Shown piece after piece: positions 1-64,000 of a stretch of DNA of 64,000 nucleotides (the stretch's first letter is position 1; every line of letters starts with the position of its first letter). Source of the DNA: an uncultured Coriobacteriaceae bacterium (lineage in GTDB: Bacteria; Actinomycetota; Coriobacteriia; Coriobacteriales; Eggerthellaceae). The stretch is taken from assembly GCA_902768975.1 (NCBI GenBank), contig CACXMZ010000007.1, positions 62,001 through 126,000 of the forward strand. Direction: 5' to 3'. A model generated the notes under the pieces. The model was not told the origin of the DNA and searched no databases. It was given only the letters and a program-made list of their open reading frames with translations. The position numbers and the translations under genes are program-made.

Positions 1-175
1 TTTTTCGTGAAATGGCAAACAATTCAGGGGTCGACTCGAGATTAAGTATCATCTGATCTATTTCTTCTAGAAGACTTCCGGCCGCCACGGGGGTGTTTAA
101 CACATCGACTAAATAAACCAAAATTCCGCGATAGTCGTATTCAAATGTTGTTGTAAATACAACGTCATAGGCCAT
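1..175 (-). CDS. RelE/ParE-family toxin, 3' part cut by window edge
   Basis: The reverse-strand frame opens with an ATG at 175 and runs off the window after about 58 codons. The visible protein starts MAYDVVFTTTFEYDYRGI and continues with a YL..L.TP.AA..LL.EID helix pattern, the usual N-terminal half of RelE/ParE-type toxins (mRNA interferases or gyrase poisons); which of the two cannot be told without the C-terminus. It overlaps the stop of the upstream antitoxin gene by 11 nt in another frame, typical of co-translated type II toxin-antitoxin pairs. The frame is open with no internal stop. Family call is inference from sequence pattern. Confidence 0.75.
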   Translation of the reverse strand, partial: MAYDVVFTTTFEYDYRGILVYLVDVLNTPVAAGSLLEEIDQMILNLESTPELFAISRK

Positions 176-557
176 ATTCTGCCCTTAGCTCTTTTTGGAC
201 TTCACGCGCAGGGCGAACGCGACCTGCGGCTATGTCTTCTTCGGCGCGCTTCAGGGCTGAGTGGTAACTATGAAACTTGGGTTTAATCTCTTTGTATTTG
301 TCAACCAGGTCTTGGCCGTCATAGCCCTTTTCAATTAAGTACAAAAGGAGTTGTTCGGTAAGCTCTTCGTCTTCGCTCGTTAGGTCAATAGGTGAAATAA
401 AAAGGCCTTCTTCGGTTTCTTCGAGATACGCATATTCCGCGAACCCATATTTTTCATAAGTAGATGCCGGAATAGTAATTTGACGCTTGCTAGAAATTTT
501 TATGCGTTTAGGGTCAGAAAGTTCTTCAGTGGGAATTGGTGCAGGTAAGGGGCTCAT
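165..557 (-). CDS. AbrB/SpoVT-type antitoxin with C-terminal extension
   Basis: The 130-aa protein has, at about residues 18-45, the swapped-hairpin signature of AbrB/MazE DNA-binding antitoxins (KRIKISSKRQITIP). The remaining ~85 residues are acidic and helical, probably the toxin-neutralising part. It is followed by an overlapping RelE/ParE-like toxin, so it should neutralise that toxin and repress the shared promoter. The start is supported by a GAAAGGAG Shine-Dalgarno sequence a few bases upstream. The family usually has ~75-90 residues, so the long tail is somewhat unusual. Confidence 0.8.
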   Translation of the reverse strand: MSPLPAPIPTEELSDPKRIKISSKRQITIPASTYEKYGFAEYAYLEETEEGLFISPIDLTSEDEELTEQLLLYLIEKGYDGQDLVDKYKEIKPKFHSYHSALKRAEEDIAAGRVRPAREVQKELRAEYGL

Positions 558-578
558 TGAGTTCTCCTTTCTAGCCTA

Positions 579-621
579 ATGCGCATATTATAGCATATAC
601 CAAGCGCCAAGCGCCAAGCAG
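579..621 (-). promoter_or_regulatory. Extended -10 promoter and putative operator of the toxin-antitoxin pair
   Basis: On the reverse strand TGC precedes a perfect TATAAT (plus-strand 587-592, TGC at 593-595). Just downstream lies the 8-bp palindrome ATGCGCAT (579-586). Just upstream (601-621) three tandem copies of a CAAGCGC heptamer occur. Placement around the -10 fits autoregulation by the antitoxin; operator identity is inference. Confidence 0.55.
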
Positions 622-656
622 TATTAGACAAATAGTATATGAAGTGATTAATGAAA

Positions 657-692
657 TAAAAGGGCCTGGGGAGTCTTGCTCAACCCAGGCCC
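657..692 (-). terminator. Intrinsic terminator of the pilus operon
   Basis: A perfect 9-bp stem GGGCCTGGG/CCCAGGCCC (662-670 with 684-692), followed on the reverse strand by TTTTATTTC, lies about 25 nt after the minor pilin stop codon. Confidence 0.85.
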
Positions 693-715
693 TGCGTACA
701 GGAATGCGAAGTTAA

Positions 716-1729
716 TTAGCGAACGCGCGAACGGTGCGAAACAATGCGCCCTGCACCAACGGCAACCAAGCCAGCGCAGAACAGTACCGGCACCGGCCAC
801 CACAGCTGACCCGTCTGGGGCAGCTTGCCCGTTACCGTCGTAGGCGGCGTGGGGGGCGTGGGGGGATTGTTCGGAGGCGGAGGCGTCTTGCTGTTCGTAA
901 AGGTGAACAGGCCTTCTTCCAGGTTCGTGTCGATGCCGACGCTGTAACCCGAAGGTGCGTCGAGCTCGATTACGTCCCAGGTTTTAACGTTAATGTCCAG
1001 GCCAGTCCAGGTGTAGGTCCAATTGTTTTCGTCGGAAAGTTCAATTGGGTCACCAATCTTAATGTTGTTGGTAGCGTCTACCAGCTGCATTTTTACACTG
1101 GCGGGACGGTCAGATTCGGTGTCGCCACTCCACAGCTTAACAACCTTGACGGAAGTAACGGTGCTGAAGGGCGTTTCAACCTTTGGCGCCGCTTCAACGG
1201 ACATGCCGTCGGCACCGTCGACGAGCAACATAACGCCGCCCGAATAAATATTCATTGCTTCAGTGGGAACGTCCAGCACCAGGTAGAGGCCCTGTTCCAG
1301 GCCGCTCAAGCGCACCACGCCGTTGGCGTCGGTAACGCCTTCAGCGTCTGCACCAGGGTCGTCGGCGCGCACATAGCCGTCCAGCACATTAGCCATGTCC
1401 TGGAACCATTGGGCGTCTTCGTCCACTTCGGTCTTGCCATCCGTGAAGCCCAAGATGTCGTTCATGCCCACAAAATTCGGGGTAAGAACGAATTGGCCGT
1501 CTTCAACCGTAGCCACCAAGTAAGCCTTCACGGGCATGTTTGCCGTACTGCTTTCCGCCTTCATGCCTTCACTTGGCGTAGATGTGTACGTAAGCGTAAT
1601 GCTTCCGTCTGCCGCATACGCTTCCGCTTGGAACATCGTGAACGCAGCAACAAACGCAGCCGCAGCCAGCGCAAACGCCAAAAGCGTGCGTGCAAAAGGT
1701 TTGCTGTATGTAGTTACCTGTTCGCTCAT
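716..1729 (-). CDS. LPXTG-anchored minor (basal) pilin with Cna-B domain
   Basis: 337 aa. An N-terminal signal peptide (hydrophobic segment about residues 13-38, ending AEAYA-A) leads a secreted region containing a SpaA-like part and a Cna-B domain (about 190-280, KVVKLWSGD...). A proline-rich linker (PPPPNNPPTPPTPP) is followed by LPQTG, a membrane helix and a basic tail. Such proteins are attached to the wall or pilus base by sortase. The small size and long Pro-rich stalk before the anchor suggest the basal pilin of a three-component pilus. The start codon overlaps the sortase stop (ATGA), so the two are translationally coupled. It is the last gene of the pilus operon. Confidence 0.85.
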   Translation of the reverse strand: MSEQVTTYSKPFARTLLAFALAAAAFVAAFTMFQAEAYAADGSITLTYTSTPSEGMKAESSTANMPVKAYLVATVEDGQFVLTPNFVGMNDILGFTDGKTEVDEDAQWFQDMANVLDGYVRADDPGADAEGVTDANGVVRLSGLEQGLYLVLDVPTEAMNIYSGGVMLLVDGADGMSVEAAPKVETPFSTVTSVKVVKLWSGDTESDRPASVKMQLVDATNNIKIGDPIELSDENNWTYTWTGLDINVKTWDVIELDAPSGYSVGIDTNLEEGLFTFTNSKTPPPPNNPPTPPTPPTTVTGKLPQTGQLWWPVPVLFCAGLVAVGAGRIVSHRSRVR

Positions 1730-2664
1730 ACTTTGCCTTCCCTAATTGCTTCTTTCACCATTTCGGGTGTAATTTCACCCAATTTTCGACGTGCCCTGCG
1801 CTGCGATGTTCGGACCAAGACGTAAGCTAACAATGCCATAAGAAGAGGAGTTGCGATTACCGAAGAAACTAACACGCGGTCCATCTGTACAGCATCGGCT
1901 GAAACATAGACAGCACCCTGATAGTCGATTCGATGCCCACGCACCAGCAGTCGGTGACTATTGATTGCATAGGGCGTGCACGTTACCAACGTGCACAAAT
2001 CCTTTCCTTCTTCAGTTTTCAATTCGCTCACCTGGTCTGGAAGCACGACGCGAATCTGATCTACTTCATATGCCAACTGCTCGTTGAGTATATGAAGAAA
2101 AAACAAATCGCCTTCCTGCATCTTGTCCAGCTCTGTGAACAACTTACTCGTCGGTAACCCACGGTGGCCAGAAAGCACCGAATGAGTACCTTCCCCACCA
2201 ATGGGCAACGACGACCCTGGAATATGACCAACGCCAACCTGAAGAACCGTATCCTCTACTGTATGATAAATAGGCAGGTCAACACCGAGTTTTTCTATTT
2301 CGATATGACCCATCATGCCATACGAACCATTCAATGGATTAAGCAGGCTATGATACAAACTTAAATCTGAATCCGACAGTCGCCAATCCATCGCACTAGA
2401 GGAAGCAAGCTCTCTGTTGTAAGACGCAGCCTGTTCCAGCATATCCGAATAGTCTTTTTCGGACATGGTGGACAAGGTTTCGTCGTACATGGTAATTGCC
2501 TGACCCTGCAACAGCGAGTTGTAATAATCACTAATAGTTGGATACAGAAGCACGGCAAGCCCTGCTAAAAAAATAAGGGCCGTAAATATATTTCCTATAA
2601 TCTTCTTCAAGGTGCCTACTCCACTCGGCCAATCGGGACTGCCCGATTGGCCGAGCAGTTTCAT
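1726..2664 (-). CDS. Class C (pilin-polymerising) sortase
   Basis: 312 aa with an N-terminal membrane helix (about 20-42), a lid region, a C-terminal membrane helix (about 270-290) and a basic tail, the topology of class C sortases that polymerise pilins through Lys isopeptide bonds. The catalytic triad is visible: His167 (SGHRG), Cys229 (TLVTCTP) and Arg242 (LLVRGHR). The usual DP(F/W) lid motif is not obvious; an MDWRLSDSD segment about residue 95-105 may replace it. It sits between major and minor pilin genes, as expected of the dedicated polymerase. Start ATG is preceded by GTGAAGG. Confidence 0.9.
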   Translation of the reverse strand: MKLLGQSGSPDWPSGVGTLKKIIGNIFTALIFLAGLAVLLYPTISDYYNSLLQGQAITMYDETLSTMSEKDYSDMLEQAASYNRELASSSAMDWRLSDSDLSLYHSLLNPLNGSYGMMGHIEIEKLGVDLPIYHTVEDTVLQVGVGHIPGSSLPIGGEGTHSVLSGHRGLPTSKLFTELDKMQEGDLFFLHILNEQLAYEVDQIRVVLPDQVSELKTEEGKDLCTLVTCTPYAINSHRLLVRGHRIDYQGAVYVSADAVQMDRVLVSSVIATPLLMALLAYVLVRTSQRRARRKLGEITPEMVKEAIREGKV

Positions 2665-2731
2665 TTAACCTTCACCCATTATGGGCGCTGGCCTACAGGA
2701 TTCCAACGCCCGTTTGGGTTAACAGTCTACA

Positions 2732-4444
2732 CTACTGGATAGCAGCAGCGTTGCGGCGACGAATCACCATAATTGCAGCGGCAGCTACGATCAGAGCAAT
2801 ACCAACGATGGTAAAGATGGTCGTACCAATACCACCGGTGCTGGGCAAAGGAGCACCAGACGTGTTGGTGATTGTGGTCTCAACAGTACCGTCCTGAGCA
2901 TTACTGGCAGCGCCATCTTTATCATAGGTAAGCTTGTCGTCAATGTTCAGGTTTACAGCGGTCAAAGCATCGGCAGCAGTGCCTGTGTAGTTAGCAAGAT
3001 TATACTTGGTGTCAGCGGTAATTGTGAATTCCTTCGGCTGCATACCGTTGTAACCAGCGGGAACAACAGATTCGATGAGGGTGTATGTCTCGTTAGCGTC
3101 GAGACCCACAAACGGAACGAGAGCCTTTTCGCCAACCATTTTCACCATGAAAACAGCGCCGTTATCAACGGTGGGCTCGTCCAAGGTCTTCCAAACAACC
3201 TCGTTATCAGCATTCAGGGTGAAATACTCGCCCTTGGAGTTCGTCACGCTGAAGCCAGCACCAAGGAGGGCCTTCTTGTCAGCGCTGTCAATCTTGTCAA
3301 CGTCAAATTCGAAGGTGAAAACGATGCACTTTTCTTCAGGGGTGTCGCCCGTGTCAGGTGTACCACCGGCATCCTGGTTCGGGTTGTTCGAGAACGTCAG
3401 CTTAACGGTGTTGTCGTTGCCGTCGAGACCCAGTACAGCATTCTCGTTCAGCTTAGCGGTATAGAGAACGATGATCTTGTCGCCATTAGCATACTTGCCA
3501 TTCTCATCCTGCGGCAGAAGGTCTTCGCACTCGATTTCAAGAACGTTGTTCTTCCACGTGATTACGAAGTCGCTAGTTACATCATCACCAGTCTCAGAGT
3601 TCAGGAGGACCGTGACGCCGTCGGTAACAACACCTTCGTCGTCAACGGTAGCAACCAGGTCGAGGCCTGCGCTCATCGTGTCAGTGAACTTGAAGTAGTA
3701 CTGCTTGTAGGTGTCAAAGGTGCTGGGCAGTGTGCCTTCAATCTTGTAAGGAATTTCCTGACCGATTTCATAGTCAGCAACCTCACGCCAATCAGCGTTA
3801 AGTTCCTCAGCGTCTTCCTTGACCTTCTTGTCTACAGAGGGGACAGAGGACTTCGGTTCAACCGTTACGTCTTCTTCAGCAGTAGCGTCGAAGGTACGCA
3901 GGATGAACTTGGTCTGTGCGGTCTCGTCGCCAACGGCCTTCTCGTCACGGATGAAGTAGAAGCCGGAGTCTGCAACGCTCATCTTGTAGTTCTTGTCAGT
4001 GGCGCTGTAGCCGTTCTCCTTGTCAGCAAATGCAACGCGAGAAGCCTTCTTGCCCTCAAAGAAGGCGTTCAGCTTATCAGCCAGGTCGGCAGCATCCGTA
4101 TCGCTGACGGCCTTGGAGATAGCATAGGCAACCTGGGCAGCCGTAGGATCGGCAGCCGGATTAACCTTATCAAGCTCTGCCTTAATGACAGCTACTTTGC
4201 TAATTTCAGCAACAAAAGCAGCGCGGTCACCCTCTGCTACAGAGTCGCCCCAAACGACATTGTTCAGACTATCGCCGTCAACATCGCCCTTAAAAATCTG
4301 GTAAGCACCATACTCATGAGTTGCATCTTCTTCGCTAATTACAACATCCCTAGCGAAAGCAGATGTCGGGATCGCGATTACAAGAGCTGCTACGAGAGCA
4401 AGCAGTGCAACCTTGATCTTCTTTACACTTGTCATTTTCCTCAT
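2732..4444 (-). CDS. Major pilin (shaft) with isopeptide-forming domains
   Basis: 570 aa. It has a signal peptide (about 1-31, ending SAFA), a VEPKSSVPSVDKK segment near residue 195-210 resembling the Lys-containing pilin motif used by class C sortases, a fimbrial D2-type isopeptide domain (about 215-365), a second Cna-B/SpaA-like domain (about 375-525), and an LPSTG sorting signal with membrane helix and RRR tail. Length and order match shaft pilins of Gram-positive sortase pili. Two in-frame ATGs follow an AAGGAG: the first (4444) is very close to it, the one three codons later is better spaced; either may be used. It directly precedes the sortase gene. Confidence 0.9.
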   Translation of the reverse strand: MRKMTSVKKIKVALLALVAALVIAIPTSAFARDVVISEEDATHEYGAYQIFKGDVDGDSLNNVVWGDSVAEGDRAAFVAEISKVAVIKAELDKVNPAADPTAAQVAYAISKAVSDTDAADLADKLNAFFEGKKASRVAFADKENGYSATDKNYKMSVADSGFYFIRDEKAVGDETAQTKFILRTFDATAEEDVTVEPKSSVPSVDKKVKEDAEELNADWREVADYEIGQEIPYKIEGTLPSTFDTYKQYYFKFTDTMSAGLDLVATVDDEGVVTDGVTVLLNSETGDDVTSDFVITWKNNVLEIECEDLLPQDENGKYANGDKIIVLYTAKLNENAVLGLDGNDNTVKLTFSNNPNQDAGGTPDTGDTPEEKCIVFTFEFDVDKIDSADKKALLGAGFSVTNSKGEYFTLNADNEVVWKTLDEPTVDNGAVFMVKMVGEKALVPFVGLDANETYTLIESVVPAGYNGMQPKEFTITADTKYNLANYTGTAADALTAVNLNIDDKLTYDKDGAASNAQDGTVETTITNTSGAPLPSTGGIGTTIFTIVGIALIVAAAAIMVIRRRNAAAIQ

Positions 4445-4544
4445 TCTCCTTCCAAATTTTCTTTCTTCTTCTATCTTCCAATTTCTTCTTTGACTCTGAA
4501 AAACCCCTGCACGCTTTTCTTCATCCCTGTAGTTTCTTTATATT

Positions 4545-4603
4545 GATCAGGCTTGGCGCAGGAACCTGACCTTAGGGCCTAGCCCCCGGGCCAACCTCTG
4601 ATC
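4545..4603 (-). promoter_or_regulatory. Hairpin in the leader of the major pilin
   Basis: Reverse-strand arms GATCAG and TTGGC pair with GCCAA and CTGATC (545-550/598-603 and 553-557/590-594 in the 4 kb numbering), leaving a GC-rich apex. No U-run follows, so a simple terminator is unlikely. The 5' arm lies inside a 14-codon ORF, so translation of that ORF would melt the hairpin. Confidence 0.5.
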
Positions 4604-4623
4604 CGTATACTGTTACCTGGCAT
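4579..4623 (-). CDS. 14-codon leader ORF between signal peptidase and major pilin
   Basis: Eight nucleotides after the signal peptidase stop there is a strong AAGGAGGT Shine-Dalgarno and an ATG opening a 14-residue frame (MPGNSIRIRGWPGG, stop TAG). Codons 7-12 form the 5' arm of the hairpin at 4545-4603. No homologue is recognised. The combination of strong ribosome site, tiny ORF and overlapping hairpin is the layout of a translated leader that modulates downstream expression; function is inference. Confidence 0.45.
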   Translation of the reverse strand: MPGNSIRIRGWPGG

Positions 4624-4638
4624 CGCGACCTCCTTCTT

Positions 4639-5256
4639 CTAGTGGATCGGGCCGAAGCTCGATAGCGGCCATACCCTGAAGACCGCATTGCCAATTAACT
4701 GTTCTTCCGAAACCGTACCGATGGCGTTGGAGCGGCTGTCGATTGAAACGCCGCGGTTGTCGCCCAGTACGAAGTAACGGTTTTCTGGAACCTGGTAAGG
4801 GAAGGTGATGTCCGTCTTGCCAAGTTCATGCTTGTCCAGATAGTCTTCCTGGAGCATTTCGCCGTTAACGAATACAACGCCGTCGCTCGTGATGTCTACC
4901 CAGTCACCCGGGAAGGCAATAACGCGCTTCAGCAGAATCTTGTTGTTGTAGTAGAAGGCGGAAATTTCGCCCTGCTTGAAGTTTCCGGAGTGAGTGGCCA
5001 AAACCAGTTCACCGTCCGTCATGGTGGGCTCCATGGAGTTGCCACGCACCTGCAGGACGGAAATGAAGAAGGTAGAAGCAATGATGGCGATGGCCGAAAC
5101 GACCGCCAGCACTCCAAGAGCAGACAAGACTGCGCGACGGCGATTGTCCAGCGTGGTGACGCGGGAAAGCTCGTCCTTCAAAGCATTCGCGGAAGGCGAA
5201 CCAGTGGCAACAGAACCCGCGGCAGCGCCAGCGTATGCCGGACGCCTTACGAGCAC
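4639..5256 (-). CDS. Type I signal peptidase of the pilus locus
   Basis: 205 aa. One membrane helix (about 42-66) precedes the S26 boxes: catalytic Ser in GNSMEPTMTDGE (about residue 78), catalytic Lys in LLKRVIAFPGDW (about 123), and the conserved GDNRGVSIDSRS box (about 165). Such pilus-linked SipA-type peptidases process or assist pilins; some have lost their dyad, but here both residues are present. The GTG start at 5256 is set by an AAGGAG six bases upstream, and a stop codon precedes it in frame. It lies between the adhesin and major pilin genes. Confidence 0.88.
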   Translation of the reverse strand: MLVRRPAYAGAAAGSVATGSPSANALKDELSRVTTLDNRRRAVLSALGVLAVVSAIAIIASTFFISVLQVRGNSMEPTMTDGELVLATHSGNFKQGEISAFYYNNKILLKRVIAFPGDWVDITSDGVVFVNGEMLQEDYLDKHELGKTDITFPYQVPENRYFVLGDNRGVSIDSRSNAIGTVSEEQLIGNAVFRVWPLSSFGPIH

Positions 5257-5378
5257 CTTTTGCTCCTTGTTCTTTTTACCGAAAATGCTAATCTTTCTTG
5301 CCTTTCTTACCTAATTCCTAGCCTTGGTCTATCAATTCGTTTTCCGTACTTTACCTGCTAAAACTTCTTGTGATGAAC

Positions 5379-5418
5379 AGTTTACAATATTTAATCTAGT
5401 AAGTCCACCACTTTGGTA
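5379..5418 (-). promoter_or_regulatory. Promoter of the signal peptidase-pilin part with a shared palindromic motif
   Basis: Reverse strand: TGGACT (5402-5407) and TAAACT (5379-5384) are separated by 17 bp. The -35 overlaps the right half of TACCAAAGTGGTGG (5405-5418), whose core ACCA-AAG-TGGT is an inverted repeat. An identical 14-mer is found at 14512-14525 upstream of the adhesin. A regulator binding here is inferred. Confidence 0.45.
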
Positions 5419-5467
5419 TACTTTTTTCCTTCTTCACGAAACTTTTTTACTACAAACCGCCTTCAAA

Positions 5468-8400
5468 TTATGCCCTCTGGCGGCCGGTGCGGCGCACCCA
5501 AAGTGCGCCTGCCACCAGCATCATAATTCCACCAATAATTGCGAACACTTGCGTGCCCACGCCACCCGTTGAGGGCAGTTCGACCGAAACCGGAACGTTC
5601 TCGACACCTACCAACTTATTGGCAGAATTTACTGTGATGTAATCCGCGTTGCCATTACCACCCTCCATGAGGGCAATGTTGCCCGCGCTATCAACAGAGA
5701 TACGCCATGACACACTACCATTGATTGATTCGTAGCTGGCAGGCGACTTGACCTCGGAGAGAATATATTCACCAGGCAAAATGTTCGTGATGGTTGTTGT
5801 AACGATGCCATTGTCGTTCGTAACAAGTTCGCCAGACTTATCGGACCAGCCATTTGTGGTGAACCACGGTTTACTCATATCGTGCTGCGCATAGTAAGCA
5901 TGGGTGGTCGGCGTGTCGTCCTTGAACGTGAATGCCGCGCCACCCAGTTTCAGCCCATTCGGCAGCGCGCTATTCTCGGCGATTACCGCTTCGAGACCCG
6001 CCTGGACAGCAGTTGCAAACGTCTTGGTAGCAACACTGCCCTTGGCTATCGTCAGTTCGTACTTCTGGATGTTGAGCATCTGGTTAGCCTGAACGCCCTT
6101 GTCACTCGTCACGTCTTCAAGACGGTAGCTCTTGCCGCCCGTAACGGTAATCATGGCCTGGCTTGCCTCGACCGGTACAGCTTTCTTCAGGACCGTAGTC
6201 GACTTATTAGTCGCCTGGTCGAAGGTGACAACAGCAACCCAGTCGAAGCCGGGTGCGAAGAACCCTGTAGGTGCCTTTGTTTCTTCAACCAAATAATAGC
6301 CAGCATTGTCGACGACAGTCTTGAGTTTACCTTCAGTAGTAAGCCCAGTCGTAATCTTGGCGTCGGTATTTGCTGTATACGTATTGGTTTCGCTGTCCGT
6401 AAGAGTCAACGGAGTGACAGTAAATTCAGCAGCGGTTGTTGCGTCGCCCGTAATAGCGCCTTCAAGGCTAACCTTCTGGAGCTCAATTTCGGGCTTGTAG
6501 TTGTGGAACGTGACCGTAGAAGACGTGCCCGCAGCCGTGTCGCTCAAACCTGCGAACAAGGCCACAGCAGCTTCTTTGTCGACCGCAGAAACAACACTGT
6601 TGTTCGAGGTGGCACCGATAACGCCAACCTGATTCTTGGCCTTGACAATCCAGCCAACATTGCCGCCGTTTTCGGCTACCTCGCAGATTGCATAAGGTAT
6701 GCCAACCGGGAAGGACTTCAGTGTGACGCTTTCACCCTTCTTCATGCTGAACGGCTTAGACACCAGGTATTCCGTACCGCCGATTGTAGCGGTTTCGAAC
6801 TGAAGCGCGTTCTCCTGGCCATTCTTAACCCACTTGGCAGCCTGTATGTCTTTATCCAGTACCTTGCCCGTGGGGATAATCATAACAAAGGAGAATGCCT
6901 GGTTAGCGTCGGAGAAGTTCTCGGCGGTTTCCTTCGTGACGACCACTTCACCCTTGATGCGAGTATTGGTGATTTCTGCTTTCCATTCGATACCGGAGGT
7001 TTCAACACCGAGCAGGCACTGCTTGGATGAGTCGGTCTTCGGGTAGTAGATGTACAAATCCATAGCGCTGACAACAGCCAGGTCCTTCGATTCAGTCGAG
7101 TCGACGAGGCGCATCAGTTCACTGTAGGCGTTGCGCATCGTCTGCCCCTGAATGCCCTCATACTTTATAACACCATAGTCATTGTAAATTTCAGTTGCCG
7201 TGAGACCGAATGCATAATCCGTATATGTGCCATCAGCGTTCTTAACGACCTTCTTGCCATCGCTACTCAGGTAGGAACCACCATAAAGGTCTGTGTATTC
7301 CCAAACAGCCATCTGGGTAAGATAGATGAATTGATTTTCGGAAAGACCATACTTTGCCTGCAGACCAGCGGCGTCGCTACCAGCGCCGTAGAAGGCGATC
7401 ATCTTGAGGGCGTTATAGAGCCTGTCACCAGTAGCGTGCCCCGTGAAGTAGTGTTCATCCGACGTATAACCGTTGAAGCGGTTACTGTCGAGGTCGCTGG
7501 GGCTTGTCTTTACGCGCGAGTACTCGGTCGACCTTTGCGTTGCAGGTGGGTTGCCGAGATTGTAATGCAGGCAGTAAGCAAATTCCGTCTTGACGAAGCT
7601 GTTCGAATACCTGGTCTTATAGTGATTAATATAGTACCTGCTGTGACCAAGAACCTGATTCTTTGCGGCATTATTATTCCCGCTATGGGCGTAGAAATAG
7701 CTGCCAGAAGGAGTGGGCCCAGTGACAGCAACAGGCGTCACCGAAACACTTGGCGTGTAGCCAGCGGGCACAGCTTCTTCAACCGTGTACTGCACAACCC
7801 TAGTTTTATCTGCTGCGTACTTCTCGAGACCGTCCCAAGTTGCCTTCCAATCCGGAGCGGAAAGGTACTTCTTGCCCGCATTGGCAACCTCGACAAAGGT
7901 ACCTGCTTCGGCATAGTCGGACTTGAGTACGACCTCGATTGTCTTAGAGGCATATTCAGATTCAGGAACACCTTCCCACTTCTTGCTAACGGTAACGCTT
8001 ACACCGTTGGACTGGACAGGCGTATTGTTGACCTTAATCTTGTAGGTCGTTACGCCGTCGCTACTAACCTCGGGGTCGAGGTCTTCGTACGTAGCAGAGA
8101 AACCTTCGGGGATGGGATTTTCGACGATGATATAGCTGACCGTTCTCCTACCGCTGGTAGCCGAAACATCCTTGACGCTCTTCTGCAGGTTGTCGAAAGT
8201 TGCAGCCCAGTTATTGGACTCAGACAGAACCGCAGTCATATGGTTGCCATCAGCGTCGAGTACCTTGTCGTAGGTGCCGGCAGCTGCGAAGTCGGAGTAG
8301 AGACCTACGGTTACAGAGTTAGGATGCGTAGTGGCATCGACCCAATTCTTCGTAACGTTAACCTTGGCGAGTTCTTCGTTTTCAACTGTGAAGTTGAGGG

Positions 8401-11400
8401 TGAGCCCAAGGCCATTGCCTTCAGTGTCGTATGTGTTGCCAGAAACATGGCTGGCAAGAACGCTCCAGTCAACGGCTGCAGCAATCGCATCCCTCTGCGT
8501 CTGGTACGTTAGGTTCGCAGCGTCGGCCTGCGTAAGAAGAACGAAGCGGTTAGTGGCCGCATCGATTCGCAGAGGAATGGCGGTCGCCAAAGCCTTGTGG
8601 TTTGCAGGAGGCGTAGTTTCCCTGAGAAGGTATATCGAGTTATAGTCAACTGCCTGACTGACGTAGTACTCGGACGAGCCCTCCGAGACTGCGGGGATGG
8701 ATATAGGCGTACCCTCGCCGTTAAGCCTGCTCAGTTCAAAGGTTGCGCCAGAAAGCGCCTGGTTATTAATGCCAACCTTCTTAATGCGCAGGCTGGGAAC
8801 AGGCTTCGTGTTAGAAACCTGCAAATCGAAAGCAGCGTTGCTGGCGGTGGGCTCGGAGACAAGGCTATTAGCAACAAACATGTTTGCCGCATTGTCAACC
8901 GAAGTGAAAGCGCCCGTGCCTTCAGCATTGAGGAACAGATACTGGTTATAGCTATTGCGTACGTTCTTAAGAACAGCAACACCATTGGGAAGCACAGAAT
9001 ACGTCCAGGTGTAGCGCTGCAAATTCACGTCTCTGCCCTGTACCGTGGGGGTTTCGATGTTGTTGTTGTTGGGATCGCCAGCGCTGATATACCAACCAAT
9101 CGATTTATCTTTTCCTACACGCAGTGCGTAATAGTTGCCGTCGCCCTGTTCGAGCAGCGTTGCAATGGTGCCGTCCACCGGAGCAGAGTTATACGCAGAT
9201 TTCTTCACCAGGTAGATTGGGTATTTACTCGGAGTGGTGGAAATTGTCGCACCTTGTTCTGGCGCGTCGGCGTTCGTGTCGGCATAGAGAACCTTGCCGC
9301 CCATGGTCAGCTGACCTGCACTGTTTACGCCAACGTTAAGAGCGGTGCCGTTGTAGGTCTTGGCGGCATCGTCTTCGTTGGTGGCGCCAGGCTGGATAGT
9401 AAAGGAGATAGCGCTGTCGAGTTTGGTGTAGTTTTCCGGCGCATAGGTTTCAACCGCGTAGTATGTACCGGCAGGAATGTTTTCGAACTTCACCAAGCCG
9501 CCGTTGTCAGCAGTGTATGGAGTAGCTTCGTCAATACTGTCGACCCATTCGACCTTGTCGCCATTTACCTTTGCATACTTCGTTGCGTTGCCGTCAACCT
9601 TGTACAGCTTGAAGATTGTGCCAGCAAGTGCATTAGCATTCGAGCCTTCGCGCACCTTCTTGAGCGTGTAGTCGTAGAGAACCTCTTCGTTGGCAACTGT
9701 ATACGAGAAGGAGCCATCGGCAAAGGAGTATATAACGCTGTCGTTGGTGGCAGTTGCATTTGTGAGGAGTGTCTTGTTGTCGCAAATGCGAATCTCGCCG
9801 CCGTTCGTGTAGAGGTAGCGCTTCATACCGCTGGGGTCGTCGGTGTGCTGGCGCGCATGCGACAAAGTCTTGTCGGTAGCGTCATAACGCCACTTGAAGT
9901 CTTCAAGGCTAGTCCAGGGTGTGCCACCTTCTGCAACGTGATTGAAAAGACGCGGGCGCGAAAGGTCCATATAACCAGCGCCATTTGCCCAGTTAATACC
10001 CTGCAGATAATACTTCTCGCTACCGACTTGACCAGTAATATAGTAGTCGCCATTACTAAGGCTGTTCTGCACGTTGCTGCCGCCGGTGCCTTCAATCTTC
10101 AGCGGAATGGTACCTTCGCTGTCGAAGGTCATTATTCCGCCGTCGCCTACTGCGGTCATGTAAACGCGCTGACCGCCAATTGTCAGATAGCCGTTGTCAA
10201 CGCCAGCGGTCATAACGCCATAAGGGCCACTGCTGCCATTGGAGCCAACTGCAAACGGGATGAACTCGCTATAGCCCGTGTAACCTACGGGAGCTGTGGT
10301 TTCTTTCAGGGCGTAAATGCCAGGCTCAAGGTTACCGAAGGAAACCGTGGAGCCATCGGTGCTGACGACTTCGTCCCTATGTGAAACATACTGATTCTGC
10401 GCTGTATCGAACTTGTACAGCGTGAAACCAGCACCGTTAAGCGGTGTAGTACCGTCTTCCTTGACCTTGTTAACAGCAATGTTGCCCTTGTTTGGATTAT
10501 TGGTGACCGAACCAGAGAACGTATAGTCAACAAAGGCTATAGTACGGGCCTTATTGCTTACACTTTCCTTACTATACGTCACCTTCATATCAGTCATACT
10601 GACGTCATATTCGTCCGAGACGGCGATGGTGAATTCACCAGATGCATCGCGGATAAATTCCTGGACCTTTAGCTTCCAGTTGGAGAAGGCTAGTTCTTTG
10701 CCCTGGTCGAGCTGGCCAAGTGAAATGGTCTGCCCATCCGTCATTCCATCAAGGGTTCCGAAAACTGACCAGAGCGTACCGTCGTTGATGCTGCTAATGA
10801 TAACCGGGAGGTTAATTTCATCAGCGAATTCGTTCTGGTTATTAAGCAAGAGTTCATATTCATGTGTCTCATTGTTAACGGTGTCGGTAAATGTAGCCTT
10901 CACCATGATTGGCTGCACAAAAGCACTTTCGCCAAAAGACTTGTTGAACTTAAGCTTTGCCGTATACATACGGATATCTTCCGAGGTAAAGGCAAGCACA
11001 CCATTGGAGGCAATACCGCCACCGTTGGGAGCCCTGTTGCCCTTGATAACCAGGTTAGAACTGCCCGTGTAGTCGGTGGTATCCGAATTCTTCAGTGCCA
11101 GGTGCGTGCCGCCATCGAACAGTGCCTTATAGCTCGGATTGCCGCCGTTAGTTTCGTCCTGCCAACCAGACGCTTCCGTGCTTTCTTGCTGAGTAGGATC
11201 GCTTGCGGCATTAAACATGGCAACGTTCGATTTATTTTCACTAAAGAAGTCCGTGCCGTAGCCACGGGTCTTACCGTTCCAAGATCCCGGAGCATAGTAG
11301 CCAGAATGACCCAGTGTTGTGTAGTCAGACGTAACGTCGTTGCCGTAAATCTTTACGGCGTTGGTGTCGATATACAGGGCACCCGTGTTGCAGCTCCAGT

Positions 11401-14233
11401 AGCCGCCGCCGTTACCCATCGGATATCCAGCAAAACCAGCAAGCGCTGCATTATGGCGCCAGGTCTTGTTGCCAGTAACAGCAGTACTGTCAAGTGCTAG
11501 GACATGATCCTTTTCAACGTAAATGCCACCGCCAAATACGTAGGCACTATTGTTTTCAATGGAGCCAGAGTATATATAAGCGTTATCGGAATTGACGTAA
11601 ACGCCGCCGCCCTTATGGAGCGTCGTATTGTTCTTGATTGCGGGCTTGGTTTGAGCTGAGCCATCTTCGTTCAGAACGCCCATGACAAATTCGGCATCGT
11701 TGTTGGCAACGTTTACCGTACCGAACCACCAGCTCCTGTTGTTGTGAATGCCGCCACGTAGTAATTCGTAACGGCCTTTGACAATAGAAACGACGCCGTT
11801 GTAGCCAAGGTTACCCCTACCATCTTCAAGACCGATTCTAGAGGTGCCTGAATTCTGAATAACTGTACCATTGTTACGAATGAGGATTGCGCCAGCATCG
11901 CCAGAGTTGTTGTAGATACATGCATCGTCAGAAAGGACAACCTTGGCACTGTTAGAGTTGCCATTGCCGTGAACGATAATTGCGCCAGCACTATTAACGG
12001 CCCTGTTCTGGTACCCGGTTGCGGAGTTGTCGCCTGCACCGTCAAAGTAGCCAGAGCCTGTACGGGTGTTAGTACCTGAGTGATAATTAACACTGTCCCT
12101 ACCATATGCCCAGAGCTTCTCGGGGTCGCCATGGGTATTCGGCCTGTTAGCGTCGTCCCTGGGATAAGCACTTCTGTTGTCACGAATGTCCGTCTTTTCA
12201 AGCGTTAGGACGCCTGTTTCATTAACAACGATGGGAGCAATGCGGAAGTTGGAATTGATGGACACATTCATATTGCTGAACGAAGAATTCTTGACCGTAA
12301 CATTGCCGCCCGACACCTTCATAAAGTAGCCATTATCGGTACCATTGGGGTTAGTGAATTGGCTGGAATCCAGGTTCCAATTACTTGCGGCAGACCAGGA
12401 GTTGTCGCCTGTTCTATTCCTTCTCTGGCCATTGAATTCCAAGTCGTCAATTGTAACCGTGCCACCATTAACCTGAATCATGGTGTCAAACGTAGTTTTC
12501 GTTGTTTGTGCACTATTGGTCCAGCCTTCGCCATGTACATTATGGCCGTTACCATTGATAGTAATGGTCTTGTTTCCGCTTACCGTAATAGTGCCCGTGC
12601 AAACGAGATCCTGCGTAATATTAACGGTGATGTTGCCTGTGCCATTTTCGATAGCATTTTTCAGCTGGGCCCACGTGCTCACGTCGCCCTGGGCAACAAC
12701 TTTGTTGTCTTCGGCTTCAGGGGTTTCTTCTTCAACGGGGGCCACATAAGCCGTGGTGAAGATGAGGCCCTGGTTCAGAGCGCCTTCGATAGCTGCTTCG
12801 CCGTTGGCAGAAACAAAGCCAGACATGCGGGCAGCAGCTTCAGAAGTGGATTCGGCCACGACGTTGTAGTCGACCGTTTCACCGAAGTTGGACTTGGCAA
12901 TGCGGTTACCTTCAGCGTCTGCCGCGCCAACGATGGTGGCTTCTTCGATGTTGCCAGGAATGTAGAACTTGGCGTTAAAGCCATTGTTGCCGGCAGCGCC
13001 AACAACCACGATGCCAGCTTCTTCCGCAGCCTTTACGGCTTCAGCCAGAGCGGCATTTTCTTCGCTTGCATAGGCGCTCGCGGAAAGGTTAATGATGCTT
13101 GCGCCGCGTTCTTTTGCGTAGTTGATAGCAGCTACGACGGCGGAAACGTCGCCCTTGCCGTCTTTGCCCAGGGCCTTAATGGAAAGGATCTGAGCAGCTT
13201 CGTTTTCAGCAACGATGTAGTCCACCATGCGCTGACCGTGGCCATTGTCGTCGGCAGGGTTTTCGCCGAGCATGGAAACAGCTTCAACAACGTTGTTGCC
13301 AGCTTCGGCACCCGTGTCGATGAGCGCGATAAGGGCGATTTCGTTGGATTCAGCAGCAGCGTCTGCTTCTGCGGTGGTTTCTTCAGCGAGAGCAGTTTCG
13401 AGCTCTGCGAAGGGGTTTTCATTTTCGGTATAGACGCTGTCTGTGTTGATGATTTCTTCTTCAGGGTCGGAATTGTCTTCGCCTTCAGCGATTTCAACGG
13501 CAACGTCGGGGGTGACGTATTCAGATGCGTCAAAGAACTTCAGGAAGCCAGCTTCGGCTTCTTCAGCGCTTGCGTACTGGATGAGGTAGATATTGTCGAA
13601 GGATGCGACAACGTTGGTTTCTTCAGCGAGAGCGTCCGCGGAAGGGGAACCAACAATGAGGCGCTGGCTGGAAAGGTCTGCCGCAGCGAGAGCTTCCTTG
13701 GCAGCGTTGGATGCTTCAGTCTTTTCTTCAGTGGCTTCTTCTTCGGTGGCTTCACCTTCAGCAGGAGCGTCTGCTTCAGATTCGCCTTCGGCTTCTTCGC
13801 CTTCCCCAGAAACAGGAACATCACCGATCTGAGTTTCTTCGGTGATTGCCTCGGCCACATTTTCACTCGACTCGGCATCCGGGGCCTGGGATGCTTCGTC
13901 GAAAGCAACGATGGGAGCTTCGTCCGCCGGTGGGGCGACTACCTCCGCATCTTCCGTGGTCTGGCCCGCTGTGATGTCGATGCCCTGTTCGCGCAGCGTG
14001 TCTTCGCTGCCCGAAATACTGATAGCCGGGAATGTGAGAACGCCCACGGTAATAAGAACCGTGAACACCGCGAGCACGCTCGTTACTGCAACAAGGCGGC
14101 TGCGACCCTTGCTATCGCGTATGAACTTTTCGACTAGTGTTTTCGGATTAACGCTCAACCCTCTGCACCGTCCTTTGCTATCCTGTTTGCCCAGGTCACA
14201 CCGTGTGACCAAACCTATCTTAAGCAAACACAT
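5468..14233 (-). CDS. Giant LPXTG pilus-tip adhesin: subtilase + beta-helix + Cna-B/SpaA repeats + thioester domain
   Basis: 2921 aa as drawn. An N-terminal membrane segment (about residues 48-70) is followed by an acidic low-complexity stretch (to about 180). An S8 subtilase domain carries Asp306 (ALIDTG), His332 (NGHGQ), oxyanion Asn416 (AAGNNG) and Ser464 (STSEAAA replacing GTSMAxP). A right-handed beta-helix with many Asn-rich turns and GGGIYV-type rungs spans about 520-1080. SpaA/Cna-B modules start near 1250, 1540, 1820, 1970, 2080, 2430, 2580 and 2720. A TQXA thioester domain lies at about 2170-2370 with Cys2221 (AYCLHYN) and Gln2307 (YLTQMAVW). The end is LPSTG (2886-2890), helix and basic tail. 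Role inferred: pilus tip, able to bond covalently to host amines. The start is uncertain: ATG at 14233 has a weak ribosome site, and TTG at 14158 would put the 14194-14210 palindrome in the leader. Confidence 0.9.
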   Translation of the reverse strand: MCLLKIGLVTRCDLGKQDSKGRCRGLSVNPKTLVEKFIRDSKGRSRLVAVTSVLAVFTVLITVGVLTFPAISISGSEDTLREQGIDITAGQTTEDAEVVAPPADEAPIVAFDEASQAPDAESSENVAEAITEETQIGDVPVSGEGEEAEGESEADAPAEGEATEEEATEEKTEASNAAKEALAAADLSSQRLIVGSPSADALAEETNVVASFDNIYLIQYASAEEAEAGFLKFFDASEYVTPDVAVEIAEGEDNSDPEEEIINTDSVYTENENPFAELETALAEETTAEADAAAESNEIALIALIDTGAEAGNNVVEAVSMLGENPADDNGHGQRMVDYIVAENEAAQILSIKALGKDGKGDVSAVVAAINYAKERGASIINLSASAYASEENAALAEAVKAAEEAGIVVVGAAGNNGFNAKFYIPGNIEEATIVGAADAEGNRIAKSNFGETVDYNVVAESTSEAAARMSGFVSANGEAAIEGALNQGLIFTTAYVAPVEEETPEAEDNKVVAQGDVSTWAQLKNAIENGTGNITVNITQDLVCTGTITVSGNKTITINGNGHNVHGEGWTNSAQTTKTTFDTMIQVNGGTVTIDDLEFNGQRRNRTGDNSWSAASNWNLDSSQFTNPNGTDNGYFMKVSGGNVTVKNSSFSNMNVSINSNFRIAPIVVNETGVLTLEKTDIRDNRSAYPRDDANRPNTHGDPEKLWAYGRDSVNYHSGTNTRTGSGYFDGAGDNSATGYQNRAVNSAGAIIVHGNGNSNSAKVVLSDDACIYNNSGDAGAILIRNNGTVIQNSGTSRIGLEDGRGNLGYNGVVSIVKGRYELLRGGIHNNRSWWFGTVNVANNDAEFVMGVLNEDGSAQTKPAIKNNTTLHKGGGVYVNSDNAYIYSGSIENNSAYVFGGGIYVEKDHVLALDSTAVTGNKTWRHNAALAGFAGYPMGNGGGYWSCNTGALYIDTNAVKIYGNDVTSDYTTLGHSGYYAPGSWNGKTRGYGTDFFSENKSNVAMFNAASDPTQQESTEASGWQDETNGGNPSYKALFDGGTHLALKNSDTTDYTGSSNLVIKGNRAPNGGGIASNGVLAFTSEDIRMYTAKLKFNKSFGESAFVQPIMVKATFTDTVNNETHEYELLLNNQNEFADEINLPVIISSINDGTLWSVFGTLDGMTDGQTISLGQLDQGKELAFSNWKLKVQEFIRDASGEFTIAVSDEYDVSMTDMKVTYSKESVSNKARTIAFVDYTFSGSVTNNPNKGNIAVNKVKEDGTTPLNGAGFTLYKFDTAQNQYVSHRDEVVSTDGSTVSFGNLEPGIYALKETTAPVGYTGYSEFIPFAVGSNGSSGPYGVMTAGVDNGYLTIGGQRVYMTAVGDGGIMTFDSEGTIPLKIEGTGGSNVQNSLSNGDYYITGQVGSEKYYLQGINWANGAGYMDLSRPRLFNHVAEGGTPWTSLEDFKWRYDATDKTLSHARQHTDDPSGMKRYLYTNGGEIRICDNKTLLTNATATNDSVIYSFADGSFSYTVANEEVLYDYTLKKVREGSNANALAGTIFKLYKVDGNATKYAKVNGDKVEWVDSIDEATPYTADNGGLVKFENIPAGTYYAVETYAPENYTKLDSAISFTIQPGATNEDDAAKTYNGTALNVGVNSAGQLTMGGKVLYADTNADAPEQGATISTTPSKYPIYLVKKSAYNSAPVDGTIATLLEQGDGNYYALRVGKDKSIGWYISAGDPNNNNIETPTVQGRDVNLQRYTWTYSVLPNGVAVLKNVRNSYNQYLFLNAEGTGAFTSVDNAANMFVANSLVSEPTASNAAFDLQVSNTKPVPSLRIKKVGINNQALSGATFELSRLNGEGTPISIPAVSEGSSEYYVSQAVDYNSIYLLRETTPPANHKALATAIPLRIDAATNRFVLLTQADAANLTYQTQRDAIAAAVDWSVLASHVSGNTYDTEGNGLGLTLNFTVENEELAKVNVTKNWVDATTHPNSVTVGLYSDFAAAGTYDKVLDADGNHMTAVLSESNNWAATFDNLQKSVKDVSATSGRRTVSYIIVENPIPEGFSATYEDLDPEVSSDGVTTYKIKVNNTPVQSNGVSVTVSKKWEGVPESEYASKTIEVVLKSDYAEAGTFVEVANAGKKYLSAPDWKATWDGLEKYAADKTRVVQYTVEEAVPAGYTPSVSVTPVAVTGPTPSGSYFYAHSGNNNAAKNQVLGHSRYYINHYKTRYSNSFVKTEFAYCLHYNLGNPPATQRSTEYSRVKTSPSDLDSNRFNGYTSDEHYFTGHATGDRLYNALKMIAFYGAGSDAAGLQAKYGLSENQFIYLTQMAVWEYTDLYGGSYLSSDGKKVVKNADGTYTDYAFGLTATEIYNDYGVIKYEGIQGQTMRNAYSELMRLVDSTESKDLAVVSAMDLYIYYPKTDSSKQCLLGVETSGIEWKAEITNTRIKGEVVVTKETAENFSDANQAFSFVMIIPTGKVLDKDIQAAKWVKNGQENALQFETATIGGTEYLVSKPFSMKKGESVTLKSFPVGIPYAICEVAENGGNVGWIVKAKNQVGVIGATSNNSVVSAVDKEAAVALFAGLSDTAAGTSSTVTFHNYKPEIELQKVSLEGAITGDATTAAEFTVTPLTLTDSETNTYTANTDAKITTGLTTEGKLKTVVDNAGYYLVEETKAPTGFFAPGFDWVAVVTFDQATNKSTTVLKKAVPVEASQAMITVTGGKSYRLEDVTSDKGVQANQMLNIQKYELTIAKGSVATKTFATAVQAGLEAVIAENSALPNGLKLGGAAFTFKDDTPTTHAYYAQHDMSKPWFTTNGWSDKSGELVTNDNGIVTTTITNILPGEYILSEVKSPASYESINGSVSWRISVDSAGNIALMEGGNGNADYITVNSANKLVGVENVPVSVELPSTGGVGTQVFAIIGGIMMLVAGALWVRRTGRQRA
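14194..14210. promoter_or_regulatory. Perfect 17-nt palindrome at the adhesin start
   Basis: GGTCACAC-C-GTGTGACC is an 8-bp perfect inverted repeat around one base. A second hairpin, CCCCC/GGGGG with a 6-nt loop, lies at 14246-14261. If translation starts at TTG 14158 both are in the leader; if at ATG 14233 the palindrome is coding. It could be an operator or an RNA hairpin. Confidence 0.45.
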
Positions 14234-14307
14234 ACCTATGCCATACCCCCGTGCTTGGGGGATGCGTCACGAAGCAGATGTGCTGATACGTATATTGAAT
14301 TGGAGAA

Positions 14308-14335
14308 AGTGTACCACATTACTGGACTTTAACAA
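14308..14335 (-). promoter_or_regulatory. Probable adhesin promoter (extended -10)
   Basis: Reverse strand TTGTTA (14330-14335), 16 bp, then TACACT (14308-14313) preceded by TGG, giving an extended -10. It is 75 bp ahead of the first ATG of the adhesin gene. Confidence 0.45.
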
Positions 14336-14997
14336 ATAAGGGTATTTTCCCAGTTCAGCATGAATAAAGCGTGATTCAATTCGAAGTAAATCCACCTCTT
14401 AAATAGACATTGAGTTCACATAATTAACATAAAGCCTGTTCAATGGCCAATTATGAGTGCAGAAATTGTGAATTTCTGGGCCTTTTGGGCGCGATTTTGA
14501 GCTTTAAAGTCTACCAAAGTGGTGGGTTGTTACTTTTTGTATTCAAACTGGCTGATTTTGGGCAATTATATGTAGCTTATTAGTCAACGTGGCTTCCCTG
14601 ACGGATTGAAAAATATCGATCTGCCCCAAAAACACCCTTTTTAAGCGTTTTTGCAGATGAAATGCCCAAAATTGAATAATTCTGTATCGACATAATATTC
14701 TGTACAGATTTTATGGACTGCAGTATATTTTGCGCTATCTAAACCTCCTACCACAATATTTGCGCTATGATAGAAAGTCCCTCTCGTTCTTTTTTTGGCG
14801 AAAAACGTACACTTGTCCCCCATGCAAAACCTGGCAAACAACTGTGTACAAACTATGATTTGGCCCTTAAATTACGTCGCCGCAAAACTGCCCACCTTGA
14901 CCTGGAGTGAGACATTTTTGCGACCTTTTTGACTAGCTTTTGTTGAGATTTCTGAGTACCAATTTGAGATATATTGGGGACCTTTTTGCGGTGCTTC
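14336..14997. other. AT-rich intergenic spacer without a convincing gene
   Basis: About 660 bp lower in G+C than its surroundings. It contains one copy of the TACCAAAGTGGTGG motif (14512-14525), an approximate direct repeat of ATTTTGCGCTAT (near 14728 and 14758), and scattered GACCTTTTT segments (14922, 14980, 15002). A 66-codon reverse ORF (14641-14841) lacks a ribosome site and any recognisable family, so I do not call it. No insertion-sequence ends or transposase remnants are visible. Confidence 0.6.
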
Positions 14998-15025
14998 TTG
15001 TGACCTTTTTTCATTAAAGTAAATA
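14998..15025 (+). promoter_or_regulatory. Candidate promoter of the small peptide mRNA
   Basis: TTGTGA (14998-15003), 16 bp, TAAATA (15020-15025). The resulting transcript would have a ~60-nt leader in which CCTTC (15062-15066) can pair with GAAGG (15076-15080), hiding the Shine-Dalgarno of the 40-aa ORF. Confidence 0.4.
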
Positions 15026-15092
15026 AATGCTCGGCGGCATAAGCCTTGCGAGAAAGCAGCGCCTTCTTACCATGGGAAGGAGGTGAGTGCTC

Positions 15093-15215
15093 ATGGAGCT
15101 TGCAATTGCAATCGTGCAGCTAGTAACTGAGTTGCTAGTGTTGGCAGGTGTAATAGCAGGGCTTCTGTCCAGGACGCATAAAAGGCGCCCATATAAGAGA
15201 CGCCGTAAGCACTAG
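15093..15215 (+). CDS. 40-aa hydrophobic/basic peptide, type I toxin-like
   Basis: ATG at 15093 sits 8 nt after a perfect AAGGAGGT. The peptide has one hydrophobic helix (ELAIAIVQLVTELLVLAGVI) followed by an Arg/Lys-rich tail (KRRPYKRRRKH). This is the build of Ldr/Fst/TxpA-like membrane toxins of type I systems, though no specific family is recognised. Supporting features are the sequestered ribosome site, a hairpin over the stop codon (15202-15224) and an oppositely directed extended -10 promoter just downstream (15274-15282). A second, start-less copy lies beyond HigBA. Toxin function is inference. Confidence 0.5.
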   Translation: MELAIAIVQLVTELLVLAGVIAGLLSRTHKRRPYKRRRKH

Positions 15216-15284
15216 GCTTACGGCAAATCAAAAACACGGCGCTGCGTACCATCTCGCAGGGTGCCGCTGGGTAAGTATAACACA
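15138..15284 (+). repeat. 147-bp direct repeat, copy 1 (left of HigBA)
   Basis: This segment aligns without gaps to 16107-16253. It covers the last 26 codons of the 40-aa peptide, the stop-codon hairpin and the antisense promoter. Confidence 0.85.
15202..15282 (-). ncRNA. Candidate antisense RNA of the small-peptide locus
   Basis: Reverse-strand TGTTATACT (TGn-TATACT; plus 15274-15282) is an extended -10 promoter that would start an RNA near 15267. It would run into the 9-bp perfect hairpin GCCGTAAGC/GCTTACGGC (15202-15210/15216-15224) that spans the peptide stop codon. The RNA would be complementary to the 3' end of the peptide mRNA. No U-run follows the hairpin, so the 3' end is uncertain. 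Confidence 0.4.
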
Positions 15285-15300
15285 TCTTTTCATTAAGTTC

Positions 15301-15329
15301 TTGATATACCGTTTACAGTATATTAGAAT
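15301..15329 (+). promoter_or_regulatory. HigBA promoter with operator between -35 and -10
   Basis: TTGATA (15301-15306), 17 bp, TAGAAT (15324-15329). The inverted repeat ATATAC (15304-15309)/GTATAT (15318-15323) fills the spacer, an ideal place for autorepression by the HigA antitoxin. Operator assignment is inference. Confidence 0.65.
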
Positions 15330-15343
15330 ATAGGAGGTATATT

Positions 15344-15706
15344 TTGTGGCAAGTAATCACAGCCTATATCGAAGATTGGCTAATAGGCCTCGACGAAAAC
15401 ACTCTTTACGGCATTTTTAGCGCGATTGAGGTGCTTAAAAACGAAGGACCGAACCTAAAACGGCCTCTGGTCGGCGAGATTAGTGGGTCGCGCTATGGGA
15501 ACATGAAGGAGTTGAGACCCGCCTCAAGTGGTCAGAGCGAGATTAGAATACTATTTGCTTTCGACCCTCACAGAAATGCCGTTCTATTAATTGGTGGCAA
15601 CAAGGCTGGCAAGTGGGAAAAATGGTATGAAGAAGCAATTGGACATGCCGAAAGAATATATAGCGAGCATTTGGCAAAAATAGAAAAGGAAGATAACAAT
15701 GCATAG
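15344..15706 (+). CDS. higB: HigB-type (RelE superfamily) toxin
   Basis: 120 aa. The sequence has the phage-Gp49-like HigB pattern: LKNEGPNLKRPLVGEISGSRYGNMKELRP followed by EIRILFAFDP, a LLIGGNKAGKW strand and a helix with a Y..A....Y..H pattern. Such toxins cleave mRNA on the ribosome. The toxin gene comes first and overlaps the antitoxin gene by 8 nt, the inverted order typical of higBA. Translation starts at TTG 15344 behind TAGGAGGT; no ATG is available at that position. Confidence 0.85.
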   Translation: MWQVITAYIEDWLIGLDENTLYGIFSAIEVLKNEGPNLKRPLVGEISGSRYGNMKELRPASSGQSEIRILFAFDPHRNAVLLIGGNKAGKWEKWYEEAIGHAERIYSEHLAKIEKEDNNA

Positions 15707-16034
15707 AAAGCTTCAAACATCGGAAGACTTTATTGAAAAATATGGCTTAGACCGAAATGCGATTAAACAGGGTGCGAAAAGGGAGTATGCACGAATTCAG
15801 GCCTATGAGCTTTCTGAAATACGCAAATCCCTTGGTATTACGCAGCAAGAAATGGCGAAACAAATGGGTGTAAGCCAAAAGCGTATTTCTGATATTGAAA
15901 ATGGACGCCCTGGCGCAATCCAAGTTAACACCTTGTCGAGATATGCGCACTGTCTCGGAGGGGCATTGAAACTGGTATTCTCATTCCCATTGGCCGACTC
16001 CGAGAAGACGCAAGAAATTGCCGTGAGTCCATAA
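15699..16034 (+). CDS. higA: HigA-type XRE antitoxin
   Basis: 111 aa with a Cro/C1-type helix-turn-helix at about residues 38-92 (LSEIRKSLGITQQEMAKQMGVSQKRISDIENG). HigA proteins bind and neutralise HigB and repress the operon; the inverted repeat in the promoter at 15304-15323 is the likely target. The gene overlaps higB, giving coupled translation. A 13-bp perfect hairpin follows 10 nt after its stop. Confidence 0.88.
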   Translation: MHRKLQTSEDFIEKYGLDRNAIKQGAKREYARIQAYELSEIRKSLGITQQEMAKQMGVSQKRISDIENGRPGAIQVNTLSRYAHCLGGALKLVFSFPLADSEKTQEIAVSP

Positions 16035-16044
16035 ACACCAAAAT

Positions 16045-16076
16045 AATTGCCGTAAGCACTAAGGCTTACGGCAATT
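16045..16076 (+). terminator. Hairpin after higA, related to the repeat hairpins
   Basis: AATTGCCGTAAGC (16045-16057) pairs perfectly with 16064-16076 around a 6-nt loop. The core GCCGTAAGC...GCTTACGGC is the same as in both copies of the flanking repeat, and the bases after it (to ~16109) also resemble the repeat's downstream part. No U-run follows, so it may act as a 3'-end stabiliser or be a third repeat remnant. Confidence 0.5.
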
Positions 16077-16106
16077 CAAGCGCGGCGCTGCGTACCATAT
16101 CGCAGG

Positions 16107-16253
16107 GTGTTGGCGGGCGTGGTAGCAGGGCTTCTGTCCAGGACGCACAAAAAGCGCCCGAAAAAGAGACGCCGTAAGCGCTAGGCTTACGGCAAATCTT
16201 ACAAACGGCGCTGCATACCATCTCGCAGGGTGCCGCTGGGTAAGTATAACACA
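16107..16253 (+). repeat. 147-bp direct repeat, copy 2, with start-less remnant of the 40-aa peptide
   Basis: Gapless match to 15138-15284. It keeps the C-terminal 25 codons in frame (LAGVVAGLLSRTHKKRP then KKRRRKR and stop at 16182-16184), the hairpin and the extended -10 antisense promoter, but lacks the toxin ATG and Shine-Dalgarno. The junction at GGTG|TTGG suggests recombination between repeat units. The basic tail is kept though its codons differ. Confidence 0.75.
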
Positions 16254-16270
16254 TGCACATATGTAAAACA

Positions 16271-16294
16271 GGTCAGAGCTTTTATACTCTGACC
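16271..16294 (-). terminator. Terminator of tRNA-Thr
   Basis: GGTCAGAG (16271-16278) and CTCTGACC (16287-16294) form an 8-bp stem with an 8-nt loop; on the reverse strand TGTTTTAC follows. Confidence 0.75.
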
Positions 16295-16304
16295 TGCACA
16301 TTTA

Positions 16305-16380
16305 TGGTGCCGACGCGCGGACTCGAACCGCGGACCTACGCATTACGAGTGCGTTGCTCTACCAGCTGAGCCACGTCGGC
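16305..16380 (-). tRNA. tRNA-Thr (anticodon CGT)
   Basis: 76 nt on the reverse strand. The acceptor stem GCCGACG pairs with CGTCGGC, then discriminator A and an encoded CCA. The D arm (GCTCAGCTGGTAGAGC), anticodon loop CTCGTAA with anticodon CGT, and T arm (GGTTCGAGTCC) are all clear. An extended -10 promoter (TGC-TATACT, plus 16411-16419) lies about 30 nt upstream. Confidence 0.97.
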
Positions 16381-16425
16381 GCTCTTGCCTTTTTTCAAAG
16401 GCGAAAAGGAAGTATAGCACAAAGA

Positions 16426-16452
16426 ATGGCGCCCCCTTTGATGAGGCGCCAT
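16426..16452 (-). terminator. Terminator of the EF-hand protein gene
   Basis: ATGGCGCC/GGCGCCAT (16426-16433 with 16445-16452), 11-nt loop, followed on the reverse strand by TCTTTGTG. It lies between the EF-hand protein gene and the tRNA promoter. Confidence 0.6.
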
Positions 16453-16508
16453 ATAAGACCGAGTTTGAAGGACATTCCATAAGGAAGGCCCCGAGCAAAA
16501 GCTTCGCG

Positions 16509-16991
16509 TTATTCAGCGGCTTCTTCTGTGGCGGCTTCTTCTGCAACAGCTTCAGCTTCTGCAGCAACTTCTTCGGCTGCACCAGCAACAGCGCCGTCGC
16601 CATTGATGTCGATGCCCGTAAGGCTTTCAGCCTTGTCTACCACACCGCCAGCAACTTCTTCAACCTTAGCAGCCGCGTCGCCCAGGGGTGTACCTTCAGC
16701 AGCAGCGGCAGCACCAGCAACAGCACCGCCCACAACTTCCTTAGCAGCACCAAAGAGGCTACCAACTTTTTCAGCAGCAGCGGCAGGAGCGCCACCTGCA
16801 ATTTCGTTTACTGAGTCAAAAACCGAAGCGGTGGAACCCAGAGTCGGTTCGCCGTCGGGGATACCGTCGCCAATAACACCGTCGCCATTCAGGTCCTGGC
16901 CAGTGATGTCTTCCGCGGCTTCCTTTGCGTTTTCGACTATACCGTCGACAACGTCTTTTGCAGCATTCTTCAGATCGTCTAAACCGGGCAT
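16509..16991 (-). CDS. Ala-rich acidic protein with two EF-hand/dockerin-like calcium loops
   Basis: 160 aa from an ATG at 16991 with AAGGAGG five to six bases upstream; a longer in-frame extension has no ribosome site. There is no signal peptide or membrane helix. Two DxNxDG loops (DLNGDGVIGDG near residue 33 and DINGDGAVAG near 130) resemble calcium-binding EF-hand or dockerin loops, each preceded by an amphipathic D/A/K/E helix. The rest is a low-complexity Ala/Glu/Val segment. Function unknown; a calcium-buffering or scaffold role would be a guess. It is monocistronic, with a terminator after it. Confidence 0.75.
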   Translation of the reverse strand: MPGLDDLKNAAKDVVDGIVENAKEAAEDITGQDLNGDGVIGDGIPDGEPTLGSTASVFDSVNEIAGGAPAAAAEKVGSLFGAAKEVVGGAVAGAAAAAEGTPLGDAAAKVEEVAGGVVDKAESLTGIDINGDGAVAGAAEEVAAEAEAVAEEAATEEAAE

Positions 16992-17217
16992 AAAAGCCTC
17001 CTTCGAATAGTTGGGATGCGGGTGCGCGCCCGCGTTGTTGCTATTGTGCCACATAATGTACGCACACGGAGGCAGAAGATACCGAACTGTTTCCAAGTTA
17101 GGTAAATAACATACAGTTTATGGCTGACCTGAGGACATTGGCAGAAGCTGGCCAGCTGGCGCTATAAGAAAACCACCCGTTGCTCAAGAGGTTAAACTGA
17201 GCAAAACAATTGGCGGA

Positions 17218-20200
17218 CTACCCTGCTGCTACTATTGCGTCGTGGAGAGCCTGCAGGTCTGCCAAAGTAAATTCGTAGCAAACAACCTGGGGCTGCGCAG
17301 GGCTAGCGGGGTCTTGTTGTTCAACGCGCACGAAACGCAGTTCCACGCTTTCATAGCCTGCCCGCAAGGCCGCAAAGGCATAGCATTGGGCTTGAAGCTG
17401 ATGTTTCGCCTGCAATTGCTCGGGCGTTTCACTTGGGCTACCGCCCGTCTTGTAGTCGACAATGCCCGCCTTCTTACCCGTGGTACAGAACAAGTCAATT
17501 TCACCTTCAAGGTAGCGGCCAACTATTGCCGCAGTAAAGGGCAGTTCTGGCTGCTGGGTTTCAAAGGCGTTGGCCCATGAGCGCGCTTCGCTCCCCTGCC
17601 AGCGTTCAAATGCGGTGCGCAAGCGGGCAGCGTCCTGCACACCAAATTCAGCAGCTGCTCGTGCAAGGGCATTGCTGACTTCATCGGCGGCTGGTTCGTT
17701 GCTTTGCAGGGCTAGCCATTCGCACGCGCGGTGCAAGGCCGACCCAAAGTCGGTTGCCTTGTCTAGGTCCGCTGCGGGTGCCAAAGGAACTGGCATGCTT
17801 TCTTCTTCGCTCCCTTCGCCTTCATGCACAAGCGAAGAATACGAGAAGAAGTCCGCGCGAGCCGAAACAGCAAGGCATTGTGGAGTGGTTTCATCTTCGA
17901 GCTTGGGCAAGGCAATAGTATCCGGATGCGGAACAAGCTGTTCTTCTTCATCTTCTTCAGCGTTTAAATCGCCCTGGTTGCCGCCGCTTGACTTCACTTC
18001 AAGGCGCGTAAAGTACAGTGGTTCCGACCCGCCATAGTCTATGTGCGCTTCACCTTCAGGAAAATCTGTTTCACCAGGCAGAAGACCGTGCATAACTTCG
18101 TAAACCAAGTCAGGGTATCCCGAGTTTTTTGTATGCTCTACACACATACACAGAATGAGCGCCGCGCTTGCACGGGTGGTCGCAACGTAGAACAGGCGCT
18201 TTCGTTCTTCGTATTCCTTCTCTTCGTTCGTCGCAATAATGCTTCCGCGGAATTCGCTTAGGTCGTTCGCTTCGACCACGCTTTCTGCGGCATAGGGGAA
18301 GCAGTCTTTTTTGCCCGACGATGCAAGCGAAGTATGCAACACGCCACCTTCGGAAAGGGTAACGAGCGGGCCGCCCTTCGAATAGGTTTCGTAGCAGTCT
18401 GCCACTGCGACAATGGGAAATTCCAAACCCTTTGAAGAGTGAATAGTAAGTATGCGTACCGCGTCCAAGTTTTCGACTGAAAGCGCACCGGGCTTTTCGC
18501 TTTCCGCCGCAGAACGCAAGTGCATTTCATTTGCCACGCGCGCCATGTCGAAGGCAACTTCATCCTGTGCATCTTCGATTAGGCGAATAAATTTCAAAAT
18601 GTCGGCAGCCTGCGCCTGGTCGGCAGGATTACCTGTTTCGAGGCGCGATAGCCAGCCTGACTCAATAACAGTTTCTTTAAACAGCTGGGCAGGACGCACC
18701 TTTCCCAGCTTAGCCCACGCACGCCTGAGAACCGTGCGTGCATGCTGCAACAAAGGGGAAAGCTGTTTGCGTTCGTCACCTTTGTACAAGAATTCCTTAA
18801 CCAAGTTTTGGCGCTGCAGGATAGTGCCGTTTTCGCTAAAGTCCGTTGAAAGATACAAGAGGTCATCCGTTGTAACAGGAAGGGCTTCACTGGTAAGCAC
18901 CGAAAGCAAGCTTGCTGCGTCGTGCGGATTTGACAAAACGTCAAGAAGATCGAGGCACACTTTCACATGTTTGGATTCGTAGTACTTCGAACCCCCTGCC
19001 ACAACACAAGGAATACCCTCTGCATAGAAAGCACTCGCAAAGTTCTGCGCCTTAGACATACGCCCAAGCAAAAGCACCATGTCTGAATATGCATGACCAG
19101 ATTCGTGCAGTTCCTTAAAGCGCTTTGCCAAATGTTCGGCAGTAACCCTATATGCATCTTTTGGATAAATAGGGTCTTGTTTCAACCGCCAATTATGCGT
19201 AGCCAAAACTATTTCCACGCGCGGGTTCGCACCAAAATAGGGCTTGCCTTCTTTTTGGGCCTGGAGGTCTAAAAACTCTTCTGCAAAGTAGTCTTGCTGA
19301 CCACATACCCTACGGACAAAGGAAAGAATGTCGCTGTTGCTGCGGAAATTGTCTTCGAGTTCAACTACAGCAGCGCCACCCTCGGCCATGTCCTGCTTGT
19401 GCTGCATATATACCGAAACATCGGCACCCTGAAAGCGATAAATGCTTTGCTGAGCGTCGCCCACGGTGCAAAAATGTTCATGGCTCTTCCCTGCTATACG
19501 TTCAATCATGTCCACCTGAAGTTGGCTGGTATCCTGGAATTCGTCGACCATAACAAGCTTAAAGCGACTGGTATATTGCAAAGCAATTTCTGGAAAGGCG
19601 TCGAACACGCTGAGGGTTTTTCGAATAAGCCCCGCCATGTCTATCTGACCAGAAGCGCGGAGTGCCTTTTCGTATTCGTCTTCGATTTCATAAGCAAGCT
19701 TCAAAAGCACGCGCGCGCTCTCCTGGTACGGCTCAACCAAGACGGCACTACGCAAGCGCTTGATAGCTTCCTTGATTTCTTCTGCCGCCTTTCCTCCTGG
19801 AAGATTGGTTGAAAGAATGTCTGCAAGAACCTCTGCGCTTTCGGGGCCTTCAAAGTAGTCTGTGAGTTGCTCAGCATATGACTGAAGTATGAGCTGGGCT
19901 TTTTCAGTAGCACCGTCTGGGGGGTTTTGAGCCTGAATATAAAGTTCACGAACTGCTTCTTCAATCGTGCTTTTTTCAGGCCCCAGGTTTACCGCGTCTA
20001 GACCACCTGGGATGGTGTGTGCATTTTTCAAAATAGTGTCGAGCGCATCCATTATTTTTTGGGCGCCAAAGCTGTCAAACAATTCTTGATAAGAACCGTC
20101 TTCGCCACCTGTGCGTGCGAGCACGGCTTCGATCGCGGCGGCTCGTAGTTCTTCTTCTTGCACGGCGCTTATTACCTCGAAAGCAGGATCGAGCCCCACT

Positions 20201-20574
20201 TCAAGGGCGTGTTCGCGCAGGATGCGACTGCACATGCCATGAATAGTAGACACCCAGGCAGAGTCCACCTTGAGCGCTTCTTCAAGCATGCCTTCCGCGC
20301 GCAAGGCAGAACGGATACGTTCCTTTATTTCGCCCGCTGCTTTTTCGGTAAAGGTAATAACGAGGGCTTCATCTATGCTTTCCAGGAAGGCTTCGCCGCC
20401 TTTGCCCGACCCCGGCAAAAGCGCCCAGACAATACGCTGAGTAAGCGTAAATGTCTTACCCGACCCAGCACCCGCAGAAATAAGCAGGGGCCCGTCCAAG
20501 TACTGAATGGCTTCCGCTTGCCCTTCTGTAAACCTGCGCGTTTGTGCGAAGTCTTTAAATTGCACAACTACCAC
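17218..20574 (-). CDS. addA: AddA-type helicase-nuclease subunit
   Basis: About 1118 aa. UvrD/Rep superfamily-1 helicase: Walker A ISAGAGSGKTFTLTQR near residue 35, LVMVDEFQDTSQLQ (Walker B), GDAQQSIYRFQGAD, then LTIHSSKGLEFPIV and YVATTRA. A RecB-type nuclease domain at the C-terminus has the GIVDYKTGG motif. Length matches AddA of double-strand break repair (with AddB, end resection to Chi-like sites). The stop of addB overlaps the start; GTG at 20574 or 20565, both behind AAGAAGGG, are better starts than the longer frame. Co-translated with addB. Confidence 0.88.
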   Translation of the reverse strand: MVVVQFKDFAQTRRFTEGQAEAIQYLDGPLLISAGAGSGKTFTLTQRIVWALLPGSGKGGEAFLESIDEALVITFTEKAAGEIKERIRSALRAEGMLEEALKVDSAWVSTIHGMCSRILREHALEVGLDPAFEVISAVQEEELRAAAIEAVLARTGGEDGSYQELFDSFGAQKIMDALDTILKNAHTIPGGLDAVNLGPEKSTIEEAVRELYIQAQNPPDGATEKAQLILQSYAEQLTDYFEGPESAEVLADILSTNLPGGKAAEEIKEAIKRLRSAVLVEPYQESARVLLKLAYEIEDEYEKALRASGQIDMAGLIRKTLSVFDAFPEIALQYTSRFKLVMVDEFQDTSQLQVDMIERIAGKSHEHFCTVGDAQQSIYRFQGADVSVYMQHKQDMAEGGAAVVELEDNFRSNSDILSFVRRVCGQQDYFAEEFLDLQAQKEGKPYFGANPRVEIVLATHNWRLKQDPIYPKDAYRVTAEHLAKRFKELHESGHAYSDMVLLLGRMSKAQNFASAFYAEGIPCVVAGGSKYYESKHVKVCLDLLDVLSNPHDAASLLSVLTSEALPVTTDDLLYLSTDFSENGTILQRQNLVKEFLYKGDERKQLSPLLQHARTVLRRAWAKLGKVRPAQLFKETVIESGWLSRLETGNPADQAQAADILKFIRLIEDAQDEVAFDMARVANEMHLRSAAESEKPGALSVENLDAVRILTIHSSKGLEFPIVAVADCYETYSKGGPLVTLSEGGVLHTSLASSGKKDCFPYAAESVVEANDLSEFRGSIIATNEEKEYEERKRLFYVATTRASAALILCMCVEHTKNSGYPDLVYEVMHGLLPGETDFPEGEAHIDYGGSEPLYFTRLEVKSSGGNQGDLNAEEDEEEQLVPHPDTIALPKLEDETTPQCLAVSARADFFSYSSLVHEGEGSEEESMPVPLAPAADLDKATDFGSALHRACEWLALQSNEPAADEVSNALARAAAEFGVQDAARLRTAFERWQGSEARSWANAFETQQPELPFTAAIVGRYLEGEIDLFCTTGKKAGIVDYKTGGSPSETPEQLQAKHQLQAQCYAFAALRAGYESVELRFVRVEQQDPASPAQPQVVCYEFTLADLQALHDAIVAAG

Positions 20575-23420
20575 GACCCTTCTTTTTTGCGCTTGTCGCA
20601 CACCACAACGGGGCAGTAGTTGCACACTTTGTCGGTAAGGGGATCGGGGGCGATATTACCGTCAAGCAATTCTTTTATACGCACTGAAACCAGTTCTTCG
20701 CAAGTGTCTAGAAGCATGTCGAAGTGTTCAATTCCGTGGTTGGGCACCGAATTGTAGCCAAGCATTTTATTGCCCATGTTAAACAGGTCTTGAGCGCCAA
20801 TAGTGCGGTGGTCAAAGGCCCCGCGCACCTTTCCTGTAAGCGGGTTGTAATAGAGGGCACCCACTACATTTAGCCCCAAGGTTTCACGCACGACCTTCGC
20901 ATAAATGAGCGCTTGCATCTTACGCGGGAGGGCAAATTCTTTCTGGTCTTTTACGAACAGACTGAATTCACCCACGCTGCCCGTTTTATAGTCGATGACC
21001 ACAGCGTTCCCGTTACCATCGACGTCGATGCGATCGACGGTCCCCTGCAAATTACAGCCCGCATAATTAAAGGGCACTTCCCTGCCATATTCCCATTCCC
21101 TATATGCGGGGTAAAAGCCCGGTAAAAACTCAATTTCGTTTTTAAGAGATTCACGCAACTGCAAGCGCAAGTCTTCAAGAATGCGCTTCTCCCATTCTGT
21201 AAAAGGCACGTAGCGGTGCCCTGGTTCGCGCGTTTTGTCGCGCTGCGCCTGCTCTTCAAACACGCGGTCGAACACCGTTTGAGCTTGCTCCAAATTTTCA
21301 AGCGTAACCTTTTTGTCCACTTCGCTCTGGAAAGCTTCATAGAATGCTTCGAGCACTTTATGGACGAAGGTCCCACGTTCCATGGCGCCAAATTCTTCAA
21401 CAAAACTTTCGGCCTTAAGGCGCCTATGAGCAAACCATTTATAGGGGCATTCCAAGTAGCTTTCAATCTGCGACGGGGAAAGGTCGACACCCGAATAGGT
21501 CTTACCTTTGTACGACCTGTTAAGGATAAGAAGATCCTTGGCTTCTTCCCCAATGGCACCCGTTGGTGGCCAGGGGGCTGTTTCCTGTCCTCCCGCTTGC
21601 GTGCCTGTGGCGTTTTTCATGATGGTATTTTCGCCTGCCTGCAGGGTGCTTTCTACCAGTGAAGTAGGTATACCTAAGTCTTCGTCTATGTCTTCAAAGG
21701 CGTCGAGTTTTTCGCGATAGCAGTCCATGAGCTCTTCGAATACAACGGCGGGCTGCAATTCTTCCGCCGCCGCATTGTTGACTGCTCGTTCCACGTAAAT
21801 AGCCTGCTTAGCCGCGGCAATGGCCCGGTAAAAGATTTGGTGCTGGGAAACAAGCGGCAAGCTTTCTACCTGCTTACCCCACTTGGCCAGCAGGGTTGCA
21901 TATGCGTTGTCTTGCACACGAACGGGATAGTTTTCTACGTCAAGCCCGCAAAGTACCAATGCATCGATGCTCACTGCTTCAAATAAGGCGGCTTGCTGAA
22001 TGGTAGTGAATAGCACGCAAGGCGCAGCTTCAGCGGCTGGCACTTCGATACGATGCGGAATGCTTTGGCTTGCAAGACTTTGAAGTACCAAATTAATGGG
22101 CGCAGCCATTTCTTCTGCCGCAGTGAAGGCTTCCCTGGCAAGGGCCAGTGCACGCAGCTGTTCAGTCAGATAACTTGGCTGGGTCGCAAAATTGTTTTTG
22201 GCATAGGATTCCAAAATGTCCAAGGCGGTAGTGTAGTCACCTTCTTCAAAAAGAGCCAAGACGCCCTGCAGTTCTTCTGTGGCAAAGCCCGCAAGATTAG
22301 TGAGCACTTCGTTTCCGTCCAGCATACGATTATGCCGAAGCATCTTGTCAGATTCGAAGGCATTGCCGTACCACATTCCTGCAAAGGGACCAAAGGAATA
22401 GTCTGCTGCTTCAAGCTTATTAACGTCGTTGCCAAGATGCACTTGCTCTACCAGGCTAAAAGCCACAAGAACTGCGCGACCAGCGTCGGTTTGGTCGAAG
22501 CGTTTTGTTGCCACCAGGCGCGCTCCCACCCCCTGTTCAGCCAAGAGAGGTGCACAGAAGTTGAATAAGTCTGCAGGGTTTTTTGTTGCCACGCACACCT
22601 GGGGTACTTCAGCAGAAGCACCTTGGGGGGTACCCGCTTGTTCCAATGCGACTTGTATGCAGTCGTACACCAGGCGGGCTTCAGCTGTAGGACCCGCAGC
22701 AAGTGCGCAGGTGACCGCACCAGTAGCAGCCACCGCTGCGTCTTCCTTTTTACGTCTAAACAAAACTTTGAGCAACTGGTTTAATTCGCTATTGCGATTG
22801 GCGTTTTCTTCTTCGCCGAGCTCTGCGTAAAAATGGCGTGCTCCTACAGCTTGCAAAAATTCCTGTTCTGAAGCCGTATAACGGCCTGGCAAAAGATCGA
22901 ATACCACAGGTGCATAGATGTCCTGCAAAGAAGCACCTGCCAGGCTTTCAAGCATTTCGCAGTAGACGCAATTGTTTTCTTCGGAAAGAGCTTGCGCATA
23001 GGCTTCGAGTAATTCGACAAATGCCTGTTCATTACCTATGAGCTGGGCAGGAAGCGAACGATACCCCAGCGATTCTTGTGCCGCCTGCATGAGCAGGTTC
23101 ACCATACCAGGCGTATAAGGCAGCGTACTTTGACCTGCAATTAAGCGTGCTGCAAGAGCCATACGCTGGAGATGGTCCAACGGAGTGCGAGCGTCGCCGT
23201 GGAGGGGCCAGAGGCTGGAAACCCAGTTGGCGAGCGTGGTAATTTCCACGCCAAAGCCAGCGCCAGCTGCCGCGAACAAACGACGTTCCTGCAGGGCGCG
23301 GGCAGAACTTTCCACCAGCACCACGGGGCGCTTGCCAGCCTCCTGCGCCTGGACGCATGCTTCAATGAGCGCCACGCGGGCACTGCCAAGATCTGGGTAT
23401 GTGTGCACTGCTTCTTGCAT
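20568..23420 (-). CDS. addB: AddB-type subunit with C-terminal Fe-S nuclease domain
   Basis: About 950 aa from ATG 23420. The C-terminal third is a PD-(D/E)XK nuclease: PSQIESYLECPYKWFAHRRL, VDRIDVDGNGNAVVIDYKTG and a C-terminal CNYCPVVVC cluster. One Cys in LECPYKWF plus three at the end match the 4Fe-4S cluster of AddB. The N-terminal part is an inactive-helicase-like region; no clean Walker A is seen at the start, unlike many AddB proteins. It forms a heterodimer with the following AddA gene product. The nearest upstream ribosome site is weak (TAGGG). Confidence 0.82.
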   Translation of the reverse strand: MQEAVHTYPDLGSARVALIEACVQAQEAGKRPVVLVESSARALQERRLFAAAGAGFGVEITTLANWVSSLWPLHGDARTPLDHLQRMALAARLIAGQSTLPYTPGMVNLLMQAAQESLGYRSLPAQLIGNEQAFVELLEAYAQALSEENNCVYCEMLESLAGASLQDIYAPVVFDLLPGRYTASEQEFLQAVGARHFYAELGEEENANRNSELNQLLKVLFRRKKEDAAVAATGAVTCALAAGPTAEARLVYDCIQVALEQAGTPQGASAEVPQVCVATKNPADLFNFCAPLLAEQGVGARLVATKRFDQTDAGRAVLVAFSLVEQVHLGNDVNKLEAADYSFGPFAGMWYGNAFESDKMLRHNRMLDGNEVLTNLAGFATEELQGVLALFEEGDYTTALDILESYAKNNFATQPSYLTEQLRALALAREAFTAAEEMAAPINLVLQSLASQSIPHRIEVPAAEAAPCVLFTTIQQAALFEAVSIDALVLCGLDVENYPVRVQDNAYATLLAKWGKQVESLPLVSQHQIFYRAIAAAKQAIYVERAVNNAAAEELQPAVVFEELMDCYREKLDAFEDIDEDLGIPTSLVESTLQAGENTIMKNATGTQAGGQETAPWPPTGAIGEEAKDLLILNRSYKGKTYSGVDLSPSQIESYLECPYKWFAHRRLKAESFVEEFGAMERGTFVHKVLEAFYEAFQSEVDKKVTLENLEQAQTVFDRVFEEQAQRDKTREPGHRYVPFTEWEKRILEDLRLQLRESLKNEIEFLPGFYPAYREWEYGREVPFNYAGCNLQGTVDRIDVDGNGNAVVIDYKTGSVGEFSLFVKDQKEFALPRKMQALIYAKVVRETLGLNVVGALYYNPLTGKVRGAFDHRTIGAQDLFNMGNKMLGYNSVPNHGIEHFDMLLDTCEELVSVRIKELLDGNIAPDPLTDKVCNYCPVVVCDKRKKEGSW

Positions 23421-23583
23421 AGCCCTATTGTAGCTGTAAGGCGCCTTCCACCTGTCCCAAGAAACGGACTTGGGGCAACTAAGTACTCCGGGCGTAATGC
23501 GAATTGCGGGCCTTAGGGAGCGCGCGAACAGCAACCCTTGGGCGGCGCGCAAACATTACGCAAACATTACACGAACAATAATA

Positions 23584-24837
23584 CTAGAGTACGCTGCGGT
23601 ACAGGTCTTCCAATTCTTCGATGATGGCCGCCTGGGAATACGAAGAACTTGCATAGCCAGCAATGAACTGGCGCCACGCGGGGTTGGCCTGGACGCGGGC
23701 AAGCACTTCGTCGATGGCCTGGGCAAGGGCGGGCGCGTCTTCAACGGGCACGAGAGCCCCCACGCTTTCGTTAACAAAGTCCGAAAGGCCACCTTCGTTG
23801 GTAACCACCACGGGCGTGCCGCAGGCCATGGCTTCAACCGCCACCAAACCAAAGGGTTCACGGCGCGAAGGTACCACGTCCACGTTGGCACAACTGTACA
23901 GGCGGCACAGGTCTTCCTGGGAAACATTGCCAAGGAAATACACCTGGTCCAGGCCCAAGCGCTGCGCCTGTTCTTCCAGTTCAGCGCGCAAAGCACCGTC
24001 GCCCGCGATAAGCGTAATGACTGGTGCCATGCCCGAAGTGGGGGCAGCGCCCGAAGCCGGCGCTAACCCCGAAACAGCGCCACCCTTACCGTAATGCACG
24101 GCCGCATCCAGCAGCACGTCCACACCCTTGAAGTGGGTAAGTTTGCCCGCCATGAGCACAATGCGCTCGCCCTTATAGGGCACCCCATAGCGCGCCAATT
24201 CTTCAGCAGGATTGATGTCTTGCGGGTAGAAAATGGCGGGGTTGTAGCCATTGCTCATGCGCACGACCTTGCCCGCCTGCGCGGGGAAAGCTTTCAGGAC
24301 GAGGTCTTCATTGTCCTTGGAAATGCAAATGATTTTCTTGCATGCCTGAGCGGCCTGGTTGGCATAGTCGCGCAGGGCAAGCCACTTGTCGTAGCCCATC
24401 AGGTCCGTGCCGTGGGCCGTTACCACCAGGGGCACTTCGTATGCGGCCGCCAGACCAGAAAGCATCCACAGGTGCTGGCCATGGACCACGTCGGGCGCAA
24501 AGCTTTCCATTTCTTGCGCGAGGGCTTCGCGGAAAGCACCCAGGTAGGCTTCAAGCTGTTCGGAATTGAGGCTCCCAAAAGTCGTGGCACTTGCCGGGTG
24601 GGTGGTAAAGCACGGAAAGTTAAAAGGCAGCGCGCCACTCGGCGCAGGCCCTGCCGCTGGCGTAAACATAACGGGGTGCAGCTTAATGCCTTCGTAGCGC
24701 GCGTAATCGGGATTATTTTCGGGCAAGATAACGCAGACCTTATGGCCGCGCGCCACCAGCAGCATGGCTAAGTTTTTTGTGTAGGTGCCACTCTCGCTGC
24801 CTTCCAGGGGAAAATGGTTAATAAGAAGGATATTCAT
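23584..24837 (-). CDS. GT4-family glycosyltransferase
   Basis: 417 aa. GT-B fold: MNILLINHFPLEGSESGTYTKN at the N-terminus, HGQHLWMLSGLAA and LVVTAHGTDLMGYDKW in the first domain, then VVRMSNGYNP, GERIVLMAGKLTHFKGVDVLLDA and the EPFGLVAVEAMACGTPVVVTNEGG nucleotide-sugar motif (Glu-x7-Glu near residue 335). A Pro/Ala/Ser/Gly insertion (SGLAPASGAAPTSGMAP) interrupts the second domain. The substrate cannot be told; envelope glycan or glycolipid synthesis is likely. It follows hemA/sirC by 36 nt and precedes addB. Confidence 0.85.
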   Translation of the reverse strand: MNILLINHFPLEGSESGTYTKNLAMLLVARGHKVCVILPENNPDYARYEGIKLHPVMFTPAAGPAPSGALPFNFPCFTTHPASATTFGSLNSEQLEAYLGAFREALAQEMESFAPDVVHGQHLWMLSGLAAAYEVPLVVTAHGTDLMGYDKWLALRDYANQAAQACKKIICISKDNEDLVLKAFPAQAGKVVRMSNGYNPAIFYPQDINPAEELARYGVPYKGERIVLMAGKLTHFKGVDVLLDAAVHYGKGGAVSGLAPASGAAPTSGMAPVITLIAGDGALRAELEEQAQRLGLDQVYFLGNVSQEDLCRLYSCANVDVVPSRREPFGLVAVEAMACGTPVVVTNEGGLSDFVNESVGALVPVEDAPALAQAIDEVLARVQANPAWRQFIAGYASSSYSQAAIIEELEDLYRSVL

Positions 24838-24873
24838 TGCTGCCGCCTTCCTTCCTACTGGCGCCCGTTGCTG

Positions 24874-26427
24874 CTAAAGATCTTCTTCTTCAAGTAAAAG
24901 TTCTATACGCTTGCGAAGCTGACGCACACGCCTATGGTCGCGCCCACCTGCGCTAATACCCACCACCATGTTTTCGTATTGCACGACGCCGGGGAAATAG
25001 AAGTCGCACAGGTTCCTGTTGCTGCTCACGCTTACCAACTGGTTGGCAGCCTTGCAAAGCTGTGCAATGTGCGCATTCAGTTCGTCGTCGTTGGTACAAG
25101 CAAACACGATGTCGGCGCCTTCAATGTGTTCGGGCGTGAAGCGTTCCTTGCGCAAAACAATGGAGCCTTGGTCGGCCATGGTCTGCACTTCGGGTGTGAC
25201 TTCAGGAGCCACCACTTCCAGACTTTCCACGAAAGGAAGGATGCTGCGCAGGCGCCGCAAGGCAACCGTGCCGCCACCCACAAATACAAGACGCTTGTTG
25301 CTCAGGTCCACAAACAGCGGGAAGAACATGCCCCCGGTGGGCATTTCGTGCGCCCTGCTGCGGCGTATAAGCCAGCCCCAGAATTCGTTGATGCCTTCGT
25401 CCAAAATGGCCTGGGCTTCGGCAATGGCTTGTTCGTTTTCCGTGCCAATTTCGGTTGAGAAACTGTCTATGTCGAACACTTCGCAGCCTTCGATACCCGC
25501 AATGGCTGGGTCGATGTCGTGCGGAATGGCCAGGTCAAAGAGGACGGTGGCGCCTTCATTGTGCGCGGCATATTCTTCGTAAGCAAGGGTGTAGTGCGGG
25601 CTGGTGGTGGCGCTCATAACAATGTCGCACTGCGGCAGCTGCTTGTAGCGGTCCGCGTAAGGGATGCTGCCACAGCCTTCCGGAATGGACACATGCCCGT
25701 GGGTGTAGTTGCGCACGGTTACGAACACGCGCGCACCCGCTTCGACCAAGGTGCTGGCGGCCAGGCGGCCATATTCACCGTTGCCAATAACCATGCAAGT
25801 GGTCTGCGTAAGGTCGATGCCTTTTTCCTTGATGGTGTCCATGGCCTGTTCCACGGCGCTTGTATACGCGCGGGAAAAACGCACGTTGTTCTTCACGTTT
25901 TTGGCGGCAGCAACTGCTTCACGGAAGAGCACTTCCAGGCAGCTGTCGGCCAGGCCATGCTGGCGTGAATAACCAATAGAGTGCTTGACCTGGGAAATGA
26001 TCTGGTCTTCCGCCACAATGGCCGAACGCAGGCCACAGGTCATGCTAAACAGATGGCCGACCGATTCGCCGTTGTTGCGGCACACGAAGTAGTCGGCATA
26101 GTCCGCTGGCTCCACGTTGTGTGCCTCGCAAATGGCTATAAGGAAGGGGTCTTCCGGCAGGGGCCTGCCGTCTTCGCGAATGTGGCGCTCGGGCGGCTGG
26201 ACGCCGTCGAAGCTTGCCCACAATTCGGTGCGATTGCAGGTGGCAACAAGCACCACGCCCGTGGCACCCACATAGTCGCGCATGGCCTTCATGGCCTTGC
26301 TGCGGTTTTCCGGTTCTAAAACAAAAACAGAGCGCACGTCGGCCGAAGCCAAACCGTGGTCGGTGCCTATCATGGCAACGAGGTTGGCCCGTTCAACTTG
26401 CTTAATTTCTTCTGCTTCGTCCGTCAT
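24874..26427 (-). CDS. hemA: Glutamyl-tRNA reductase fused to precorrin-2 dehydrogenase
   Basis: 517 aa from ATG 26427 behind GAGGGGGAG. Residues ~1-330 are HemA: the nucleophile Cys in LVATCNRTELWA, the MTCGLRSAIVAEDQIISQVK segment and an NAD(P)-type domain (CMVIGNGEYGRLAASTL). Residues ~360-517 are Met8/SirC-like: FVDLSNKRLVFVGGGTVALRR followed by VSVSSNRNLCDFYFPG. So one chain makes glutamate-1-semialdehyde and oxidises precorrin-2 to sirohydrochlorin. The C-terminal dimerisation helix of HemA is shortened or replaced by the fusion. CbiK is encoded just upstream. Confidence 0.9.
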   Translation of the reverse strand: MTDEAEEIKQVERANLVAMIGTDHGLASADVRSVFVLEPENRSKAMKAMRDYVGATGVVLVATCNRTELWASFDGVQPPERHIREDGRPLPEDPFLIAICEAHNVEPADYADYFVCRNNGESVGHLFSMTCGLRSAIVAEDQIISQVKHSIGYSRQHGLADSCLEVLFREAVAAAKNVKNNVRFSRAYTSAVEQAMDTIKEKGIDLTQTTCMVIGNGEYGRLAASTLVEAGARVFVTVRNYTHGHVSIPEGCGSIPYADRYKQLPQCDIVMSATTSPHYTLAYEEYAAHNEGATVLFDLAIPHDIDPAIAGIEGCEVFDIDSFSTEIGTENEQAIAEAQAILDEGINEFWGWLIRRSRAHEMPTGGMFFPLFVDLSNKRLVFVGGGTVALRRLRSILPFVESLEVVAPEVTPEVQTMADQGSIVLRKERFTPEHIEGADIVFACTNDDELNAHIAQLCKAANQLVSVSSNRNLCDFYFPGVVQYENMVVGISAGGRDHRRVRQLRKRIELLLEEEDL

Positions 26428-26459
26428 TGCTCCCCCTCGGCGCTTTCTGCTTTCGCGCA

Positions 26460-27251
26460 CTACTCTTCAATAATAAGCGCTTCCTGCGCGTGTTGCACGA
26501 GCAATTCGCGTACGGCAGGAAGTTCGCCCAAGCCGCGCCTATAACACCTTACCGCATAACCACGCGCTTTCAGCTGGCTTTCCCAAGACTGAGGGTTTGC
26601 CCCTTCCATGTCCACCGTGGCATGGCGGCCTGCCACCATCATGAGCGGCACTAGATGCACCTGCTTTGGCTGGCGGGCTTCCACCGCTTCGATGGCAGCG
26701 CTGAAAGGAAGTTCGTCCTTGAGCGTGGCAATGAAAAAGTGGTCCAGGCCGCGCGCTTTAAATTCTTCGTTCATGTGGAAGTAGACTTCGTTGCCGCCAT
26801 AGTACGAACCGTGGCCCATAATGACGAGCATGTCTTCAGGGCCGAGCGTGGCGAATTCTTCAGCGAGCATGCCCACGAGGGCCGAACGGTCCGCGGCCGA
26901 AGCCAGCAAAGGCGCCCCCAAGCGCACGGTGGTGTGCACGGGTTTCCAGGCTGCAAGCTTCGCTTCGAGTTCTTGCATTTCTGCCCCGCGAATGAGGAAG
27001 GTGGGCTGCACGACGAGGTCCGTAATGCCGTCTTCGGCGATGCGCGCAAGAGCTTCGTCAAGCGTCATGTGCACTTCGCCGCGTTCTTCGCGCAGCTTTT
27101 CCACGATGCGGGTGCTTTCCCACGCGGTATAGGCAACGCAGCCAGGGAAGGCGGCGGCGATTTCGCGCTCGAGCGGGTCGATGGCACGCTGGCGCATTTC
27201 TTCGGACGAGGTTCCGAAGCTCGCCACCAAAATGCCTGCTTTACTGCCCAT
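26460..27251 (-). CDS. cbiK: Sirohydrochlorin cobaltochelatase (CbiK type)
   Basis: 263 aa. Class II chelatase with ILVASFGTSSEEMRQRAI at the N-terminus, metal/substrate His in VIMGHGSYYGGN (about residue 142) and the second His in MMVAGRHATVDMEG (about 205). It inserts cobalt into sirohydrochlorin on the anaerobic cobalamin path (some members also act with iron). No signal peptide, so cytoplasmic. The next gene makes sirohydrochlorin from precorrin-2, so the two act in succession. Confidence 0.9.
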   Translation of the reverse strand: MGSKAGILVASFGTSSEEMRQRAIDPLEREIAAAFPGCVAYTAWESTRIVEKLREERGEVHMTLDEALARIAEDGITDLVVQPTFLIRGAEMQELEAKLAAWKPVHTTVRLGAPLLASAADRSALVGMLAEEFATLGPEDMLVIMGHGSYYGGNEVYFHMNEEFKARGLDHFFIATLKDELPFSAAIEAVEARQPKQVHLVPLMMVAGRHATVDMEGANPQSWESQLKARGYAVRCYRRGLGELPAVRELLVQHAQEALIIEE

Positions 27252-27272
27252 GCGCTTCCCCTAGGTTTGAGC

Positions 27273-28130
27273 TTATATACCCGCAACTTGCTGGGCAGCT
27301 TCAACAACGTGACTAACCAATACGGCAGTGGTCACGCTTCCTACACCGCCTGGAACAGGGGTAATAGCTTCAACGATTGGTTCGACTTCTTCGAAACAGA
27401 CGTCGCCACAGAGCTTGCCCTTTTCTTCGTTCCAGCCAATGCCAACGTCTATGACCACCTGGCCTGCCTTAAAAAATTCGGTGCCGATGGTTTCCATTTT
27501 GCCTGCCGCAACCACGACGATGTCGGCTTCGCGCGTGACGGAAGGCATGTCTACCGTCTTGGTGTGGCAGGTGGTAACCGTGGCATTTGCCGCCATGAGC
27601 ATCATGGAAACGGGCTTGCCAATAACGAGCGAACGGCCAATGACCGCAGCGCGCTTCCCCGCGGGGTTTATGCCGTAATGGTTAAGAATTTCCATGCATG
27701 CCTGGGCCGTACAGGGTGCGTAGCCTGCGCCTTTGCCCGCGAACACGTGCGCAAGCGAAGCCGTCGTGGCAGCATCCACGTCCTTGGTGGGCGCGAGGGC
27801 TTCGCAGCAGGCAGCTTCGTCGAGCTGTTCAGGCAGCGGGCGGAACATGAGGATGCCATGCACGCCCGCGTCCTTGTTCAGGTCTTCGATAGTGGCCAGC
27901 ATGGTGGCTTGGTCAACCGTGGCGGGGAGCACGACGTTTTTTACGGCAACGCCCACGGCTTCGCAACGCTTGGTGGCGCCGCGCTCGTAGGACAGGTCGT
28001 CGTCACGTTCGCCCACGCGCAGGATGGCCAGCGTGGGCAGCACGCCCTTGGCCTTACACGCTTCCACTTCGGCCGCGCAGCGCTCGGCGAGGGCTTCGGC
28101 GACGAGTGCACCTTTCAAGAGTTCTGCCAT
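27273..28130 (-). CDS. folD: Methylenetetrahydrofolate dehydrogenase/cyclohydrolase
   Basis: 285 aa, normal length. The catalytic Lys is in SYERGATKRCEAVG (the second Lys of the usual YVxxKxK motif; the first is Ala here). The NAD(P) domain has AAVIGRSLVIGKPVSMML, then DIVVVAAGK and TPVPGGVGSVTTAVL. It interconverts methylene-, methenyl- and formyl-tetrahydrofolate. It lies three bases after fchA and follows fhs, forming a C1-folate unit that can serve formate assimilation or purine/glycine metabolism. Confidence 0.93.
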   Translation of the reverse strand: MAELLKGALVAEALAERCAAEVEACKAKGVLPTLAILRVGERDDDLSYERGATKRCEAVGVAVKNVVLPATVDQATMLATIEDLNKDAGVHGILMFRPLPEQLDEAACCEALAPTKDVDAATTASLAHVFAGKGAGYAPCTAQACMEILNHYGINPAGKRAAVIGRSLVIGKPVSMMLMAANATVTTCHTKTVDMPSVTREADIVVVAAGKMETIGTEFFKAGQVVIDVGIGWNEEKGKLCGDVCFEEVEPIVEAITPVPGGVGSVTTAVLVSHVVEAAQQVAGI

Positions 28131-28133
28131 TGC

Positions 28134-28760
28134 CTATCCCCTCATGTATTCCATGACAGATGCCGCAACCGCTTCGGCCTTCGGCATATATTCAGACAAA
28201 AGCCCGTCCACTTCGCCTTCGATTTCTTCGGCGTAGGCGCGGTCTTGCAGGCTCTTTGTGTTGATGAACACGTTCATGGCAGCCGCTTCGAGCGCCGCAC
28301 GACACAGCGCTGCACCGCAGCCCGAGTCGGAAACAATCAAGCGCGAACATTTGGCAGCCATTTCTTCCAGGAGGTCGATGGTCTTACAAACAAGACGCAC
28401 CATTTCCAAGGGCCCAGCCAGCGCGTCCTTCGTGCACTTTTCCAGTGTTTCGGCACGCGTAGGATCTTCTTTGGGAATACCGTAGGCCTGCGAAAGCGGG
28501 AAGAAGGCTTCTGCGTCTTCGTCCACCAGTTCAATTAGGCGCACGCGAATGGCTTCCGCTTCCGCGAGCATGCGCTGAATGTCGGCTTCGACGCTGGCGA
28601 ACTTTTCCTTGCCCGCCGTGAACACGCCCGACATGGAACAGAGGGCCGCACCCAAGGCACCCACGTAGGCGGCAGCACCGCCACCGCCCGGCACGCTCTT
28701 CTTCGCGGCGAGTTCAGTTGCAAAATCTTTGCAACTAATATCTGCCAACAAGTCTGCCAT
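28134..28760 (-). CDS. fchA: Formimino/methenyl-tetrahydrofolate cyclodeaminase
   Basis: 208 aa. FTCD-C family with SVPGGGGAAAYVGALGAALCSM near residues 22-45, then the all-helical body. FchA converts methenyl- or formimino-tetrahydrofolate in C1 metabolism of acetogens and purine fermenters. Its ATG touches the stop of fhs, so the two are translationally coupled, which favours a role in the formate to methylene-THF sequence with Fhs and FolD. Confidence 0.88.
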   Translation of the reverse strand: MADLLADISCKDFATELAAKKSVPGGGGAAAYVGALGAALCSMSGVFTAGKEKFASVEADIQRMLAEAEAIRVRLIELVDEDAEAFFPLSQAYGIPKEDPTRAETLEKCTKDALAGPLEMVRLVCKTIDLLEEMAAKCSRLIVSDSGCGAALCRAALEAAAMNVFINTKSLQDRAYAEEIEGEVDGLLSEYMPKAEAVAASVMEYMRG

Positions 28761-30433
28761 TAGAACAGACCGACGATTCTGCCGTCTTTCTTTACGTCGA
28801 TGCGTTCGGCAGCGGGGCGCTTCGGCAGACCAGGCATGGTCATAATTTCGCCCGTCAGCGCCACAATGAAGCCCGCGCCGGCGCTTACCTTAAGGTTGCG
28901 CACGGTAATGCGGAAGTTCTTCGGGGCGCCCAGCTTGGTCTGGTCGTCGGTGAAGCTGTATTGGGTCTTCGCCACGCAAATGGGAAGCTTGTCCAAACCC
29001 AATTCTTCCAGCTGCTTCATCTGCTTCATGGCATTCGGTGTGAAGTCGACGCCGTCGGCGTGGTAGATCTTCTTGGCGATGTCGTTGAGCTTCTTGGTGA
29101 TGGAGTCGTTCACGTTGTAGCTGAAGCGGAAGTTGCTCTTCTTTTCGCAGACGCGCACCACTTCTTCGGCCAGTGCAACTGCACCAGCGCCGCCCTTTGC
29201 CCAATGCTGGGCCAGCACAGCGTTTACGCCCAGGCGCTTGCACTTCTTCTGGACCAGTTCGAGTTCCTTCTTGGTGTCTGTTGGGAAGGCGTTGATGGCA
29301 ACCACGGCGGGCAGGCCGTAGACCTTCTGGATGTTGCCCACGTGCTGGAGCAAGTTCGGCAGACCTGCTTCCAAAGCCTTGAGGTTTTCCTTGTTGAGCT
29401 GGTCCTTCGGCACACCGCCGTTGTACTTCAGAGCGCGTACGGTTGCCACGATAACCACCGCGGAAGGCTTGAGGCCCGCAGCGCGGCACTTGATGTCCAG
29501 GAACTTTTCAGCACCGAGGTCGGCGCCGAAACCGGCTTCCGTAATAACGTAGTCGGCCATCTTCATGGCGGTTACGGTTGCCTGCACGGAATTGCAACCA
29601 TGGGCAATGTTGGCGAAGGGGCCGCCGTGCACAAAGGCAGGGTTGTTTTCAAGAGTCTGCACCAGGTTAGGCTTGATGGCGTCCTTGAGCAGAGCCGTCA
29701 TAGCGCCTTCGGCCTTCAACTGGTGGGCCGTAATGGGCTTACCCTTGCGGCTGTAGGCAACAATAATGTTGCCCAAACGCTTCTTGAGGTCTTCCAAGTC
29801 GGAGGCCAGGCAGAACACAGCCATGATTTCGGAAGCCACCGTAATGTCGAAGCCGTCTTCGCGTACCACGCCGTCTGCCGCGGTACCCAGGCCGTCGACC
29901 ACGTTGCGCAGCTGGCGGTCGTTCATGTCGACGCAGCGGTGCCAGGTGATGTTGTTCAGGTCGATGTCGAGTTCGTTACCCTGCTTAATGTGGTTGTCCA
30001 GCATGGCGGCAAGCAGGTTGTTGGCTGCACCAATGGCGTGGAAGTCGCCGGTGAAATGCAGGTTGATGTCTTCCATGGGAACAACCTGGGCATAGCCGCC
30101 ACCAGCAGCGCCACCCTTCACGCCAAATACCGGACCGAGGGAAGGTTCACGCAGAGCGAGCATGGAGCTTTTGCCCAGCTTGCACATAGCGTCGTGCAGG
30201 CCAACAGACGTGGTTGTTTTGCCTTCGCCCGCAGGAGTGGGGTTAATGGCGGTAACCAGAATAAGCTTTGCCTTCTTGCGCTTCTTTTCGTAGGAATGAA
30301 TGTCGACCTTGGCCTTATATTTGCCATATGGTTCGCATGTTTCCCAGTCGATACCAGCCTTTTCTGCCACTTCCTGAATAGGCAGCATGGTGGTTGCTTG
30401 GGCAATTTCAATGTCTGATTTGTAGGTGGCCAT
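28760..30433 (-). CDS. fhs: Formate-tetrahydrofolate ligase
   Basis: 557 aa from ATG 30433 behind GGGAAGGAAGG, the family's usual length. The P-loop [14 protein letters not shown], the [23 protein letters not shown] segment, [16 protein letters not shown] and [14 protein letters not shown] are all present. It ligates formate to tetrahydrofolate using ATP, the entry to the methyl branch. It heads a leftward series with fchA and folD. Upstream (30434-30704) no further gene is seen. Confidence 0.96.
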
Positions 30434-30704
30434 GTTCCTTCCTTCCCCCCATGAATGTGGGTTTTGACTGCAGCTCCCCTTGACTGTTTTCACAACGCAA
30501 AAAGTGTAGCATGCGGCCCTGCGAAAATGCGTGGTGTTCTAGTGTTTTTAGGCGAGGAAAAACGCTGCTCATAACACCTGAGTATTACGTGCAGCACACG
30601 GGGGCGGAAGGGCTCTTCGACAGGGCTACGGGATTGCTTCCGCTACAGGGGTATGGGGGCGTTTGGCGCGGGGCGGATGGCTCGGCGCGGGTAGCGCGTA
30701 CGAA

Positions 30705-31673
30705 CTACTTGCGGCGGCGCGGGTGGCCCTTGCGCGCGCGAATACGTTCCGCTTCTGCCGTCTTGAGTTGCTGTTCGGCATTTTCGTTATGGAGGCGCAG
30801 GTAGGACTCCAAGCGTGCGGGGTGAAGCGTGCCTGCTTCAACGGCTGCGCGCACCGCACAACCCGGTTCGTCGGCGTGTTTGCAGTCGCGGAATTTGCAG
30901 TCCTGGGCAAGTTCGGTAATGTCGGCAAAGGCCACGGCCAAGCCTTCTTCGGCTTCCCACAGGCCTAAGCCACGCACGCCGGGCATGTCCACCACAAAGC
31001 CGCCGCCCTGTATGGGCACAATGGCGCGGTTGACCGTGGTGTGGCGCCCCTTCCCGTCCGTTTCGCGCACAGGGGTGGTGGCCTGCACTTCAGCACCTGC
31101 CAGCATGTTCACAAGCGAAGATTTCCCCACGCCTGAACGGCCAATAAGCACAGCCATGCTGCCTGCGGGCACGTGGGTGCGCAGGGCTTCAATGCTTGCA
31201 GCGTCGGTTTCAGAAACGACTTCGACCGCCGCCGTAGTTCCCACGATATTGCGAACCGTTTCAGCTGCCTTGCTTGCCTGGGCTTCGTCTGCGAGGTCGG
31301 CCTTGGTAAGCGCCACGACCACCGCGGCGCCCGTTTCGCAGGCGAGGACCAGTTCGCGTTCAAGGCGATTGAGGTTCAGTTCCGCCAAGGGGTGGGCCAC
31401 GATTACCGTGTCGAAATTGGCGGCAAGGGTTTGCGCCTGGGAACGTTCGGCTGGGTCGCGGCGCACAAGCACCCGTTCGCGCGGAAGGATTTCGGCAATC
31501 TGGGCAATGTCGGCTTCGTCAAGCGCATCGATGAGCACCTTGTCGCCAATTACCGCGCGCACCTTTTCGCCTTTCACCAGGGCCGTTGCATGCTTACAGC
31601 GCACCTGGCGCCCGTCTTCAAGCAGAACCAGCGGAAAACCCCTGTCGAGCTGGATAACGCGCGCTTCGTGCAT
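30705..31673 (-). CDS. rsgA: Ribosome small-subunit maturation GTPase
   Basis: 322 aa. Circularly permuted GTPase: an OB-fold first (about 1-75), then G4 LTKADL, G1 GRSGVGKSSLVN and G3 DMPGVRG, followed by the zinc site CKFRDCKHADEPGC. RsgA checks 30S maturation at the decoding centre. Its start overlaps the stop of the next gene upstream by one base, indicating co-transcription with 31673-32266. Confidence 0.93.
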   Translation of the reverse strand: MHEARVIQLDRGFPLVLLEDGRQVRCKHATALVKGEKVRAVIGDKVLIDALDEADIAQIAEILPRERVLVRRDPAERSQAQTLAANFDTVIVAHPLAELNLNRLERELVLACETGAAVVVALTKADLADEAQASKAAETVRNIVGTTAAVEVVSETDAASIEALRTHVPAGSMAVLIGRSGVGKSSLVNMLAGAEVQATTPVRETDGKGRHTTVNRAIVPIQGGGFVVDMPGVRGLGLWEAEEGLAVAFADITELAQDCKFRDCKHADEPGCAVRAAVEAGTLHPARLESYLRLHNENAEQQLKTAEAERIRARKGHPRRRK

Positions 31674-32266
31674 TAGCGCTCGCGTTCCCGTAGGTAGGTG
31701 TAGACAAGGGTAAGGACGAGGCCTATGACAACCAGCACGAGGCCCGGGAGAAAGTCGGCCAGGTTGAAGGTGTCCTGGCTTACGCTGCCGCGCGCCACCA
31801 GGGTTACGGTTTCCGCATGGATGTCCATGATGCCTTCATGGCTTGGGCAAGCCAGGTAAAAGATTCCGCGCACCTGCAGGGTGGTCCCTTCGCGGTTGTA
31901 GCCACCATAGGTGTCGATGAGCCCAAGTTCTTCGTCATCGATGAGCACCGAAATACTGCTTTCATGGTCGCCTTCGATTGACTCGAGGGTGATCCAATAC
32001 TTGCCGCTTGTTTCTTCGGAGCGAATGGCGTCACCCACCACTTCGCCTACCACTTGCACCGTATTGCCCTGGTAGGTTGCGTCGGCCTGCGAAAGTTCGT
32101 AGATGCTGGTGTCGTAGAGGAAGGAGTTGTCGGCGGTTTGGCGCGCATTCACGGCATTTTCGCCTACGTTTTCGTGCGGTTCTTCAGACGGTGCCGCAGC
32201 CCAGGCCGGCATAGCGAACACGGCCGTAAGCAAGAACAGTACTATGGCAAGCTTACACTTAGTCAT
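31673..32266 (-). CDS. Secreted, membrane-anchored OB-fold-like protein, unknown function
   Basis: 197 aa from ATG 32266 (overlapping the trkH stop by 8 nt). A signal peptide (about 1-24, ending AWA-A) leads an extracytoplasmic domain of about 130 residues with alternating strands (TVQVVGEVVGD, GKYWITLES, TTLQVRGIFYL), which reads like an OB-fold of the tRNA-anti/CcmE-like sort, and a CPSHEG turn. A C-terminal membrane helix (about 168-190) ends in a basic tail. No named family is recognised. Tight coupling to trkH and rsgA may simply reflect an operon. Confidence 0.75.
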   Translation of the reverse strand: MTKCKLAIVLFLLTAVFAMPAWAAAPSEEPHENVGENAVNARQTADNSFLYDTSIYELSQADATYQGNTVQVVGEVVGDAIRSEETSGKYWITLESIEGDHESSISVLIDDEELGLIDTYGGYNREGTTLQVRGIFYLACPSHEGIMDIHAETVTLVARGSVSQDTFNLADFLPGLVLVVIGLVLTLVYTYLRERER

Positions 32267-33788
32267 TGCGACCCACCTTTGCGGGGCTAATGCGCGGCAG
32301 CACTGAAGCGCCAATCTTCATGCCAAGGGCAATAAGGGTCACGATTTCCAAACGGCCTGCCCACATTTCAAGCATGTAGATTGCCTTAAGCACATAGGGA
32401 ATACTTGCGTCGGTGAAGGTGGTCATGCCGGAATTTGAAGCCATGGCAATACTTTCCGAAAAGGACGAAAGCGCGTCGTAGCCCAACGCCACGCCCGCGA
32501 GCGCACCAATAACGTAGACCACGATGTAAAACATGGTTACCGTCATGGCGTCCTTCACTTCGCCTTCGTCGAGCACAACCCTGCCCAGGTGCTGGTAACT
32601 CGAAACGTTGCGGATAGAGTCGCTGCTCATGGCGTTTTTCATGGTTTCGTACGCGGACTTCGCCACGATGGCCACGCGCTTGAGCTTAATGCCACCAGCC
32701 GTCGAACCGCTCGACGCGCCGACCGCCATCAGCAGCGCCAGCACCATAATGGCACCCGAAGGCAGCAGGGCCGACATTTGGTTGCTGGTCATGGTAGTGA
32801 AGCCCGTGGTGGTTGCAGCGCCCACGAAGGTGAAAAGCCCTGTGCGCATGAGCGCGGGCAGGCCGCCGCCCAGGGAAGACGCACTCGCGGCAATTATGAA
32901 GACCACGAGCATACCCACCCACCAAATGATGGCCGTACGCACTTCGATGTCGCGCGGGAACAAGTGGAAGCGGCCGTTCCACACTTCGTTTTGGAGGGCG
33001 AAATTGAGGCCGCCTAGGATCATAAGTGTTAGGACAATGAATTCGACCGCCATGCTGTGGTAGTAGGTAATGCTCGTGCTCATGGGAGCAAGGCCCGCCG
33101 TCATAAAGCCCGACATAGCAAGCCATATGCCGTGCAACATGGCACGCGTGCCCGACATGCCCATGAACAGCAAAACTACGGTAAGCACGATGCCGGCAGA
33201 AAGAATAATGCCTGCAGAAAACATAAAGATAAAGCGTGCGGTTTCGACCACGTTGGGTACCACGTGTTCGCTGCGGCCTTCCGAAGAATACAGGCTCGAA
33301 CTGCCACCGCGCGCAAGCAGGCCCACGCTCATGGCCACCACGACGAGGCCCATGCCGCCCGTGTAATTCATGATGAAGCGCCACATGTTGTCGGCGTGGG
33401 AAACGTGGTTGGTGTAGGAAATGAGCGTGGCATTCGTGGTAGTAAAATGCGAAACCGAGTCAAACAGCGCGTCCATGTAGCTGGAATAATGCATGGACAT
33501 ATAAAGCGGGATAGCGCCCACCAAGGCCACGGCAATCCAGGCGAAGCCGGTTACCGCTATGGCTTGGGTACGGTTCAAGTGACCTGGGGTAATGCGCATC
33601 ATACGCAGGACAGTACCCACTACCAAGGCCACGCCTATAGCAAGCAGGTAGCGGGTAGCCGCGCTCCATTCCTGGGCGATGAGCGCCGTAGCGAACGGCA
33701 AGCACAGGACCACCGCTTCCAATACGAGCAATACGCCCAAATAGTGCGCAATAACGCGGAAATCGTAGAATGTAAAGCGTTGCCACAT
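32259..33788 (-). CDS. trkH: TrkH/KtrB-type potassium uptake membrane subunit
   Basis: 509 aa, strongly hydrophobic, with the repeated membrane-pore-membrane organisation. Filter-like segments with conserved Gly are visible, such as SVSHFTTTNAT, GLAPMSTSITYY, GASSGSTAGGIKLK and ASNSGMTTF. TrkH forms the ion channel and needs a cytoplasmic TrkA/KtrA regulator, which is not in this window. It is preceded by a 48-codon membrane peptide ending two bases before its ATG and followed by an overlapping unknown gene. Confidence 0.92.
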   Translation of the reverse strand: MWQRFTFYDFRVIAHYLGVLLVLEAVVLCLPFATALIAQEWSAATRYLLAIGVALVVGTVLRMMRITPGHLNRTQAIAVTGFAWIAVALVGAIPLYMSMHYSSYMDALFDSVSHFTTTNATLISYTNHVSHADNMWRFIMNYTGGMGLVVVAMSVGLLARGGSSSLYSSEGRSEHVVPNVVETARFIFMFSAGIILSAGIVLTVVLLFMGMSGTRAMLHGIWLAMSGFMTAGLAPMSTSITYYHSMAVEFIVLTLMILGGLNFALQNEVWNGRFHLFPRDIEVRTAIIWWVGMLVVFIIAASASSLGGGLPALMRTGLFTFVGAATTTGFTTMTSNQMSALLPSGAIMVLALLMAVGASSGSTAGGIKLKRVAIVAKSAYETMKNAMSSDSIRNVSSYQHLGRVVLDEGEVKDAMTVTMFYIVVYVIGALAGVALGYDALSSFSESIAMASNSGMTTFTDASIPYVLKAIYMLEMWAGRLEIVTLIALGMKIGASVLPRISPAKVGRND

Positions 33789-33790
33789 AG

Positions 33791-33937
33791 CTATCCGACG
33801 ATAAACCTTACGGCGACAACCACCACTTCAAGAACGAAGAGGAAGGCCATTATGCAAATAACGACAGAGGCAAGCCCTTGGAGGGACGTGCGCAGGTCGT
33901 AGGTCTTTTCTCGCTGCAATTCGCGCATAACGTGCAT
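33791..33937 (-). CDS. 48-aa single-TM peptide upstream of trkH
   Basis: ATG at 33937 (or the fourth codon, ATG 33928) opens a frame ending two bases before the trkH ATG. The peptide has a charged N-terminus (RELQREKTYDLR) and one long hydrophobic helix (ICIMAFLFVLEVVVVAVRFI). There is no clear Shine-Dalgarno. Position and build recall small accessory subunits such as KdpF, but there is no sequence match I can name. The tight spacing suggests translational coupling. Confidence 0.45.
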   Translation of the reverse strand: MHVMRELQREKTYDLRTSLQGLASVVICIMAFLFVLEVVVVAVRFIVG

Positions 33938-34058
33938 ATTTTACTACTTTAAAGCGAAAGCGGGTACGCTTCACCCTTTCGCAGCGCACAATAGGCGCGT
34001 TTGCGGCATATTTGCCGTATGCGTGGCCTGCGGTAGCGCGTGTAGACTGGCGTGAAAG

Positions 34059-34316
34059 CTAGCGAGCTACATGCTTGCAGCGGCGTGCAAAAAGCGCGTC
34101 TTCGAGGCTTTGGCGGAAAGCCGAAAGCGTTGCAGCCGCGAAGAAGAAGGCGGCTGCAAGCATAAGACCCAAAAGCAACAGGGCGGCGCTTCCTGCCAGG
34201 GGAAGGCTTGGCGAAATAGCTGCCAAAACCACCATGAGCGCTACGGTCAAGGTCACAGCTGCGATAATAAGGGGAAGTTTGGTACGGCGAGGTTTTACTG
34301 CTGCATGTAAAGCCAT
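34059..34316 (-). CDS. 85-aa protein with two membrane helices
   Basis: A basic N-terminus (KPRRTK) is followed by two hydrophobic segments (about 14-35 and 40-62) and a polar C-terminal tail (SLEDALFARRCKHVAR). AAAGGAAATG lies ahead of the ATG. A good promoter is present on the reverse strand (TTGACA at 34495-34500, 18 bp, TAGTAT at 34471-34476), implying a leader of about 150 nt. Family not recognised. Confidence 0.6.
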   Translation of the reverse strand: MALHAAVKPRRTKLPLIIAAVTLTVALMVVLAAISPSLPLAGSAALLLLGLMLAAAFFFAAATLSAFRQSLEDALFARRCKHVAR

Positions 34317-34470
34317 TCTGCATTTCCTTTCACGTTTGGCTTTTGCTGTACCGCCTGGGGCGGCGCGTTTTTATACGGTTGTTGCGCGCGTACATACCTA
34401 GGCCGCGCTTTACGTGGCTCGCTTGCCAATACGTGAGGGAAAAGCTCGATACTCCTTAATGGGAAACCTA

Positions 34471-34500
34471 TACTAACAGGTGATTTTTGCACTTGTCAAC
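34471..34500 (-). promoter_or_regulatory. Promoter ahead of the two-TM protein
   Basis: Reverse-strand TTGACA, 18-bp spacer, TAGTAT. The rest of the 34317-34645 spacer holds the long leader of the two-TM gene and the clpB 3' hairpins; nothing else was seen there. Confidence 0.65.
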
Positions 34501-34572
34501 GAGCGCCGCGCCGAACGAGCCTTCTGCCCGCCGGCGGGCGCCGTTTCATTTAGTCTTAGATGGCGAAAGAGC

Positions 34573-34635
34573 GGCGCCCTTCTGGTCGTCAGGGCTGCGC
34601 GACATGCGTAACCTGCGAGACCTGCGAAGGGCGCC
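34573..34635 (-). terminator. Large nested hairpin 10 nt after the clpB stop
   Basis: GGCGCCCTTC (34573-34582) pairs with GAAGGGCGCC (34626-34635). Inner pairs GGTC/GACC, CAGG/CCTG and CGC/GCG continue the same axis. No U-run follows. A second GC-rich palindrome (GCCCGCCGGCGGGC) lies farther on, near 34528. Probably a 3'-end processing or termination structure for clpB. Confidence 0.55.
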
Positions 34636-34645
34636 ACGCCACTGT

Positions 34646-37294
34646 TTAGTCTTCGAGCACGTCGACCGGTGCTGCGCCTGCCTGGTTTTCAACCTTGCAC
34701 ATGTAGCGCAGGTCGTCGTCGAGGTCGATGGTCACATGTGCCCCTTCGAGCACATTGCCACGCACCATTTCGCCCGCAATGCGGTCCACGATTTCGCGCT
34801 GAATAAGGCGCTTCAACGGGCGCGCGCCAAAGACGGGGTCGTAGCCGTCGAGCGTCAGTTGCTGCATGGCCGCGGGCGCCACTTCGAGTTCGATCTTGCG
34901 GTCGGCGAGGCGGGTGCGCACGGCCTTCAGCTGCAGTTCGACGATGGGTTCGATATTGTCGAGCGTGAGCGCCTGGAAGACCACCGTGTCGTCAATACGG
35001 TTAAGGAATTCCGGGCGGAAGGTAGCACGTAGCGCATTGTCGATGGCTTGCTTCATGGCCTTTTCGTCGCCATTTTCCGCGAACTCGCGGATGAACTGGG
35101 AGCCCACGTTGCTCGTCATTATGACGATGGCGTTTTTGAAGCTAACCACGCGGCCCTGGCCGTCGGTGAGGCGGCCGTCGTCGAGCACCTGGAGGAGCAC
35201 GTTGAAGACGTCCGGATGGGCCTTTTCAATTTCGTCCAGAAGGATGACGCTATAGGGCCTGCGGCGCACGGCTTCGGTGAGCTGGCCGCCTTCGTCGTAA
35301 CCCACGTAACCCGGAGGCGCACCAATGAGGCGCTGGACGCTGAACTTTTCCATGTATTCGCTCATGTCGATGCGCACCATGGCACGTTCGTCGTCGAAGA
35401 GGTATTCCGCAAGCGCCTTGGCCAGTTCGGTTTTGCCCACGCCCGTGGGGCCCAGGAACAGGAAGCTGCCAATGGGTTGGTCGGGGTCGGCCAGGCCCGC
35501 GCGGCTGCGGCGGATGGCACCCGCCACGGCAGACACGGCTTCGTCCTGCCCCACCACGCGTTCGTGCAGGCGGTCTTCAAGGTCGACCAGCTTGGCGAGT
35601 TCGCCCTGCATCATCTTGGTTACGGGAATGCCCGTCCAGCTTGACACGACGTCGGCGATTTCTTCTTCGCCCACTTCTTCTTTGAGGATGGCGCCGTCTT
35701 CCTGCTTTTGGTTGAGCTGGGTTTCGGCTTCTTCCAGTTGCTTCTTCAATTCAGGGATGGTGGCGTAGCGCAGCTCGGAGGCATGCGAAAGGTCGCCTTC
35801 GCGAGTGGCGCGTTCTTCTTCGAGCTGAGCAGCGTCGAGGTCGGCCTTGAGCTGCTGCACGCGCACGATGACGTCCTTTTCGTTTTGCCATTCGGCCATG
35901 CGCGCATCCAGGGATTCCTGGGCCGTGGCAATGTCGCGGCGCAGGGCTTCCAAGCGTTCCTTGCTGGCTTCGTCTTCTTCCTTCATGAGGGCCTGCTCTT
36001 CGATTTGCATCTGCGTGAGCTTGCGCGTGGCCAAGTCCACTTCTTCAGGCATGGAGTCGATTTCGATGCGCAGGCGGCTCGCCGCTTCGTCCATGAGGTC
36101 GATGGCCTTGTCGGGCAGGAAGCGGTCGGAAATGTAGCGGTTCGAAAGTTCGGCCGCCGCCACGAGGGCGCTGTCGGTGATGCGCACGCCGTGGTGGATT
36201 TCGTACTTTTCCTTGAGGCCGCGCAGAATGGCGATGGTGTCTTCTACGGTCGGCTCGCCCACCACCACCGGCTGAAAGCGGCGTTCGAGGGCGGCGTCTT
36301 TTTCCACGTACTTACGGTATTCGTCGAGGGTAGTGGCGCCGATGGCATGCAGTTCGCCGCGCGCGAGGGCGGGCTTGAGCATGTTGCCCGCGTCGAGGCT
36401 CGAGTCGCCCGCGGTGCCTGCGCCTACGATGGTGTGCAGTTCGTCGATGAAGAGAATGATCTGCCCTTCGGACTGCTTTACTTCGCGCAGGACGGCCTTC
36501 AGGCGGTCTTCGAATTCGCCACGGTACTTGGCGCCCGCCATCATAGCGCCCAGGTCCAGGGCAATGACGTCGCGGTCGCGCAGGCTGGAAGGCACGTCGC
36601 CCGCCACAATGCGCTGGGCCAGGCCTTCAACGATGGCGGTCTTGCCCACACCCGGCTCGCCAATGAGCACCGGGTTGTTCTTAGTGCGGCGGGAAAGCAC
36701 CTGAATGGTGCGGCGGATTTCTTCGTTGCGACCAATTACGGGGTCCAGCTTGCCTTCGCGGGCCTGCTGCGTAAGGTTTTGACCGTACTGTTCAAGGGCT
36801 TCGAACTGAGCCTTTTCCGTTTGGTCGGTCACGCGGGTGTCGCCGCGCAGTTCGTCGTAGGCTTCTTCAATGTTCTTGCGCGAAATGCCCGCCACGGAAA
36901 GCAGCTTGCCCGCCGTGCCCTTGTCTTCGGTAAGGGCAATGAGCAAGTGTTCGCTCGTGGCGTACTGGTCGCCCAGGCTTTCGGCGATCTTCACGGCGTT
37001 GTCCAGCAGGTTCATGAGTTCCATGCTGGGCACGCCGCCCATAAGCATGCTGCCGCTGTTGGACACCTTGGGCATCTTGGCGATTTCGTCGTTGACGTTA
37101 GCCAGAAGCGCCGCGGGGTCTGCGCCGATGCGCTTGATGATGGCGTTCAGGTTGTTTTCCTGCGTTTCCAGCAGAGCCTTCAGCATGTGAATGGGTTCTG
37201 CCTGCGCCGCCTCCGCGTCGCTTGCAATGCCGAGCGTGTTCTGAAGTGCTTCCTGCGCCGTAAGTGCTAACTTCTGCAAATTTCCCATATTCAT
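34646..37294 (-). CDS. clpB: Disaggregase ClpB
   Basis: 882 aa. N-domain (about 1-145), AAA-1 with [13 protein letters not shown], the long coiled-coil M-domain (about 405-525, rich in E/R/L), and AAA-2 with [19 protein letters not shown] and [12 protein letters not shown]. It resolubilises aggregates with DnaK/DnaJ/GrpE, encoded upstream. ClpB rather than ClpC is indicated by the M-domain length and lack of a ClpP loop. It is last in the dnaK-grpE-dnaJ-hspR-clpB series and is separated from hspR by the structured repeat 37320-37488, which ends 26 nt before its ATG. Confidence 0.96.
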
Positions 37295-37319
37295 AATCGT
37301 TCCTTTCCGCTTTTTATTA

Positions 37320-37488
37320 CGGCAGGTTTTCTAATCGCGAGCGCTCTCGCTGCTCGTGCAAACAATTCACTGGATTGTTTGCACTCGTGCGCTCCGCTTG
37401 GCGTTCGTTCACTTTTTAAATTGCAATTTTCGGCAACAGCGAAAATTGCGAAGTTTGAACTCACGACATCGCTTTAGAAAACCTGCCG
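37320..37488 (-). repeat. Structured repeat element, copy A (between hspR and clpB)
   Basis: 169 nt closed by a perfect 15-bp stem (37320-37334 with 37474-37488). Inside are an 11-bp hairpin (37356-37366/37374-37384, 7-nt loop) and a 10-bp hairpin (37423-37432/37440-37449, 7-nt loop). Read on the reverse strand, the ~145-nt core is about 85% identical by eye to the plus-strand core of 53319-53500, with identical hairpin loops but compensatory base pairs in both stems and an unrelated outer stem. It lies in the sense orientation behind hspR. Nature unknown: structured RNA or mobile repeat. Confidence 0.85.
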
Positions 37489-37510
37489 CAACAAAAAGCT
37501 CCTCTCCTGT

Positions 37511-37894
37511 TTATGGAAGTCGGCGCAGGGCAGTCGACGATGCCCGGACGAGGCTGGTGACTTGCTCGCGGGTTTCCAGTTCGTGGACACGGTCGGCTAG
37601 GCGGCGAACGCGCTTATGCAAGTCGTCCAACTCTTGGTCGCGTTCGTCCAGCCTGCCCTGTAAGTCTAGGATGCGAATAACGCCCGCTAGGTTGATGCCT
37701 TCGTCGGTCAGTTCGCTAATGAGCGCCAGACGTTCGATGTCGGCCTGACTATACATGCGCGTGTTGCCGCTCGTGCGCTGGGGAGTGACGAGGCCTTTCT
37801 GTTCGTAGGAGCGCAGAGTTTGCGGATGCACTCCCGCCAGTTCGGCTGCCACGCTGATCATGTATACCGGTCTGTTGCGATCGTCTATGCTCAT
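37511..37894 (-). CDS. hspR: Heat-shock repressor HspR (MerR family)
   Basis: 127 aa. A MerR-type winged helix at the N-terminus (YMISVAAELAGVHPQTLRSYEQKGLVTPQRTSGNTRMYS) is followed by a leucine/charged coiled coil. HspR represses the dnaK operon and clpB by binding HAIR repeats, with DnaK as co-repressor. A HAIR-like sequence overlaps the dnaK promoter at 41807-41827. Start ATG has AAAGGAG upstream. It sits between dnaJ and clpB, as in many actinobacteria. Confidence 0.93.
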   Translation of the reverse strand: MSIDDRNRPVYMISVAAELAGVHPQTLRSYEQKGLVTPQRTSGNTRMYSQADIERLALISELTDEGINLAGVIRILDLQGRLDERDQELDDLHKRVRRLADRVHELETREQVTSLVRASSTALRRLP

Positions 37895-37958
37895 GTTTCC
37901 AACTCCTTTGCTCTGGCCAGCGACTCATCCCCGTGAGGGGTGGACGATTTCGATGGCC

Positions 37959-38921
37959 TTAGCTTGCACTTGCTTCCTTAAATGCTTCCAACGCTTCCCG
38001 TTGCGCGTCGTTTAATTCCGTTGGCACCTTCACGCGCACCGTAATGCGCAGGTCGCCAGTGCCGCTGCCCTTCAGCTTGGGCGCGCCCTTGCCCGAAAGC
38101 TTCAGCTGCGCACCGTCCTGCGTTCCCGCGGGAATAGTCACGCGCGCCTTTTTGCCGTCGGGTGTTGCCACGTCAATCTTGGCACCCAGGGCGGCGTCGG
38201 CGATGGAAACGGGCACGTCCATGAGGACGTCGGCACCTTTGCGCGCGTAGAGCGGATGCTTGGCGATCTTGGTGGTAATGAGCAAGTCGCCCGCTGCCCC
38301 ACCGTTTTCACCCGGAGCACCCTTGCCCTTGAAGCGACTGCGGCCGCCATTCACGGCACCCGCGGGCACCTTTACCGTAAGGGTTTCAGGGTCGGGCCTG
38401 CCGGGCACGCGCACGGTCACGCGCTTTTCGCAGCCATTGAAGGCTTCTTCAAAGGTCACGTCCAGGTCTACGCTCAAGTCGCGGCCTTTCTGGGGGCGTG
38501 GCTGCGCGCCGGCAAAGGGGCTGCCGCCCGCGAAGGGGTTGCCGCCTGCATAGGCGCCACCACCAAAGTCGAAACCACCAGACGCACCAAAGATGCCTTC
38601 GCCGCGGCGAATGCTATCCAAGATTTCGGCCCAGCTGCCGAAGTCGCCAAAGTTGACTGTGTAGCCACCACCGGCACCCGTACCGCCCCAGCCTTGGGGG
38701 ATATGGTTCGGGTTACCCGTGCCATACTGGTCGTAGATCTGGCGCTTCTTTTCGTCGCTTAAAACTTCGTAGGCTTCGTTGATTTCCTTGAACTTAGCTT
38801 CGTCGCCACCCGCGTCGGGATGATGCTTACGCGCCAGCTTGCGGTAAGCCTTCTTGATTTCGTCTTGTTCGGCATTCCGTGGAACGCCAAGGATCTTGTA
38901 ATAGTCCGGAGTACCAGCCAT
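37959..38921 (-). CDS. dnaJ: DnaJ-family co-chaperone without zinc fingers
   Basis: 320 aa. A J-domain with the HPD motif ([10 protein letters not shown], about residue 33-42), a Gly/Phe-rich linker (about 75-135) and the two beta-sandwich substrate domains (from [15 protein letters not shown]). The four CxxCxGxG zinc repeats of type I DnaJ are absent, so it is of the CbpA/DnaJ2 architecture. It stimulates DnaK ATPase. It lies between grpE and hspR; the 185-nt gap to grpE contains a long nested hairpin. Confidence 0.92.
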
Positions 38922-38982
38922 ACGCGTCCCACCTACCTTTCTACACTTTTTTCTTAACTTACAGGTCCACTAAGGACAGTGA

Positions 38983-39081
38983 GGCTTTTTGTGCTGAGTG
39001 CAATAAACCCGACTGGCGCAATGAGCGTACTCTGTACGCGCAGTGGAACACGGAGGGTTTAGTGTGCCAGCACATAAAGCC
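38983..39081. other. Long nested hairpin between grpE and dnaJ
   Basis: Four successive helices share one axis: an outer stem of about 14 bp with one mismatch (38983-38996/39068-39081), TAAACCC/GGGTTTA (39004-39010/39055-39061), ACTG-CGC/GCGCAGT with a bulged G, and CGTAC/GTACG with a 3-nt loop (39026-39038). Asymmetric internal loops separate them. On the opposite side of grpE's stop lies a CTGCC-GTTA-GGCAG hairpin (39101-39114). Could be an RNA processing site within the operon. Confidence 0.6.
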
Positions 39082-39106
39082 GCAACGGCAAATGGTCCGG
39101 CTGCCG

Positions 39107-39748
39107 TTAGGCAGTCGGAACATCATCTTCACGGGCGGGGCCGCCCGTGGTTACCGTCACCATAGCGGGGCGGATAACCTTGCGACCCATGCGGTAGCCC
39201 TTCTGGTACACTTCGGCGACCGTTTCGTCGGGCACGCTAACATCTTCCACTTTGGCAACCGCCTGCGCGGCCAAGGCGTCGAAGGCTTCGCCCGCGGGGT
39301 CGATAACTTCAACGCCGTTCTTGGCAAGCACTTCCACGAGCTTCGTGTGCACCTGCTTCACGCCGTCGAGCAAACCCGCTTCGCCATTTTCTTCTGCATA
39401 GCCAATGCTGCGCTCGAAGTCGTCAATGACGGGCAGGAGGTTTTCCACCAGGCCTTCCGTGGCGCGCGTCTTTTCTTCTTCGCGCGCTTCATTGGTACGG
39501 CGACGGTAGGTGTCCCATTCGGCATGGAGGCGCATGAACTTGTCCTGCCATTCCTTCACCTCCGCCTGAGCAGCTTCGAGCTGTTCTTCGGGCGTCAGTT
39601 CCTTGGGCTCTTCGGCCGCCTGACCTGCTGTTTCTTCAGCTTCGGCAGCGGGCGCATCAGCTGCGCCCGCCCCCTCATCTTCTATTTTGCTTTCAGCTTC
39701 TTCGAGGATTTCCTCGGCTTCAGAAACAATGTCTTGCTTCTTGCCCAT
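39107..39748 (-). CDS. grpE: Nucleotide exchange factor GrpE
   Basis: 213 aa. An acidic, Ala/Glu-rich N-terminus (about 1-65) is followed by the long dimerising helix (EEQLEAAQAEVKEWQDKFMRLHAEWDTYRRR) and the C-terminal beta domain (VDPAGEAFDALAAQAV-like, DETVAEVYQKGYRMGRKVIRPAMVTV). It releases ADP from DnaK. It is two bases after dnaK, so co-translated. Confidence 0.93.
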   Translation of the reverse strand: MGKKQDIVSEAEEILEEAESKIEDEGAGAADAPAAEAEETAGQAAEEPKELTPEEQLEAAQAEVKEWQDKFMRLHAEWDTYRRRTNEAREEEKTRATEGLVENLLPVIDDFERSIGYAEENGEAGLLDGVKQVHTKLVEVLAKNGVEVIDPAGEAFDALAAQAVAKVEDVSVPDETVAEVYQKGYRMGRKVIRPAMVTVTTGGPAREDDVPTA

Positions 39749-39750
39749 GA

Positions 39751-41664
<1,914 letters not shown>

Positions 41665-41797
41665 CTTTTTGTCCTTTCAGCTTGTACTGCAGAAGCACTC
41701 CTGCAGCACTTCTGTTATTACCTCTTACGTAAGGGAAAGCCCGCCGCGCGGGAAGGGGGAGGAAAACCGCGCTGGCAGACTTTCATGTTACGTGCAT

Positions 41798-41827
41798 AAT
41801 ATAAAATGTGAGTGTGTACTTGTCAAG
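41798..41827 (-). promoter_or_regulatory. dnaK promoter overlapped by a HAIR-like HspR site
   Basis: Reverse strand: TTGACA (41821-41826), 17 bp, TATATT (41798-41803). Over it lies CTTGACA-N7-ACTCACA (41807-41827), matching the HspR consensus CTTGAGT-N7-ACTCAAG at 10 of 14 positions with exact spacing. Promoter is clear; HspR binding is inferred from this and from hspR in the operon. Leader to the ATG is about 125 nt. Confidence 0.75.
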
Positions 41828-41895
41828 TTTTATTAAGGCGTAATGTGAAGGAAATATATAAGCTCTGGCAAGCATTTGACCTGGGGATATAAAGA

Positions 41896-41919
41896 AAAAC
41901 GCTCCCTGAAGAGCGTTTT
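41896..41919 (-). terminator. Intrinsic terminator of gatCAB
   Basis: AAAACGCTC/GAGCGTTTT (41896-41904/41911-41919) with a 6-nt loop, followed on the reverse strand by TTCTTT. Confidence 0.9.
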
Positions 41920-41960
41920 CCCAGCTTATTCGTTACTTTTTCGTAACCTGAATATTTGAC

Positions 41961-43421
41961 TTAACCTTTATTCAGCTCAGCAATGAGCAGTTCGCGCAGA
42001 ACCTGCGTGTCGCACTTGCCCTTAAGCTGCTGCATGCAGGCACCGAAAAGCGGGTTGAGCGCTTTTTCGCGGCCGTCCCGGTACGCCTGTGCGGTTTCGG
42101 GGTCGGCGGCAATAACGGCAGCCACCACGGCTTCCAGTTCGCCCGTATCTGACGAATTAAGCAGGCCTTCGGTTTCGGCGAATGCCGCTATGTCTTCGGG
42201 AATAGCTTCGCCACGTTCGGCCACATCGAAAAGCGTTTCGAGCAGGCGCTTGCCGTTAGCACTACTCAACTTGCCACCGTCCACGAGGGCGATAAGCTGC
42301 CCCAGCGCACTACCTGGCACGGGCAATTCGTCGGAGGTCATGCCGCGCTTATTGAGGATGCCCGCACAATTGGTGATAATCCAATTGGCCGCGTCCTTAG
42401 CTGCCGCCCCTGCCGCCATGGCACCTTCGAAGCAGTCGCAGAAGGCGCGGCTTTGCGTAAGGGCGCTTGCGTCGTATTCGGAAAGACCAATTTCAGCCAT
42501 GTAGTGCTCGAGCTTTTCTTCGGGAAGCTGCGGCAGGCTGGCCTTAATGCGGTCGAACCATTCGTCGTCAATAACGATAGGCATGATGTTGGGGTCGGGG
42601 AAATAGCGGTAGTCGCCCGCGGTTTCCTTCGTGCGCATAGAGAAGGATGTCCCCGCATCGTCGTTCCAGCCGCGCGTTTCCTGCACCAGTTCTTCGGTAC
42701 CGTTTTCTATGGCATCAATGTGGCGCGCCGTTTCGAATTCGATGGCACGGCGAATAGCCGCGATGGATGCCATGTTTTTCATTTCCGTACGGACGCCCAA
42801 CTCCTGGCTCCCCGCCGGACGCACCGAAAGGTTCACGTCGGCACGCATGGTGCCTTTTTCCATGCGCGCGCCCGAAACCTTCGCAAAACGCAAGAGGGTA
42901 CGCAGGCGTTCCAGATAGGCTTCTACTTCGTCGGCGTTGCGCAGGTCGGGCTGGCTGACGATTTCAATAAGGGGCACGCTCGTGCGGTTGAAGTCCACGA
43001 GCGTGGTGAAGGTGAGGTTGTCGTGCACCAGCTTACCCGCGTCTTCTTCCATGTGGATCTGCTTGATGCGAATGTCCTTGGGGCCTTCGGGCGTTTCTAT
43101 GGTCACGTGCCCATTTACCGCCACGGGCGCAAACCATTGGGTGGTTTGGTACGACGCCGGCAGGTCTGGGTAGTAGTAGCTCTTCTTGTCGAAGGTGGTT
43201 GTGCGGTTAATGTCGCAGTTGAGCATCATGCCCGCCGTCATGCCCAAGTTGATAACTTCACGGTTTGCCACGGGAAGCATGCCCGGCATACCACAGCAAG
43301 CGGGGCATACGTGGGTGTTCGGGTCGGCGTCGCTGCCGTTTGTGCAAGAACAGAAAATCTTGGAATTGGTGGCCAGCTCTATATGAACTTCGAGGCCAAT
43401 GACAGTTTCGTACGCAGTCAT
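41961..43421 (-). CDS. gatB: Aspartyl/glutamyl-tRNA amidotransferase subunit B
   Basis: 486 aa, normal length. The N-terminal cradle has VIGLEVHIELATNSKIFCSC and the zinc-binding CSC...CPACCG, then KSYYYPDLPASYQTTQ, IHMEEDAGKLVHD and DFNRTSVPLIEIVSQPD; a helical and YqeY-like tail follows. It phosphorylates Glu-tRNA-Gln (or Asp-tRNA-Asn) and amidates it with ammonia normally tunnelled from GatA. Nothing essential appears missing here, in contrast to its partner GatA. Confidence 0.95.
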   Translation of the reverse strand: MTAYETVIGLEVHIELATNSKIFCSCTNGSDADPNTHVCPACCGMPGMLPVANREVINLGMTAGMMLNCDINRTTTFDKKSYYYPDLPASYQTTQWFAPVAVNGHVTIETPEGPKDIRIKQIHMEEDAGKLVHDNLTFTTLVDFNRTSVPLIEIVSQPDLRNADEVEAYLERLRTLLRFAKVSGARMEKGTMRADVNLSVRPAGSQELGVRTEMKNMASIAAIRRAIEFETARHIDAIENGTEELVQETRGWNDDAGTSFSMRTKETAGDYRYFPDPNIMPIVIDDEWFDRIKASLPQLPEEKLEHYMAEIGLSEYDASALTQSRAFCDCFEGAMAAGAAAKDAANWIITNCAGILNKRGMTSDELPVPGSALGQLIALVDGGKLSSANGKRLLETLFDVAERGEAIPEDIAAFAETEGLLNSSDTGELEAVVAAVIAADPETAQAYRDGREKALNPLFGACMQQLKGKCDTQVLRELLIAELNKG

Positions 43422-43423
43422 GT

Positions 43424-44677
43424 TTAGGCCTCCTTTCCAGCAAGGTTGGCAGAAGAAAGCACGGCGCCCAGGCGCAGAAGGGCCGTTTCAGAAAATGCGT
43501 TGCCCAGCAATTGCACGCCGCCTGCCACCAGTGCCGGCAAGCCCGTTATAGCAGCTGGTGCCGTGAAGCGGTTTTCTTCAAAGGCCAGGTTAGGGTTGGC
43601 TTCCACTTCAGCCAAGCTATAGGCGCGCTTGGCGCAAGCAGGAAGCAGCAGGGCCGTTCCGCCAGCGCATTCTTCGGTTAGCGCCTCCAGTACCAGGCGG
43701 CGAATACGCAGGGCCTTGTCGTAGCAGCGGTCGTAGTTGTTGGTGGCAAGCACTTCAGACCCATACAAAATGGCGGTCTTAAGGAGGCTGCCAAAAGCTT
43801 CCGTGCGCGACTTGGTGTAGAGCTCGTCTATGCTCTGGCATTTTTCAGCATGGTAGCCATACTTCATGCCTTCGAATCGGTTCACGTTGTTACAGAGTTC
43901 TGCGCACATCAGAATGTTCCAGGCAAGATTAGCCACACTAAGGAGCTTGTCGGTTTCTGGCGCGGTGTCCGAAACCGCAATGCCTTCAGCTTCGAGGGTT
44001 GCGATGGCGGCTTCGATAAGTTGCTGGGTGGCTTCGTCGGCCGTAGCAAGCAAGCCGCGCGCCACTTTCACCTGCGTGATGGGGGCAGCTTCGGAATTGG
44101 CGGACTTCAGGCGCGCGCATTCACTTTCAGGAAGCGAAGTGCCATCTGCGTCGTCATGGCCGGCGAGCGTGTCCAGGACCTGCTGAACCACTTCCGTGCT
44201 GCAAGCAGAAACGTCAACCGTTTCACCCGAACAGGCCACGGCCACCGTGCCAAAGCGCGACACGCAGCCATAGGTAGGCTTGAGGTACACCTGCCCCGCA
44301 AGAGCAGCCGCACGCGCTTGCGCGCCATTCACGTCGAGGCCTACCACTGCGTCAACAGACCCATTGGCAAGCAACTGCGAAGCAGCCGTGGTAAGCTGCC
44401 CTTCCGCGGTAAGCACTGGGCCGAAGTGCGAAGTTTCGCCCAGAAGGTCGATGCCGAATTCGCCGATGTTTACCTTGCCCGCTACCGCGCAACCCGCTTC
44501 ATGCAAGCGTTCGTATACGCGGGCGTCGAACAGGCTCTTAAAACCAGCAAGCATTTTCGAACCAGCCGACGTGGCCATGCCCTTGGTCAAAATGAGGTCG
44601 TCAAGACCAAGCGTTAGTTGGCTTCCGCTCGCAGCTTCTTCAGAGGACTCAGAAATAAACAAGATGTTTTCGCTCAT
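43424..44677 (-). CDS. gatA: GatA homologue lacking all amidase catalytic residues (pseudoenzyme)
   Basis: 417 aa, about 65 shorter than usual, missing the N-terminal helices. It aligns with GatA from TKGMATSAGSKMLAGF onward and keeps LKPTYGCVSRFG, the RFEGMKYGY-like segment and the C-terminal domain. The amidase signature is gone: in a gapless 39-residue alignment to GGSSGGSAAAV...GSDTGGS, the cis-Ser (154 in S. aureus) is Leu95 and the nucleophile Ser178 is Ala119; Lys79 of IKDN is Asp26. It cannot hydrolyse glutamine by the known mechanism. It still lies between gatC and gatB with normal spacing and an intact frame, so a structural role is likely. Confidence 0.85.
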   Translation of the reverse strand: MSENILFISESSEEAASGSQLTLGLDDLILTKGMATSAGSKMLAGFKSLFDARVYERLHEAGCAVAGKVNIGEFGIDLLGETSHFGPVLTAEGQLTTAASQLLANGSVDAVVGLDVNGAQARAAALAGQVYLKPTYGCVSRFGTVAVACSGETVDVSACSTEVVQQVLDTLAGHDDADGTSLPESECARLKSANSEAAPITQVKVARGLLATADEATQQLIEAAIATLEAEGIAVSDTAPETDKLLSVANLAWNILMCAELCNNVNRFEGMKYGYHAEKCQSIDELYTKSRTEAFGSLLKTAILYGSEVLATNNYDRCYDKALRIRRLVLEALTEECAGGTALLLPACAKRAYSLAEVEANPNLAFEENRFTAPAAITGLPALVAGGVQLLGNAFSETALLRLGAVLSSANLAGKEA

Positions 44678-44686
44678 GGCAGCCCC

Positions 44687-44965
44687 CTACAAAACCTGCG
44701 GCACTTGCCAGTAGCCGTCCATGGACTCTGGCGCCTGGACCAGCAGGTCTTCGCGGTCAAAGGGCTGCGATGCCACGTCTTCGCGCAGGACGTTTGTCAT
44801 GGGGCGCACATGCACCATGCGTTCAATGTTTTCCGTATCAATTGCAGCAAGGGCTTCCCAGTCTGCTTCACGCGCGGCGAAGAAAGCCAGGACTTCGTCT
44901 TGCTCTTGCGAAGTCAAAGACAGCTGATTAAGCTGTTCGAGTTTTACCAATGTTTCACGATCCAC
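44687..44965 (-). CDS. gatC: Amidotransferase subunit C
   Basis: 92 aa. It has the LVKLEQLNQLSLTSQEQ helix at the N-terminus, the LAAIDTENIERMVHVRPMTNVLREDV belt sequence and the C-terminal VPQVL, close to the usual VPRVL. GatC wraps GatA and GatB together. It leads gatC-gatA-gatB, nine bases ahead of gatA. Confidence 0.9.
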   Translation of the reverse strand: MDRETLVKLEQLNQLSLTSQEQDEVLAFFAAREADWEALAAIDTENIERMVHVRPMTNVLREDVASQPFDREDLLVQAPESMDGYWQVPQVL

Positions 44966-45003
44966 GATTGCTCCTTTATGCGTTCACGGCTCCTTATGTG
45001 CTT

Positions 45004-45375
45004 TTATTCGCGGGCAGAGCCTTCAAAGGTGAAGCGGCCCATCTTGGTGCCACCAAGGATGTGCACATGCAGGTGCCCCACAGTGGCGGCAGAATCCGGA
45101 CCCGTATTAATGATGGTACGGTAACCGCTTTCGCCCACGCCCTTCAGGGCGGCAACCTTGGGCACCACGGCCATGAGCTTGCCCAGGAGGTCTTCAGGCG
45201 CGCCGTCTTGGAGGTTGTCGAAGTGCTGCTTCGGCACGATGAGGGTATGCACCGGTGCTTCAGGTTCGATGTCGTCGAAGGCGTAGAACAGGTCGTCTTC
45301 GTAGACCTTGTTGGAAGGGATTTCGCCCGAAACCAATTTACAGAACAAGCAGTCTTCCATGATGCGTCCTTTCAT
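45004..45375 (-). CDS. HIT-family nucleotide hydrolase/transferase
   Basis: 123 aa. CLFCKLVSGEIPSNKVYEDD at the start, then HTLIVPKQH and the histidine triad VGHLHVHILGG near residue 103-112. HINT-like proteins cleave AMP-lysine or AMP-phosphoramidates. Two Cys (CxxC) at positions 5 and 8 with His residues fit the zinc site of the HINT branch. AAAGGA precedes the ATG. It lies just ahead of gatC on the same strand but with a 38-nt gap. Confidence 0.9.
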   Translation of the reverse strand: MKGRIMEDCLFCKLVSGEIPSNKVYEDDLFYAFDDIEPEAPVHTLIVPKQHFDNLQDGAPEDLLGKLMAVVPKVAALKGVGESGYRTIINTGPDSAATVGHLHVHILGGTKMGRFTFEGSARE

Positions 45376-45450
45376 TAAGCGAATACTTTGCAGCAGCTAC
45401 CTAAAAGCAAGCACTTTATAGGTGATTCAAATTGCACTGCCTAGTGTAGC

Positions 45451-45479
45451 GCAAAACAAAAAGCCCGCAGATGCGAGCT
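45451..45479 (-). terminator. Terminator of the ferredoxin gene
   Basis: Reverse strand AGCTCGC-ATCT-GCGGGCT followed by TTTTTGTTTT; one G-T pair in the 7-bp stem (plus 45462-45468/45473-45479). Confidence 0.85.
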
Positions 45480-45510
45480 CTTCGTTGTTGGTAGTTTTTG
45501 AACCGGCGAG

Positions 45511-45699
45511 TTAGTCCTCGACGATTTCGGTGATGGCGCCCATGGGGCATTCTTCGAGGCAGTCGCCGCAGGCAATGCAGTTGTCTTCGTTGGTAACTTC
45601 AGCCACGCCGCCAGCTACTTCGAGCACTTCCTGGGGGCATGCGTCAACGCAAATACCGCAACCTACGCATTCGTCAGCATCGATAATTGGATGAGCCAT
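45511..45699 (-). CDS. 2[4Fe-4S] ferredoxin
   Basis: 62 aa. Two typical clusters: CVGCGICVDACPQE and CIACGDCLEECPMG, with the classic clostridial spacing CxxCxxCxxxCP. A low-potential electron carrier, here next to hydrogenase maturation genes. Start has AAGGAG upstream. A candidate promoter (TTGCGT at 45794-45799, 16 bp, TATTTT at 45772-45777, reverse strand) has a TGCGT-TATT-ACGCA inverted repeat across its -35. Confidence 0.95.
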   Translation of the reverse strand: MAHPIIDADECVGCGICVDACPQEVLEVAGGVAEVTNEDNCIACGDCLEECPMGAITEIVED

Positions 45700-45771
45700 A
45701 GTCGTCTCCTTCTCTTGTAGCGCGTCGTGAGTCGCGCCTAATTACTTCTCAAACGGGTTTCCCCTAGACGC

Positions 45772-45799
45772 AAAATACCAGAAGTGCGTAATAACGCAA
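45772..45799 (-). promoter_or_regulatory. Candidate ferredoxin promoter with overlapping inverted repeat
   Basis: TTGCGT-16-TATTTT on the reverse strand; the perfect TGCGT/ACGCA repeat (45785-45798) covers the -35. The same hairpin lies 18 nt beyond the hypE stop and may instead mark its 3' end. Confidence 0.4.
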
Positions 45800-45816
45800 T
45801 ACCTATTTCGAACTTT

Positions 45817-46842
45817 TTAGCAGATTCGTGGGAGTTGTTCGCCCACAAGCATGTCTAGGATACGCGTAGACCCGAAGGCGGTACGCACCGTCACGCGCGG
45901 CTTACGGTCGGGTGCAGCGGCTTGCACTTCCCCGACGATGGCCGCTTCGGTGCCGTACTTGTTGGCGCGCATGGCTGCAAGTGCGGCCTCGGCTTGGCTG
46001 GCTGGCACCACGGCCACCATCTTGCCTTCGTTGGCTACCTGGAACACGTCGTAACCGAGCATTTCGCAGGCACCACGCACCACGTCTTTCACGGGCACGG
46101 CTTCTTCTTCGATGGCGAAATCCACGCCCGACTGTTCCGCCAATTCATTGAGCGTCGAAGCCAAGCCCCCACGCGTCGGGTCGCGGAAGCAGCGAGTTTC
46201 TGGTGCGGCAGCAAGCACGTCTTGCACCAGATGGTTTAAGGGTGCAGCATCGGTTTGTAGGTCGCCCGAAAAGCCGAGTTGTTCACGGCACGACATAATG
46301 GTCATGCCATGGTCGCCCAGGCTCCCCGAAAGCAGCACCATGTCGCCCGGTTGGCACAGCTGCCCGCCCAGGTTGCGGCCTTCAGGCAGGAAGCCCACGC
46401 CGGTCGTATTAATGTAAACCCCGTCACCGTGGCCACGATTAACCACCTTCGTGTCGCCCGTTACCAGGGCCACGCCCGCTTCAGCCGCCGTAGCTGCCAT
46501 GGACGCACAAATGCGCTGGAGCTGTTCGACTTCGAAACCTTCTTCAAGGATGAAGCCGCAGGTTAAATACTTGGGCACGGCGCCCGATGTTGCCACGTCG
46601 TTCACGGTGCCGCACACGGCCAAGTGGCCAATGTCGCCACCCGGGAAGAAGTGGGGCGTTACCACAAAACTGTCGGTGGAAACCACCACGCGTTCCCCAG
46701 GCGCAGGCGCGGGCAGCACCGCCGCGTCGTTGCCCTGCTGCAGGTATTCGCTCCCGTAGCTTTCCAGGAACACTTCGTCGATAATGCGTTTCATCATGGA
46801 GCCACCGCTTCCGTGGCCCATAAGTACGTGCGTGTCTTGCAT
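45817..46842 (-). CDS. hypE: Hydrogenase maturation factor HypE
   Basis: 341 aa. PurM/AIR-synthase fold: LMGHGSGGSMMKRIIDEVF, GNDAAVLPAP, STDSFVVTPHFFPGGDIGHLAVCGTVNDVA and the GDTKVV motif. The C-terminal PRIC carries the Cys that is carbamoylated and dehydrated to thiocyanate for the CN ligand of [NiFe] hydrogenases. HypF, HypC/D and the hydrogenase are outside the window. It overlaps nikR by one base. Confidence 0.94.
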   Translation of the reverse strand: MQDTHVLMGHGSGGSMMKRIIDEVFLESYGSEYLQQGNDAAVLPAPAPGERVVVSTDSFVVTPHFFPGGDIGHLAVCGTVNDVATSGAVPKYLTCGFILEEGFEVEQLQRICASMAATAAEAGVALVTGDTKVVNRGHGDGVYINTTGVGFLPEGRNLGGQLCQPGDMVLLSGSLGDHGMTIMSCREQLGFSGDLQTDAAPLNHLVQDVLAAAPETRCFRDPTRGGLASTLNELAEQSGVDFAIEEEAVPVKDVVRGACEMLGYDVFQVANEGKMVAVVPASQAEAALAAMRANKYGTEAAIVGEVQAAAPDRKPRVTVRTAFGSTRILDMLVGEQLPRIC

Positions 46843-47264
46843 TAGTGCATCTCTTCCGTTGTAGTGAGGACCAGCTTGCCGTGCTTAACGCCCTTGGTGC
46901 CCAAGATGCGGTCGGCAATGGCCTGCACGTCTTCAACAAAGCCGCGCAGCACAATAATTTCCAGGCAGTTATGTTCGTCCACGTGCACGTGCATGCTGGA
47001 AACCACGAGGCCAAAATGTTCATGCTGAATATGATCGAGCTTTTCCTGTAAGTCCGACGCATGATGGTTAAACACAATAGTCAGCGTGCCCATAACCTGC
47101 GCCGCCGGCACTTCGCAACGCGCTTCGATGAGCGCTTCGCGCACCAGGTCGCGCACTACTTCCGAACGGTTCTTCGCGATGCCGCGCCGTGCCACCATTT
47201 CGTCGAATTCCATGAGCAGGTCTTCGGGCATAGCCACTGAAAATCGCATCAGGTCGTTAGACAT
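46842..47264 (-). CDS. nikR: Nickel-responsive repressor NikR
   Basis: 140 aa. A ribbon-helix-helix N-terminus (MRFSVAMPEDLLMEFDEMV, RSEVVRDLVREAL) and an ACT-like C-terminal domain with the nickel ligands HVHVDEHNCLE (His, His, Cys) plus an upstream His in HEHFG. It represses nickel uptake when nickel is replete. Overlapping hypE in one transcript links metal sensing to hydrogenase maturation, an uncommon pairing in my experience. Confidence 0.93.
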   Translation of the reverse strand: MSNDLMRFSVAMPEDLLMEFDEMVARRGIAKNRSEVVRDLVREALIEARCEVPAAQVMGTLTIVFNHHASDLQEKLDHIQHEHFGLVVSSMHVHVDEHNCLEIIVLRGFVEDVQAIADRILGTKGVKHGKLVLTTTEEMH

Positions 47265-47283
47265 AGGTACTCCTTACGGGCTT

Positions 47284-47369
47284 GGGTAAAGGCAGGCGTC
47301 TTTACGATGTTGCGAATTCAGAACTGCGAAAGCAGATGCAAGAGATGCAAAAGACGGATGGCTTTACCC
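47284..47369 (-). other. Nested hairpin between the 84-aa gene and nikR
   Basis: GGGTAAAG (47284-47291) pairs with CTTTACCC (47362-47369); inside, GTCTTT (47298-47303) pairs with AAAGAC (47350-47355); the apex is CTGC-GAAA-GCAG (47324-47335), a GNRA-capped stem when read on the plus strand. It lies 20 nt ahead of the nikR start. It may be a terminator-like 3' structure of the preceding gene or a nikR leader. Confidence 0.55.
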
Positions 47370-47383
47370 CTGAACCTTCGCGG

Positions 47384-47638
47384 CTAAACTGCTGTAACGG
47401 TAACGCCAGAAGCAGCTTCAGCGTCTTCTTCGAGCGCGTCTTTCGCGTCGGTCAAAATGGCGCGTGCTTCGTCGAGCAGTTCCTGCACCTTGTGGAGCGC
47501 GTCGTCGGTCTTGGTGTAGCCCGCGTCACCCGCAGTATGAGCAAGCTTATGAACCCAGCGACGGTTTACCGCAAACTGGTCGTCCATCTGCTCGAGCATC
47601 ATGGTGAATTGGTTTGTATTAACACCGTTTGTGCACAT
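47384..47638 (-). CDS. 84-aa helical protein, unknown
   Basis: ATG 47638 follows AAAGGACAAATC. The sequence is mostly helical (TMMLEQMDDQFAVNRRWVHKLAHTAG, then KVQELLDEARAILTDAKDALEEDAEAA), with an acidic C-terminal half. There is no signal peptide, metal motif or known family I can name. It is divergent from the GGDEF gene and upstream of nikR. Confidence 0.6.
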   Translation of the reverse strand: MCTNGVNTNQFTMMLEQMDDQFAVNRRWVHKLAHTAGDAGYTKTDDALHKVQELLDEARAILTDAKDALEEDAEAASGVTVTAV

Positions 47639-47758
47639 GATTTGTCCTTTCACTACTGTCCTTTATTCCTTTATACTAGCAAGAAGCACGAACATCGTGT
47701 GCAAGAATGTTACAAAACTACGTGAATGTAACAATTCATACTAGATCGGCAGGCGGCA

Positions 47759-48910
47759 TTGATACCAAATTTCGAATTTGTATTCGTCTATGTTTCGACG
47801 TACTTTTTTATCGCACTCTACTGTGCTGTTATTTTTTCGCGCGTAAGCTACGACATTGGCCGCCAGCTGGAAATACGCTATTTCCGTCTTGAGCTCATTG
47901 CGCTCTTCCTGTATTGCATCTTTGAGTCGCTCTGGGCCTTGGGGCACTACGGCGTTGTTCCCGCCCTCAATGCCATAAGCATTCCCCTTTCGGTTATTAA
48001 CCATATTCTGGTGGGCTGCTTCTGCTTCTTCTGGTTCATGTACCTGGAATGCTATTTGCAGTCGGGATTTATGAGCAATAAAACCTGGCAGATTATCGCG
48101 GCTATTCCATTTGCCGTTTTCGTCTTGCTTACCGTAAGTACCCTGTTCAATGGCCTGGTATTTTATACAGGCCCCAACGGCGTGGTTGAACGCGGCCCCG
48201 CCTATATTGTGACGGTGGTTCTGTTTTTCGCTTACGCTGCCATTACCGCCATACGGGCGCTCTATGCTTCGTTTAAAGCAGAAAACAAGCATCGCCGCAC
48301 TGAACTCATTACCATGTCGACCTTTGTGCTGCCCCCCGTGGTGGTAGGCATAGTCGACACCCTTGTTCCCCTTATGCCCATTGTGGCGCCCGCTTTCTTC
48401 TTCGCCTTCTTGGTTGTGTTTACCATGCTGCAAGACGGCCAAATTTCTACCGACCAGCTCACGCATTTGAACAACCGCCGCCGTGCCGACAAGCACCTGG
48501 AATTCATGCGCGCGAATGCCACGCCCCAAAAACCCTACCTGCTTTTCATTATTGACGTTGATTCGTTCAAGGAAATCAACGACGGCTTTGGCCACCTCGA
48601 AGGCGACAATGCCCTGTGCGTGGTGGCTGCTACCCTGCGCGACGCCTGCCGCAACAGCAGCGCATTCATCGGGCGCTGGGGCGGCGACGAATTTATTATT
48701 ATGGTCCCCGAAGACGACGTGAATTCGCCCGAAGATTTCACCAACCTTATAGAACACTGCCTTGCTTACGAAGCCTACGAACGCCATTTGCCCTATGCGC
48801 TTAACGTAAGCGTAGGCCACGCCTATTGCACGGGTTCTGAAGTAAGCAAGAAGAAACTGATTGAACAAGCCGACCGTTCTATGTATGAAGCCAAGGGTCG
48901 CACAAAATAA
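47759..48910 (+). CDS. Membrane diguanylate cyclase (GGDEF)
   Basis: 383 aa. Six to seven hydrophobic segments fill residues 1-215 and act as a membrane sensor of no named type. The GGDEF domain (about 225-383) has FIIDVDSFKEINDGFGHLEGD and an intact active site GRWGGDEFIIMV. No RxxD inhibitory site precedes the active site. It should make cyclic di-GMP. The start is TTG 47759 behind AGGCGG; no ATG is available there. It is one of few plus-strand genes in the window. Confidence 0.85.
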   Translation: MIPNFEFVFVYVSTYFFIALYCAVIFSRVSYDIGRQLEIRYFRLELIALFLYCIFESLWALGHYGVVPALNAISIPLSVINHILVGCFCFFWFMYLECYLQSGFMSNKTWQIIAAIPFAVFVLLTVSTLFNGLVFYTGPNGVVERGPAYIVTVVLFFAYAAITAIRALYASFKAENKHRRTELITMSTFVLPPVVVGIVDTLVPLMPIVAPAFFFAFLVVFTMLQDGQISTDQLTHLNNRRRADKHLEFMRANATPQKPYLLFIIDVDSFKEINDGFGHLEGDNALCVVAATLRDACRNSSAFIGRWGGDEFIIMVPEDDVNSPEDFTNLIEHCLAYEAYERHLPYALNVSVGHAYCTGSEVSKKKLIEQADRSMYEAKGRTK

Positions 48911-48982
48911 AAAGCTATAATGCCTGGTATGAAGGTATAACTACCAAACACTGCTTCTGTAAGGCAGCCAACGTATAAGAAC

Positions 48983-50191
48983 ATGAGGTTAAGAGGGGTC
49001 GTGCCGCATACACAATTCGAAATTGCTGAAAGATGGAAGGCGCGCGCCTATATAGGGGTAGCGCTTCTGGCTGGCTGCGCGCTGCTGTGGATACTGTTCC
49101 AGATTTTTGGCGTGTTGTGGCAGGCTGTGGCAACCGTAATTGTGACAGCCATTATTGCCTTCATGCTTCATGGCTTTGTGAACTACTTGGAAGAAAAGGG
49201 GCTTTCTCGCCATATAAGTGCGGCGCTTGCCATCCTGCTCTTGTTTGCGATTATTGCGGCTTTCTTCGCTGCCTTCGTACCAATTCTTACCGAACAGATT
49301 GCGGCCTTTTCGGCTGCTGCGCCTGAATACGCCAACGCTACCCGCGACTGGATTAATAGCACGCTTGCCGTCCTGCCTTCCGAAGGGGCTTTGACTGAAG
49401 AAGTCATAAACCAGGGAACCCAATGGGTCCAGGAACAGTCTATGGCGATTATTCAGTCGGCCGCCGGTGGGATTTTTTCGGGCGCCATAGGCATAGGTAA
49501 CGCGCTTCTTATCTTCTTTATCGCGCTCGTGTGTGCGTTCTGGATTCTGGCCGACCTGCCCACGATTTCGCGCGAATTCATGCTGCTGTTCGACGACGAA
49601 CAGAAGGAAAACCTGCGCATCATCGCTTCTGCCTTCAGCACGGCAGTGTATGGCTGGGCCAAGGCCACGGGCGCCTGCGCCATCATCGTAGGCGTACTCA
49701 ACGGATTAGCGCTGTGGCTTTTGGGCGTACCTTACTACACGCTCCTTGGGTTGCTGAGCGGCGTGCTGTACTTCATTCCTTATATTGGTTCGCTCATTAG
49801 TACCCTTATTGTGCTGGCTGCGGGCCTTCTGGTTTCGCCGCTTGTGGCCATTGTCGCCCTGGTCATTAACATGGCCATCAACACCGTAGTGGCCAATATC
49901 ATTTCGCCCAAGCTTATGGAGTCTTCCGTGAATGTGCACCCGGCCCTTATTCTTATTGCCATCCTGGTTGGTGGCGCGCTCGGCGGCATGGTGGGCATGC
50001 TGTTTTCCATCCCGGTTGCAGCGGCTGCCCAAGGTGTGTTTATTACCTTCTATGAAAAGCGCACGGGCAAGGTGCTCGCCACGGAAAATGGCGCGCTCTT
50101 CCAAAAGCCCAAGACGAAGTATTCGCCCACTATGCGCAAGAAGCCAAAGCCACAAAAGGGCAAGGCCGACGAAAAGAGTTCGGAATCTTAG
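48983..50191 (+). CDS. AI-2E family (PerM/YdiK-like) transporter
   Basis: 402 aa with about eight membrane helices: two close pairs near 20-75, a long amphipathic extracellular segment (about 100-165), then four to five helices ending in the family's LIGGALGGMVGMLFSIPVAA-like block (ILVGGALGGMVGMLFSIP). The tail is Lys-rich (KKPKPQKGKADEK). Members export small molecules or ions; the substrate is unknown. The ATG at 48983 lacks a Shine-Dalgarno, while GTG 49001 follows AGAGGGG and may be the real start. Confidence 0.87.
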   Translation: MRLRGVVPHTQFEIAERWKARAYIGVALLAGCALLWILFQIFGVLWQAVATVIVTAIIAFMLHGFVNYLEEKGLSRHISAALAILLLFAIIAAFFAAFVPILTEQIAAFSAAAPEYANATRDWINSTLAVLPSEGALTEEVINQGTQWVQEQSMAIIQSAAGGIFSGAIGIGNALLIFFIALVCAFWILADLPTISREFMLLFDDEQKENLRIIASAFSTAVYGWAKATGACAIIVGVLNGLALWLLGVPYYTLLGLLSGVLYFIPYIGSLISTLIVLAAGLLVSPLVAIVALVINMAINTVVANIISPKLMESSVNVHPALILIAILVGGALGGMVGMLFSIPVAAAAQGVFITFYEKRTGKVLATENGALFQKPKTKYSPTMRKKPKPQKGKADEKSSES

Positions 50192-50265
50192 GAAAGAGAA
50201 AAGGCGGGTTGTTGGCGTAACAGCGTTCATGCACCCGAAATAAACTTCTTACTCCCAAAACAAAT

Positions 50266-50292
50266 GAGCCGCGGACTAGCTGCCCGCGGCTC
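50266..50292. terminator. Bidirectional terminator between convergent genes
   Basis: GAGCCGCGG/CCGCGGCTC (50266-50274/50284-50292), followed by TATTTTAA on the plus strand and preceded by CAAAACAAA, giving T-rich tails in both directions. It separates the AI-2E transporter gene and the PASTA gene. Confidence 0.8.
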
Positions 50293-50331
50293 TATTTTAA
50301 CGGCGTTACTGGGGCGCCGTTTGTTTACGGA

Positions 50332-51930
50332 CTACTGGATGCCCGTCACCACGCTCTGAACGTCACTTGGCGACATGGTCATTTCTTCCCCGCCGTAGCC
50401 TTGGAAGGTGGCACCGTAGTTCATGCCGTTGTATGACCACAGGATAACCGTGGCCTGGTCTTGGGCGGGACCGTAGCACTTAACGTCAAGGCCCTTGATG
50501 TTCTGCGTCCAATTCGCCGCGAATTCCTTGGTGTTGCGGTCGGTCAGCGGCTGGCTTGCGTCGCCCCCACCCTTGCGCACAATAACACCAGAAGCGGCTG
50601 CGTCGTATTGGGCCTGAACAATGCTCTTCGCGTAGGCGAAGCTGGGACTGCTGTAGGTATTGCCACCAGCGGTCACTTTATCCATCACGTTAAAGTCGGT
50701 AATACCCGCACCCATGGCAGCATCGGAAGCAGACTTGGCAGACGTCCACGAACTTGGCGGGTCGGGCTGGGACCCTTCAGCAGTTACATGAACGGTGGTA
50801 CGAATAGGTACTTTCTCGCCCGCAGTTGGCCACTGGTCGACCACGTAACCGGAGTAGTCACCGCTGTAGTCAAAGACCAGGCCTATGTTGTTGACTATTT
50901 GTTCGGCAGATGCCGCAGCCACGCCCATGAGGTCGGGTACGGTGACCATTTCCACCGGTGTAGCAAGCGTCACGGTTACCAGGGTGTTTTTAGCGACCTT
51001 GGTGCCCGCAACAACGTCTTGCGCGGTTACGGTACCGCTGGGGTCGCCCGTATAACGTGCCGCAAGGCCCGCCGACTGCAGAGCAGCTTCCGCGTCGTGC
51101 CAGTTATAGCCCGTTACGTCGGGAACGGTAACTTCTTCAGCTGGAGCTGGGCCAAGGGAAACCTTCACGGTAACGGTGGAACCCGCCTTAACTTTCTTGT
51201 TTGCGTCAACCGACTGCGAAATAACAAGGCCTTCCTTGACGCTGTCGCTATGGATAGTAGTGCTGTCGAAGGCAAGGCCAGCTTTTTCGATAGCGGCCTT
51301 GGCGTCGTCGCGCGACAAACCAACAACGTTGGGAACAGCCACTTCGGAAGGAGCAATGGCTACCGTAAAGGCAATGCTCGTACCTTCTTTAACTGTGGTA
51401 CCAGCCGCAACGGACTGCTTGAAAACGCAGCCAGGGTCAACTTCGGTCGATTCTTCTGGGTTCGAAGCCACGCCTATCAGCTTCACGTCGGCGAGGGCCT
51501 TTTCGGCTTCGCTGCGCGTCTTACCCTTTAGGTCGGGCACCTTCACGTCTTTTTTCTCGGCCTTACCCGAAGAAACGACCAGGTTAACCTTGGAATTAGC
51601 TTTTGCGCTGGTCAGAGGCTTGGGGTCCTGGGAAATGACGCCGCCAAGAGGCACGGTGTCAGAAGCTTCGCGCTTGATGTCACCCAGGCGCAAACCCGAA
51701 GCAAGAATGGCCTTTTCGGCGTCCGCCTGAGTGAGCGAAAGCACGTTGGGCACGGTGTACATAATGTCTTGCGAGCTTGGTTCGGCACTGGCCGAAGCGC
51801 TAGACGACGCCCCCGATTGCGAACACGCGCAGCCCACCAGGGTGCCCACGCCCAGGGCTAACATCAAAACAACGGATAACAGAATGACAAACTTTCGAGA
51901 CTTCCTATGAGGAATTTTACTTACATGCAT
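50332..51930 (-). CDS. PASTA-repeat lipoprotein without a kinase domain
   Basis: 532 aa from ATG 51930 behind GTGAGG. A lipoprotein signal (TLVGC lipobox near residue 34) and a Ser/Ala linker lead five PASTA modules (VPNVLSLTQADAEKAI, VPDLKGKTRSEAEKAL, VPNVVGLSRDDAKAAI, VPDVTGYNWHDAEAAL, VPDLMGVAAASAEQIV). A C-terminal domain of about 130 residues (from MGAGITDFNV) is unrecognised. PASTA domains normally sit outside PknB kinases or PBP2x and read muropeptides; here they form a free surface lipoprotein, possibly tuning cell-wall signalling. Confidence 0.85.
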   Translation of the reverse strand: MHVSKIPHRKSRKFVILLSVVLMLALGVGTLVGCACSQSGASSSASASAEPSSQDIMYTVPNVLSLTQADAEKAILASGLRLGDIKREASDTVPLGGVISQDPKPLTSAKANSKVNLVVSSGKAEKKDVKVPDLKGKTRSEAEKALADVKLIGVASNPEESTEVDPGCVFKQSVAAGTTVKEGTSIAFTVAIAPSEVAVPNVVGLSRDDAKAAIEKAGLAFDSTTIHSDSVKEGLVISQSVDANKKVKAGSTVTVKVSLGPAPAEEVTVPDVTGYNWHDAEAALQSAGLAARYTGDPSGTVTAQDVVAGTKVAKNTLVTVTLATPVEMVTVPDLMGVAAASAEQIVNNIGLVFDYSGDYSGYVVDQWPTAGEKVPIRTTVHVTAEGSQPDPPSSWTSAKSASDAAMGAGITDFNVMDKVTAGGNTYSSPSFAYAKSIVQAQYDAAASGVIVRKGGGDASQPLTDRNTKEFAANWTQNIKGLDVKCYGPAQDQATVILWSYNGMNYGATFQGYGGEEMTMSPSDVQSVVTGIQ

Positions 51931-51988
51931 AATACGTACCTCACTTTCTTCTACGTAGGGCATATTATCCCTTATTCTTTGGCGAATG

Positions 51989-51994
51989 TATAAT
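51989..51994 (+). promoter_or_regulatory. -10 box of selD
   Basis: A perfect TATAAT, preceded by TG, 41 bp before the selD ATG. The -35 (about TTATCC at 51965) is weak. Confidence 0.5.
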
Positions 51995-52034
51995 GTGAAC
52001 AGCGCATTATTCAGTGAAGAAGGGAGGTGTTTGC

Positions 52035-53117
52035 ATGGATACCAAGGTAACGCCTATCGACCCCACCACGGGCGATCCCGTCCGTTTGACCAGCTATACC
52101 TGCCATGGTGGTTGAGCCGCTAAATGGGCTCCGGGCGAGCTGGACGAAATACTGGCGCAGATTGCACCTGTTTTGGACGAAAAGGTAACGCTTGGCTTTG
52201 ACACGAGCGACGACTGTGCGGTGTACAAACTGCGGGACGACTTGGTGGCCGTGCTCACCCTGGACTTCTTCACCCCCGTGGTGGACGACCCGTACGAGTT
52301 TGGTGCCATTGCAGCAGCCAACGCGCTTTCAGACGTATTTGCCATGGGCGTTAAGCCCCTGTGTGCCCTGAATATTTTGGCCTTCCCCGTGGCACTGGGG
52401 ACCGAAATTGTGGGCGAAGTCATGCGCGGCGGTTCCGACAAGGTGCGTGAAGCGGGCGCCTTCATTGTGGGCGGCCATTCGATCGACGACGAAGAGCCGA
52501 AGTATGGCCTGGCGGTGTTTGGCACGGGCCACCCCGACGAGATTTTGCGCAATGGCGGCGCTCTGGAAGGCGACGTGCTCTATTACAGTAAACGCATTGG
52601 CATGGGTATTAAGAATTCCGCTTTCACCATAGGCGACGAAAGCCGTGAAAGCATGCAGCCCGTTATCGATCAGATGATGGAACTGAACCGTTATGCCGCC
52701 GAAGCCTTCGAAGGCTTGGACGTGCACGCCTGCACCGACGTGACGGGCTTTGGGCTGGCGGGCCACTTGCACGAAATGCTGGAACCCAGTGGCATGGCGG
52801 CCATCCTGAACTGGAACGCCCTGCCCCTGTTTGACGGCGTGTATGAGTATTCGCAGAAGGGCTGCCGCCCTGGGCGTTCCTTCGACGTGCAGGAATGGGC
52901 GCAGGACTTTGTGCGCAAGGGCACCATGGGCGACGACGAATACAACGACAAGATGGGCGTACTGTGCGACCCGCAAACCTCTGGTGGCCTGCTCATTGCG
53001 CTCAACCCCGCTGACGCGCAAGCCTACGAAGCGCGCTTCGAAGAACTGCTCGGGCGCGCGCCGTACCGCATCGGCGAAATCACCTTCGGCCCCACCGGCA
53101 CCATCTTCATACGGTAA
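52035..53117 (+). CDS. selD: Selenophosphate synthetase containing selenocysteine
   Basis: 360 aa when the in-frame TGA at 52113-52115 is read as selenocysteine 27. The ATG at 52035 follows AGGGAGGTG. The N-terminus reads SYTCHGG-U-AAKWAPGELDEIL, the catalytic-loop position (Cys17 in E. coli SelD), followed by Lys. The rest is standard: GFDTSDDCAVYKL, LDFFTPVVDDPYEFGAIAAANALSDVFAMG, GGHSIDDEEPKYGLAV, TDVTGFGLAGHL and CDPQTSGGLL. It makes selenophosphate for Sec-tRNA. Conventional gene calls would start at 52173 or flag a pseudogene. SelA, SelB and selC are not in the window. Confidence 0.93.
52113..52140 (+). promoter_or_regulatory. Sec UGA codon and candidate bacterial SECIS hairpin
   Basis: After TGA (52113-52115) and a 12-nt spacer, GCTC (52128-52131) can pair with GAGC (52137-52140) around CGGGC. 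An alternative stem GAGCC/GGCTC (52114-52118/52127-52131) excludes it. Recoding itself is well supported by protein conservation; the exact SECIS fold is uncertain. Confidence 0.5.
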
Positions 53118-53303
53118 AAAGGGTAATACATTCTTTTCCTCGGCTCGCTTTTTTAACGGCACGAGAAGTGCGCAAATGAAGCGCGCGATAACTAGGGCAC
53201 TCTTCACCACATCCCAGCATTGTTTGGCCTAGTAATTAGACTACAGCGCACTTCCTGCGCCTAAAAGCTCCCAAAGTTCGGAAAAGAACGTATTACCCTT
53301 TTT
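53116..53303 (+). other. 188-nt long imperfect hairpin after selD
   Basis: A 24-nt outer inverted repeat (53116-53139/53280-53303, 23 of 24 paired by strict complement, the odd one a G-T pair) starts in the selD stop codon and ends in a T5 run. Inside, GCTTTT/AAAAGC (53147-53152/53263-53268), GAAGTGCGC/GCGCACTTC (53165-53173/53246-53254) and ACTAGG/CCTAGT (53191-53196/53228-53233) continue the same axis. The A5...T5 ends look like a bidirectional terminator whose loop has been expanded by an insertion. No ORF of note inside. Confidence 0.7.
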
Positions 53304-53318
53304 CTGGTGCATAGTTAG

Positions 53319-53500
53319 ACGGTATTTTGTTTCTCTAAAAGCGATGTCGTGAGTTCAAACTCCGCAATTTTTGCTGTTGCCAAAAATTGCACTTAACTAA
53401 GTTGACGAGCGTCAAGCGAGAGCGCATGAGTGAAAACAATCCAGTGAATTGTTTTCACGAACAGCGGAAGCGGTCGCGATTTAGAGAAACAAAATACCGT
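53319..53500 (+). repeat. Structured repeat element, copy D (between selD and GT4)
   Basis: 182 nt closed by a perfect 21-bp stem (53319-53339/53480-53500). Inside: a 10-bp hairpin (53364-53373/53381-53390, loop CTGTTGC), TTGAC-GAGC-GTCAA (53402-53415), and an 11-bp hairpin (53430-53440/53448-53458, loop CCAGTGA). The core matches the reverse strand of 37320-37488 at about 85% by eye; both loops are identical, and the stem changes are compensatory (T-A to C-G and A-T to C-G). It ends at the GT4 stop codon. See copy A. Confidence 0.85.
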
Positions 53501-54718
53501 TTATCTGGATTGTACGATGCGATTGCAGACGGCGTCCCAGGAAAGGACGGTGGGGTCTGCGGTGGGCGCTGGAGCTGCCAGGGCTTCGGCGAGTGCCTGC
53601 GCCAGATGCGCCTCGAAGGCAGGAAGCGCTTCTTCGGCAGGTTCGTCGGACGTGCGCATGGTAGGCGGTTCCACGAACCAGATGGGCGCGTCGGGCAGGT
53701 GCGCGCAAATCCATTCCTGGATGCCTGGCAAGTCGGTGGCTACCACGTTGCAGCCACAGCCCATGGCTTCCAAGATAACCAGGGGCAAACCTTCGTAGAA
53801 GGAAGGCAACACAAACACGTTGGCACGGTTGTACGAGTCGATGAGTTCCTGCTGCGAAACCACCCCCGCAAAGCGAATGGGGTACGGGCAGACTTGGGCG
53901 AGCGCGAAGGCTTCGTCGTATTCAGCCTGGTCGCTATAGCCACCAACCAGAATGGTTTCAGTGGGAGCGTCTTCAGGCGTCATTTGGCTGATGGCGCTAA
54001 TAAGGCTTTCTACCCCTTTGCGACGCCAAATCTTCCCCACGTACACCAGGCGGCGAGCACCTTCTTCCCGCATGCCGGGCTCGGGGAAGAACTGCCCCTT
54101 GTCGTAGCCCGTGCCAATAACACGAATGCGTTCCGCGGGCACCCCGTAGACTTCGGCAATTTCAGCCGCCTGGGGCGCATGCAGGGCCAGCACTTCATCG
54201 AGCATTTGGATGCCTTCAATAATGAAGTCGCGCTCGAGGCTGTGCATGCGCATCTGGTTAATGTCGGTGCTGTGGCACACGGCTACCGCCTTGCAGTTGG
54301 CAAGCGCGGGGTTTTCCAGGGCGTGCTGCTGCAGCCCATGGACGACCACCGATGTCGCCAAATACAGGTGGTGGCAAATGACTAAATCGGGCGTGAAGCT
54401 GTCCAGCACTTCGGCAAGTTTGTGCGCGAAAGCCGCTTTGAACTGCACGGCCATTTCAGGCGTGAAGTCGCAGTAGCGCGTGGCCTTATAGGGCATGACG
54501 TTGCTCATGCCGGCTACGGGAAAGGGCAGCTCGTCCGTTTCGAAACGCACGGGGTGAAATGAAACTCCCGCGGGAAAAGCAGGGGCGTCTTCAGGCCCGA
54601 TGCCCGCAATGACCGCCTGGGTATGACCTGCGCGCGCAAAGCCTTCCACCAGTTGGGCTAGGTAAATACCGCTGCCCGTGGAGTCGGGTTTTTGCGCGCT
54701 CAGGTGAAGAATGTTCAT
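53501..54718 (-). CDS. GT4-family glycosyltransferase, second
   Basis: 405 aa. GT-B fold with MNILHLSAQKPDSTGSGIYLAQLVEGFARAG at the start, LVICHHLYLATSVVV and VCHSTDINQMRMH in the first domain, RIRVIGTGYDKGQFF, LVYVGKIWRRKGVESLI and the ANVFVLPSFYEGLPLVILEAMGCGCNVVATD acceptor motif (Glu-x7-Glu). It differs clearly from the GT4 at 23584. Substrate unknown. Its stop codon abuts the structured repeat. The next upstream gene is a zinc-ribbon protein, 49 nt away. Confidence 0.87.
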   Translation of the reverse strand: MNILHLSAQKPDSTGSGIYLAQLVEGFARAGHTQAVIAGIGPEDAPAFPAGVSFHPVRFETDELPFPVAGMSNVMPYKATRYCDFTPEMAVQFKAAFAHKLAEVLDSFTPDLVICHHLYLATSVVVHGLQQHALENPALANCKAVAVCHSTDINQMRMHSLERDFIIEGIQMLDEVLALHAPQAAEIAEVYGVPAERIRVIGTGYDKGQFFPEPGMREEGARRLVYVGKIWRRKGVESLISAISQMTPEDAPTETILVGGYSDQAEYDEAFALAQVCPYPIRFAGVVSQQELIDSYNRANVFVLPSFYEGLPLVILEAMGCGCNVVATDLPGIQEWICAHLPDAPIWFVEPPTMRTSDEPAEEALPAFEAHLAQALAEALAAPAPTADPTVLSWDAVCNRIVQSR

Positions 54719-54767
54719 GCCGAATTCTTAAATGCCGTTTTCCGCCGCAGCTTTACTCACAGAAAGC

Positions 54768-54965
54768 CTAGAGGATCCTAGTGCTGTAGCTGGGGTCGTT
54801 TTCGCCAAAGTCGTTGGGTGGGTCCGGCGGAATAACATCGCCGCAGTAGGGGCAGGTCCCAGTCGATACACCTTGTTCTGCCACAACAGGCATACCACAG
54901 GTTGGGCAAGTAGCTTGCTGCTTTCCGTCGTCATCTCTCTTGACGGCACTTGGTCTAAAACACAT
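54768..54965 (-). CDS. Small double-CxxC zinc-ribbon protein
   Basis: 65 aa from an ATG behind GTAAGGAG. Two CxxC knuckles, CPTCGMPV and CPYCGDVI, form a rubredoxin/zinc-ribbon-like domain; the N-terminus (MCFRPSAVKRDDDGK) is basic and the C-terminus is acidic and Pro-rich. Partner and role unknown. A second frame over the same bases (54728-54949) is a shadow. Confidence 0.75.
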   Translation of the reverse strand: MCFRPSAVKRDDDGKQQATCPTCGMPVVAEQGVSTGTCPYCGDVIPPDPPNDFGENDPSYSTRIL

Positions 54966-55005
54966 GATGAAACTCCTTACTCCTCTACGTAAACTTATAC
55001 GCTCG

Positions 55006-55024
55006 TAAGCCTTAATGTGGCTTA
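55006..55024 (-). terminator. Short hairpin between flavodoxin and zinc-ribbon genes
   Basis: TAAGCC (55006-55011) pairs with GGCTTA (55019-55024), 7-nt loop. No U-run on the reverse strand; weak. Confidence 0.35.
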
Positions 55025-55067
55025 TATTTTACCGTGGTTCAGCAGGCGCTTCAACACGCCGTGCAAA

Positions 55068-55685
55068 CTAGCGGATAAAGTTGGTGCGTACGCGTTCTTC
55101 GGTAGCAGGCAAGCCAAAGGTTTCCTTGCCAAGCGCAATGCTCTTCATGAGGAATGCCATGTTGCGCGCCACCACGCGTACTTGCTGCATGCCTTCCCCG
55201 TCCTGTTCAGCTTCACCTTCAAGGCGACCGTGCAAACCGTTCCAGTACTGGCCACCCGCAACCACCATATTGGTGATGGTGAAATACTTGTTCAGCGCGT
55301 CGAAGGTTGCCGTAGTACCACCACGACGAGCAACGCACAGAGCCGCGCCTACCTTCATGGTCTTGTCAAAATGCGTGCTGTAGAACAGGCGGTCGAGGAA
55401 GGCAAGAATAGTGGCATTAGGACTCGCGAAATACACGGGCGAGCCAATAACCAGGCCGTCCGCTTCTTCGAAGAGGGGTGCAATTTCGTTAACGGCGTCG
55501 TCGATAACGCACTTCCCCGTTTTACTGCAGCCCTCGCAGGCAAGGCAACCACGAATGTCCAGTTTGCCAATCTGGCGCGTTTCGCATTCGACGCCCTCTT
55601 CGGCAAAAACCTTTTCCATTTCGGCAAGCGCCAAACCCGTGTTGCTGGCATTGCGCGGGCTTCCGTTGATCATGAGTACTTTCAT
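55068..55685 (-). CDS. NADPH-dependent FMN reductase / iron-sulfur flavoprotein-like
   Basis: 205 aa. Flavodoxin-like fold: MKVLMINGSPRNASNTGLAL FMN loop, then CLACEGCSKTGKCVIDD (compact Cys motif of Isf/WrbA-like reductases), DGLVIGSPVYFASPNATILAFLDRLFYS and GGTTATFDALNKYF. Such proteins move electrons from NAD(P)H or ferredoxin to quinones or other acceptors in anaerobes. AGGAG precedes the ATG. It follows the deaminase gene on the same strand, 66 nt away. Confidence 0.88.
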   Translation of the reverse strand: MKVLMINGSPRNASNTGLALAEMEKVFAEEGVECETRQIGKLDIRGCLACEGCSKTGKCVIDDAVNEIAPLFEEADGLVIGSPVYFASPNATILAFLDRLFYSTHFDKTMKVGAALCVARRGGTTATFDALNKYFTITNMVVAGGQYWNGLHGRLEGEAEQDGEGMQQVRVVARNMAFLMKSIALGKETFGLPATEERVRTNFIR

Positions 55686-55750
55686 TTCTGCTTCTCCTTC
55701 ATTGTTCGAACGGGCACGCAGACTTCGACCCGTTCGCTTCTTCCATCGTT

Positions 55751-57073
55751 TTACACACTGAGTGCTTTACCCGAAAGGGCACCAAGTATTTCGTTTACGC
55801 AGCGGACAACTTCAGCCTTCGTCTTTTCGATGTCGATGGTTTTATAGTCGCCGTTTTCGTAGAGCACGTCCCCGTCGCACATGGTAAGTACCACGTCGGC
55901 GCCGTTGGCGCTGTAAACCAAGTTGGTTGCCATGTCGTACGTGGGGCACATCCAGGGCGTGTCGGTATTGAGTACCACGAGGTCGGCACGCTTGCCTTCT
56001 GCGAGCACACCGCAGTCGCTGCGACCTTGGGCGCGCGCGCCATTCACGGTAAGCATCTGCAGGACTTCCTTGGGCGTGACCGTCGTGGGGTCAAGCGCAC
56101 TGCCCTTCTGGGTACACGCCAACAAGTAGCCGCTTTGCAGCAGGTTGTGCGTGTTGTTGGACGCCATGCCGTCGGTACCCAAGGCGCAATTCACACCTGC
56201 GTCGAGCATGGCCTGCACCGGCGCAAAACCGCTGGCCAGCTTCATATTGCTTGCGGGGTTCAGGCTTACGCTCGCACCCTTTTGTGCCATCAGGGCAATG
56301 TCTTCTGGCTCGAGCCAGACGCAATGCGCAGCGTTCACCGGCACTTCGAATACGCCCAGCGAATCGAGGTAGGCAGCGGGTGTCATGCCATTGTGGCGGC
56401 CCTTGCATTCTTCGTGTTCAGCCTGGGTTTCAGAAAGGTGGATGTGCAGGCCCGTGTTGTGTGCTTTCGCTTCAGCCACGCAGCGTTCAATCATGCCTTC
56501 GGCCGTGGTGTATTCCCCATGCACGCACATGTCAACGCGAATGCGACCGTCGGCTGTGCCGTGGTAGTCAGCAAAGAGGCGCTTGTTCATTTCTGCCACG
56601 GGCAGGGTGTCGTAGTCGGCGTCCGTAAGCATGGTGGAGCTATCGCAGTGGTTTGCCTTCATGCGTGCTTCAAGGGTGGCGTCGCAGCGGTCGGTGGTGG
56701 CGAAGTACATGTCGCTGTAGCTGACCACTCCATAGCGCAGCATTTCCGCCTGGGCAAGCATGGTTCCCCAATAGTGGTGGCCTTTTTCTGCGTCCATCTT
56801 GGCTTCGAAGGGCCAGACCGTTTCGTTGAGCCACTGCTGCAGGGGCTGGTTTTCGGCATAGCCGCGCAGCAACGTCATGGCTGCATGGGCATGCGTGTTG
56901 TAAAAGGCGCTCATGAGCAGCTTGCCACGCCCGTCGTAGACCTGCCCGAAACGTGCCGCGTCCGCAGGTTCTTCGGCACCTACATAGGTGATGAAAGCAC
57001 CTTCCACGCCCACGAACTGGTCTTTAAGATAGTCCAGGTTTTCGTCCAGAATGTCGATATGACTGAAAAGCAT
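55751..57073 (-). CDS. MTA/SAH/5'-deoxyadenosine deaminase-type amidohydrolase
   Basis: 440 aa from ATG 57073 behind AAAGGGGG. Metal ligands: HAH in SAFYNTHAHAAMTLLRG (about residue 53-55), HIHLSETQAEHEEC (about 209), NAAHCVWLEPEDI (about 240) and GTDGMASNN (about 286). The WPFEAKMDAEKGHHYWGTMLAQAEML segment is typical of the MtaD/TRZ-ATZ family that deaminates adenine nucleosides (S-adenosylhomocysteine, methylthioadenosine or 5'-deoxyadenosine) to inosine forms. Upstream genes encode a nucleoside hydrolase and a sugar-kinase-like phosphotransferase, consistent with stepwise nucleoside breakdown. Exact substrate unknown. Confidence 0.82.
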   Translation of the reverse strand: MLFSHIDILDENLDYLKDQFVGVEGAFITYVGAEEPADAARFGQVYDGRGKLLMSAFYNTHAHAAMTLLRGYAENQPLQQWLNETVWPFEAKMDAEKGHHYWGTMLAQAEMLRYGVVSYSDMYFATTDRCDATLEARMKANHCDSSTMLTDADYDTLPVAEMNKRLFADYHGTADGRIRVDMCVHGEYTTAEGMIERCVAEAKAHNTGLHIHLSETQAEHEECKGRHNGMTPAAYLDSLGVFEVPVNAAHCVWLEPEDIALMAQKGASVSLNPASNMKLASGFAPVQAMLDAGVNCALGTDGMASNNTHNLLQSGYLLACTQKGSALDPTTVTPKEVLQMLTVNGARAQGRSDCGVLAEGKRADLVVLNTDTPWMCPTYDMATNLVYSANGADVVLTMCDGDVLYENGDYKTIDIEKTKAEVVRCVNEILGALSGKALSV

Positions 57074-57151
57074 GCTGCCCCCTTTGCTCGCAAAATGCTT
57101 TGTTACTTGCATTCATTATACGCCCTCGGGGGCATACGCTGCTGCCAATCG

Positions 57152-58090
57152 TTAAGCCTGGACAGCCCTTTCCCAGCTTTGATAAATATGTTCACACAGG
57201 GCTTCACCGTTGCGGGGCACTACCAAGGAAATGGGCGCAGCAATTTCGGGCGCCTGCGCGCGCTCGAGGTAGCCCACCGAAAACAGACGGGGGTTGCAGG
57301 CAACTTCGAAGGGCTCCAGTTCCACAAGGTCTGGGCGCACGAGGGCAACCGCCGCCAGCACGTCCCAGCCAACAAAGCCGTCGGTATTCCAGTCCGAAAG
57401 CGCAAATTTCATCCAAGGCATGCAATAGGTTTTCAGGACGCCCGACAATTTGTATTCAGGCTTGATAAGGCGCTCTTCAAATTCCTTCGACCAGAACGTT
57501 ACCGGCAGGCAGTTCCACGCGTCGGCCAACAACAAGCGGGCGCCGTCACGCGCCGTGCTAAAGGTGTCGCATGCCGCCTGCCCGTCAACCGAAAAGTTCA
57601 ACTCGTTCATAAGCAGACCCCCCACAAACAAGCTGTGGGTGATGCCGCCCATAAGGGCAATTTCGCTATAACGCGCCAGGCAGCCCGGGCTCAGGCGTTC
57701 TGCTGCAGCCAAGTCGGTTGCGGCACCCAGGGAAAGCAAGCTGACATCTTCGCCGTTTTGAACCCGCGCTGCGATATACTGTGCGGCTTCACTCGGCTCC
57801 TGGCTCGACGTTTGGCCCTTCAAGTCTGTCGGGTAGTCGCTGGGCAACCAGCCCATCCGCTCGCTTGGCGCGTCGGCCCCGCGCAGCACGGGAATATCCA
57901 CGCCGAATTCGGCCATAAGGCGCTGCGTGGCATCGTAGGTTTCTTCCGTAGAGGCATTGGCGTGCGTAACACATATGGCATCGATAACCACGTCGTCCAT
58001 ACCCAAGAGGTACAACAGGGCAAGGCCGTCGTCGATTTCCTTGCCAGGAATGCCCATCGTGTTGTCGCATACCACCACTATGTGCTTCAT
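57152..58090 (-). CDS. Inosine/uridine-preferring nucleoside hydrolase family
   Basis: 312 aa. N-terminal Asp cluster VVCDNTMGIPGKEIDDGLALLYLL, a variant of DTDPGxDDAxAL with extra residues between the Asp groups. Then LLSLGAATDLAAA, IALMGGITHS, MNELNFSVDGQAACDTF (Glu-x-Asn-x-x-x-Asp) and the C-terminal calcium Asp in GWDVLAAVALVRPDL. These residues bind ribose and calcium, so it should cleave N-glycosidic bonds, but the altered Asp motif may mean another nucleoside. It lies between deaminase and kinase genes. Confidence 0.85.
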   Translation of the reverse strand: MKHIVVVCDNTMGIPGKEIDDGLALLYLLGMDDVVIDAICVTHANASTEETYDATQRLMAEFGVDIPVLRGADAPSERMGWLPSDYPTDLKGQTSSQEPSEAAQYIAARVQNGEDVSLLSLGAATDLAAAERLSPGCLARYSEIALMGGITHSLFVGGLLMNELNFSVDGQAACDTFSTARDGARLLLADAWNCLPVTFWSKEFEERLIKPEYKLSGVLKTYCMPWMKFALSDWNTDGFVGWDVLAAVALVRPDLVELEPFEVACNPRLFSVGYLERAQAPEIAAPISLVVPRNGEALCEHIYQSWERAVQA

Positions 58091-58130
58091 CGTGTTCCCT
58101 TTCGCTTCAAAGCCCTAGCCACAAAAGGCG

Positions 58131-59174
58131 CTAAAGGCCGTAATAGTCGCGTGCAATAAACGCCAAGAAGTCGGGCTGCAAGTATTCCTTTATCTTGGCG
58201 TAGGTGTCGGCATTCGAAGACGCCCGAGCGCCGCCTTCGTATTCGGCGAGCGCCATGGCACACCAGCTTAAGCCGCGCAAGCAGGTGACCGTTAAATAGT
58301 CGTCGAGGCGCTCTTGCAAGCCAGCCGTGTCGAAGCGCCCCGCAACTGCAATAAGGTAGGCATCGACAAAGGCTTCCATCTGGCTGCGGTCGAGTATGGT
58401 AGTCGTCTTCCAGTAGGTAGTGGTAGGAACCAGAAAATGCGCGAGGTCCTGAGCAGGTTCACCCAGCACCGGCTTTTCCCAGTCGATAAGATAGCTGCGC
58501 TCGCCCGCCCCATCGTTGATAAGGAAGTTGCTCGAATTCACTTCCGTGTTCACGATGCACAGGCGCGCCGGTGCCGGCAATTCCGCGTCGCGCTGGGCCA
58601 CTTCACGCGCTTTTTCGAACAGGCGGTTCATGCTTTCGATGAGCGTTGGGTCCGCCTTGCTCCATGCGCAATAGGCGGCAAACATCTGCTCACACTCTTC
58701 AACGATGGCGACAATGGGGTGGTCGGGCCGCACCAAATGGCACGATTCAGGTACCTGCACCGCATGCACGTCGGACAGGATCTGCGCCGCCAACTCCAGG
58801 TCGGTTTCATAGCGCAGGGGGCGGCCCGGCAAGCGGTCTTCCACGCCAACGCCATAGGGGAAGTTTGCGCAGGAACCGTCCACGTACCACACGCGGGGAA
58901 CGCGGCCCGAAGGCTCAAGCAAGCGCAGAGCTTCCATTTCGTATTCGATTTGGTGTTCCAAATGCATCTGGGAACCCAGGTTCACGCGCAGCAAAAGCGG
59001 TATGCTCGCACCGTTTTCACCGTCCACGTCGAAGGCGTAGTTGGCGTTATATTCACCCTGGGCAAAGGGGCGCAGGGGAAGCGGCGTATTGGGCGCCACG
59101 CCGAGGGCACTATGGAGGGCGTCGTTTGCGTCTACGTAGGCCTGCAGCTGCTTGATGTCGATAATGTTTTCCAT
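58131..59174 (-). CDS. APH/choline-kinase-fold phosphotransferase
   Basis: 347 aa from ATG 59174 behind GCAGGAG. Kinase fold: PLPLRPFAQGEYNANYAF (Gly loop), PLLLRVNLGSQ (Lys/Arg strand), the catalytic-loop equivalent CIVNTEVNSSNFLIND and the metal site YLIDWEKPVLGEPAQDLAHFL. The usual His-Gly-Asp of APH enzymes is Asn-Thr-Glu here, so the base would be Glu. Related enzymes phosphorylate choline, thiamine or methylthioribose. Position after an ABC transporter suggests it traps the imported substrate. Substrate unknown. Confidence 0.8.
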   Translation of the reverse strand: MENIIDIKQLQAYVDANDALHSALGVAPNTPLPLRPFAQGEYNANYAFDVDGENGASIPLLLRVNLGSQMHLEHQIEYEMEALRLLEPSGRVPRVWYVDGSCANFPYGVGVEDRLPGRPLRYETDLELAAQILSDVHAVQVPESCHLVRPDHPIVAIVEECEQMFAAYCAWSKADPTLIESMNRLFEKAREVAQRDAELPAPARLCIVNTEVNSSNFLINDGAGERSYLIDWEKPVLGEPAQDLAHFLVPTTTYWKTTTILDRSQMEAFVDAYLIAVAGRFDTAGLQERLDDYLTVTCLRGLSWCAMALAEYEGGARASSNADTYAKIKEYLQPDFLAFIARDYYGL

Positions 59175-59204
59175 ATGACTCCTGCTAAAACCTTGCATCC
59201 CGAA

Positions 59205-60068
59205 TTAGGACAAGTTTGCTTCGGCACCCGACAGGGCATGAACGTCCACGCTGCCGTCGTGCGTGCGCAGCAAAACCGCAGGACCGTTTGCACAACCAGG
59301 GGCAGGCACCGCAAGCTTTCTGCAGGTAAATTGCCCATTTTCCACGGCACCTTCAATGGCTAAGGTCGACCCAAAACTGGCGGCTACTTCTTCGGCAGCT
59401 GGGTGCTGCAGAATGTCGGCCGGGGTGCCAAATTGCACCACGCGGCCCTGGGCCAGGTAGGCCATTTCGTCGCTCATCATAAGTGCCTCGCGTGCGTCAT
59501 GGGTAACCATGAGCATGGTGGTGCCCGTTTCTTCGTGCAAGGCCAACACCAGGTGGCGCATTTCGTCGCGCAGGCTTTCATCCAGGCCGCTAAAAGGTTC
59601 GTCGAGCAGGATGGCAGAAGGGTTGCCAGCAAGGGCGCGCGCCAAGGCAACACGCTGGCGCTGCCCACCCGAAAGCTCGCTCGGAGAACGGCCTTCCATA
59701 CCTTCCAGCTGCACGCTCGCAAGCGTTTTAGACGCCGCCTGCAGGCGCTCTTCCTTTGCCACACCCTGCATGCGCAAGGGGAAGGCTACGTTTTCCGCCA
59801 CCGTCATATTGGGAAAGAGGCGCGAGTCCTGAAAGACCACCGCAACCTTGCGCTGGTGCGTAGGCACGTCGTCGATTACTTCCCCGTCGAACAAAACCTG
59901 CCCACTGTCCTGGGGCAACAGCCCGCTAATAACGGAAAGAAGCGTGGACTTGCCCGCACCCGATTCGCCAAGCACGGAAACAAAGGAAGCAGACGGGACC
60001 ACAAGCGAAAGGCTGTCCAATACACTTGCCCCGTTACGCTTCACGCTTATGTCTTTAAGTTCAATCAT
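59205..60068 (-). CDS. ABC importer ATPase (PotA-like)
   Basis: 287 aa. Walker A GESGAGKSTLLSVISG, Q-loop VVFQDSRLFPNMTV, signature LSGGQRQRVALARALAG, Walker B AILLDEPFSGLD and the switch His in MVTHDAREAL. A C-terminal regulatory extension (from about 225) is short. It belongs to the polyamine/iron/sulfate importer class. It is 31 nt after the permease gene. Confidence 0.93.
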   Translation of the reverse strand: MIELKDISVKRNGASVLDSLSLVVPSASFVSVLGESGAGKSTLLSVISGLLPQDSGQVLFDGEVIDDVPTHQRKVAVVFQDSRLFPNMTVAENVAFPLRMQGVAKEERLQAASKTLASVQLEGMEGRSPSELSGGQRQRVALARALAGNPSAILLDEPFSGLDESLRDEMRHLVLALHEETGTTMLMVTHDAREALMMSDEMAYLAQGRVVQFGTPADILQHPAAEEVAASFGSTLAIEGAVENGQFTCRKLAVPAPGCANGPAVLLRTHDGSVDVHALSGAEANLS

Positions 60069-60099
60069 GTGTTCCCACTATCGTAACAAGTTGCCACCA

Positions 60100-60984
60100 T
60101 TAAGCTGCGTACAATTCGGCATTGTCCAACGCGCGCAAACGACGCAGCAGTATTTCGGATGCAAAAAATATGGCAAAGGTGGTTACCAGGAAGGTAAGGC
60201 CATAGGCGCCCGCCACCGTGCGGTCGCCGCCCGTAAGATACGGGAACAGCACGAGGGCAAAGGTGCGCACCTTCCCACTGCCCACCAACAGCGTTAGGAA
60301 GTATTGCGAAACAGAAATGATGTAGCACATGGTCATCGACGAAATAATGCCGGGCAAAAGCGAAGGCGCCGTAATCTGCGTAAGCACCACAGGCCAGCGC
60401 GCGCCCAGCGTGCGCGCCGCTTCTTCCATGCGTGTTCCAGCCGCGCGAGTGATGTCTATCATGATGGCCACCGCGTAGGGCAGCGAAACAATGGAGTGCA
60501 CCAGGATGACGCCAAGAACACTTCCCGCAAGCCCAATGCGAATAAAAACGATTTGCACACCCATGGCAAACACCGTGGCGGGCACGAGGAAGGGCAGGAA
60601 GGTAATAAATTCAAAGGCGGTGCGCCCGCGCCAACTATGCAGGGCAATGGCTCGCGCCGCCATGGCACCCACGAGGGTGGAAAGCGCCGCCGAAGCCAGG
60701 CCAATACCAATGGAAAGCAGCAGACTGTCCAGGCCACCGCCTGCCCCACCCGAAAGCACGAGGTCCATACCGCGCATGGAAAAGGCCTGGGGAAGCGCGT
60801 CGGGCCAGGGCCATGCGTCGGCGAAAGCCCATATCGCAATAATGACCGTGGGTACCAGGGCAAGCAGAATCTGAATCGCCACAATGACGCGCGCAAGCAC
60901 CTTGCCGCGAACCGCAGGGCGTGTGCTGCTTCGGCGTCCTGTGCGCGAAGTACGCGCAGCTTGTTGTGTGTTGGTATTAGCCAC
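60100..60984 (-). CDS. ABC importer permease (PotC-like)
   Basis: 294 aa from GTG 60984, which overlaps the stop of the other permease and follows GGAGGG. Six membrane helices; the EAA loop EEAARTLGARWPVVLTQITAPSLLPG contacts the ATPase. It forms the channel with the second permease. The ATP-binding subunit follows. Confidence 0.9.
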   Translation of the reverse strand: MANTNTQQAARTSRTGRRSSTRPAVRGKVLARVIVAIQILLALVPTVIIAIWAFADAWPWPDALPQAFSMRGMDLVLSGGAGGGLDSLLLSIGIGLASAALSTLVGAMAARAIALHSWRGRTAFEFITFLPFLVPATVFAMGVQIVFIRIGLAGSVLGVILVHSIVSLPYAVAIMIDITRAAGTRMEEAARTLGARWPVVLTQITAPSLLPGIISSMTMCYIISVSQYFLTLLVGSGKVRTFALVLFPYLTGGDRTVAGAYGLTFLVTTFAIFFASEILLRRLRALDNAELYAA

Positions 60985-61885
60985 GCATGCCCTCCTGCTT
61001 CCGTTCGCGCAAAATAAGCGCGAAGTAGACAAGCGCTGCCACGGCGCATACCAGCGCCGTCACGCCATTGAGGGCCATGGCGTAGCAGCGGTTCACAATG
61101 TCGGGGTTCGTGAATTCCATGTAGGCAAGCACGGGCATAGCCTTGGGCGTGGTCGGACCCAGCAAGAAGGGCACTTCGTAAGAGCCCAACGAGAATACGA
61201 ACACGACCAAGAAAGCCCGCAATGCAGCCGGCAGGCACAGCGGCAAGGTTACATGCAAAAAGGACCGAAAGCCCGAAGCGCCACAGGTAGCAGCCGCTTC
61301 ACCGAGCGAGTCGGACACGTGCGCCATAATGGTGACCGTGCAAAACGCAATGTAGGGAATTTCCTTCCAAGCATACACGGCAACAATGCCCCAGCCACTG
61401 GGCGCCCCCACGATCGAACCAAGGTCGGTCGGCGAAGCTGCGAGTCCCAAAAAATAGAGTGCGCGTGAAGCCAAGCCCGAACCAGAAAAGATAAAAACCA
61501 GGGCAAGAGCTACCAGGGCATGCATGGTCATAATAGGAATCTGCAAGCCTACGAGCTGAGGGAACCTGCCCCACTTGGCACGCGTGAGCGCCCAAGAAAG
61601 CACGATGCCACCCGCAAGCGCAATGGCGCTGGACACAATTGAAATGCGCATAGAAAAGGCCATTGACGACGTAAAGTCGGGACGGCTAAACACCATGGCG
61701 AAGTAGTCGAGCGTGGGTTCGTTCATTCCCAAAAACGGCATGATGCCAAAACCCTGCATAATGCCGTTTACGGTGCCGTACAGGAACACCCCCACAAGCG
61801 CGACCGCAGGCAAAGCAAGCGCATAGGGCGCCAAGAGGGCGCGCATCCTGCGCGCTTGTCCTGGTTGAGCTGCCGAGCGAGCCAT
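60977..61885 (-). CDS. ABC importer permease (PotB-like)
   Basis: 302 aa, about six helices. The EAA loop reads GEAAATCGASGFRSFLHVTLPLCLPA. The N-terminus is basic. It lies 73 nt after the binding-protein gene, with a strong hairpin between them. Confidence 0.9.
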   Translation of the reverse strand: MARSAAQPGQARRMRALLAPYALALPAVALVGVFLYGTVNGIMQGFGIMPFLGMNEPTLDYFAMVFSRPDFTSSMAFSMRISIVSSAIALAGGIVLSWALTRAKWGRFPQLVGLQIPIMTMHALVALALVFIFSGSGLASRALYFLGLAASPTDLGSIVGAPSGWGIVAVYAWKEIPYIAFCTVTIMAHVSDSLGEAAATCGASGFRSFLHVTLPLCLPAALRAFLVVFVFSLGSYEVPFLLGPTTPKAMPVLAYMEFTNPDIVNRCYAMALNGVTALVCAVAALVYFALILRERKQEGMRG

Positions 61886-61913
61886 AGTCCTGCCTCTACC
61901 TTAACAAACTGCA

Positions 61914-61940
61914 TGGCGCCCCGCGTTGTGCGAGGCGCCA
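61914..61940 (-). terminator. Attenuating/stabilising hairpin between binding-protein and permease genes
   Basis: TGGCGCC/GGCGCCA (61914-61920/61934-61940) with an inner CGC/GCG. There is no U-run. Such hairpins after binding-protein genes often favour their over-expression relative to the permeases. Confidence 0.6.
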
Positions 61941-61958
61941 ATTGCAAAATAACGAGCC

Positions 61959-63263
61959 TTACTTACCGGGCACTTCGTCGTGCCAAATCTTTTCGAGAAT
62001 AGGAATAACCTGGCCCGCAGCTTCGGCTACGCGGTGCGCGAGTTTTTCGTCCATAGGAATCTGGGCGCTCTTCAGCGGCACTGCGTCAAACTTTGCCTTT
62101 ACGTCGGCCGGGATTTTTTCCATGTCGAGCACAGAAATCTTGCCGAGTTCTTCGTAGGCATACAGTTCAACTTCGGGGTCGGTCAGTTCGTTGATGGCCA
62201 CGAGCGCTGCCGCCTTATGGGGCGCGTTGGCCGAAATGGCATGGAAGTTTGTATTAGCCATGGTGCCCGTTTCGAACAGGAAGGACTTGGTGGTGGCAGG
62301 AATAGTACCATTGTCCACTTCGCTTTGCGGTTCGCCGTAACCCATGCTGAAGACGAGTTCGCCGTCGGCAAACATCTGGTTCACGGTGCCAGAGTCGGCC
62401 GGGAAGGTCGTGCCCTTGTTCCAGAGGTAGGGGTTCAGGCTGCGCAGGTATTCCATACCCGGTTCAACAATGGCGCGCACCTCTTCTTCGGTGGCTTCGG
62501 GCATCTGGGCAAGCTTTTCAAAGTTTTCCTTGCCCACCACACCTGCGATGAGGCAGGAAATGAAAGCGGTGCCCGTAAAGTCGCCGGGTTCGGGGTAGGT
62601 AACCTGGCCTTCGTGGGCCTTGCAGAACTCCAAGAATTCGTCGGGGTTCTTCGGCGTGTCGGTAATCTTGGCGCCGTCCACCCAGAAGCACATCTGAGCC
62701 TTGCCATAGGGCGACTCAAAACCTTCGGTGGGGCTGCCAAAGTCGTAAACGATGTCGGCAGCCGTGCCGTCTACGTAGTCCCTGTAGTTGGGGAGGTAGT
62801 CCACGAAGGGCCCCCACAGGTAGCCATTCGCCTTGGCGCTTGCGAAGTTTTCGCCGTTAATCCAAATGAAGTCGATGGCGCTTTCCTGAACGCCCGCCTG
62901 CATTTCGCCAGAAAGCTGGGTAAGGATGTCGTTAATGTCCATGCCCACCAAGTTCAGCGTAATGTCGTACTTGTCCTTCAGGCGAGCAGCCAAGTAGTTT
63001 TCGATCCAGTTGTTGCGCGCGTCGTCGCCGCCCCAACCGTACCAGTTCACTTCGCTGCCACGCGCTGCTTCGAGCACGGCGTCCCAGTTGGTGAAGTCGA
63101 CTTCGGCTCCTGCTGCTGCACCAGAGCTTGCTGCAGAGCTTGCCGCCCCACCTGCACCGCCCGATGCGCAACCGCTTGCAAGACTAGGCAGCGCTATGAG
63201 CACGCCCGCCGCTCCTGCAACCTTAACAAATTGCCTTCTTGAAATTCCTTGTTTCTGTTCCAT
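61959..63263 (-). CDS. Extracellular substrate-binding lipoprotein (PotD-like), Tat-type signal
   Basis: 434 aa. The signal has a twin-arginine (ISRRQFVKVAGAAG) and a lipobox (LASGC near residue 31), so it is probably a Tat-exported lipoprotein. A Gly/Ala/Ser linker leads to a type II periplasmic-binding fold: SEVNWYGWGGDDARNNWIENYLA, AIDFIWINGENFASAKANGYLWGP, then AFISCLIAGV and VFSMGYGEPQSEVDN. Many Trp/Tyr/Asp residues suit a polar ligand. Polyamine, iron or sugar ligands are all possible. First importer gene after the TIGR04282-type transferase. Confidence 0.88.
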   Translation of the reverse strand: MEQKQGISRRQFVKVAGAAGVLIALPSLASGCASGGAGGAASSAASSGAAAGAEVDFTNWDAVLEAARGSEVNWYGWGGDDARNNWIENYLAARLKDKYDITLNLVGMDINDILTQLSGEMQAGVQESAIDFIWINGENFASAKANGYLWGPFVDYLPNYRDYVDGTAADIVYDFGSPTEGFESPYGKAQMCFWVDGAKITDTPKNPDEFLEFCKAHEGQVTYPEPGDFTGTAFISCLIAGVVGKENFEKLAQMPEATEEEVRAIVEPGMEYLRSLNPYLWNKGTTFPADSGTVNQMFADGELVFSMGYGEPQSEVDNGTIPATTKSFLFETGTMANTNFHAISANAPHKAAALVAINELTDPEVELYAYEELGKISVLDMEKIPADVKAKFDAVPLKSAQIPMDEKLAHRVAEAAGQVIPILEKIWHDEVPGK

Positions 63264-63299
63264 GATCCTTTCTCCTGCAATAGCTTAGCCAGGGCGCTT

Positions 63300-64000
63300 T
63301 TACGCCCCGTTGTATGCTTCACCGCTGGGGTAAGCTTCCGAGTCGGCGGCCGAAACAGCCATTAACTGGCCCACGGCTGCAACCGTTCGCTTGCCCAGGC
63401 GGAAGTCGCCTTTGTTCACTTGCTTGCATAATTGGTAATAGTCTTCGGGCGCGTCGATGTCGAAGGTTTCGCGCGAAAGCGCCACCGTGCGTTCGTGTGC
63501 CCGGCAGGTTGCAACGGCGTCGGTCAGCACGCCGCCCGACCCATAGTCCTTCCCTTCAAACAGTTCAGGGAAGGGACTGCGAACGCCTACGAGCCAATAG
63601 CCGCCGTCGTCCGTGGGACCGAGCACCACGTCCGAATAGGCAAGGGCGCGCTGGGCTACTTCAACGTCATGGCGCATGATGTCGGGCAGGTCGCTGCCCA
63701 TGAGTATGCAGGCTTCGGCACCGCTGTCGAAGGCGTCCTGCATGGCATGGTCCATGCGTGCGCCCAGGTCGCCCCCGCGCTGGGGTATAGCCACAAATGA
63801 AGGGGCGTTTACGCAGACCTCTTCAACTTTTGCAAGGAAGCTGTCGCGCAATGCTTCGCCTGCTTCTTCGCTACTCCATTCGTCCGAATAGCTGAGCACA
63901 ATGGGCAAGCCAAGTTCGGAAAGCTTTTCGGCCAAGTCGAGAGCCATAGCCTCCTGCAAGAAAGCGCATTCTTCGGGTGACAAAATGGGGTGCAAGCGCG
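63300..64000 (-). CDS. TIGR04282/DUF2064-type GT-A transferase, 5' end cut by window edge
   Basis: About 233 codons visible; the frame is open to the window edge (RLHPILSPEECAF..., where the apparent TTG start is an internal Leu of the usual KTRLxPxLSPEE). GT-A core: FVAIPQRGGDLGARMDHAMQDAF, GSDLPDIMRHDVEVAQRAL, VVLGPTDDGGYWLVGV (GPxxDGGYxL) and FDIDAPEDYYQL. The N-terminal nucleotide loop (KxPxxGxxKTR) lies outside. The family name in databases links it to radical-SAM/selenodomain and arsenosugar loci. The C-terminal 30 residues beyond the domain are unusual. Confidence 0.8.
   Translation of the reverse strand, partial: RLHPILSPEECAFLQEAMALDLAEKLSELGLPIVLSYSDEWSSEEAGEALRDSFLAKVEEVCVNAPSFVAIPQRGGDLGARMDHAMQDAFDSGAEACILMGSDLPDIMRHDVEVAQRALAYSDVVLGPTDDGGYWLVGVRSPFPELFEGKDYGSGGVLTDAVATCRAHERTVALSRETFDIDAPEDYYQLCKQVNKGDFRLGKRTVAAVGQLMAVSAADSEAYPSGEAYNGA

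Follow-up and report, generated by a model that had tools for sequence, protein, structure and literature searches.

A dispersed hairpin repeat with locus-specific outer stems at the hspR/clpB and selD loci of an Eggerthellaceae genome

Two copies of the repeat in the window

The window, i.e. the whole stretch of 64 kb that was analysed, contains two copies of a structured repeat (Table 1). Copy A is located between hspR and clpB, and copy B between a gene for a family 4 glycosyltransferase and selD. The cores of both copies were compared by BLAST against their own genome and are 87% identical over 143 nt, close to the value of about 85% given in the earlier note. Both hairpin loops are the same in A and B, as had been claimed, and each inner stem differs by one compensatory change (hairpin 1, GTGC../..GCAC to GTGA../..TCAC; hairpin 2, ..TTCG/CGAA.. 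to ..TTTG/CAAA..). The outer stems were measured and are indeed perfect over 15 bp (A) and 21 bp (B), and the stem of copy A extends to 26 bp with two mismatches. Both copies had been described as following a gene in sense direction. This is correct for one strand (hspR, selD), but the two genes around copy B are convergent; the outer stem of this copy starts right where the glycosyltransferase gene ends, while ~200 bp with a second repeat separate it from selD.

Table 1. Positions of the two copies and of their neighbouring genes in the window.
Feature	Position	Strand	Remark
Copy A, full extent	37309-37499		
Copy A, core	37333..37475	+	~143 nt; own-genome BLAST
Copy A, 5' arm of locus-specific outer stem	37309..37334	+	perfect in its inner 15 bp; 2 mismatches over 26 bp
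Copy A, 3' arm of outer stem	37474..37499	+	end is 11 nt ahead of hspR stop codon
Copy A, hairpin 1	37356..37384	+	covarying stem, loop TCACTGG
Copy A, hairpin 2	37423..37449	+	GCAATTTTCG GCAACAG CGAAAATTGC
Copy B, full extent	53319-53500		
Copy B, core	53338..53481	-	own-genome BLAST (C7:115338-115481, minus 62000)
Copy B, 5' arm (on - strand) of 21-bp perfect outer stem	53480..53500	-	
Copy B, 3' arm (on - strand) of outer stem	53319..53339	-	
clpB, downstream neighbour of copy A	34646..37294	-	TIGR03346
SD-like GGAAAGGAA of clpB	37300-37308		abuts copy A outer stem, outside the stem; from sequence
hspR, upstream neighbour of copy A	37511..37894	-	NF047375
Family 4 glycosyltransferase gene, stop codon touching copy B outer stem	53501..54718	-	PF13692, PF00534
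selD, convergent neighbour of copy B	52173..53117	+	TIGR00476

A specific role of the repeat at clpB, for which it had been proposed as the leader, was not confirmed. In the relative G001 a short gap joins hspR and clpB with no element between them, and G002 likewise has both genes without the element; a conserved clpB leader was therefore rejected. The SD-like sequence of clpB adjoins the outer stem of copy A but is not part of it. Copy A might affect clpB in this species, but none of the present results points to such an effect.

Copy number and structure of the core

About 30 copies were found in the genome of the window (G000; 1.89 Mb, 10 contigs), some of which are partial, nested or fused. 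Within the genus, G001 and G004 have 11-15 copies each and G005 has one or two weak ones; no copies were found in G002 and G003, both of which are incomplete genomes. The hosts detected in an exact-pattern scan were Eggerthellaceae genomes from deer gut. A search with a core model gave matches in other genera of the family, and the same architecture was found in at least seven other genera, where the outer stems inspected have ~18-46 bp (L202 with 46 bp and no mismatch). One weak match of the class-wide model search outside the family (L201 in G159) overlaps a tRNA-like sequence and was treated as false. No covariance-model match was obtained from Rfam at the gathering threshold or at E 0.5, and nothing was found in the literature on this element in Eggerthellaceae. 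Contig C16 of G001 (L102) and contig C479 of G005 (L103) have equal length and equal match coordinates, which suggests cross-contamination of these two assemblies.

The core of ~145 nt is composed of, in this order, AATCGCGACCGCTTCCGCTGYTC, hairpin 1, YTCRTGCGCT, a middle part, hairpin 2 and TTTGAACTCACGACATCGCTTT, and its two hairpins are closed by a short GCGA/TCGC stem. Hairpin 1 occurs in 23 different versions, all with perfect stems of 10-14 bp except one bulged type, and none of these variants is interrupted by a G-U pair. When 26 loci were aligned, 96.4% of the cells of the whole structure paired, compared to 69.6% after shuffling and 34-47% when the structure was slid by 1-3 columns as a control. 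For the outer stem 93.7% of the cells paired, and changes on both sides were present in 17/17 outer pairs and in 8/11 pairs of hairpin 1. The earlier note had proposed a covarying structured repeat family, to be given up if no more copies existed or if the stems lacked covariation; neither is the case, and the family as such was confirmed. In the composite copies L023, L026, L032 and L071, another hairpin module (TATGCGCTCAGCTTCGCTGAGCTGCATGCTCCC...) interrupts hairpin 1.

Perfect covariation is usually taken to prove that an RNA structure is under selection. The repeat would then be a 3'-end or intercistronic mRNA element, the stems of which are kept by selection on the transcript while the sequence of the outer stem is free. 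This agrees with the strong covariation of hairpin 1 and of the outer stem, with the persistence of the core motif in other genera and with the position of most copies, which sit in intergenic places 3' of a gene (gene orientation was taken from simple ORF lists and by eye). However, the copies are paralogous, so that covariation shows pairing which is produced or kept per site and not by itself selection for an RNA. Further points against a structured RNA are the absence of interrupting G-U pairs from hairpin 1, the lack of a clear strand preference in tandem gene pairs, which were read manually, the many sites that are empty in relatives and the missing Rfam match even at a low threshold.

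Locus-specific outer arms

Each copy in the genome is closed by its own outer stem, which has 12-26 bp and is nearly perfect. A census of 34 copies of the genus, in which L035 is under-measured, gave a mean recorded arm of 19.6 bp with 36 mismatches in 666 pairs, and 15 copies were perfect; with 94.6% Watson-Crick pairs, the arms are homogenised in the way expected of template switching. A stem score ≥ 12 was reached by the own-locus arms of 36 of the 39 copies and by 14 of 1482 cross-locus pairings, which excludes chance pairing of the outer arms. The 14 stray pairings are probably orthologues with the same arms. Cores which are 97.8% identical sit inside unrelated arms (L013/L014 and L011/L012), and it follows that the core moves, whereas the arms do not. 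Between G000 and G004 the arms of one orthologous pair (L025/L054) drift with no visible compensation. A test of arm mismatches against core age, in which some copies were in a wrong register, gave no signal.

The 5' arms are G-rich in 30/32 informative copies of the genus and in 22/26 copies of other genera. Read on the core + strand, A.C mismatches outnumber G.T mismatches in the arms, both in the genus (22 vs 8) and in other genera (20 vs 8), giving 42 vs 16 in the pooled data (p about 9e-4). An RNA that corresponds to the complement of the core + strand and tolerates G-U would be expected to show such a bias. Since RNA from the complementary strand would fit it, a structured RNA was kept as an alternative, albeit an unlikely one.

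Empty sites and inverted cores

The core could also have been inserted, as the earlier note had considered, into the loop of hairpins already there, of which terminators would be an example. The outer stems are unrelated between loci and many begin right behind a stop codon, as such insertions would have it. Nevertheless, where the core is missing from a relative, the aligned site has no hairpin either. This applies to L030 in G004 and G001, L018 in G004, L048 in G005, the core-less L067 and L046 sites in G000 and G003 and the site of copy A in G001, all of which are comparisons between species based on draft or metagenome assemblies. In addition, the window contains just two plain hairpins with 13-14 bp, and at L018, L020 and L046 the element lies behind a real terminator that is intact. 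The 3' arms listed were inspected and are not followed by a T run, which likewise speaks against terminators as targets. We regard insertion into ready-made hairpins as highly improbable. Due to the missing T run, the repeat itself was also rejected as an intrinsic terminator.

At the site of L026, G004 has the 3' arm GCACTACCAGCAAG with neither core nor 5' arm. Hence, the best reading is that the 5' arm was copied in inverted form from the 3' arm, but a deletion in G004 could mimic a single ancestral arm. At L011, both arms run into the last codons of two convergent genes; in G001, the 5' arm of this site is shared in part and the 3' side is different. L026 and L011 are the only cases in which, compared to an ancestor, one arm may have been replaced as a block by the other in inverted form, and the ancestral arm is clear at L026 only. 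Because the relatives are 10-20% diverged, most intergenic flanks are unalignable. The flanks form inverted and not direct repeats, and no direct target duplication was seen, close empty sites lacking. At the G004 site orthologous to L033 (L101), the palindrome present is an unrelated one (TGGAACAGGGGACGGGTTTTTGTTCCA..); different hairpin repeats are drawn to this one 3' region.

Using both flanks as guides, the core was found to be inverted between species at the orthologous sites L032/L051, L031/L071, L015/L050, L021/L069 and L011/L068, and to have the same orientation at L009/L042, L015/L053, L021/L049, L065/L067 and L025/L054. Such flips of orientation at orthologous sites argue against a structured RNA. 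For L032/L051 and for the inverted remnants L024/L111 and L046/L144, the spacer is inverted and the arms are kept; these are true inversions. At L015/L050, L021/L069 and L011/L068 the arms are completely different as well, so that a second insertion is possible there.

Proposed origin of the stems

When the polymerase switches template between inverted repeats, their arms become identical and the spacers are inverted (PMC8604942), and perfect hairpins can be created in one event and kept (PMC8794818). As both arm homogenisation and spacer inversion are seen here, we infer template switching and consider the element to be, with fair probability, a dispersed hairpin repeat of the non-autonomous kind, with outer arms written from flanking DNA during replication. 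The ~145-nt core spreads to further sites between genes, in nearly all cases directly 3' of a gene, and may be moved by an enzyme. Its hairpins would enable the strand under replication to fold back on itself or to move over to the opposite strand, whereupon one flank would be copied as an inverted twin which replaces, or is added to, the other flank. Being a strong hairpin, the core would provoke the switching and thus be wrapped in copies of its own flank, presumably at insertion or soon after. The same switching would turn the core round between its two arms.

The covarying structured repeat family of the earlier note is borne out, but its conclusion that the fold is selected is not the sole reading, since template switching fits the arms and the core inversions too and yields perfect pairing and spacer inversion without RNA selection (PMC8794818, PMC8604942). 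Thus, the earlier interpretation is partly supported, and such repeats should not be called conserved RNAs on covariation. The G-rich 5' arms and the bias of A.C over G.T mismatches are misfits to random copying, which predicts neither, and leave room for an RNA role of the repeat.

A transposition mechanism of its own might also write the inverted copy of the target at insertion, for instance by hairpin-primed synthesis with a dedicated enzyme, the arms then being a hallmark of insertion and not of template switching at a later time. All full copies have arms, young copies have perfect ones, and one arm is ancestral at L026, each of which would be in line with such a mechanism. Against it, no reverse transcriptase domain was found in the genus and no Y1 transposase in G000 (five relatives have one, not linked to the repeat in this analysis), no autonomous copy was found, and the core inversions need a further step. 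Accordingly rated as quite improbable, this mechanism is of interest since arms made at insertion, if true, would mean that mobile elements can obtain their ends in a novel manner. It is a tentative possibility that the repeat represents a family-wide mobile hairpin which carries only its loop, builds unique long terminal inverted repeats from the target upon insertion and then flips freely between them.

Comparison with known repeats

REP/REPIN sequences with RAYT (TnpA-REP) are, like the repeat described here, dispersed, non-autonomous and palindromic, and are located 3' of genes, in the gaps of convergent or tandem gene pairs (PMC3733652, PMC3116915). REPs have 20-40 bp, whereas the present core has ~145 nt with two hairpins, and its locus-specific outer stems have up to 46 bp in the family. 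A RAYT system also implies a Y1 transposase in the same genome, which the host lacks. MITEs (PMC10969869) are likewise short, non-coding and multi-copy with inverted repeats at their ends. Their terminal repeats are common to all copies, whereas the long outer repeats found here differ in every copy; only the inner 4 bp are common between copies, and the outer arms pair only with themselves.

In template-switch quasipalindrome mutations, imperfect arms are made perfect and the sequence between them is inverted (PMC8604942, PMC8794818), which resembles the situation here. However, the known spacers comprise a few bases, whereas the spacer here is a repeat of ~145 nt and arms are present at every copy. 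Perfect locus-specific inverted repeats which are kept identical without apparent function have been described as coding palindromes of Nematomorpha and were proposed to be parasitic (PMC6649704), but those are mitochondrial and inside genes, and no shared dispersed core was described for them. The dozens of loci per genome at which perfect stems seem to have been copied make a template-switch origin of hairpins testable in bacteria. Rather than a clpB switch, the element at clpB seems to be the naturally preserved trace of an error in DNA copying.

Further repeats in the window and in the relatives

The repeat adjoining copy B (window 53134-53303, - strand) is a second dispersed structured element of ~170 nt, of which G000, G001 and G004 contain at least 12 copies; it has long closing stems which are different between most loci. 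A third dispersed repeat of ~110 nt is located behind the dnaJ-side gene (window 38958-39077), with copies in G000, G001 and G003. Another repeat, around GCCCCTTGTTTTG..CGTGTACCCAAGTACACTTCG..CAAAGGCGGGGC, was found at L117 in G004 and at many sites of the genus, with dozens of matches. Finally, a direct repeat of 148 nt with 90% identity (window 15138-15285 and 16107-16254) flanks a small locus of two genes, which includes a helix-turn-helix protein and is located close to a tRNA gene.
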